Positions 1-35,797 of a stretch of 35,797 nt of DNA are shown here, in pieces. The stretch is from positions 1-35,797 of the forward strand of contig JAPLHV010000008.1 in assembly GCA_026389455.1 (NCBI GenBank). The letters are read 5' to 3'. This DNA is from Coprothermobacterota bacterium. Its GTDB lineage: Bacteria > Caldisericota > JANLFM01. Both the position numbers and the translations under genes were made by a program. The notes under the pieces were generated by a model. It had not been told where the DNA came from. It ran no database searches and saw only the letters and a program-made list of their open reading frames with translations. Numbering within the stretch: the stretch's first letter is position 1; every line of letters begins with the position of its first letter.

Positions 1-779
1 TTCTGCGATATTCTCCACAGTGTTTGTGTGATCAGTTCATTTTCCTCTTTGAGTTTGATTCGCACTTTCTTCTTGCTAACCACAGGGGAATAGGATTCAC
101 GCAGTTTCTCTAGAAGCTTATCTGCCTGCAAAAGGTGAATGACATTGTTCCGTTCAATAATTAAATCACTCTCCAATGTTTTCAGTGACTTCGATACCGT
201 CGAAAGGCTCATGGGCTTGCTCCCCCATCGGTTTACCAGCATATTTCGCCGGTTGACCTCTTCACAAACCTCCCGAACAGATGGATAGCTAGAGCGAGAG
301 AGAAATACTCTGCCAACCATCGAACTGTTTTTCCGGTAGATGTTTTTTATCGAAGCTGAAGACGGGAAGCGGTTCTCCTCACCATTACGGGATACTGCGA
401 AGAGGCCGGGCACAATAACCACTCCGTTGCCACACAGATCAATGCCACTGATCTCTTCACGTTCCAACTCCTGCAATTGCTTATCATCAAGAAAAGGCAT
501 AATGAGCATGCGTCCGATTTTTTCCTGGAGCGACAGGAATTTCAGTTGGTTGAGAGCAGATTGGAAGGCTTTTGGAGTTGAAATCGCTTTGAACTCAACA
601 GCAAACTTGGCCTTTTTCTCTCCCCATGAGACCTCAATCAGCGCATCAGCAAGGACATTTTCTTTGATGACTGGCTGGACCTGTAACAAGCAAATAGAGA
701 GAGGGGAAAACGAAAGTTCTCCTCTTGTTATCAGCTCGATGATTTCCTTTTCAGTGGCCATATTCCTTAAACCCTTCAT
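1..779 (-). CDS. AbiEi-like protein: restriction-endonuclease-like N-terminal region plus winged-helix C-terminal region; runs off the left edge
   Basis: Manual translation of the minus strand gives an open frame from ATG at 779 (or 761) to the window edge: MATEKEIIELITRGELSF...ADALIEVSWGEKKAKFAVEFKAIS...IYRKNSSMVGRVFLSRSSYPSVREVCEEVNRRN...SLSTVSKSLKTLESDLIIERNN. E...FAVEFK resembles a PD-(D/E)XK core; the second part resembles a wHTH. Absent from the ORF track because it is incomplete. Confidence 0.5.
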   Translation of the reverse strand, partial: MKGLRNMATEKEIIELITRGELSFSPLSICLLQVQPVIKENVLADALIEVSWGEKKAKFAVEFKAISTPKAFQSALNQLKFLSLQEKIGRMLIMPFLDDKQLQELEREEISGIDLCGNGVVIVPGLFAVSRNGEENRFPSSASIKNIYRKNSSMVGRVFLSRSSYPSVREVCEEVNRRNMLVNRWGSKPMSLSTVSKSLKTLESDLIIERNNVIHLLQADKLLEKLRESYSPVVSKKKVRIKLKEENELITQTLWRISQ

Positions 780-1028
780 ATTCTTAAACAAGAAAATAGG
801 CTATTTTAGGAAATAATGCAACTATGGCGAGTTTCCGCCGTGGGGTGATTACCCATTCCTCTGCACACCGTAGCGATTTATGCTCTCAATCTTTCACGCC
901 GAATCGCGTATCTGGTGCATGGTTCCTCTTGCCCCGTTTTTTCTTTCTAGCTTCAGGAAGCAGCGGCTGGCATAATGAGCGCGAGTAGTCCCGGCAAATA
1001 GCCGCAATCCTCCAGAAGGTTGGTTCCG

Positions 1029-2228
1029 ATGAATAAAGACATGGATGAACGATTGGATCAAGCGGTAGACCTTTTGAACCAAGGAAGACTGCAAGAGGGC
1101 AAGGATGCGTCTAGTTTAGTCCAGGATCGCTTGAGAATGATTGAATGGAACTTTACTGATCGGCTGAATAGCCATACTGTCAAAGCGATTCACCCATATC
1201 CAGCGAAGTGTATTCCAGAGATTCCCAAAGCACTCCTCTCCGCTTTGCCTATGCCAAATGGAACCGCTGTCTTAGATCCTTTTTGCGGATGTGGAACTAC
1301 TTTGGTCGAGGCACAACGGTTAGGACTGCTCTCAGTTGGGATCGATCTTAACCCTATCGCCTGCCTAATAAGCCGTGTGAAGACTGCGCCAACGCCGCTG
1401 CACCTGGATCGGATTGCAAAAGAGGTGGCGGACGTTGCACGCCACAACCATGATCCTATACGCTGGCATATTCCGGATGTTGACTATTGGTTCAAGCCAG
1501 AAATTCAAGAAGCTATAGCCGCGCTTGTACAAGAAATAGGAATCAAACAGAAAAACTGTTCCAACGACGCCCTGCGCTTAGCCCTTTCCTCAATTATCGT
1601 GCGTGTTTCGAACCAAAGGAGCGACACTAGGTATGCAGCTATTTATAAGCCAGTTACTAGGGACGATGTCTTTGACTACTTTCTTGCCGCCTGCCGAAAG
1701 ATTAGCAGAGCCCTAATAGAGCGTGAATGGGAACCGTTGCTGCAACCTCTAATAATCGAGGCAGATACCTTAAAAACCGACCCTTCTGTTATCGGGATGC
1801 CGGTAGGAATGGTGATAACCTCGCCCCCCTATCCAAACGCATACGAGTATTGGCTCTACCACAAGTACCGCATGTGGTGGCTCGGATTCGACCCACTTGC
1901 AGTAAGGTCGAAAGAAATCGGAGCACGGGCTCGCTTCTTCAAGCAAGAATCTCACGCCGAGGAGAACTTCTGGGATCAGATGCGTGGCGCCTTCGCGTTC
2001 ATCAATTCGGTTCTGGTGGCACTTGGCTTTGCCTGTGTCGTGATTGGACGCTCAAAAATACACGGTCAGATTATCGACAATGCTGGCATCATCAAGGCAG
2101 TCGCGGAGGAGCAGGGCCTGAGCACGATATCAAGCTTTGAGCGCGTTATTTCAGCGATTCACAAATCTCTCAACCTGTCGCACGCCAATATTAGAACCGA
2201 GACGGTCATCATCTTTCAAAAGAAGTAG
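1029..2228 (+). CDS. Site-specific DNA methyltransferase (N6-adenine/N4-cytosine type)
   Basis: HPYPAKCIPEIPKALL, SAM-binding DPFCGCGTT and catalytic TSPPY motifs. ORF track starts at a TTG at 1020; ATG at 1029 is in frame. Confidence 0.85.
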   Translation: MNKDMDERLDQAVDLLNQGRLQEGKDASSLVQDRLRMIEWNFTDRLNSHTVKAIHPYPAKCIPEIPKALLSALPMPNGTAVLDPFCGCGTTLVEAQRLGLLSVGIDLNPIACLISRVKTAPTPLHLDRIAKEVADVARHNHDPIRWHIPDVDYWFKPEIQEAIAALVQEIGIKQKNCSNDALRLALSSIIVRVSNQRSDTRYAAIYKPVTRDDVFDYFLAACRKISRALIEREWEPLLQPLIIEADTLKTDPSVIGMPVGMVITSPPYPNAYEYWLYHKYRMWWLGFDPLAVRSKEIGARARFFKQESHAEENFWDQMRGAFAFINSVLVALGFACVVIGRSKIHGQIIDNAGIIKAVAEEQGLSTISSFERVISAIHKSLNLSHANIRTETVIIFQKK

Positions 2229-2315
2229 ATCGAATCTAATGAAGCTTTGCTGGCGCCTCTATCGCTGCTACCCCTACGAACGAGAGTTGGCATTCAGGAG
2301 AAAAGAACCAAATTA

Positions 2316-2458
2316 TTTTCCCACTTTTCTCAGCCTTACCGGCCTTCGAGATTCCACTCGTCTTTCCTTTTCTCCTGGTGCAGTAATGGGGAAGATTTCA
2401 ATCTGCCCCCATCAGCCTAGTACGGCTCAATAAATAAATCTGTCCCCTTTTCTTATTT
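2316..2458. repeat. Degenerate copy of the GGGGACAGATTT-type dispersed element
   Basis: attattttcccacttttctcagcctt[a]ccggcct[t]cgagatt matches 6321-6365, and caataaataaatctgtccccttttctt matches 6472-6496. Contains an internal degenerate palindrome ATGGGGAAGATTTCAATCTGCCCCCAT (2386-2412). Confidence 0.7.
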
Positions 2459-2805
2459 GCGACATCGTCGTCACAGCCCCTACAACACTTGCGTGTTCCA
2501 GCGCCCCGCCCGCAACGGCAGCGGCCACAACCAACAGAACCATGGCGCGTACCCAGAATCCGTCGCCCCTCTTTGCCCTCATGCCTGGTCTCGCTTTCAG
2601 TTCGAATGGAAACCGGTTGGAGGCTCTCCCGCACGTGCCTTATGCCAAGCCCCCCCGTCTGATCGCCGGCATCACGCCGAACCTCAGCGCCATCTCCTTG
2701 ACTGGCTGAACGGGAACCTGGTCCATCACACCATCGACAAGCACCACGCCGACCTTTACCCAGAAGCCAATCATTCTATGACACTCTGGCTGCTTCTGCC
2801 GTCAC

Positions 2806-2903
2806 CAAGAGCTCTTGGGCCACAGGGATGTCAGGCCACCATGATCTACACGCACGTGTTGAGCAAGGGGGGCTGTGGAGTGAGAAGTCCCCTCGACGGG
2901 TAG
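2806..2903 (+). pseudogene. C-terminal remnant of an integron-type tyrosine recombinase (IntI-like), frameshifted
   Basis: QELLGHRDV in one frame, then TMIYTHVLSKGGCGVRSPLDG* in another; resembles the IntI C-terminus (LLGHxDVxTTMIYTHVL...GVRSPLD). Confidence 0.65.
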
Positions 2904-3197
2904 ACCCTGCGGTCTATGCAGTCTGTGTATCTCCGAGACCGCGAGACCGCCAAAGGGTTCAGTACCCAATGGTGCAGTGACAAGCGAGAGGTCGGCGCCG
3001 AGGGCGCGACCGGGGATATGCAGACAAGGATCGCTGTGTTCGTGGAGTTATGCAGACTGTATATTGGTTGTTAGGCGGGGCCGGTGCGTCCGACCTCCTG
3101 CGGCCACAGAGATCCAGTATCTCCGCATCCTGGGGAGCAGAACCCAGAACCGCAGCCGAGAGCCAGCGCTACAAATGGGAGACGCGTGGTTGAGCTC

Positions 3198-4259
3198 CTA
3201 TCGGTTGGCCAGATGGCGAGCGATCCTGTTCGCGGCGTTGGCCCGGATGTCGAAGTAGTAGAACGGGTAGTCGTAGTTGTGGAAGATCCCCGCGGCGGTT
3301 ACGCTGTTGCCCGGATCGAGCGTTGCCGTGTCCACCGTGCTGCAGATCAACGTACCCGTGGCTGTGTCGATCGTCGCGTCAGCGACGCCGAGCACCTTCT
3401 TCGGTTGCCCCTGGGCATCGAGCACGGCGTAGCCGTTCTTGTCCAACGAGATGCTCCCCAGGCTCTGTGAAGCCGTAGCGGTCGCTTCGGTTCGCGTCCA
3501 CGTGATCGGGTTGATGACCATCGCGCCGGGCAGCACCACAGGATCAGGCATCGTGGTCGTCGGCGCAACCGTGTTGTAGGAGACGATCACCTGCGTGTCG
3601 TCAGCGTTCTCGGCGAACTTGAGCTCGCTGTTCTGCTCCAGGTACTGCGGCGTTATGGAGTACCCCGGCAGGTATGCCGCGATCATGCGCTTGTAGACCT
3701 CGGGGTTCTTCTTCATATAGTCGGCCATCAGGTTGACCATGATGTTGGAGCCTTGCGAGTGGCCCGCGAGGATAAAAGGCCGCCCTTTATTCAGGTGTTT
3801 GATGTAGTAGTCGAATGCTGAGAGCGCATCCGTCGTCGGCTCGCCTCCGACTATCGGTTCCTGCTCCGCGTACATCATTGAGACAATCGTCGCCTGCCGG
3901 TAGTACGGCGCGTAGATGTTCGCGAGTGGCGAGAACGCCGTCGCGGTCCTGGAGAAGGCGGCCTTGGCGCCGCTGCGCATCTGCGCATTGTCCGCCGAGC
4001 AGACGACCGGGGCGCTGGGGTCGGACGGCATATACGCGGTCGGATAGAGGTAGAAGACGTCTACCGGCTTAGAGGCGTCGCTCGACGATGGCTGCGACAG
4101 CCAATTAGACGCGTCGGCGTAGTCGGGGGCGGGGGCACTGGCCGTTTCGGACGCGCCGGTCGACGGTTTCTGGCCGGCGCCGCTCCCGCAACCGGTGACG
4201 AGCGCGACCCCGCAGGGCGCCACGGCCAACCCGACTGCGATACCTGATCTCCTGGTCAT
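3198..4259 (-). CDS. DUF3089-like alpha/beta-hydrolase lipoprotein
   Basis: MTRRSGIAVGLAVAPCGVALVTGCGSG lipobox-like leader; PVDVFYLYPTAY and FILAGHSQGSNIM nucleophile elbow. ATG at 4259 chosen over the upstream ORF start. Confidence 0.72.
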   Translation of the reverse strand: MTRRSGIAVGLAVAPCGVALVTGCGSGAGQKPSTGASETASAPAPDYADASNWLSQPSSSDASKPVDVFYLYPTAYMPSDPSAPVVCSADNAQMRSGAKAAFSRTATAFSPLANIYAPYYRQATIVSMMYAEQEPIVGGEPTTDALSAFDYYIKHLNKGRPFILAGHSQGSNIMVNLMADYMKKNPEVYKRMIAAYLPGYSITPQYLEQNSELKFAENADDTQVIVSYNTVAPTTTMPDPVVLPGAMVINPITWTRTEATATASQSLGSISLDKNGYAVLDAQGQPKKVLGVADATIDTATGTLICSTVDTATLDPGNSVTAAGIFHNYDYPFYYFDIRANAANRIARHLANR

Positions 4260-4548
4260 TGCGTGTGGCCTCCTCATGCCGTCCCGGTGCCTTTCGAGGT
4301 TCCGGGCCACTCGTCTAGTTCGCCATGAACGGCGGATTCCTGCCGATGGAACCGTCGCTTCGCTGTGCATCGCGGCGGCCATGTGGTGAGCCCGTGCGGG
4401 TCAGGGCCTTGCCGAGGAAGCCGACACGGCGCTCGCATCCTGCGACTCTACGCCTCCACCGCCGGGAAGTCAAACAGCGAATGGCGTCGAAATAGTTGGG
4501 CAACGTCTAGTAATACTTTGTTAGATCAGCAAAGGTTCCTTCTTCTGC

Positions 4549-4882
4549 ATGGCGAACCAGACCGGTGGAAGCGGTCGGCGTTCGAAGGAGGGGAACATGC
4601 TGAAAGACCCGGACACTGAGGCGTCGACGGCGAAGGCGCGGGAGCATCTGATCGCCTTTGTGGAGGAGATGGTAGCGGGCATGGCGCACGTCCGCCAGCG
4701 CACCAACGCGCTCCTCTACGTGCGCGGGCTGATCGAGCACGGGGGCCGCAAGAGCCTGCAGCCTACTCTCTTGCGCCTGGGAGAGGACGCCGCCTGCTAT
4801 AAGTTCGTGCAGCAGTTCCTGGCCGACTCGCCCTGGGACGCGGATCTGCTGGTGCGCGCCTGCGCCGAGCGGGTGTCGGCCG
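4549..4882 (+). pseudogene. Truncated N-terminal fragment of an IS701-like DDE transposase
   Basis: YVRGLIEHGGRKSLQPTLLRLGEDAACYKFVQQFLADSPWD resembles the IS701-family N-terminus; similarity ends where the oppositely oriented IS3-like remnant begins. Confidence 0.5.
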
Positions 4883-4884
4883 CG

Positions 4885-5381
4885 ACCGCGGGGCCTTGGG
4901 CGCGGGGGGCCGGCGGTGACGATACATGGTGGCGGGGGAGACCCCCAGCGCCCGGCAGGCGGTGCGCAGGGGAACCAGCACCCTGAGATCCTCCACGGCC
5001 TCTTCGATCATGGCTTGGTAGGATCGGGCTTGGTCGCGCCCCTGGGCTCGAACACTTCGCCCAAAAGCGCACAGACGTTTCCCTGGGCCTCGATCACCCG
5101 ACGGGCCAGGGCAAGCTCCGACTCGGTGCGGGTGAGCCTCCCGCGCAGCTCCGCCATCTCCGAGAGGAGGGGGGGTCGGCCGGTTTGCGGCCCCGGGGGC
5201 GGGAGAGGGCCTCACGCGTACCTTCGTCGCGCTGACGCCTCCAGACGGAGAGGTGCGAGGAGTAGAGGCCCTCCCGGCGCAGGAGCGCGCCGATCTCGCC
5301 GGGGCGGGAGAGCCCGTCGGCCTCGCGCAGGATGCGCAGCTTGTACGCGCTGCTGAAGCGGCGCCGGTAGGCGCGCTTCAT
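4885..5381 (-). mobile_element. IS3-like insertion sequence remnant (orfA plus truncated orfB)
   Basis: MKRAYRRRFSSAYKLRILREADGLSRPGEIGALLRREGLYSSHLSVWRRQRDEG (orfA HTH); after a frame change LLSEMAELRGRLTRTESELALARRVIEAQGNVCALL; then VPLRTACRALGVSPATMYRHRR (orfB start), truncated. Confidence 0.6.
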
Positions 5382-5419
5382 GAGTTCCGGGATCGGGACT
5401 GCTCCGGCGGCGTCCGCGG

Positions 5420-5516
5420 AGGGCCCGTTCCCTTCGATGCGCACCAAGAGGTAAGCGGAGACGACGATGGGAAAGCCGAAATTGGCGATCATGGTGAGGA
5501 TGTCTTCCATGATCAA
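5420..5516 (-). pseudogene. YvrJ-family small membrane protein, 3' end fused to the IS3 remnant
   Basis: MEDILTMIANFGFPIVVSAYLLVRIEG matches the YvrJ pattern; the frame then runs into IS3 orfA. Confidence 0.5.
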
Positions 5517-6305
5517 CTCCCCGCCACTTTGCCAAGAATCGCCAAGGCACGGTAGACCAAGGAAACCCCTTCGATGCGGCTAAGCGGCTGCTGAGGTCGG
5601 AAGGAACCGTCCTCATAACCGGAGAGCACTCCCAATTCGGCTAAGCGAAGGGCCATTGACCGGGCGGAGCCGCCCCAGAGATCAGCCGGGATGTCGGGGA
5701 ATAGAGTGTCTGCGTCGGCCTCAGCCTCGTCCTTCTCAATGGGGGAAGGAGTGAGCGCTGCCTCTCCCAGAAAAGAGAGGATCCCCTGGCGGAGGGATGA
5801 TGCTGCCTTCACCAGGAACTCGCGGTCACCCAGCTTCTTCTCTTCCTCCGGATTGCTGATAAAGAGCAGCTCCACCAGGCAGACCGGCCCGGGGAAGTTG
5901 CGCAGCACACCCATCCCGCCGGTCCAGGAGGGGTCGATAGCAGGGCGCCAGTTGCAGTCGTCCTTCACGCCCCGGTCAGTGGCTTGGGTATTCTCCACCA
6001 GGATCTGTTGCAAGGAGCGGGCTAGCTTCTCTCCCTCTTCATTGCCGTGGGGGAACCAAGTCTCAATGTCCTTGGCAGTGGATCCTGCGGCGTGCAGTGC
6101 AGGGAGACGAGCAGATCACAACCGTTTGCCGCAGCTTCCTCGGCTCGTTGGCTGGAGAGCAGGGAACGGTCCACCTGATAGGCGACTAGGCCGGCCAATC
6201 GCAGCTCGTTGTCCAGATAGGCAGCCAGGGTAGCGGTGACCTCGGACTCTTTCAAACCACTTGCTCCCACTGCGCCGGGGTCTCCATCCTTGCCGTGCCC
6301 CGGGT
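5513..6305 (-). pseudogene. N-acetylmuramoyl-L-alanine amidase (Amidase_3) with C-terminal SLH domain; frameshifted and 5'-truncated
   Basis: PGHGKDGDPGAVGASGLKESEVT...CDLLVSLHC | frame change | AAGSTAKDIETWFPHGNEEGEKLARSLQQILVENT...GPVCLVELLFISNPEEEKKL...SLH-like FPDIPADLWGGSARSMALRLAELGVLSGYEDGSFRPQQPLSR. The 5' end abuts the IR element at 6306. Confidence 0.75.
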
Positions 6306-6306
6306 A

Positions 6307-6493
6307 AAAAGGGGACAGATTTATTTTCCCACTTTTCTCAGCCTTCCCGGCCTACGAGATTCTACCCGTATTTCAATGATCCTCTCGATTTCGTCCACAA
6401 GATCCGATCCTTCGCTACTCTTAGGACGGGGCCGCCAGTCAACTGTCCCCGTTGGAACAACCTGCGAATAAATAAATAAATCTGTCCCCTTTT
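6307..6493. mobile_element. MITE-like / REP-associated element with 20-bp inverted terminal repeats
   Basis: Left AAAAGGGGACAGATTTATTT (6307-6326) and right AAATAAATCTGTCCCCTTTT (6474-6493) are perfect inverted repeats. Confidence 0.75.
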
Positions 6494-6516
6494 CTTGAGA
6501 GATTGTATAATGGGCC

Positions 6517-7152
6517 ATGATGAACGCAGTGAGCTCAGAAGAAGGCGGAGCAGTTGATCGTCGGCCGATTGCCTATACCATTGGTCATTCCAACCACCCT
6601 TCGGAATCCTTGAGAGGGCTTCTGAAGCAATTCCAGATCGATCTACTAGTGGACCTGCGTTCGTATCCCTACTCCAAGTACGCCGTCCAGTACAACCGGG
6701 AAACGTTGCAGCAGGCCTTGCGGGGGGAGGGCATTGGCTACCGTGACGAGGGGCAAACCCTTGGCGGAATGCCGCAAGACGAGGAATACTATGATGCGGA
6801 AGGGCATGTGCTGTATGGGGAAATCGCCAAGTCGCCAGCCTTTCGAGCCGGCATTCTGCGATTGCTCTACCTCATTCAGGAGTATCACTGCGTCTTGATG
6901 TGCAGCGAAGAGAATCCCGCTGCTTGCCACCGTCATCTCTTGATCAGCAGAGTTCTGAGCGATGAAGGGATTCGTGTCTTGCACATCCGGGGGACGGGGG
7001 AGATTGAAGAAGAGGACCAGCTTCGGACTGAGGAACGCAGGCAGAAAAGGACGGGGCAAGCAACTCTTTTTGATCAGGAGGAGGAAGCGCCGTGGAGATC
7101 TTTACAATCGGTTTCACCCATAAAAGCGCGGAGGAATTCTTTGGGCTCCTGA
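6517..7152 (+). CDS. DUF488 family protein
   Basis: YTIGHSNHPSESLRGLLKQFQIDLLVDLRSYPYSKY...LMCSEENPAACHRHLL (CSExxxxxCHR signature). Confidence 0.85.
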   Translation: MMNAVSSEEGGAVDRRPIAYTIGHSNHPSESLRGLLKQFQIDLLVDLRSYPYSKYAVQYNRETLQQALRGEGIGYRDEGQTLGGMPQDEEYYDAEGHVLYGEIAKSPAFRAGILRLLYLIQEYHCVLMCSEENPAACHRHLLISRVLSDEGIRVLHIRGTGEIEEEDQLRTEERRQKRTGQATLFDQEEEAPWRSLQSVSPIKARRNSLGS

Positions 7153-7526
7153 CGGGGGCGGGCATCCGTCATCTATTGGACATCCGCCTGCACAATTCGT
7201 CCCAGTTGTCCGGCTTTACCAAGCAGGCAGACTTGGCCTATTTCCTGCGTGAAATCTGCGCAGCGAGTTACGAGCGCCAACCTTCATTGGCGCCTACCGC
7301 AGAGATTCTAAACGCCTACCGCCAGGACAAAGATTGGGAAGCCTACGAGCACCGTTTCCACGCTCTTCTGTGTACACGGCGAGCGGAGACGCTCTACTCT
7401 CCGGAGTCTCTCGTCGCCCCGACCGTTCTCCTTTGCAGCGAACCGAAAGCGGATCATTGCCACCGCCGCCTGGTGGCTGAATACTGGGAATCCTCTTGGG
7501 GCAGCCTACAGATCATTCACCTGTAG
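7092..7526 (+). CDS. Second DUF488 family protein, overlapping the first
   Basis: GTG start; MEIFTIGFTHKSAEEFFGLLTGAGIRHLLDIRLHNSSQLSGFTK...LLCSEPKADHCHRRLV. Confidence 0.85.
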   Translation: MEIFTIGFTHKSAEEFFGLLTGAGIRHLLDIRLHNSSQLSGFTKQADLAYFLREICAASYERQPSLAPTAEILNAYRQDKDWEAYEHRFHALLCTRRAETLYSPESLVAPTVLLCSEPKADHCHRRLVAEYWESSWGSLQIIHL

Positions 7527-10194
7527 GAGTTGGACTGAGCGAGAAGCCGGGAAATTGAGCACGAAGCGTTTCTTTTCCCATTGGCGTTAGAGCCAGAACA
7601 GGGTATCTATTTCCAATTCTCTCGAGATAGCCGGCTTCCACAAGTTCTTCAATTCGTTTCTCGATCTCTTCTTCTTCCATGCCCTTCAATTTTCCGTAAC
7701 CCGGATGATCTCGCAGTTTTGCCACGATGGGGGAATCAGAACCGTGCAAAAGAAGCGTGGTGCGGGTTTTCCCAAAACCATCCCGCGCAGTGCCCACAGT
7801 CAACAAGATGAGAGTAGCCACTCGATCAAGCGATCCCGTTTCCCTTTCATTGTTCATCGATCCTTGGCGTATGTCCTCGATGGGGCAAGCTTGGGAGGAG
7901 TGCGAATGGACTTTTTTCCCCAGGACAAGGTGTTTCTCGAGGTCCTTCTTGAGAATGCCTTCTGCCACCATCCAGTCGATCTGAAATACAAGATTGGGCA
8001 CAGTGTATTCTTCATAACCTTTGCTGGCATGGATTTCCTGCGCCAGTCGATTGCTTGAATATTCTCCGGTTTTGTCTCGAATCGCTTCCCAGATCGTACG
8101 AGCCGCTGCGCTTGAGTGATATCCGGTAATAATCGCCAGGATATCCTCTTCATACTGATCAAGGAATTCCTCGGTCAAGCCGCCGAGCTTCCGTAGCTCC
8201 TGAATGTCTTTTGGCTGAGCTTTGGCAATCTGACGAAGTTTCATTTCGCTGAATACGACATAGTAGGGGACACCGAGTTTTGCAACCAGCTTGTCTCGCC
8301 AGCGTCGAAGAGGAGAAATCGCCAGGTCGTACAAATCAGGCGGTGGAGAGATCTCTGGTTGTGCTTCTGACACACCCCCCCCTTCTTTTCGCTGTTGCTC
8401 TTTTTGAGGTAAGTTGTTCGATAGGTTTGGCGGCGATTTCTCTGGCTGGGAAAGCGTTTGCGCTTGCGGGCGGAGAAGCCAAGCTTTTCCCTTTGGCGTG
8501 ATCCTGACGGTTGGGTAGTGACCGCCTACAAGCTTCAGGAAACTATTTTCAACCAGCCAATCGATCTTCTTGATGGTCTCGTCCTGAGAAAAATGGGACA
8601 GACGACCATAGCTTGGGTGCTTCTTGAACCTCTGCATATCTCTCGCGAGCGAGCCGTTGAGGATCTGGGCGATCTTCGTGCGGCCGACTTTTCCGTCCAA
8701 CGACTGGACCAAGGAGAGTATCTCACGAGGCATCGGATCCAGTTGCGCAGTTGCGGTTGCGCTTTGCCCGCAATTATCGCAACAACCGAACTGGTTCGTC
8801 GGCTCTCCGTCGTCGCCGAAATGAGACAGAAGGATCTTCCGCCGGCAGCCGTTCGACTCGCCGTATCGCACCATCTCTTCCAATCGCTGCAATCGCTGCT
8901 GTCTCCTTCCCTCCGTTTGATCCGCCACTTGGTGAAGACGTTCCGGCGTCAGGGGCAGGAGTGTTTTGACCTCTAGGCGCCCGAACTCCGGTTGGTTTAT
9001 CTTCTGGAGGCCGGCCGCTTCCAGCAACTCCATCGTCACGCGAGCCTTCACTGGTTGAAGTCCAGTTTCCAGCAGAAGGTCATCTGTTGTAGTGGTGGGG
9101 TTTGCGCAAAAGTGGTCATACGCCAAGCGAATGTCATTGGGGGCGGGAGAGCCAAACTCGATCAGGTATTCCTGAAGAGAGCGATCCTCTGGGGCGTAGA
9201 GAAGGATCGCCCTGGCTTTTTGGCCGTCTCTGCCGGCTCGGCCCGCTTCCTGGTAATACGCTTCCAGGCTGGAAGGGAGGTTGTAGTGAAGGACGAAGCG
9301 CAGGTCAGGGCGATCAATCCCCATGCCAAAGGCGTTAGTCGCTACCACCCACGGCAGCCGCCCCAAGAGGAAGGCGTCTTGGATCTGGGTTCGCGAGGCG
9401 GAATCAAGGCCGGCATGATAGTAGGGAACCGTCTGTCCGAGGCTGTCACTGGCCCATTTGGCCAACGTTTGAGCTGTTTTGCGGGTTCCTGCATAGATGA
9501 TGCCGGGTCCAGGATTCCCCGCAAACAATGATTGCAGGAAGACCCGTTTCGCCGGCTCGGTTGCTGTGTAGGCTACCTCGAAGATCAGATTGGAACGGTT
9601 GAATCCGGTAATGATGCGCTTGGCCTCTCTCATCGCCAACTTCTGAATCACGTCGTCTTGCACTTTGGGCGTGGCGGTGGCGGTCATCGCCAGCGCGGTC
9701 GGCATCCGGCAGAGTTCCCGAGCCTCGATCACATGTAAATAGTCGGGGCGGAAGTCGTGCCCCCAGTGCGAGATGCAGTGAGCTTCATCGACAACCAGAA
9801 GAGAGATGGGCAGGTTTTGCAGGGAACGGCCGAACGATTGGCTGCGCAGGCGCTCCGGCGAGACCAGCAATACCTTGTATTTCCCTTGGTCTAGTCCCGC
9901 CAGCCTGCTGCTCTGCTCGTACTGATCCAAACTGGAATTGATGAAAGTGGCTGGGATCGACCGCTGCTGCATCGAGTCCGCCTGGTCTTTCATCAGGGAA
10001 ATGAGGGGCGAGATGACCAAGGTCACGCCCGGCAGACAGAGCGCGGCGACCTGATAAATGAGCGACTTGCCCGCTCCGGTGGGCATTACGACGAGCGTGT
10101 CCCGGCCTGCGAGAATCTGCTGGATCGATTCCTCTTGCCCTGGCCGAAAATCCGCAAAACCGAAAACCTGCTGCAGCACGCCCCTTGGCTCCAT
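7513..10194 (-). CDS. recQ: RecQ-family ATP-dependent DNA helicase with extended C-terminus
   Basis: FRPGQEESIQQILAGRDTLVVMPTGAGKSLIYQ, VDEAHCISHWGHDFRPDY, ATAT, YYQEAGRAGRDG, four Cys (CRRK...CCDNCG). Start placed at ATG 10194 (MEPRGVLQQVFGF) rather than 10359. Confidence 0.93.
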   Translation of the reverse strand: MEPRGVLQQVFGFADFRPGQEESIQQILAGRDTLVVMPTGAGKSLIYQVAALCLPGVTLVISPLISLMKDQADSMQQRSIPATFINSSLDQYEQSSRLAGLDQGKYKVLLVSPERLRSQSFGRSLQNLPISLLVVDEAHCISHWGHDFRPDYLHVIEARELCRMPTALAMTATATPKVQDDVIQKLAMREAKRIITGFNRSNLIFEVAYTATEPAKRVFLQSLFAGNPGPGIIYAGTRKTAQTLAKWASDSLGQTVPYYHAGLDSASRTQIQDAFLLGRLPWVVATNAFGMGIDRPDLRFVLHYNLPSSLEAYYQEAGRAGRDGQKARAILLYAPEDRSLQEYLIEFGSPAPNDIRLAYDHFCANPTTTTDDLLLETGLQPVKARVTMELLEAAGLQKINQPEFGRLEVKTLLPLTPERLHQVADQTEGRRQQRLQRLEEMVRYGESNGCRRKILLSHFGDDGEPTNQFGCCDNCGQSATATAQLDPMPREILSLVQSLDGKVGRTKIAQILNGSLARDMQRFKKHPSYGRLSHFSQDETIKKIDWLVENSFLKLVGGHYPTVRITPKGKAWLLRPQAQTLSQPEKSPPNLSNNLPQKEQQRKEGGGVSEAQPEISPPPDLYDLAISPLRRWRDKLVAKLGVPYYVVFSEMKLRQIAKAQPKDIQELRKLGGLTEEFLDQYEEDILAIITGYHSSAAARTIWEAIRDKTGEYSSNRLAQEIHASKGYEEYTVPNLVFQIDWMVAEGILKKDLEKHLVLGKKVHSHSSQACPIEDIRQGSMNNERETGSLDRVATLILLTVGTARDGFGKTRTTLLLHGSDSPIVAKLRDHPGYGKLKGMEEEEIEKRIEELVEAGYLERIGNRYPVLALTPMGKETLRAQFPGFSLSPTPTGE

Positions 10195-10273
10195 GGTCTG
10201 TGCAAGTATAGTGGGAATCCCCAGGCGATGTGAAGAGGGCTGAGAAGGAGCGAGGCAAGATTTCACATTACAG

Positions 10274-10338
10274 GACTCGCTGCCGCGGGCTGTAGACTCG
10301 CTGCCGCGGGCTGAGTAGACTCGCTTCCGCGGGCTATA
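10274..10338 (-). repeat. 18-bp-family variant array (CCGCGG variant), 3 units
   Basis: gactcgctgccgcgggctgta / gactcgctgccgcgggctgagta / gactcgcttccgcgggctata; unit starts spaced 21 and 23 bp. Confidence 0.7.
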
Positions 10339-10446
10339 GAATAACGATCGCCTTGGCAAAAAAGTCGCTGGGGCAGATAATCTTCAGGAAAGGCAGAATT
10401 TGTTCACCTGAGTGTAACCAAACTAACCAGACAAAGGGAGGAAGAG

Positions 10447-11142
10447 ATGCGCATTGTCGTGAATCACCTCACTCGCATGGAGAAAGGTTACATCTGCACT
10501 GCCGGCATCGATGAAATGACCGGGCGACATGTGCGGCCCGTTCTTGGCGGCGGCATTCGATTAGGAATCAATCTATTGGCCGAGCATGGTGGAATCTTTC
10601 GAATGGGGGAGCGAATCGAGTTGGGGAAGACGATGCCGAAGCCGCATCTTCCGGAAGTGGAGGATCACGTTTTTAACGCGAATCGCGCAGTGGCGATAGG
10701 TAGGTTGGGGGCGGATGACTTCTGGAAGCTCTTGTCCAACCTGGCTCGTTCTACCTTGGTCGAGATCTTTGGGCCGGACCTGCAACGGATTGGCTTCAGT
10801 TCCGCCGGTACGAGCGTCGGCAAAGGCATCGCCTCGCTGGGATGCTGGGCTCCGTCCGTGCGACCTGCACTCCACTTGCAGACCCGCGCGGAGCATGGCG
10901 AGGAGATACATCTCCGCATTCACGATGGCGCATGGGAACTGGATCCGCGCGTGACGGACATTCGGCTCTATGAAAACGATCATTGTACTCCTGATGCGCA
11001 CCTGGTTGAGGAAATGGCCGGGCGCCTGGAAAATGCTGAAGAGATCATCTTGTGCCTTGGGCTTACCCGTGCCTGGAGCCCGGGCCCAAACCAGAAGCCA
11101 ATGCATTGGCTACAGGTGACCAATATTCACCTTCGTGGCTAG
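10447..11142 (+). CDS. Dual OB-fold-like domain protein
   Basis: MRIVVNHLTRMEKGYICTAGIDEMTGRHVRPVLGGG N-terminus resembles the dual-OB family (CxAGID...G..xRPV). Confidence 0.6.
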   Translation: MRIVVNHLTRMEKGYICTAGIDEMTGRHVRPVLGGGIRLGINLLAEHGGIFRMGERIELGKTMPKPHLPEVEDHVFNANRAVAIGRLGADDFWKLLSNLARSTLVEIFGPDLQRIGFSSAGTSVGKGIASLGCWAPSVRPALHLQTRAEHGEEIHLRIHDGAWELDPRVTDIRLYENDHCTPDAHLVEEMAGRLENAEEIILCLGLTRAWSPGPNQKPMHWLQVTNIHLRG

Positions 11143-11225
11143 AGAGCCAGCGGCAGGATGTCCTGTGACGGCTCTCTCTCATCCCTAGTGGGTAAGATCG
11201 CCTGAGGGGAAAAGAGGAGCGCTGC

Positions 11226-11384
11226 GTGGAAGAGCTGGAAGCTTTATCCGAGAGAACATTGCGATTTGACCCGCCTTGGAGGATCACAAGGATAAAGTTC
11301 CTTGAAGGCAAAGAGATCATCAAGAGTTTCATCGACTTTCCCGAGGGCGCCTTTTCTGTCGTCCCCCTTGCGACAAGTCCGTGA
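11226..11384 (+). pseudogene. Possible ISL3-like transposase N-terminal remnant
   Basis: Manual translation from GTG 11226: VEELEALSERTLRFDPPWRITRIKFLEGKEIIKSFIDFPEGAFSVVPLATSP*; resembles ISL3 N-termini (PW.V..V.F....L.I.IDFP.G). Confidence 0.35.
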
Positions 11385-11433
11385 AAGCCTACGACACGAC
11401 AGAGAAGAATTGGCGGAAGCGTGATAGAACACC

Positions 11434-11565
11434 CTGCCGGGGGCTATCGAGCTGCCGGGGGCTATCGAGCTGCCGGGGGCTATCGAGCTGCCGGGGGCTA
11501 TCGAGCTGCCGGGGGCTATCGAGCTGCCGGGGGCTATCGAGCTGCCGGGGGCTATCGAGCTGCCG
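11434..11565 (-). repeat. 18-bp tandem array, 7 full units plus partial, with CACC terminal motif
   Basis: gaacac + (CTGCCGGGGGCTATCGAG)x7 starting at 11434, 11452, 11470, 11488, 11506, 11524, 11542; partial at 11560. Confidence 0.97.
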
Positions 11566-11701
11566 ATGGAGTCGAACTGACCCGGCTCTGTCGGCTGCTC
11601 CGGCTCAGAGTCGCGACAAAGGCCGAAAGAGACATCGCCCATCAATTGGGGTCGTAACCTATCTCTTGCTATCCTCAACGGGTATACTGCAATTGATCAG
11701 C

Positions 11702-11772
11702 ATGCGGCAGCATGAAAGCCACCGGCAGCATAACAGCCACCGGCAGGTAAATAGCTCCCGGCAGGGAGTGCT
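11702..11772 (+). repeat. Degenerate 18-bp array immediately upstream of the ROK gene
   Basis: gccaccggcag (11718), gccaccggcag (11736), gctcccggcag (11754): 18-bp spacing; ends ggcagggagtgctg directly before ATG 11774. Confidence 0.85.
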
Positions 11773-11773
11773 G

Positions 11774-12784
11774 ATGAATACCGAGGAGAGTAGGAGAATG
11801 GCACTGGAACAGTCGGAACGGACGCACTGGATTGGGATAGATCTGGGAGGGACCAAGATCATGGCCCTCTCGGTGGACGCAGATTTTCGCGTATTGGCCG
11901 CGGAACGAAAGAAGACCAAGGGAATTGAAGGGCCGGATGCGTTCTTGGCTCGGGTGGGAAAGCTCGTGCAAGACGTCCTGGAGAAGGGCGGCGGAACCGT
12001 GGAAGGGCTGGCCGGGATCGGAATTGGCTGCGCCGGACCGCTCGATCTGGAACGTGGCGTTCTCTTGGAAACTCCCAACCTGGGGTGGCGGGAGATCCCT
12101 CTCCGCGAGACGCTGGAGCGCTTTTTTCAGTGTCCGGTGGTGGTGACTAATGATGTCGATGCCGGGACTTACGGGGAGTTCCGTTTCGGCGCAGGACAAG
12201 GCGCTCGCTGCGTAGTGGGAGTCTTCCTGGGCACCGGGATCGGCGCTGGATGCGTCTATGAAGGGCAACTTTTGCGCGGCCGGCGTACTTCCTGCATGGA
12301 GATCGGCCACCTGCCGGTGAGGATGGATGGGCCGCTGTGCGGCTGCGGGCAGCGTGGTTGTCTGGAAGCATTGGCCGGACGGTTGGCCATCGCCAGTGAA
12401 GCAGCGGCAGCCGCCCAACGTGGCCAGGCGCCCCGCTTGCTGGAGCGCTGCGGCACGGACTTGGCCTCGATCCGCAGCGGCGACTTGGCTTGGGCGGTGC
12501 GAGCGGGTGATGCCGCCATCGAAGAGATCGTTCGCCAAGCGGGACGCACGGTCGGGTTGGCTTTGGCCGGTGTCGTCAACCTGTTGGCGCCGGACTTGCT
12601 GATCTTGGGCGGAGGGTTGGTGGAAGCTATGCCGGAGATTTTCCTGGAGGAAATCACGCCGATTGTGAAAAGCCGGGCGATGGCCGCTTTCACGCAATCC
12701 TTACGGATCGAACGGGCGGCTTTGGGCGACCAAGCGACGGCACTGGGGGCTGTCGCCCTTGCCGCCATAGTTAAGAGGAAATAG
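11774..12784 (+). CDS. ROK family sugar kinase (glucokinase-like)
   Basis: WIGIDLGGTKIMALSVD, FLGTGIGAGCVYEG, EIGHLPVRMDGPLCGCGQRGCLEALAG (ROK zinc motif). Start chosen at ATG 11774. Confidence 0.88.
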   Translation: MNTEESRRMALEQSERTHWIGIDLGGTKIMALSVDADFRVLAAERKKTKGIEGPDAFLARVGKLVQDVLEKGGGTVEGLAGIGIGCAGPLDLERGVLLETPNLGWREIPLRETLERFFQCPVVVTNDVDAGTYGEFRFGAGQGARCVVGVFLGTGIGAGCVYEGQLLRGRRTSCMEIGHLPVRMDGPLCGCGQRGCLEALAGRLAIASEAAAAAQRGQAPRLLERCGTDLASIRSGDLAWAVRAGDAAIEEIVRQAGRTVGLALAGVVNLLAPDLLILGGGLVEAMPEIFLEEITPIVKSRAMAAFTQSLRIERAALGDQATALGAVALAAIVKRK

Positions 12785-12786
12785 AC

Positions 12787-14343
12787 ATGGAGCAGACCCC
12801 TCCAGAGAGAAGGGTGGTGGCGGCGATCGACATCGGCGCCACCGGAATCCGCTTGACCATCGCCGAGTTGGAAGGAGATCGCCAACGCATCCTGGAGTCA
12901 GCCAAACAGCCGATCAACCTGGGACGCGACACTTTCCTGCGCGGGCGAATCCAGTCTGAGACGGTCGAGGAGTGCGTTCGGATCCTGAAGGGCTTTCGCA
13001 GCCTCATGCGGGAATACGGCATTAACCAGGAGGGCCAGGTGAGGGCTATCGCCACCAGCTCGTTGCGGGAAGCCGATAATCGTGACACAGTGCTCAACCG
13101 CATCTATATTGCCACCCAGGTCAACGTCACCCCCCTGGAGGAATCGGAAGTCAACCGCCTCCTCTACATGGCGGTTCGCCCCGCTTTGCTGGAGAGCAAG
13201 TCTTGGGGGAAGAGCGACGCCTTGCTGGTGGAAGTGGGGGGAGGGAGCACCCAGTTGCTGCTCTTTCAGGGAGGGCAGGTTACTTTTTCGGAGACCTACG
13301 CCTTGGGCAGTCTGCGCCTGCGGGAAGTCTTGGAGGATTATGGGCCGCCGGCCAGCCGGACCGTCCAAGTCCTTGAACAAGAGGTCCAGCATGCGGTAGA
13401 TCAGATCCACAGCACCTGCCCTCTCCCGAAGGCGCCGATTCTCGTCGCCATGGCGGGGGTCACCAAGTTGGCTGCCTCCCAGATAATTCCCTCTTGGGAA
13501 ACAAAACCGCTTGGGGTGCTCTCTTTCAAAGCATTCACCCAATTCACCCAAGAGGTTGTACCGCTGCCGATCGACGAGCTTGTGCGTCGCTTTCACATTA
13601 CCTACCCGGAAGCCGAGACGGTGGCGCCCGGCCTCTTGGCCTACCTTCAACTGGGTAGGGCCTTTTCCGTCCAGGAAGTCTGGGTTCCTCAGGTTAGCTT
13701 GCGAGACGGCATGCTGCGGGAGATGGCTTTCCCCACTCTGTGGAGCGAAGAGCTCGGACAACAGGTGTTGCGCTCGGCGCAGACACTGGGGGAACGCTTC
13801 CGTTTCGATGCGCGGCACGGTTTGCATGTGGCAACCCTGTGCCTTTCGCTCTTCCAAGAGCTGCAATCCGAGCACTTGCTTGGGAACCACGATGCGTTGT
13901 TGTTGCAGGTTGCCGCCATCCTGCACGACATCGGGTTGGTGATCAGCAATCGAAGCCACCACAAGCATTCCTACTACTTGCTCTCCAACAGCGACCTTTT
14001 TGGGCTGTCTCAAGCGGACATGCGTTGCGTAGCCCTCGTCTCCCGTTATCACCGGCGGGGAGCTCCCAGCATGACCCACCCCGAGTATGCCGAACTGGGC
14101 CGGGAGAACCGGATGGTTATCAGCAAGATGGCGGCCATCCTGCGGGTGGCAGACGCTCTGGACCGAAACCACCTCCAGCAGGTGCGGCAGATTCGCTGCA
14201 GCCGCGAGGGGGGACAGTTGGCGATCACCATCTGGGGCTTGGAGGATCTTTCGCTGGAACGATTTGCTTTGCAGCAGAAGGGCTCGCTTTTTGAGGAAGT
14301 ATACGGCCTGCCTGTGATCCTGCGCCAAGGTCGGGCGCCCTAG
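12787..14343 (+). CDS. ppx: Ppx/GppA exopolyphosphatase family with C-terminal HD domain
   Basis: AAIDIGATGIRLTIAE, AIATSSLREADN, LLVEVGGGSTQLLLF, HD region AAILHDIG. Confidence 0.88.
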   Translation: MEQTPPERRVVAAIDIGATGIRLTIAELEGDRQRILESAKQPINLGRDTFLRGRIQSETVEECVRILKGFRSLMREYGINQEGQVRAIATSSLREADNRDTVLNRIYIATQVNVTPLEESEVNRLLYMAVRPALLESKSWGKSDALLVEVGGGSTQLLLFQGGQVTFSETYALGSLRLREVLEDYGPPASRTVQVLEQEVQHAVDQIHSTCPLPKAPILVAMAGVTKLAASQIIPSWETKPLGVLSFKAFTQFTQEVVPLPIDELVRRFHITYPEAETVAPGLLAYLQLGRAFSVQEVWVPQVSLRDGMLREMAFPTLWSEELGQQVLRSAQTLGERFRFDARHGLHVATLCLSLFQELQSEHLLGNHDALLLQVAAILHDIGLVISNRSHHKHSYYLLSNSDLFGLSQADMRCVALVSRYHRRGAPSMTHPEYAELGRENRMVISKMAAILRVADALDRNHLQQVRQIRCSREGGQLAITIWGLEDLSLERFALQQKGSLFEEVYGLPVILRQGRAP

Positions 14344-14347
14344 GGCG

Positions 14348-16771
14348 ATGGCCAAGAGGAAGGCGACGACAACGATGAAGTCTGTGCCGGCGCGTACAGC
14401 CAAGGTCAAGCTGCCGCAAGCTGCTCTGTTGCCGGCTTCCAACTCAGCGATGGGGACAGAGTTGAAATCTATCCCCATCGCTGCCAAGGCCAAGCCTAGG
14501 CCCAAGCTTGTCCTCGATCGAAGCGAAGTGACCACCCCTCGAGCGAAGCGAAGGAGCAAGGCACGAGCCAAGCCCACCGCCAAGCGCAAATCGAGATCCC
14601 CTTCTACAGATAAGAGAAAATCGGCGAGTCTCTCCAGCGCCAAGCGAAAGACCAAGGCTGCCTCAGGAGTAAAAGGCAAACAACGTTTCCTCAACCGGGA
14701 GCTGAGCTGGTTGGAATTTAACCAGCGCGTCTTGGAAGAGGCCAAGAATCCCTCTGTCCCCTTGCTGGAGCGATTGAAGTTTCTGGCGATCACCGCCAAC
14801 AACCTGGATGAGTTTTTCATGGTTCGCGTAGGAGGGCTCCAATCGTTGGCGCAGCGAGGCTACGCAGGCCTTGATCCGGCCGGGTACGGCGTAGTGGAAC
14901 AGTTGGCAAAAGTTCTAGCTCGCACCCAGCAGATGGTTCGCGAGCAATACGCCGCCTTCCTGGCAATTGAGGCTCTTCTCGCTGCAGAGGGGCCGGCACG
15001 CCTGCGGAGCTCGCTGTTGTCGCCGGAACAGTCCCGTTTCACCTCCCGTTTCTTCGAGCGGGAACTCTTGCCCCTCTTGACGCCGGTGGCCATCGAAGCG
15101 GAATCGGATTTCCCCACTCTGCCCTCTTTGACCCTTCACCTCTATCTCCGTCTCCAGCCAAAATCGGGCGGCGAGCGCTCGGTCATCTTGACCATACCGC
15201 GCAGCATCCCTCGTTTCGTCACCATTCCGGCGCCTCTAGGCCATGCCTACATGTTGGTAGAGGAGCTGGTGACCCTTTATTTGCAGCGGCTTTTCCCGGG
15301 CGAGGAGGTGCTGGAATCCGTTCCCTTTCGCATCACTCGCAACGCCGACATAGAGTTGAACGAGGATCCCGTGGCGGATCTGCTTCAAGAGATGGAGGAA
15401 TTGCTGGTCGAGCGCATAGCCGGCTCGACGGTTCGGTTGGAAATACTGGAAACTTCTTCCAGCATTGCTATGGAGTTCCTCCAAAGCCGATTCTCCATCG
15501 GCGCCGCGGAGAGCTATCCCGTTCCTGGGCCGCTTGATCTGGCGGCTTTCATGGCTATCAGCCAACTGCCTGGTTTCGACGGCTTGCGAGACGCGCCTTG
15601 GCTTCCACAACCCTCCCCGCAAGTGGATCCGCAGGAGTCACTCTTCTCCGTATTGAGCCGACAAGATATCCTTCTTTTCCACCCCTATGAAAGCTTCGAG
15701 ACGGTGGTGCGCTTCCTGCAAGAGGCTGCGCTGGACCCGGAGGTGTTGGCTATCAAGCAAATCCTCTACCGCACCAGCCGAGAGAGCCCGATCATCGCCG
15801 CCCTGGCCGAAGCAGCCCGGCGAGGGAAGCAAGTGACGGCTATCGTCGAGCTGAAGGCTCGTTTTGACGAAGCTCGCAACATCGACTGGGCACGCGCCTT
15901 GGAGCGGGCAGGAGTTCAGGTGATCTACGGCATCCGCCGCTTGAAGACTCACGCCAAGTTGTGCATTGTCCTGCGCAGGGGGCGGGATGGGATTCGCCGC
16001 TTCTTGCATTTTGGAACCGGGAATTACAACGAGATCACGGCCCAGATTTACAGCGATGTCGGCTATCTGACCAGTGACGATGAGTACGGGATGGACGCCT
16101 CTGCTTTCTTCAATGCCATCACCGGTCTGACCCAGCCCGCCCCCTATCGTTTGCTGGCTTCCGCTCCAAGCGGTTTGCGCGAACGGATCCTGGAGTTGAT
16201 CAGCAGCGAGACGGAGCGATGCCGTCAAGGCCAGAAAGGGTTGATCATGGCCAAGCTGAACTCTTTAGTCGACCCGGACATCATCAAAGCGCTCTGCAAA
16301 GCGTCACAAGCCGGAGTTAAGGTGCTCCTCAATATCCGCGGCATCTGCTGCCTGCGACCCGGATTGCGGAAGGTTTCAGAGAATATCACTGTGGTCAGCG
16401 TCATTGACCGCTTCCTGGAACATGCCCGCATCCTCTATTTCGCCCAAGGCGGGGAGCCCAAGGTGTTCATCTCCAGCGCTGATTGGATGCCGCGCAACTT
16501 GGACCGGCGCATCGAGTTGTTGATCCCCATCCGTGACCCGGCGGCGCAGACCAGGCTGGTCGAGATCCTGCGAGGATTCTTCCAGGACACGGTGAAATCG
16601 TGGCAACTGTTGCCCAACGGTCAGTACGAGCGAGTGCGTCCCGGCCGCAAACGGAAAGTGGCGCGGGCGCAGGAGCTGCTTTATCAACAGGCAGTGGCGG
16701 CTGCCGAACAGTCCCGCCAAGCTGACCGAAACCAATTTCAGCCCTACCGCTCACCCCAAGCGGAGCCCTGA
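14348..16771 (+). CDS. ppk: Polyphosphate kinase with ~110-aa Lys/Arg/Ser-rich N-terminal extension
   Basis: RFLNRELSWLEFNQRVLEEA, NNLDEFFMVRVGG, ILLFHPYESFETVV, IKQILYRTS, THAKLCIVLRR, FLHFGTGNYNEITA. Confidence 0.95.
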   Translation: MAKRKATTTMKSVPARTAKVKLPQAALLPASNSAMGTELKSIPIAAKAKPRPKLVLDRSEVTTPRAKRRSKARAKPTAKRKSRSPSTDKRKSASLSSAKRKTKAASGVKGKQRFLNRELSWLEFNQRVLEEAKNPSVPLLERLKFLAITANNLDEFFMVRVGGLQSLAQRGYAGLDPAGYGVVEQLAKVLARTQQMVREQYAAFLAIEALLAAEGPARLRSSLLSPEQSRFTSRFFERELLPLLTPVAIEAESDFPTLPSLTLHLYLRLQPKSGGERSVILTIPRSIPRFVTIPAPLGHAYMLVEELVTLYLQRLFPGEEVLESVPFRITRNADIELNEDPVADLLQEMEELLVERIAGSTVRLEILETSSSIAMEFLQSRFSIGAAESYPVPGPLDLAAFMAISQLPGFDGLRDAPWLPQPSPQVDPQESLFSVLSRQDILLFHPYESFETVVRFLQEAALDPEVLAIKQILYRTSRESPIIAALAEAARRGKQVTAIVELKARFDEARNIDWARALERAGVQVIYGIRRLKTHAKLCIVLRRGRDGIRRFLHFGTGNYNEITAQIYSDVGYLTSDDEYGMDASAFFNAITGLTQPAPYRLLASAPSGLRERILELISSETERCRQGQKGLIMAKLNSLVDPDIIKALCKASQAGVKVLLNIRGICCLRPGLRKVSENITVVSVIDRFLEHARILYFAQGGEPKVFISSADWMPRNLDRRIELLIPIRDPAAQTRLVEILRGFFQDTVKSWQLLPNGQYERVRPGRKRKVARAQELLYQQAVAAAEQSRQADRNQFQPYRSPQAEP
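14411..14438 (-). repeat. Degenerate 18-bp-family units inside the ppk N-terminus
   Basis: ctgccgcaagctgctctg|ttgccggctt, 18-bp spacing; closely matches polA ttgccgcaggctgtcgag|ttgccggcct. Confidence 0.55.
14445..14483. repeat. REP-like palindrome within ppk
   Basis: CAGCGATGGGGACAGAGTT-G-AAATCTATCCCCATCGCTG; 17 of 19 arm positions pair. Confidence 0.8.
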
Positions 16772-17307
16772 TGAGTGGACAGTGTGTCTACCTGATGCGG
16801 CACGGCATCGCTGAACCGCTGGGCGCTGCGTCTCCCGACGATTTCCATCGCCCCCTCGCACTGCGGGGAAAAGAGCGCACCAAGGAAGTCGCCAACGGCT
16901 TGCTGGCACTCCAGGCGTCCCCCCAGCAAATCGTCAGCAGCCCCTTGCTGCGGAGCGTGGAGACAGCGCAAATCGTTCATTCCACCCTCGAAGTGGAAGC
17001 CCCCCTGGTCCGGTGCGAGCATTTGGCGCCCGGAGGAGACCTGCGCCGGCTTCTCCTCTGGTTGGCCGAGTGGGAGGAGCAAGTTACCCTCTTGGTCGGC
17101 CATTCCCCTGACCTGAGCCGGTTTGCCTCTCTCCTGGTTTCCCCCGTCGAGGAGGTTAGACTGCAGTTCAAACGGGCCGGGGTCTGTCGAATCGACTTTC
17201 CTGGTGCGCCTGCCTTTGGCGAGGGAGCGCTCTGCTGGCTTCTCCCGCCGAGTCTGTTGCGCCGGCTCGGTGATAAAGGGGGGTTCAGTGAGCGAGGAAA
17301 GCGATAA
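16771..17307 (+). CDS. sixA: SixA-like phosphohistidine phosphatase (histidine phosphatase superfamily)
   Basis: VYLMRHGIAEPLG (RHG motif), SSPLLRSVETAQI, LLVGHSPDLSRFASLL. Confidence 0.85.
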   Translation: MSGQCVYLMRHGIAEPLGAASPDDFHRPLALRGKERTKEVANGLLALQASPQQIVSSPLLRSVETAQIVHSTLEVEAPLVRCEHLAPGGDLRRLLLWLAEWEEQVTLLVGHSPDLSRFASLLVSPVEEVRLQFKRAGVCRIDFPGAPAFGEGALCWLLPPSLLRRLGDKGGFSERGKR

Positions 17308-19129
17308 CCCACTTGGGGGCAGATTTGAAATCTGTCCCCAGGCGGATCGAAGCATCCAGCGCTTTGGAGAGGAAGTATCCGCAGAGAGTTTGGAATGGGC
17401 GCTAGGTTCGCGGCCCGGTTGCCAACTGGAAGAAGAGCGGCATGGACTGTTGCAGGCGATCGATACGACCGACTGGGCGCTCTTCAAGGCCGGCTTGACT
17501 TGTCTCTTCATCGACTGGGGAGAGCATGCGGAACTGCAACTAGACAGCCCCCGGCAGCTAGACAGCGCCCGGCAACTTGACAGCCCCCGGCAGGGTGGTA
17601 CGGTCCAGGGAGAAAGGCAAGGCCTACCCCTGGTCTGGCGTGAAAAACTGGATCATCCTCCTTCATGGCCTTCTCCCTTTCCCGGCACAGAGATCTTTGC
17701 GCTCTTGCGCCTTTTGCTGGAGGGGGAGGAAGTCGCCCCTTGCTGGCAAGCCCATCTTGATGAGCGAACCTACCTACAGACGGTTCCATCCCAGAAGCCC
17801 CTTTCTCTGCAGTTTCGTTCCTTTCAAGCCCTGGCTGCAGAGCCATTAGCCCCCGGCAACTGTACAGCCCCCGGCAGGGCGTCCTGGAAAACCTTCTGCG
17901 CGTTTCGACTGTACGGCAGCGGAGAGGGCGTTGACCTATTAGGGATTGCCGATGATCTGAGCAAAGCTCTTGGCTGGGAAGCGGAGGAGACCGGGCTGCT
18001 GCTTTTCGCTGAAGAGAAAATGGCCTTCTCTGCGCCGCACCCGCGCTGGGATGAGTTGGTTGGCAATAGACAGCCCCTGGCAGGTAGACAGCCCCCGGCA
18101 GGGCGTTCAATACAGGTTCAACTTTTCGACCTCGCCTATGACGTGCTCCGCCAACAAACGGGGCAGCTTCTTTGGCACGAGCCTGGCGCCAGGCTGGGGA
18201 TCGACCCGGAACGCCTCCACGATATGCGTGTGGCCACGCGACGGTTGCGAGCGGCCTTGCGTCTTTTCCAGGAAGTCCTCCCCGCACGAACGGCGACCCA
18301 TCTCCGTAGCGAGTTGAAATGGTTGGGGGCATCCTTGGGGAGGGTGAGGGATCTCGACGTCTATTTGGAACGGGTAGGTGAATTGGGAGCGGCTTTGTCG
18401 CCGGAGAGCAGACCATGGCTGGAGCAGTATCTCAGGCAACTCATCGCAGAGCGGGAGAAGCGGCGAGAGGCGCTCTTGCGCGCGCTCCGCACTCTGCGCT
18501 TCCAGGAGCTTAAAGAGAGCCTCGTGGAAATGATGGAGAAGCGGCCCAAGAGTTGGCAGGACACCCTGCCGGGAGCTGTCCAGTTGCCGGGAGCTGTCCA
18601 GTTGCCGGGAGCTGCCCAGTTGCAGCGGGCGGCGCCGGCCGCCGCTGTTTTGCTGAAGCCTCTTTGGAAGAGGTTTCTCAAGGCAGGAAGAGCGCTTCGA
18701 CTAGATTCTCCCGATGCGGAGATGCATGCTCTGCGGATTCGAGCCAAACGGCTGCGTTACGCCTTGGAGTTCTTCCAGGGCTATTTAAGCATGGAAGGAC
18801 GAGTAAATTCACCTTACCCTGGGGAGGCGGCCAAACGCTGGATTGCCAGGCTGCGGAAGCTGCAGGACATCCTCGGTGAACATCAGGATCTGGTCGTCGG
18901 CCAGGAAACCATCCGCACTCTCTTGCAAAAGGCGGGCAGCGAGCAGGAAGGGCGACAGTACTCTTTCGTCCTTGGTCAGGTTTCCGCTCTCCACGCCCAA
19001 AGGGCTTTGGAGTGCCGAAGGGCTTTTCTCGAAGCATGGCAGGAGCTGGATCGCAAGAGAATTAGACAGCCCCTGGAAAGAGCGCTGAAGAAAGCCGGGA
19101 AACGGAAAGCCGGCCGGCGGTCGCCTTAA
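17288..19129 (+). CDS. CHAD domain protein with probable degenerate CYTH-like N-terminal half
   Basis: GTG start at 17288 in frame with the ORF. CHAD hallmarks LHDMRVATRRLRAALRLF, LGRVRDLDVYL, LHALRIRAKRLRYALEFF-type helix, LQDILGEHQDLVV. Confidence 0.85.
   Translation: MSEESDNPLGGRFEICPQADRSIQRFGEEVSAESLEWALGSRPGCQLEEERHGLLQAIDTTDWALFKAGLTCLFIDWGEHAELQLDSPRQLDSARQLDSPRQGGTVQGERQGLPLVWREKLDHPPSWPSPFPGTEIFALLRLLLEGEEVAPCWQAHLDERTYLQTVPSQKPLSLQFRSFQALAAEPLAPGNCTAPGRASWKTFCAFRLYGSGEGVDLLGIADDLSKALGWEAEETGLLLFAEEKMAFSAPHPRWDELVGNRQPLAGRQPPAGRSIQVQLFDLAYDVLRQQTGQLLWHEPGARLGIDPERLHDMRVATRRLRAALRLFQEVLPARTATHLRSELKWLGASLGRVRDLDVYLERVGELGAALSPESRPWLEQYLRQLIAEREKRREALLRALRTLRFQELKESLVEMMEKRPKSWQDTLPGAVQLPGAVQLPGAAQLQRAAPAAAVLLKPLWKRFLKAGRALRLDSPDAEMHALRIRAKRLRYALEFFQGYLSMEGRVNSPYPGEAAKRWIARLRKLQDILGEHQDLVVGQETIRTLLQKAGSEQEGRQYSFVLGQVSALHAQRALECRRAFLEAWQELDRKRIRQPLERALKKAGKRKAGRRSP
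17314..17340. repeat. REP-like palindrome at the 5' end of the CHAD gene
   Basis: TGGGGGCAGATTT-G-AAATCTGTCCCCA; 12 of 13 arm positions complementary. Confidence 0.85.
17540..17593 (+). repeat. 18-bp array in CHAD CDS, 3 units (reads LDSPRQ)
   Basis: ctagacagcccccggcag|ctagacagcgcccggcaa|cttgacagcccccggcag then ggtggta. Confidence 0.95.
17843..17879 (+). repeat. 18-bp array in CHAD CDS, 2 units (reads LAPGNCTAPGRA)
   Basis: gcccccggcaactgtacagcccccggcag; core spacing 18 bp (17849, 17867); terminal ggcgtcctgg. Confidence 0.9.
18066..18101 (+). repeat. 18-bp array in CHAD CDS, 2 units (reads RQPLAGRQPPAG)
   Basis: atagacagcccctggcag|gtagacagcccccggcag then ggcgttc. Confidence 0.9.
18566..18637 (-). 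repeat. 18-bp array, inverted orientation, in CHAD CDS (reads LPGAVQ)
   Basis: caggacac + ctgccgggagctgtccag|ttgccgggagctgtccag|ttgccgggagctgcccag|ttgcagcgggc. Confidence 0.95.
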
Positions 19130-19132
19130 ATC

Positions 19133-19650
19133 GGTTCCTTCTCATTTCAAGCGAGTAACCTACCAGCCTGCGGCAGTATGATTCTTCCACGACAATGCGA
19201 TCTTCCCCAAAGAGAACCCTTCAAGCGGTTTAACTAGATAGCCCCCGGCAGGGTGTTCTGAGCTGAATAGCCCCCGGCAGGGTGTTCCGAGCTGAATAGC
19301 CCCCGGCAGGGTGTTCTGAGCTGAATAGCCCCCGGCAGGGTGTTCCGAGCTGAATAGCCCCCGGCAGGGTGTTCCGAGCTGAATAGCCCCCGGCAGGGTG
19401 TTCCGAGCTGAATAGCCCCCGGCAGGGTGTTCTGTGTCGAAGTGGGGCAGATAGCCGCAAGAGAACCACCCTCGAAGTGGCTGCTCCACAGAGCCGTTGG
19501 TTTCCGTCACTTCACTGCAGATGCCGCACTGGGGCGCCACGGTCCCAGGAAAGCCGACGATCTCAGGAGCGGTCTCAATCCCAAGGACGGTCACGATCCC
19601 TGATTTGCCGCACTGGGGCGCCGCAGTCCCAGGAAAGCCGATGATCGCAG
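19133..19650. repeat. Composite repeated element, copy A (left flank, array, right flank)
   Basis: Left GGTTCCTTCTCATTTCAAGCGAGTAACCTACCAGCCTGCGGC (19133-19174) and right tgtgtcgaagtggggcagatag...gccgcactggggcgcc...cccaggaaagccga are both conserved in copy B. Confidence 0.85.
19236..19435 (+). repeat. 29-bp tandem array, 7 units
   Basis: agctgaatagcccccggcagggtgttcYg; ccccc cores at 19242, 19271, 19300, 19329, 19358, 19387, 19416. Confidence 0.97.
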
Positions 19651-19702
19651 AGACCTTCTTTACCCTCAGACTGCCTTGCTCACTCCAATTAAAAATGACG
19701 CT

Positions 19703-21376
19703 TTAGAAACGACCCGAGCGCAGAATTGAGATCACTAACCAGAGACCCATCAGGCCGGCGGCCAAATAGCCGATCATGCCGAAAGCGGGGTAGCCGAAGA
19801 GGAAGGGCCCTTTGTTGGCCAGCACGACGATCGAAGAGCCGATGATCAGCGCAGCGATGACCACGCTGAAAGCGAGGCGGTTGGAGACCTTATCCAAGGT
19901 CTGGATCAGCTTTTCCAGCCCCTTCAACTGCAGCTCGATGCCCAAAGTCCCCTGTTTCAACTTGTTCAGCACCCATTGCAGATCCTTGGGCAGGGTTACA
20001 GCCAAAGAGTAGAGTGATTCGATCAGCTCACGGATGTCTTTGGCCAGATTGCTTGGATTGAATCGGCTCATCGCCAGCTTCCGGGCGAAGGGCTGGGTCA
20101 GGCCGACCATGTCGAAGTTCGGGTCGAGGGTTTCCCCCACCCCCTCAATGGTGATCAAGGTCTTGGCCAGCATGGTCATCTCGGGGGGCATCCGGATCTG
20201 GTAGCGGGCCATCACCTCCAGGAGATCCATCATCGCGTCGCCCAGCTTGAGGGACTTCAGTGATCCGACATAGTAGCGATCCAGCAAATCCTCCAGATCC
20301 CAAGACAGTCGCTGCAGCGGCGCATCTTCCTTGACGGCGCCCAAGGCCACCGCAGCTTGCAGCAAACGCTGGGTGTCGCGCGTGGCGATCCCCACCAGCA
20401 TGCCGGCAATCTGTTCCTTGCTCTCCTTATGCAGCCTGCCAACCATGCCGAAGTCGATGAAGGCCACCCGGTTTCCTTCCAGGGCAAAGAGGTTGCCGGG
20501 ATGAGGGTCGGCGTGAAAGAAGCCGTAGATGAAGATTTGCTTGAGAAAAGCATTTGCCCCGTTGATAGCTAACTGCTTGCGGTCCAACCCGGCTTTTTCC
20601 AATGCTTTGAGATCGGAGATCTTGATCCCCTCCACTCGCTCCATCACCATTACATGTTGGCTGGAGTAGGCGGGAAAGACCTGAGGGATATAGACTGTGG
20701 CATCCCCCTCGAACATTTGGCGGATGCGTTCCGTGTTGCGCGCCTCGATGGTGAAGTCCAGTTCCTTGAGGATCGCCTGGCGGAATTCCTGCACCATCTG
20801 CAACGGGTTATAGGGTTTTAGTTCCTCCACATAACGGTTGGCCAAGCGAGCCAGTTGAGCCAGGATATCCAGATCCTCGTCGATGATCTCTTTGACCCGG
20901 GGCCGCTGCACTTTGACGACCACTTTCTTGCCGTCCAAGAGTATCGCCAGGTGAACCTGAGCAAGGGAGGCGGCTGCCGCCGGCTTGGGTGAGAAGTGGC
21001 GGAAGACCTCCTCCAACGGCTTCTTGAGGTCCGCTTCCACTGCTGTTTTCACTTCTTCGAAAGGGAAGGGGGGAACGTGATCCTGCAGCTTGCGCAACTC
21101 GCTGCAGTAGTGTGGCGGGATCAGGTCGGGCCGGGTAGAGAGGATCTGGCCGAATTTGATGAAGGTCGGCCCCAACTCTTCCAAGACCTTCCGAAAGCGG
21201 ACAGCGGCCGGCACGTCGTGGAGCGCCTTTCCATCGGGGGAGCGGAAGAGGCGGCGGCCCAACCTCGATCGATCCAGGCCGATACGATCGACAAAGGTTC
21301 CGAAACCGTACTTGGCCAAGACGTCAAGGATCTGACCCAGGCGACGGACATTGCGAAAAAAACGGATGCGAGCCAT
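19703..21376 (-). CDS. ABC1/AarF/UbiB family atypical kinase
   Basis: LGPTFIKFGQILSTRPDLIP, AAASLAQVHLAIL, ANAFLKQIFIYGFFHADPHPGNLF, FIDFGMVGRL; C-terminal TM helices. Confidence 0.93.
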   Translation of the reverse strand: MARIRFFRNVRRLGQILDVLAKYGFGTFVDRIGLDRSRLGRRLFRSPDGKALHDVPAAVRFRKVLEELGPTFIKFGQILSTRPDLIPPHYCSELRKLQDHVPPFPFEEVKTAVEADLKKPLEEVFRHFSPKPAAAASLAQVHLAILLDGKKVVVKVQRPRVKEIIDEDLDILAQLARLANRYVEELKPYNPLQMVQEFRQAILKELDFTIEARNTERIRQMFEGDATVYIPQVFPAYSSQHVMVMERVEGIKISDLKALEKAGLDRKQLAINGANAFLKQIFIYGFFHADPHPGNLFALEGNRVAFIDFGMVGRLHKESKEQIAGMLVGIATRDTQRLLQAAVALGAVKEDAPLQRLSWDLEDLLDRYYVGSLKSLKLGDAMMDLLEVMARYQIRMPPEMTMLAKTLITIEGVGETLDPNFDMVGLTQPFARKLAMSRFNPSNLAKDIRELIESLYSLAVTLPKDLQWVLNKLKQGTLGIELQLKGLEKLIQTLDKVSNRLAFSVVIAALIIGSSIVVLANKGPFLFGYPAFGMIGYLAAGLMGLWLVISILRSGRF

Positions 21377-21454
21377 CTAATTACCCTAGGGTTTCCGAGA
21401 CGTTTTCCCGATCTTCTACAGGCGCGGACCTGGAATTTGCGGGTAGGGGAAGAG

Positions 21455-21787
21455 TTATTCCTCCATCTCCTTCTTTACTTCTTTTACTTCCTTCTTGAGC
21501 GCTTTCTTTAACTCCTCGATCTCCGCTCTCAGTTCAGAGACTTCCTTGCGCGTTGGCAGGCTGGACTTCGCCAGCATCTCTGCGAAGACCTTCTCAGCTT
21601 GCTTGCGGATCTCTTTTTGGGCTTCTTCCCCCTTCTCGATCAATCCCTTGATCAAGCCCGTGCTCTCTTCCTTGCCGATCTCCCCCTGTTTGACCAGGGA
21701 GTCCACCACGGCTTGCGCCTTATCCTTGGTCCAAACGGCCGTGCCCAACCCCAGGTTGAGCAGGTCATCCAATAGCTCTTTCAACAT
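21455..21787 (-). CDS. Phasin-like / PhaI-like coiled-coil protein
   Basis: MLKELLDDLLNLGLGTAVWTKDKAQAVVDSLVKQGEIGKEE...KEVKKEMEE; upstream of the ABC1 kinase gene on the same strand. Confidence 0.7.
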   Translation of the reverse strand: MLKELLDDLLNLGLGTAVWTKDKAQAVVDSLVKQGEIGKEESTGLIKGLIEKGEEAQKEIRKQAEKVFAEMLAKSSLPTRKEVSELRAEIEELKKALKKEVKEVKKEMEE

Positions 21788-21976
21788 CGTTGCCCTCCGT
21801 TCCTAGCATTCATTATTTCTTCATCTCCTTGCAACGGCTCATTGTAACGACTGTGGCCGGTCTTGGCAAAGAAATCGAACAAGAATCAGCCGAAATTCGG
21901 TAAGAAATCCTACTGAAACCTCTTCCCTTGTCGTCGAATCCGCTATAATAACGATAGATTAGAAAAGGAGGCAAGA

Positions 21977-22363
21977 ATGAACGGTAGGATCGGCAGACTG
22001 CTTGCGCTCGGACTCGTGCTTTTGGCCTTGGTCAGCGGTTGTGGAGGAGAACCTCCCCCGGAGACGCCCACGACTACTTCCGCCACGCCCACTATCACGG
22101 CAAAACCCACCAAAACCCCCACTGTGACGCCAACAACCCCAAAACCTTCTCCCACCGCGAGCAATATCATTAAATTTGTCACCGACGACGAGGTTCGTTT
22201 TCGGGCAAGCCCAAGCACGGACGCGGAGATCTTTCAGACCCTGATGAAGGGCACTGAGGTCCAATTTCTGCAGGTAGAGGGAGAGTGGACCAAGGTTAGC
22301 TTCGAAGGGCAAACCGGCTATATTTTTAGTCTCTACCTCAGTGGGACTGCGCCGGCGCCCTGA
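21977..22363 (+). CDS. SH3-domain lipoprotein with Thr/Pro-rich linker
   Basis: LALVSGCGG lipobox; TPT linker; VRFRASPSTDAEIFQTLMKGTEVQFLQVEGEWTKVSFEGQTGYIFSLYL. SD aaaggagg. Confidence 0.85.
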   Translation: MNGRIGRLLALGLVLLALVSGCGGEPPPETPTTTSATPTITAKPTKTPTVTPTTPKPSPTASNIIKFVTDDEVRFRASPSTDAEIFQTLMKGTEVQFLQVEGEWTKVSFEGQTGYIFSLYLSGTAPAP

Positions 22364-22401
22364 GCGCGAGCCGTTTCTATCGCTTGATGCATTCCGCGGC
22401 T

Positions 22402-22430
22402 TTGACAGATACTGAGGCCGAGGCTATAAT
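22402..22430 (+). promoter_or_regulatory. Sigma70-type promoter upstream of rplU-rpmA
   Basis: TTGACA (22402-22407), 17-nt spacer, TATAAT (22425-22430); rplU ATG at 22460. Confidence 0.75.
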
Positions 22431-22459
22431 TACAGGACTATCTCAGGGAAGGAACTCGC

Positions 22460-22792
22460 ATGTACGCAGTTGTGCAGATCGGTGGAAAACAACACAAGGT
22501 TCAGCCCGATGCCACCTTCAGGGTGGATTGCCTAACCGGCGAAGTGGGGCAGACTTTGGAGTTGAACAAGATAGCCATGATCGTCGACCGGGACAAGGTC
22601 TTGGTGGGCAAACCATTTGTGGAAGGAGCGATCCTTCGCGTGACCGTTCTCGAACAAGGGCGCGACCGGAAAATACAGGTCTATACGTACAAAGCGAAGA
22701 CCAACTTTCACCGTATGGCCGGACACCGCCAAGATGTGACCACTCTCCTCGTCGAGGGGATCACTTATCCTGGGCAGGAAGGAGAGAGCTAG
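22460..22792 (+). CDS. rplU: 50S ribosomal protein L21
   Basis: MYAVVQIGGKQHKVQ; KAKTNFHRMAGHRQ; directly precedes L27. Confidence 0.95.
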   Translation: MYAVVQIGGKQHKVQPDATFRVDCLTGEVGQTLELNKIAMIVDRDKVLVGKPFVEGAILRVTVLEQGRDRKIQVYTYKAKTNFHRMAGHRQDVTTLLVEGITYPGQEGES

Positions 22793-23044
22793 ATGGCGCA
22801 CAAGAAAGCGGGCGGCAGGTCGCGCAACGGGCGCGATTCCAATGCCCAGCGGCTGGGAGTGAAGCGCTTTGGGGGAGAGTATGTGACGGCTGGTTCGATC
22901 ATCGTCCGGCAGCGCGGTTCGCGCATCAAAGCGGGGCAAAATGTGGGCCTTGGCCGCGACTACACTCTCTTCGCCACGACGGATGGCTTCGTCAAATTCG
23001 AGCGTGTCGGGAGAACCGAGAAGCGCGTCAGCGTCTTCGCCTGA
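22793..23044 (+). CDS. rpmA: 50S ribosomal protein L27
   Basis: [42 protein letters not shown]. Confidence 0.97.
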
Positions 23045-23077
23045 ACACTCTCGTCTCCCATTTCGATAGGCTTCGAA

Positions 23078-23106
23078 GCTCCTCTTTCGGAGCCTGTTTC
23101 GTTTGG
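23078..23106 (+). terminator. Possible short hairpin after rpmA
   Basis: GCTCC-tctttc-GGAGC followed by ctgtttcgttt; weak, 5-bp stem. Confidence 0.25.
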
Positions 23107-23114
23107 TCCAAGCG

Positions 23115-24395
23115 ATGTTCGTTGATAAAGTAACCATCACCGTTCGCGGTGGGCGCGGCGGCGATGGTTGCTTGGCCTTTCGCAGGGAGAAATTCGTCCC
23201 CAACGGGGGACCCTCGGGAGGGAATGGCGGGCGCGGCGGCGACGTCATTCTGGAGGCCGGCCAACAACTCGACACGCTCGTTGACTTCACCTACAAGAAG
23301 CTTTTCGAGGCCGCCGCAGGCAAACCCGGCCAAGGTTCCGACATGACCGGCGCCGAAGGACAAGACTTGATCGTGATGGTTCCCAAGGGCACAGTGGTGT
23401 ACCGTCGAGATGGGCAATTCTTGGTCGACCTGGTTAACCCGGGGCAGCGTATTGTAGTGGCCAAAGGGGGACGCAGTGGGCGCGGCAATGCCTCCTTCAC
23501 CACTTCTACTCATCGCGCCCCCCGCTTGGCAGAGCGAGGAGACCCCGGCGAAGAGGTGGAATTGACCCTGGAGTTGCTGCTCTTCGCTGACATTGGCTTG
23601 ATCGGCAAGCCAAACGCCGGCAAATCTACTCTGTTAGGCGCTCTCTCCGCAGCCGCCCCGAAGGTTGCCGACTACCCCTTCACCACAATCCAGCCGGTTT
23701 TGGGAGTGATCGCCTTGCCCGACCATCAACAAGCTGTCCTGGCCGAGATCCCCGGGCTGATCGAGGGCGCTTCGCAAGGCGTGGGGTTGGGGCATCTGTT
23801 TCTCCGGCACGCCATGCGAACGCGGGTTCTGGCTTACCTGCTGGATCTTTCCGGCGATCCCCTGGAGGATTTCGCCACCCTCCGGCAGGAGGTCTCTCGC
23901 TACGACCCACTCTTGGCCCAGCGGCCGGCCCTGGTGGTGCTGACCAAGGAGGATCTTTCCTCCCCCGCCGAGGTGTTGCGCATCACCACGCTCTTGTCCG
24001 GATTTGGGCTCTTCGTCCTGTCGACCTCCGCCTTGGCACGGACTCATCTGGAGGATCTTCGCCAAGCTCTGCAAGCGGCGCTGGCAACAGCGCCTCTTGT
24101 GCCGGTGCAAGCGCCCACCCGGCGCGTGTACACCCTGCAGGCCGACGATGAACGAGCGATGCAAGTGCGCAGGCTCAGTGAGGGTCTTTTCCAGGTGGAA
24201 GGGTTGGTCGCCGAGAGGCTGGTGGCTCGCACCGATCTGGACAACGAGGAGGGCGTCAAGCGTCTACAGAAACAACTGGTTCGCCTGGGCGTGGAACGCG
24301 AATTGCGCAAGCTGGGAGTGAAGGATGGGGATATCGTACGGATCGGCGCGGATGAATTCGACTATCGGCAAGAGGAAGGTTCCGGTGACCGCTGA
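23115..24395 (+). CDS. obgE: Obg family GTPase with C-terminal OCT domain
   Basis: MFVDKVTITVRGGRGGDGCLAFRREKFVPNGGPSGGNGGRGGDV; IGLIGKPNAGKSTLL; EIPGLIEGASQGVGLGHLFLRH. Confidence 0.97.
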   Translation: MFVDKVTITVRGGRGGDGCLAFRREKFVPNGGPSGGNGGRGGDVILEAGQQLDTLVDFTYKKLFEAAAGKPGQGSDMTGAEGQDLIVMVPKGTVVYRRDGQFLVDLVNPGQRIVVAKGGRSGRGNASFTTSTHRAPRLAERGDPGEEVELTLELLLFADIGLIGKPNAGKSTLLGALSAAAPKVADYPFTTIQPVLGVIALPDHQQAVLAEIPGLIEGASQGVGLGHLFLRHAMRTRVLAYLLDLSGDPLEDFATLRQEVSRYDPLLAQRPALVVLTKEDLSSPAEVLRITTLLSGFGLFVLSTSALARTHLEDLRQALQAALATAPLVPVQAPTRRVYTLQADDERAMQVRRLSEGLFQVEGLVAERLVARTDLDNEEGVKRLQKQLVRLGVERELRKLGVKDGDIVRIGADEFDYRQEEGSGDR

Positions 24396-25002
24396 ACACC
24401 GCATCGGCTTGATGGGAGGGGCCTTCAACCCTGTCCATTACGGACACCTGGCCGCGGCGGAGGAGGCCCGGGAGCGCTTCCTCCTGGAGAGGGTGATCTT
24501 CCTCCCCTGCAGCCGGCCGGTGTGGCCCAAGGGTGAATTGGCCGATGCCGAGACGCGTTTTTCCATGGTTGCCCTGGCTATCGCCGAGAATGAAACCTTC
24601 ACTTGCTCGCGCCTGGAGCTGGAGCGCTCCGACCCTTCCTACACAGCGGACACCCTGCGTTTTTTTCATGCTAGCCACCCGGATTGGCGCTTGTTCTTCA
24701 TCACCGGGTTGGATGCCGTGTTGGAGTTCGACTCTTGGCGGGATCCCGAGGGAGTGTTGGAGTTGGCTGAATTGCTGGTGGTGTCCCGCCCCCCCTATCA
24801 AGTTCCGCCATCTTTCCCCTTGTCCGGCCACCCCCGCGTCCACTTGATTCGCACCCCCGGGCTGGCCTTATCCTCCAGTGAGATCCGCGACCGGATACGC
24901 GGCGGACGGTCGATTCGCTACCTGGTTCCACCGCTGGTTGCTGCGACCATCGCCAAGGAGAATCTATATCAAGAGAGAAAGGAGCAGATAGCCTGTGGCT
25001 AA
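24385..25002 (+). CDS. nadD: Nicotinate-nucleotide adenylyltransferase
   Basis: IGLMGGAFNPVHYGHLAAAEEA; SSSEIRDRI. GTG start at 24385. Confidence 0.93.
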   Translation: MTAEHRIGLMGGAFNPVHYGHLAAAEEARERFLLERVIFLPCSRPVWPKGELADAETRFSMVALAIAENETFTCSRLELERSDPSYTADTLRFFHASHPDWRLFFITGLDAVLEFDSWRDPEGVLELAELLVVSRPPYQVPPSFPLSGHPRVHLIRTPGLALSSSEIRDRIRGGRSIRYLVPPLVAATIAKENLYQERKEQIACG

Positions 25003-25501
25003 ACAGCTTGAGGCTACACAGCCTGCTACTGCAGAGCTTGAGGTTACACAGCCCGCGGCAGCTACACAGCCCCCGGCAGCTAGACAGCCCCCGGCAACTA
25101 CACAGCCCGCGGCAACTAGACAGCCCGCGGCAACTAGACAGCCCGCGGCAGCGAGTTCTGTTGAATTAGAGACGATCGTTGATGCATTCGTGGAGTTGAT
25201 GCTGGAAAAGCAAGCCGAGGAGGTGGTGACGCTGGATCTGCGTGGGATTTCTGCCTTTGCCGACAGTTTTATGATCGCCACCACTGAGACCCCTCGCCAG
25301 GCCAAGGCGTTGTTGGATGATCTCTACGGGAAAGCCAAAGAACTAGGGTTGCCGGTGCGCGGCGTGGAAGGCGCCGAGGACGGGCGCTGGATTCTCTTCG
25401 ACCTCAATGAAGTTGTAATCCATCTCTTCACTCCCCGCTTCCGGCAGTTCTACGACCTGGAATCGTTCTGGGGTATGGCGGCTAAAAGGGTTTATCTATG
25501 A
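24995..25501 (+). CDS. rsfS: Ribosomal silencing factor RsfS, with repeat-encoded N-terminal extension
   Basis: VVTLDLRGISAFADSFMIATTETPRQAKALLDDL...EGAEDGRWILFDLNEVVIHLFTPRFRQFYDLESFW. Confidence 0.93.
   Translation: MAKQLEATQPATAELEVTQPAAATQPPAARQPPATTQPAATRQPAATRQPAAASSVELETIVDAFVELMLEKQAEEVVTLDLRGISAFADSFMIATTETPRQAKALLDDLYGKAKELGLPVRGVEGAEDGRWILFDLNEVVIHLFTPRFRQFYDLESFWGMAAKRVYL
25014..25151 (+). repeat. 18-bp array in the 5' end of rsfS (reads TQPPAA)
   Basis: ctacacagcctgctactg ... ttacacagcccgcggcag|ctacacagcccccggcag|ctagacagcccccggcaa|ctacacagcccgcggcaa|ctagacagcccgcggcaa|ctagacagcccgcggcag. Confidence 0.95.
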
Positions 25502-28167
25502 TGAAGGAGAGGGGCAAGCTGGTCTTAGTCGACGGGAACAGCCTGCTCTACCGCGCCTATTTCGCCCTGCCCAGTCTGGTCACGCGAGAAGGGCAGGCCA
25601 CGGGGGGGGTGTACGGCCTTGCCAACATCCTGCTCAAACTGATCGAGGAGGAGAAACCCGATTTCGTGGCCTTCGCCTTCGACCTGAAAGAGCCAACCTT
25701 CCGGCATCGGGAGTACGCCGACTATAAGGCCAACCGCCCGAAGACTCCCTCTGATCTGGTGGAGCAGATGAGCTTGGCGCACGAGCTGGCCGACGCCTTC
25801 GGCATCCCGGTCTTCGAGTGCCCAGGCTTTGAGGCGGACGACGTCATCGCCAGCTTGGCCGTTCGCGCAGCCGGAGAGGGGAAAGAGGTTCTGATCCTCA
25901 CCGGCGACCTCGATACACTGCAATTGGTCAGCGAGCAGATCACCGTGCTTCACCCGCGACGCGGCCTCAGCGAAACGATTCGTTTCCATCCGGATGAGGT
26001 GCGCAGTCGCTTTCACCTGGACCCCCAACAGATGGTGGACTACAAATCACTGGTCGGAGACCCGTCGGACAACCTGCCGCGCATTTCAGGGATGGGCGAG
26101 AAGACAGCGCAGGATCTGCTGGCTCATTTCAACTCACTGCAAGGGATCTTCCAACACCTGGAAGAAGTGCCGGAGAAGATCCGCTGTACATTGACGGAGA
26201 ACCGAATCCAGGCCGAGCGGAATCGTTCCCTGACGCAGTTGGTCCTGGATCTGCCGTTGGAGGTGGATTGGGAGCGGTTGCGTTTCAGTGGCCTGGACCC
26301 GGAGTTGGGGAGAGCTCTCTTCACGCGCTTGGAGTTCAAGTCCCTGTTGGACAAATTACTTCCGCCGCTGGAAGTCCCAACAGGCGAGCTTTCCATCCAC
26401 CCCTGGGAAGAATGGCAGAACACGCTGCCGCGAGCTGTCGAGCTGCCGGGGGCTATCGAGTTGCCGCAGGCTGTCGAGTTGCCGGCCTGCGCTTTTCTGG
26501 CCATTCCCGGCGAGCCCCAAGCCTTGGCGTGGGCTCGGCAGGGTGAAGCCTGGAGCGGCGCTTTCCCTACTGTCTCCTCTCTACCGGACCTCTTCCAAGT
26601 AGAAGAGGCGATCCCTTCCAGCGTTTCCTCCTTCTTGAGCGATCCCCACCAGGAGAAGTGGACGCACGACTGGAAGGAGGCCTGGAAGGTTTTCCAGCGA
26701 ATAGGCTTGGAAGTGCGTGGGGTTACCTTCGACACCATGTTGGCTTCCTATCTGGCCCAATCGGCGAGAACCTCGCACGGCTTGATGCAGGTCTTCCTGG
26801 AGAAAGCGAAGCGCCCGCTGCCGGAGGAACCCGGAGCATCACCTTCCACCAGAGCGGCCTGGGGCGCCTGGGCCATCTTCCAGTTGAAGCCGTTATTGGA
26901 GGAGGATCTCCGCCGACTCGGATTGGAAGAATTGTTTCATACCCTGGAGATGCCGCTGGCGGTTGTCTTGGCCGAGATGGAGATGGACGGGATCCGCGTT
27001 TCACGGCGCGTCCTGGAAGAGCTGCGCCGGGAGGCTGAAGGGCGGCTGTCCGCTCTCTCTAATGAGATCTTCTCCCTCTGCGGCTGCCAGTTCAACATCT
27101 CCTCGCCCAAGCAACTGGCCTTCGTCCTCTTCGAGAAGCTCCAGTTGGCCAAGGGGCGCCGCATCAAGACCGGTTTCTCCACCGACGCAGCCACCCTGGA
27201 GAGCCTGGCCTCAGCCCACCCGGCAGTGCCCAAGGTGTTGGAACACCGAGAGCTGTTCAAGTTGAAGACCACCTACATCGACGCCCTCCCCGGACTGCTG
27301 GATGATGCAAGTCGTGTGCATACCACATACGTGCAGACCTCCACCGCTACCGGGCGGATCTCTTCGATCAACCCGAACTTGCAGAACATCCCCATCCGCT
27401 CTCCTTTCGGACAACAGATCCGACGCGCCTTCCTGGCCTCCTCACCGGACCATCTACTGCTGTCGGCGGACTACTCCCAAATCGAGTTGCGCGTGCTCGC
27501 CCACCTCAGCGAGGATCCCGACCTGCTGGAGAATTTCAAGCGGGGGGGCGATATTCACACCGACACTGCAACCCATCTCTTCCGCGTCTTGCCCGCGGAT
27601 GTGACCAAAGAGATGCGGAGGCGGGCCAAGGCGGTCAATTTCGGGATCATCTATGGGATGAGCTCGTTTGGCCTCTCCCAAGCCATTGCCGTGCCGGTGG
27701 AGGAAGCGCAAGTCTACATCGAGGCTTACTTTTCGGGCCACGAGAAGGTTCGCGCTTACCTGGAAGGAGTTCTAGCCGAGGGAAGAGAGCAAGGCTTCGT
27801 CTCCACCCTGCTCGGACGCAAGCGTTTCTTGCCCGACCTTGCTTCGCGAAACCGCAAGTTATCCCAAGCTTCCGAACGGATGGCGCTGAACGCTCCGATC
27901 CAGGGCTCCGCTGCCGACATCCTCAAGTTGGCCATGCGCGATCTGCATGGTCTGCTGAAAGAACGAAAGCTGCGCAGCCGGATGGTCTTGACGGTTCACG
28001 ACGAGTTGGTCTTGGACTGTCCCAAGGAGGAGCTGAGCGAGGCGGCTGAACTGGTGCGGCAAGCCATGGAGCAGGCCTTTCCGCTGCTGGCGCCGCTGGT
28101 GGTGGAGATGAAAGCAGGACCGAACTGGTTCGAGATGGAGGGCCTGTGCCCGAGCTGCCCGAAGTAG
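25498..28167 (+). CDS. polA: DNA polymerase I
   Basis: LVLVDGNSLLYRAYFALP (5'-nuclease), TGRISSINPNLQNIPIR, SADYSQIELRVLAHLSEDPDLL, RRRAKAVNFGIIYGMSSFGL, VLTVHDELVLDCP. Confidence 0.98.
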   Translation: MMKERGKLVLVDGNSLLYRAYFALPSLVTREGQATGGVYGLANILLKLIEEEKPDFVAFAFDLKEPTFRHREYADYKANRPKTPSDLVEQMSLAHELADAFGIPVFECPGFEADDVIASLAVRAAGEGKEVLILTGDLDTLQLVSEQITVLHPRRGLSETIRFHPDEVRSRFHLDPQQMVDYKSLVGDPSDNLPRISGMGEKTAQDLLAHFNSLQGIFQHLEEVPEKIRCTLTENRIQAERNRSLTQLVLDLPLEVDWERLRFSGLDPELGRALFTRLEFKSLLDKLLPPLEVPTGELSIHPWEEWQNTLPRAVELPGAIELPQAVELPACAFLAIPGEPQALAWARQGEAWSGAFPTVSSLPDLFQVEEAIPSSVSSFLSDPHQEKWTHDWKEAWKVFQRIGLEVRGVTFDTMLASYLAQSARTSHGLMQVFLEKAKRPLPEEPGASPSTRAAWGAWAIFQLKPLLEEDLRRLGLEELFHTLEMPLAVVLAEMEMDGIRVSRRVLEELRREAEGRLSALSNEIFSLCGCQFNISSPKQLAFVLFEKLQLAKGRRIKTGFSTDAATLESLASAHPAVPKVLEHRELFKLKTTYIDALPGLLDDASRVHTTYVQTSTATGRISSINPNLQNIPIRSPFGQQIRRAFLASSPDHLLLSADYSQIELRVLAHLSEDPDLLENFKRGGDIHTDTATHLFRVLPADVTKEMRRRAKAVNFGIIYGMSSFGLSQAIAVPVEEAQVYIEAYFSGHEKVRAYLEGVLAEGREQGFVSTLLGRKRFLPDLASRNRKLSQASERMALNAPIQGSAADILKLAMRDLHGLLKERKLRSRMVLTVHDELVLDCPKEELSEAAELVRQAMEQAFPLLAPLVVEMKAGPNWFEMEGLCPSCPK
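26425..26486 (-). repeat. 18-bp array inside polA (reads LPGAIE)
   Basis: cagaacacg + ctgccgcgagctgtcgag|ctgccgggggctatcgag|ttgccgcaggctgtcgag|ttgccgg. Confidence 0.95.
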
Positions 28168-28964
28168 AGACGATCTGCCGTGGACTTCAGCAGGGCTTGC
28201 CGGGCTGTCGCGTCAAGCGTGTCGAGGTGTGCTGGGCCGGGTGTCTGAAGAATCTGCCGGCCGATCAATTCCAGTCTCGCCTGGAGGGTTGTACTTTCCA
28301 GGAGGTGCGGCGGCGTGGCAAGTATCTGCTCCTTCAGTTGGAAGATGGGCAAACCCTGGTCGTCCACTTGCGCATGACCGGTGGTTTCAGCCTCTGCCCG
28401 GCAGAGGAACCTCTTCGTTTGCATACCCATTGGTGGGCGGAACTAGAGGATGGCCGCCGGCTTCGTTTCCGCGATCCGCGCAAGTTCGGCCTGATCTATT
28501 TGCTCGCTCCGGGGCAGATAGAGAGCTTCCCGCCTCTTGGCAAGCTTGGTCCGGAGCCGCTATCCTCTTCGTTCACGGTCTCCTGCTTGACGCGCTTGCT
28601 GGCCGGATCCAGGCGGCGAGTGAAGGAAACGCTGCTCGACCAGAGCAAGGTGGCAGGGATCGGCAATATCTACGCCGACGAGGCCCTCTTTCTCGCCAAG
28701 GTCCGGCCCACCCGGCCGGCTAACTCTTTGCGTCCGGCTGAGGTGCAGCGCTTGCGACGGGGGATCCGGCTGGTTCTGGAGAATTCCATTTGTTCGCAGG
28801 GCCGCAGCTTCTCCGACTACTGTCAGGTCAACGGCAGCCAAGGCGATTACGCCCCTTTGATACACGATGCCGGTTCCTCTCTTTGCCCGTCTTGCGGCGG
28901 CGCCATCGAGAAGATTCGCTTGGGAGGGCGGGGAACCTACTACTGCCCGCGCTGCCAGCGATGA
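28146..28964 (+). CDS. mutM: Formamidopyrimidine-DNA glycosylase
   Basis: GTG start; MPELPEVETICRGL, KYLLLQLEDGQTLVVHLRMTG, GIGNIYADEALF, C-terminal zinc finger CPSCGG...YYCPRCQ. Confidence 0.96.
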   Translation: MPELPEVETICRGLQQGLPGCRVKRVEVCWAGCLKNLPADQFQSRLEGCTFQEVRRRGKYLLLQLEDGQTLVVHLRMTGGFSLCPAEEPLRLHTHWWAELEDGRRLRFRDPRKFGLIYLLAPGQIESFPPLGKLGPEPLSSSFTVSCLTRLLAGSRRRVKETLLDQSKVAGIGNIYADEALFLAKVRPTRPANSLRPAEVQRLRRGIRLVLENSICSQGRSFSDYCQVNGSQGDYAPLIHDAGSSLCPSCGGAIEKIRLGGRGTYYCPRCQR

Positions 28965-29560
28965 GGGTCATCGGCCTGACCGGTGGGATCGCCTCCGGCA
29001 AGAGCTTGGTCGCTTCTTTGCTGCGTGCTTTTGGCGCCGACGTGCTCGATTCCGACGCCATCGTCCACGATTTGCTGCGGCGAGGGAAGCGAACCCAGGA
29101 GGAGATCCGCCGACTCTTCGGTGAGAGCGTCATGCAGGGAGGAACGGTGGACCGCGCGGCTCTAGGACGCCTGGTCTTTGCCGACCCGGCCAAGCGTCGC
29201 CAATTGGAAGCCCTTCTGCACCCGCAAGTGAAGCGAATCTTGACCCGCCAGTTGCACAACCTAGCCCAGGATGAGAAGCCGGTCGTCTTCATTGAAGTTC
29301 CCCTCCTCTACGAGGCCGGCTGGGCCGACTGGATGGATGAGGTCTGGCTGGTTTACGCCCCGCCGGATGTGCAGAGAGCGCGTTTGAGGGCGCGCGCAGG
29401 CTTTACCGAGCAAGAAGCGGAAAGCAGGCTGGCCGCGCAATGGCCTTGGGAGGAGAAGCGCCGGCGAGCCACCCGCGTGATCGACAACAGCGGCGACTGG
29501 CTTGCTGCCCAAGCACAGGTGGCCTCGCTCTGTCAGGAATTGTTACAGGAGGTTGGTTGA
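28961..29560 (+). CDS. coaE: Dephospho-CoA kinase
   Basis: MRVIGLTGGIASGKSLVASLL; DSDAIVHDLL; FIEVPLLYEAGW. Confidence 0.95.
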   Translation: MRVIGLTGGIASGKSLVASLLRAFGADVLDSDAIVHDLLRRGKRTQEEIRRLFGESVMQGGTVDRAALGRLVFADPAKRRQLEALLHPQVKRILTRQLHNLAQDEKPVVFIEVPLLYEAGWADWMDEVWLVYAPPDVQRARLRARAGFTEQEAESRLAAQWPWEEKRRRATRVIDNSGDWLAAQAQVASLCQELLQEVG

Positions 29561-30387
29561 TAGCCCGCGGCAGCTCGATTGCCCGCGGCAGCTCAATAGC
29601 CCGCGGCAGCGCGATTCATCTTTCCTACTCGCGCTTGGTCGCCTACCAGTCTTGCCCACACCGCTACTACCTGCAATACGTGCTGGGTTTTCGAACCCCG
29701 TTCACCGCTGCCATTAGCTTCGGCTCCAGCCTACACCTGGCCTTGCAGGATTTTCACGCCCGGATGCGGGGAACGCCGCGTCTGGAACAGTTGTTGGAGG
29801 CTTTCCTCCTGCGCTGGATCCCATACGGTTACCGTAGCCGGGAGGAGCAGGCGCGCTATTTCGAGGAAGGCTTGGACATTCTGCGCGCTTATTACTTGCG
29901 CAACCTATTCGACTTTCGGCCGGCTTGGTTGGTGGAGAAACGTTTCACGGTTTCTTTGGGGGGATTTGAGTTCGTTGGCATCGTCGACCGCCTGGACGGA
30001 CGTCCGAAACTCTATCAGGTGATTGACTACAAGACCACCCGCCACGAGGAGACCCTCAATTCCCTGCAACTGCCGCTCTACTCGCTCTCTTTGAAGAAGC
30101 TCTTCGGCCTGCCTCCGCAAAGTCTCTCTTATTACTTCTTGCGCGACCAGACGACAGCCGTCTGGGAGGAGAAGACCGAACGGTTGGAGGAGGCCGAGGA
30201 GGCCGTAGCCCGGGTAGGGGAGGGAGTGCTGGCCGGCCGCTTCCCTGCCACCCCCGGGCTCTCCTGCCGGCGCTGCGACTTACGGCGATCCTGCGCGCTG
30301 CGACTGCCTTCCTCTGGCGCCGCGCTCTCGTCCGGGAAACTTCCCGCCGTTAGCGATGATGCAAAAGAGGAGCGGCCAGGAAGCTGA
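29557..30387 (+). CDS. RecB-like PD-(D/E)XK family nuclease
   Basis: HLSYSRLVAYQSCPHRYYLQYVLGF; FVGIVDRLDG...YQVIDYKTTRH; C-terminal CRRCDLRRSC. TTG start at 29557 after AGGAGG. Confidence 0.85.
   Translation: MIARGSSIARGSSIARGSAIHLSYSRLVAYQSCPHRYYLQYVLGFRTPFTAAISFGSSLHLALQDFHARMRGTPRLEQLLEAFLLRWIPYGYRSREEQARYFEEGLDILRAYYLRNLFDFRPAWLVEKRFTVSLGGFEFVGIVDRLDGRPKLYQVIDYKTTRHEETLNSLQLPLYSLSLKKLFGLPPQSLSYYFLRDQTTAVWEEKTERLEEAEEAVARVGEGVLAGRFPATPGLSCRRCDLRRSCALRLPSSGAALSSGKLPAVSDDAKEERPGS
29561..29613 (+). repeat. 18-bp array immediately after the nuclease start codon (reads IARGSS)
   Basis: gcccgcggcag cores at 29563, 29581, 29599: tagcccgcggcagctcgattgcccgcggcagctcaatagcccgcggcag. Confidence 0.95.
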
Positions 30388-31624
30388 GGCCGTGCTCGGT
30401 CAACGCCCGGGCCGTGCGGTTGATCGAGTCGTGCTTGTCAAGGTAGTTGCGCAGGAGCAGGGGCATCTCGCCGGCAGCCTCGATCTCTTCCTTGGCGCGA
30501 AAGTAGTCGAGGAGATCGGAAGGATGCGCTCGCTGGGTCTCGATTTCCACCTCTCCGCCCTCGTGCTTGGCGGAGATGTTGGCCACGTGGTCAGCCACTG
30601 CCACCAGATCGTCGCGGCGGTTGTAGGGTTGAATAACGATGCTCTTGTAGGACTCGGTGATGTGGTGTTCAAAGCGGATCACATCCTCGAAGCCAAGGCT
30701 GCGGCGGAACTGGCTGGACAACTCGAGGGTGTGGTTGTCGATGGAGTTGGAGAGGTTGAAGCCGACCAAGGGAGTCGTGCCGTCCTCCCGCGAGAAGAGC
30801 TTAGCGGCGAGGATCGTCCAGAGGGCGGCGTAGGGATTGTCGTTTCCCATGAAGACGGAGATCTTGAATTCGATGTCGATTCCCAGTTGATACAGCCAGT
30901 AGCCTAGCAAAACCGTCCCCGGGTTGATGTTCAGCACCGCTCGCACCCCATACTTGGTGTAATAACCCAGGAACTCGTCCAACCAGCGCAGGGCATGATC
31001 GTTGGGCTGTCCGATCCCGCCGAAGTAGCCAGTGATGGTTGCCGGTCCTCCGAGATGGACGTTGGAGCCATCGGTTCCCTTGGTGTCGAGGGTCTCCACC
31101 GAACTGGCGCCCATCACCTGCATCGCCGCGGTGAAGGCCAGCAGGTCGCCCTGGTCCGCCTCCGACTCCTTCATCCTGCGCACACGGATGAAGCGGCCAG
31201 GCATCAACTCTCTCTTCTCGATCGCTTGCTGGGCTTCTTCGATCAGCCAGGGGAAATATTGGGCGGCGCTGATCTCCAGAGTTACGGCGCTGGTTTCCAA
31301 GAAGCGTGTGTCCTTTGCTTTCTCTCCAAGCACCCCACGGCGGTAGTCCTCGACCCTGACGAAGCGGCCGGCGTCGCGCTGGGCGATCAGCCACTCCAAA
31401 TCCCGGCGATAGGGTGAGCCGACTGCTTCCAACCGGGCCAGCAGGTTGGACAGTTGGCGCGCCTCGGCAGCCTTGGCGTTGATCTCGGCAGGGGTTCCGT
31501 AGCGTCCGACGACCTCCAGGAAATCCTCCACCACCTGACAGTCCGGGCTCAGCAGTGCCTCGTTGATGGCTTGCAAACGATCCACCGGGATGCGCAGCCG
31601 TTCTCTTAAAGATTCCTTTTCCAT
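30350..31624 (-). CDS. Conserved-looking uncharacterised protein, 424 aa
   Basis: Long ORF MEKESLRERLRIPVDRLQAINEALLS...LAAPLLHHR with globular composition; family not recognised. Overlaps the convergent nuclease 3' end by 38 bp. Confidence 0.7.
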   Translation of the reverse strand: MEKESLRERLRIPVDRLQAINEALLSPDCQVVEDFLEVVGRYGTPAEINAKAAEARQLSNLLARLEAVGSPYRRDLEWLIAQRDAGRFVRVEDYRRGVLGEKAKDTRFLETSAVTLEISAAQYFPWLIEEAQQAIEKRELMPGRFIRVRRMKESEADQGDLLAFTAAMQVMGASSVETLDTKGTDGSNVHLGGPATITGYFGGIGQPNDHALRWLDEFLGYYTKYGVRAVLNINPGTVLLGYWLYQLGIDIEFKISVFMGNDNPYAALWTILAAKLFSREDGTTPLVGFNLSNSIDNHTLELSSQFRRSLGFEDVIRFEHHITESYKSIVIQPYNRRDDLVAVADHVANISAKHEGGEVEIETQRAHPSDLLDYFRAKEEIEAAGEMPLLLRNYLDKHDSINRTARALTEHGLSFLAAPLLHHR

Positions 31625-31779
31625 GGTTTCCTCCTCGATTCTATGGTTTTGGTGAGACAAGGACTTGGCGAGATAAGAGCCTCTTCCTTATTGTAGTACG
31701 GCGCCGGATGTAACGAAACAGCTTGCGGCAGGGTGTCTTGCAGGTCAAGCCTCCATTCCATGCGGCAATAGACCTCCGG

Positions 31780-32322
31780 TCAGTTCGGACTCTTCTGCAG
31801 CTTGGCCAGTTCAGCCTCGGGCGGGCGCAGGATCCGCACGACGAGAGAGCCCACTAATAGATCATGCAAAGCTTGCTTGCGCGGGGTGAAGAGGATCAGG
31901 AGAAAACCAACACCCAACAACCCCGCCGAAATGACCTTCCCGACGAAGCGAAGGGAAGTGAGCCAAAAAGAGAGCGTTTCTCCCCGTTCATTTATTACCC
32001 TGATTCCCAGCAGGCGTTTCCCAGGCGTAGCTTGCCAGGCCGAGCACTCGAAGATGGCGGAGTAAAGCCAGGCCGAGAGGCTGCCGAAGAGGTAAACCCC
32101 GAGACTGGCCTGGCCTGCCAAGTAGATCTGAGGCATATCAAAAAAACGCGGTTCGATGAGGAGGAGCAGGAAAAGCTGAACCACGGTGAGGAAGAAGAGA
32201 TCCAAGAGCGCAGCCAGCAAGCGAACGCCAAAACCGGCGTACTCGTAGATCCACCCGCCGGCTTCCTGAACGTCGGCAAGAGGGCGCTTTCCATCCTGTG
32301 ATTGAGGTAAAGGGTTCATCAT
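31780..32322 (-). CDS. RDD family membrane protein
   Basis: YEYAGFGVRLLAALLDLFFLTVVQLFLLLL...ATPGKRLLGIRVINERGETLSFW. ATG 32322 (MNPLPQ) preferred to the palindrome-derived start at 32382. Confidence 0.85.
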   Translation of the reverse strand: MMNPLPQSQDGKRPLADVQEAGGWIYEYAGFGVRLLAALLDLFFLTVVQLFLLLLIEPRFFDMPQIYLAGQASLGVYLFGSLSAWLYSAIFECSAWQATPGKRLLGIRVINERGETLSFWLTSLRFVGKVISAGLLGVGFLLILFTPRKQALHDLLVGSLVVRILRPPEAELAKLQKSPN

Positions 32323-32344
32323 CTTTAGTGCCCGTGGCAGATCG

Positions 32345-32391
32345 GCAGCTATTATGGGGACAGATTTTAAATCTGTCCCCATAATAGCTGC
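32345..32391. repeat. Perfect REP-like palindrome, 23-bp arms
   Basis: GCAGCTATTATGGGGACAGATTT-T-AAATCTGTCCCCATAATAGCTGC. Confidence 0.95.
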
Positions 32392-32443
32392 ATTATAGCC
32401 CGCAGCATCTGCTCTTTATTATACCCCCACGCTCGCGTAATAA

Positions 32444-32822
32444 GGTTCCTTTTCATTTCAAGTGGGTAACCTATCAGCCTGCGGCTAGACAGCCCCCGGC
32501 AGCTCGACAGCCCCCGGCAGCTAGACAGCCCCCGGCAGCTCGACAGCCCCCGGCAGCTAGACAGCCCCCGGCAGCTAGACAGCCCCCGGCAGGGTGTTCT
32601 GTGTCGAAGTGGGGCAGATAGCTGCGAGAGTGCCACCCCTGGGCTGGTTGCTCTCCAGAGCGGTCGGCTTCTGTCACTTCACTGCTGATGCCGCACTGGG
32701 GTGCGGCGGTCCCAGGAAAGCCGATGGTCCCAGGAACGGTCTCGGTCCCAGGAAAACCGATGGTCCCAGGAACGGTCCAGATCCCAGATTTGCCGCACTG
32801 GGGCGCCACGGTCTCAGGGGTA
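32444..32822. repeat. Composite repeated element, copy B
   Basis: Left flank GGTTCCTTTTCATTTCAAGTGGGTAACCTATCAGCCTGCGGC is 38/42 identical to copy A with only transitions; right flank also conserved. Confidence 0.85.
32485..32592 (+). repeat. 18-bp array, 6 units
   Basis: CT[A/C]GACAGCCCCCGGCAG at 32485, 32503, 32521, 32539, 32557, 32575; terminal GGTGTTCTG. Confidence 0.98.
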
Positions 32823-32850
32823 TGGTTTAATACCGGAGTGATCCTCGTAG

Positions 32851-32871
32851 GGGCGGGTTTCAAACCCGCCC
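32851..32871. repeat. Short palindrome GGGCGGGTTT-C-AAACCCGCCC
   Basis: Perfect 10-bp arms, 1-nt centre. Confidence 0.85.
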
Positions 32872-32918
32872 ACGCACGGGCTGTCTTGGCATAGTGATGC
32901 CTCATTCTCCAGGACACC

Positions 32919-32990
32919 CTGCCGGGGGCTATCGAGCTGCCGGGGGCTATCGAGCTGCCGGGGGCTATCGAGCTGCCGCAAGTTGATTTG
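32919..32990 (-). repeat. 18-bp array, inverted relative to 32485-32592
   Basis: caggacac + CTGCCGGGGGCTATCGAG x3 + ctgccgcaagttg. Confidence 0.95.
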
Positions 32991-33354
32991 TTGTCGTTAG
33001 CCTTGATAATCCCAGAGACATTGTTTCTAGACATGCTGCCGCAGGCTGTTCTGTAGACATGCTGCCACAGGCGGGGATCTGCGGCGCTAACTCACCCGGC
33101 CCCACTTCCACCTCAAAACCGGCCTCACGGAGACGGAGCCTCAATGGCCAAGACTGGAGGGGAAAGAGGCCGCCCAGGTGTCGGTTGGATGGCGGATTCG
33201 TTTTTACCAACAGAGATGAAAGTGGTTAAAAGCGTCATCAATCATGGTTTTTCAGCTTGACAAACGGGCTTCCTTATCTAGAATACGCGTGGGCGGCCAG
33301 GTTATTTCCTGTTCATGCGCTGCCCAGTCAATCAATCGATTCAAAGGAGTAGAA

Positions 33355-34641
33355 ATGGCTGACAAATCATTCAACGCCTTCAAGATGGCTCAACAGCAGT
33401 TTGACGGCGTAGCCGAAAAGCTGGGTCTGGATCAGGCCACGCGAAACCTCCTCCGAAATCCGTTGCGCGAATACCACTTTCAAATCCCGGTGCGCATGGA
33501 TGACGGCAGTGTGCAGATCTTCCAGGGTTTCCGCGTGCAACACAACGACAGTCGCGGCCCCTGCAAGGGCGGCATCCGCTTCCACCCGCAGGAGACGATC
33601 GACACCGTGCGCGCTCTGGCCACCTGGATGACCTGGAAGTGCTCGGTAGTGGACATCCCCCTGGGCGGCGGAAAGGGTGGCGTGATCTGCGACCCCCACC
33701 ACCTTTCCGAACGAGAGCAAGAGGGGATCTGCCGCGGGTGGGTGCGCCAGGTTGCCTTCAATGTGGGCCCTTTCCAGGATGTACCGGCGCCGGACGTGAT
33801 GACCAGCGGCCAACACATGATTTGGATGATGGATGAGTACGAGCGGATCCACAACGGGAGGTTCCCCGGCTTCATCACCGGCAAACCACTGGGCGTGGGC
33901 GGCTCTCTTGGACGCACCGAGGCGACAGGCTTCGGCGTGGTCTACGTGATGCGGGAAGCCCTCAAAGAGATGGGGATCGACATCCGCAAGACCAAAGCGG
34001 CCTTTCAAGGCTTCGGCAACGTCTCTCAGTACGCCGTCAAGCTTTTCTGCGAGTATGGGGGCACGGCGGTGTGCGTCTCCTGCTGGGATCAAGAGGACCA
34101 AAAGTCCTACTCCTTTATCCGCGAGAAGGGCATCGACCTGCAGGAGTTGCTGAAGATCACTGACCGTTTCGGAGGGATCGACAAAGAGAAAGCCAAGAAG
34201 CTTGGCTACACTGTGGCCGACGGTGGCGCTTGGATCGAACAGAATGTCGACATCCTGATGCCGGCAGCGCTGGAGAACCAGATCACCGCCGAGACAGCTC
34301 CCAAGATGGGCAAGAATGTGAAGTTGATCGTAGAGGGCGCCAACGGCCCGACCACCCCGGAAGCCGACAAGGTGATCCAGGATCGCGGCATTTTCGTCAT
34401 CCCCGATTTCCTGGCCAACGCCGGTGGGGTCACCTGCAGCTACTTCGAGCAGGTTCAGTGCAACATGAACTACTTCTGGACCAAGGATGAGGTGCTTTCC
34501 AAGCTGGACACCAAGATGACCGATGCCTACCTGAAGGTCTCTGCCCTGGCTCGCCAGCGCAGCATCTACATGCGCGACGCCGCTTACATGATCGCCATCC
34601 AGCGGGTCGCCGACGCTTGCAAGCTGCGGGGGTGGGTCTAA
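33355..34641 (+). CDS. gdhA: Glu/Leu/Phe/Val dehydrogenase (glutamate dehydrogenase)
   Basis: ATG 33355 with SD aaaggag; MDDGSVQIFQGFRVQHNDSRGPCKGGIRFHPQ, PLGGGKGGVICDP, VPAPDVMT, ANAGGVTCSYFEQ. Confidence 0.93.
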   Translation: MADKSFNAFKMAQQQFDGVAEKLGLDQATRNLLRNPLREYHFQIPVRMDDGSVQIFQGFRVQHNDSRGPCKGGIRFHPQETIDTVRALATWMTWKCSVVDIPLGGGKGGVICDPHHLSEREQEGICRGWVRQVAFNVGPFQDVPAPDVMTSGQHMIWMMDEYERIHNGRFPGFITGKPLGVGGSLGRTEATGFGVVYVMREALKEMGIDIRKTKAAFQGFGNVSQYAVKLFCEYGGTAVCVSCWDQEDQKSYSFIREKGIDLQELLKITDRFGGIDKEKAKKLGYTVADGGAWIEQNVDILMPAALENQITAETAPKMGKNVKLIVEGANGPTTPEADKVIQDRGIFVIPDFLANAGGVTCSYFEQVQCNMNYFWTKDEVLSKLDTKMTDAYLKVSALARQRSIYMRDAAYMIAIQRVADACKLRGWV

Positions 34642-34650
34642 CTTCCCTCG

Positions 34651-35490
34651 ATGAACGAGAATTTTCAGGAAGTGCGCATTCTGGACAACTACTACCAGAC
34701 CTCCAGCTTCTTCCCGATGCCGGTGGCGCTGGTCAGCACATTGGCCGAGAATGGCCAAACGAATCTTGGACCCTACTCGTTGTGTTTCCCCCACATGATC
34801 GCCGGCAGTCATGCCATGATGCTGATCACACGCAGCGCCAGCAACACCGCCGGCAACATTCGGCGGACCGGCTTGGCCGCCCTGAACTTCATCCCCGCCC
34901 GGCGTCGCTACCTGGAAAGCTGTGTGCGGCTGGGCTTCCCGGGAGAGGAGACAGCGGAGAAGATGAAAGGAAGCGTCTTCACCCTGCGCCCCTCCACTCG
35001 GGGAGAGAGTGGTTCCGTTCCCTACCCCCAGATCGTTCAAGAATCAGTGCAGGTCTTCGAATGCGCCTGGGACTCCGCGCACGACGATTCCCCCTCGCCG
35101 GACGAGTCGCACTTCCTCCTGCGCATCGAAAAGATCGTCATGCCCAAGCGCTGGCACGATGCCCTCCTGGCTGGGAGACGCTTCCCGTCCTTGCCGGTGG
35201 ACTATGGGTATCGAGACAATACCCGCTTCTGGTTCGCCCGTCATGGCCGTCCCTATGCCATCAACATTCCCAAGGGCAAGGGAAGCGACGCAGCGACAGT
35301 CCTTTACCAGGCGCAGCGGCTGGACCCGGACGTGCAATGGGATCTGGAGTCCTGTCAGAAACTGGTCGGAGTGCCTCGCCTGTTCCTCAAGCAAGTCCTC
35401 TCCGGAATCAACGAGAAGGCCCGCAAGCGCGGCATCTCCAAGATCACCCCCGCGCTGTTGGACGAGCTGCGCGACAAGCGATCCTCTTAA
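34651..35490 (+). CDS. Flavin reductase-like (FMN-binding split-barrel) protein
   Basis: FPMPVALVSTLAENGQTNLGPYSLCFP...NTAGNIRRTGLAALNFI. Confidence 0.72.
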   Translation: MNENFQEVRILDNYYQTSSFFPMPVALVSTLAENGQTNLGPYSLCFPHMIAGSHAMMLITRSASNTAGNIRRTGLAALNFIPARRRYLESCVRLGFPGEETAEKMKGSVFTLRPSTRGESGSVPYPQIVQESVQVFECAWDSAHDDSPSPDESHFLLRIEKIVMPKRWHDALLAGRRFPSLPVDYGYRDNTRFWFARHGRPYAINIPKGKGSDAATVLYQAQRLDPDVQWDLESCQKLVGVPRLFLKQVLSGINEKARKRGISKITPALLDELRDKRSS

Positions 35491-35543
35491 GGGACGTTGT
35501 TCAATTGTTGACTAACTTCTGCCTTTGCGCTTAGACTAATCCC

Positions 35544-35797
35544 ATGCCAAGACAAGCAAGGCTTGATCTGCCCGGACTTCTCCAGCATGTGATGGTCCGC
35601 GGCATCGAGAAGCGAGATATCTTTCTCGATGATGCGGACCGGGAGTATTTCGTCCTGCGCTTATCCAGGCTGTTGACCGAGACCGGCGCCGAATGCCTGG
35701 CCTGGGTGCTGATGCCCAATCACTTTCACCTCCTGCTTCGTCCCAAAGAGCAAACCTTGGCCTTTCTGATGCGCCGATTGCTGACCGGTTATGCGGT
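35544..35797 (+). CDS. REP-associated tyrosine transposase (Y1_Tnp/HUH), truncated by window edge
   Basis: Manual translation MPRQARLDLPGLLQHVMVRGIEKRDIFLDDADREYFVLRLSRLLTETGAECLAWVLMPNHFHLLLRPKEQTLAFLMRRLLTGYAV; HFH metal site in PNHFHLLL. Confidence 0.88.
   Translation, partial: MPRQARLDLPGLLQHVMVRGIEKRDIFLDDADREYFVLRLSRLLTETGAECLAWVLMPNHFHLLLRPKEQTLAFLMRRLLTGYA

Follow-up and report, generated by a model that had tools for sequence, protein, structure and literature searches.

The closest described kind of element to the loci analysed here is represented by BrickBuilt and MITE464/PgRS of Porphyromonas gingivalis, which are MITEs with an internal minisatellite and IS5-like ends (PMC4596501). 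These elements and the present family are non-autonomous, possess short terminal inverted repeats and an internal tandem array, occur in many copies and show strain-variable occupancy, while BrickBuilt additionally has a non-repetitive leader and tail, as does the present family. In contrast, BrickBuilt is characterized by IS5-family ends, variable duplications and no transposase remnant, whereas ISL3 ends and remnants and 8-bp duplications were observed here. Furthermore, and unlike BrickBuilt, the array unit of the present family varies in size between copies and occurs in frame in host genes (polA, rsfS, recQ and CHAD), and REP-type palindromes are embedded in the element.

The ISL3 elements ISAtc2, ISTfe1 and ISAtc1 of Acidithiobacillus have several features in common with this family, i.e. 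the terminal pattern GG(C/T)TCTT..GTGGGTA(AGGC), the N-terminal, GVDETS and C-terminal blocks of the transposase and an 8-bp target duplication. However, the family members examined encode no intact transposase, with repeat modules taking the place of the element body. TIMEs and mosaic non-autonomous transposons (PMC4133298) are likewise transposase-less, with inverted repeats of a known family, a mosaic interior and inferred mobilization in trans; unlike the present family, TIMEs are Tn3-derived, generate 5–6-bp duplications and are usually present as a single copy. GTAG-type palindromes of the kind found in copy 2 (see below) have been described previously (PMC3733652), and GTAG/CGTC-tagged REPs and Rickettsia palindromic elements (PMC3733652, PMC10969869) resemble the present repeats in that short repeats also occur within protein-coding genes. 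Unlike these, the composite described here has its own ISL3 ends and duplications, and its r units form in-frame 18-bp arrays. MITEs carrying a minisatellite are known, and the present family works like these, differing in its ISL3 origin, the retained transposase pieces, the REP-type palindromes and the occurrence of the array unit in host genes.

Structure of the two composite loci

The DNA analysed (35,797 nt; referred to here as the window) is contig C162 of a draft genome (G000; 2.63 Mb in 263 contigs) that belongs to the same genus as Lake Pavin MAG JAPLHW, Coprothermobacterota bacterium LacPavin_0920_SED2_MAG_58_15, which is taken to be the relative G001. Two loci in the window, designated copy 1 and copy 2, are very probably members of a non-autonomous, MITE-like family of ~200–1300 bp that is derived from an ISL3 element (Table 1). 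A first-pass annotation had proposed that these loci, at 19133 and 32444, represent a dispersed element in which similar flanks surround different arrays, and this description was upheld. The left flanks are identical at 38 of 42 positions, with all four differences being transitions (E=2.5e-15), while the ~200-nt right flanks align over 219 columns with 77% identity (E=1.7e-49) and contain the motifs quoted for them. The arrays were confirmed to consist of seven 29-bp units in copy 1 and six 18-bp units in copy 2. Although both copies are real, the extents assigned to them earlier were too short, as copy 1 reaches ~19701 and copy 2 ~33072. Repeat-depth mapping against other genome loci delimited the repeated blocks at 19126–19685 and 32437–33072, and revealed a third at 11169–11598.

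The 18- and 29-bp units have a core, designated r (AGCCCCCGGCAG), in common, which in the 29-bp unit is followed by the 3' junction GGTGTTCYG. The right sub-terminal region of copy 1 aligned with the family right end over ~54 columns with a score of 73 (best of 300 shuffles, 39); this alignment reaches 19685, the final ~15 nt being degenerate. The flanks of copy 1 displayed no clear target duplication (4/8), and no right terminal repeat was found for copy 2.

Table 1. Positions of element features and r arrays in the window
Feature	Position	Strand	Remarks
Copy 1, very probably a full-length but degenerate ISL3-derived MITE	19133–19701	+	Flanked by the ends of a CHAD-domain gene and of an AarF/UbiB-like gene
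Copy 1, left terminal inverted repeat, GGTTCCTTCTCATTTCAAGCGAGTA	19133–19157	+	
Copy 1, module B (conserved internal segment)	19177–19237	+	B present in 18/34 paired elements
Copy 1, minisatellite, 29-bp units	19238–19432	+	6.7 copies, 98% matches
Copy 1, module C (conserved internal segment)	19434–19522	+	Without covariation
Copy 1, module D (two REP-type palindromes related to GCCGCACTGGGGTGCGGCGGTCCCA, plus spacers)	19523–19650	+	
Copy 1, degenerate right terminal inverted repeat	19676–19701	-	~16/26 over the terminal repeat, read by eye
Copy 2 (left end, 6 x 18-bp array, C, D, GTAG-type palindrome, inverted r array, probable ISL3 N-terminal remnant)	32444–33072	+	
Copy 2, minisatellite, 18-bp units	32484–32592	+	
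Copy 2, GTAG-type palindrome, GTAGGGGCGGGTTTCAAACCCGCCC	32847–32876	.	
Copy 2, second, inverted r array, 3.3 x 18 bp	32919–32978	-	
Copy 2, probable ISL3 transposase N-terminal remnant	32979–33029	-	Reads ..SGIIKANDNKS (cf. EGIIKAFIDF), by eye; not significant on its own in tblastn
Third piece, ISL3 transposase N-terminal/zinc-finger remnant behind right-type terminal repeat GGCTCTCTCTCATCCCTAGTGGGTAAG	11170–11432	+	tblastn E=4e-12 (N-terminus match at 11250–11425) and 3e-11
r array adjoining the third piece, 7.3 x 18 bp	11434–11565	-	
r arrays in host genes	10274–10340, 11434–11770, 17533–18623, 25045–25150, 26424–26484, 29559–29615		

Copy number, termini and target duplications

When the genome was searched for the flanks, further copies were found to be plentiful. 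The right flank yielded 76 matches, at least 43 of which were substantial, dispersed over many contigs, and the left flank yielded at least 47, these copy counts being lower bounds obtained from a scored subset of the candidates. Among 61 relatives searched, the family was detected in a single genome, the congeneric G001. Left ends start with GGTTCCTTYTCATTTCAAGTGGGTA and right ends terminate in TACCCACTCAGTTTGAGAAAGAACC, an imperfect inverted copy (the family end pair may also be written GGTTCCTTYTCATTTCAAGTGGGTA / GGTTCTTTCTCAAACTGAGTGGGTA), so that the elements are bounded by imperfect terminal inverted repeats of ~25 bp. Right ends with at most three mismatches numbered 43 in G000 and 12 in G001, compared with none for a reversed-pattern control.

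Among the loci examined, 34 left-right pairs were identified at a spacing of 197–1281 bp, a few of which have one end in common. Perfect 8-bp direct repeats were present at seven of these pairs (L004, L012, L041, L113, L122, L144 and L175), with seven of eight positions matching at three. Flank identity across all 34 pairs was shown to peak solely at a length of 8 bp, with a value of 0.544 as compared with 0.343 for shuffled flanks (maximum 0.434, 500 shuffles). ISL3 elements generate target duplications of this length, and PMC11702846 is consistent with this. The family combines three of the properties by which MITEs are recognized: a target site duplication of fixed length (8 bp), terminal inverted repeats (the imperfect ~25-bp ends) and small, dispersed copies (197–1281 bp, at least 43) without a functional transposase, no intact transposase gene having been found in the family copies read. 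The L054/L012 copy is located directly after a T run behind a G+C-rich inverted repeat, representing a terminator-like site.

The paired elements exhibit a recurrent module order, L-(r)-D'-B-r array-C-D-(r')-R, in which arrays of at least three r units were present in 18 of the 34 pairs, i.e. a tandem array of variable copy number between transposon ends, as in elements of the BrickBuilt kind. For example, the 353-bp element L175, which is flanked by the perfect duplication ATTTTTGA, displays the same r x 6-C-D layout as copy 2.

Remnants of an ISL3-family transposase

The first-pass annotation had reported no visible transposase, which is accurate for an intact gene but overlooked remnants of an ISL3-family transposase, as several copies retain its N-terminal, GVDETS and C-terminal fragments. 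When an intact ISL3 transposase encoded in this genome served as the tblastn query, fragments were detected in many copies, the best being a C-terminal fragment (58% over 50 aa, E ~1e-13 to 3e-14), alongside N-terminal and GVDETS blocks. Pfam DDE_Tnp_ISL3 (PF01610) matches were observed at several genome sites, one of them within a copy (C149:7646–7771) that has inverted ends on both sides and encodes, in order, the ISL3 N-terminus, the block HIGVDETSRVKGM and the C-terminus, with repeats in between; no copy was complete in this respect. Like this homology and the 8-bp target duplication, the terminal repeats are of the ISL3 type, resembling those of ISAtc2 and of the ISL3 elements at C1 and C58. 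The ISAtc2 end GGCTCTTCGACATTTTGAGTGGGTAAGGC resembles the family right end, and the intact ISL3 copy at C1 has the ends GGCTCCT...GTGGGTA. When the best-preserved core fragment was compared with a plasmid collection, ISAtc2, ISTfe1 and ISAtc1 were its closest relatives (54–60% over 104 aa). This core (G001:C32; L153:1283–1419) is interrupted by another tandem repeat, which reads TTDVRLRCTTDVRRRC.

An intact autonomous partner with exactly the family ends was not found, the closest core, that at G001:C32, itself being broken, and none of the ISL3 transposases of the genome is flanked on both sides by matching ends. The ISL3 gene at C145 was considered as a partner, given the perfect left end ~150 bp upstream, but this end appears to represent a fragment of a MITE next to a different ISL3 gene, and the sequence up to the contig end, which is apparently 23S rRNA, contains no matching right end. 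The C145 ISL3 gene (L150:2280–2418) ends beside the apparent 3' end of this 23S rRNA.

The terminal inverted repeats, the target duplications, the dozens of dispersed copies, the transposase remnants and the element-free site in the sister species (see below) together argue for a non-autonomous ISL3-derived MITE, one of the possibilities raised in the first-pass annotation. In this model, the family ends are ISL3-type terminal inverted repeats, and what is left of the transposase gene in the longer copies (N-terminus, the block with the first catalytic Asp, and C-terminus) is split by inserted short repeats, namely the REP-type palindromes (D and GTAG-type), the r unit expanded in tandem and the conserved segments B and C. 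The ends may be recognized in trans by an ISL3 transposase that moves the entire block, mostly into AT-rich intergenic sites, leaving 8-bp duplications, and such mobilization might still be ongoing. The flanks would persist because they represent the ends and body of the transposon, while slippage or unequal exchange would add and remove tandem units and so make the arrays differ, the units having probably expanded around the common core in two registers, of 18 and of 29 bp. In this manner, the heavily repeated genome of an uncultivated lineage would be explained by a known mechanism, in which an ISL3 element is reduced to its ends while REP-type repeats and a minisatellite have overwritten the transposase gene.

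Short repeats within the composite and alternative explanations

The D module is a REP-type palindrome, and the composite could accordingly be viewed as a cluster of REP palindromes (a BIME-like mosaic) spread by REP-associated tyrosine transposases, with the apparent ends being further repeat modules. Consistent with such a cluster, Anaerolineae and Desulfobacterales MAGs contain the D palindrome alone, devoid of ISL3 ends, GTAG-type palindromes are present within the elements and ten Y1_Tnp matches in the genome score above the Pfam cut-off. However, a mosaic of this type does not account for 8-bp target duplications at the outer ends or for internal ISL3 transposase fragments, and nine of the ten Y1_Tnp loci lack any of these repeats; with a family repeat near only one of ten loci, a RAYT was rejected as the mover. 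The REP/BIME explanation is consequently improbable and, as far as the composite is concerned, largely refuted, whereas it is not refuted for the short repeats inside it. D, the GTAG-type palindrome and r are also found outside elements, indicating that part of the mosaic could post-date transposition. Similarly, two ISL3 paralogues (91% identical) differ in that one r unit and one GTAG-type palindrome have been inserted, each in place of a few bases, which suggests that the short repeats also move or arise independently.

The presence of the whole element in Anaerolineae and Desulfobacterales was considered; the exact D-motif matches there, obtained by scanning named genomes, carry the palindrome only and thus provide no evidence for it. 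In the Anaerolineae MAG AUK315, the D palindrome GCCGCACTGGGGTGCGGCGGTCCCA is arranged in tandem at ~72–76-bp spacing without ISL3 ends (L105, L109, L114, L121, L128 and L143). A Y1_Tnp-matching (IS200-like/RAYT-like), truncated ORF is located at the contig end of the window (35544–35795). Palindromes of the GGGGACAGATTTTAAATCTGTCCCC type, encoding GTDLKSVP in proteins, constitute another REP-like family and are present at 32356–32380 and 17315–17339 of the window.

The annotation had alternatively proposed a structured RNA locus, in which case the fold of a non-coding RNA would constrain the flanks. Folding is indeed possible for segment C and the D palindromes, and an RNA consensus structure was obtained, but in RNAalifold 38 C-D copies folded no better than column shuffles (z=-0.7), compensatory changes were confined to a few cells, and neither the whole window nor copy 1 produced an Rfam match. 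Given the lack of covariation and of an Rfam match, the RNA explanation is unsupported and is considered very unlikely. A simple locus-to-locus segmental duplication, as the two similar copies in one window might suggest and as would be expected if neither further copies nor covariation existed, can practically be dismissed because further copies abound, with at least 43 dispersed copies that exhibit unrelated flanks and sharp ends.

r arrays in host genes and comparison with the sister species

In-frame r arrays were identified within or at the start of recQ, a ROK-family gene, a CHAD gene (four sites), rsfS, polA and a PD-(D/E)XK nuclease gene. The units of these host-gene arrays are 18 bp in length, except for those in recQ (21 bp), and occur in various frames and on either strand. 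At the orthologous CHAD-AarF junction of sister species G001, copy 1 is absent and only a 28-bp palindrome (GTAGGGGCGACGCATGCGTCGCCCCTAC) is present. Furthermore, the r arrays of the G001 CHAD gene are absent or reduced, and its polA array lacks 18 bp, leaving the frame intact. As both the element and the arrays differ between the sister species, both are recent on the scale of the genus.

It is conceivable, though rather doubtful, that the ISL3-derived MITE is the vehicle that moves the r minisatellite within the genome and between phyla, seeding a frame-neutral 18-bp unit into polA, rsfS and recQ. If so, a single mobile element would not only provide transposition but also serve as a source of in-frame insertions into proteins. 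Since the array unit is in frame in essential genes and differs between sister species, the entry and expansion of repeats in coding DNA are amenable to testing.

A relative in an Atribacteria MAG

A Lake Pavin-named 'Atribacteria' MAG (JAPLGF) contains, at L135:6187–6629, an intact relative of 443 bp whose inverted arms are 94 nt long (96%). The contig has a GC content of 47.5% and carries trp genes, and its TrpE-like protein had no match in G000, G001, G002 or G003. This suggests horizontal transfer, with misbinning as an alternative explanation; the former would represent cross-phylum spread of a non-autonomous element.

Finally, positions 3198–5516 of the window contain odd-looking ORFs, including a lipoprotein-like ORF of 394 aa and IS3-type transposase-like fragments, possibly reflecting a foreign insertion or an assembly chimera.
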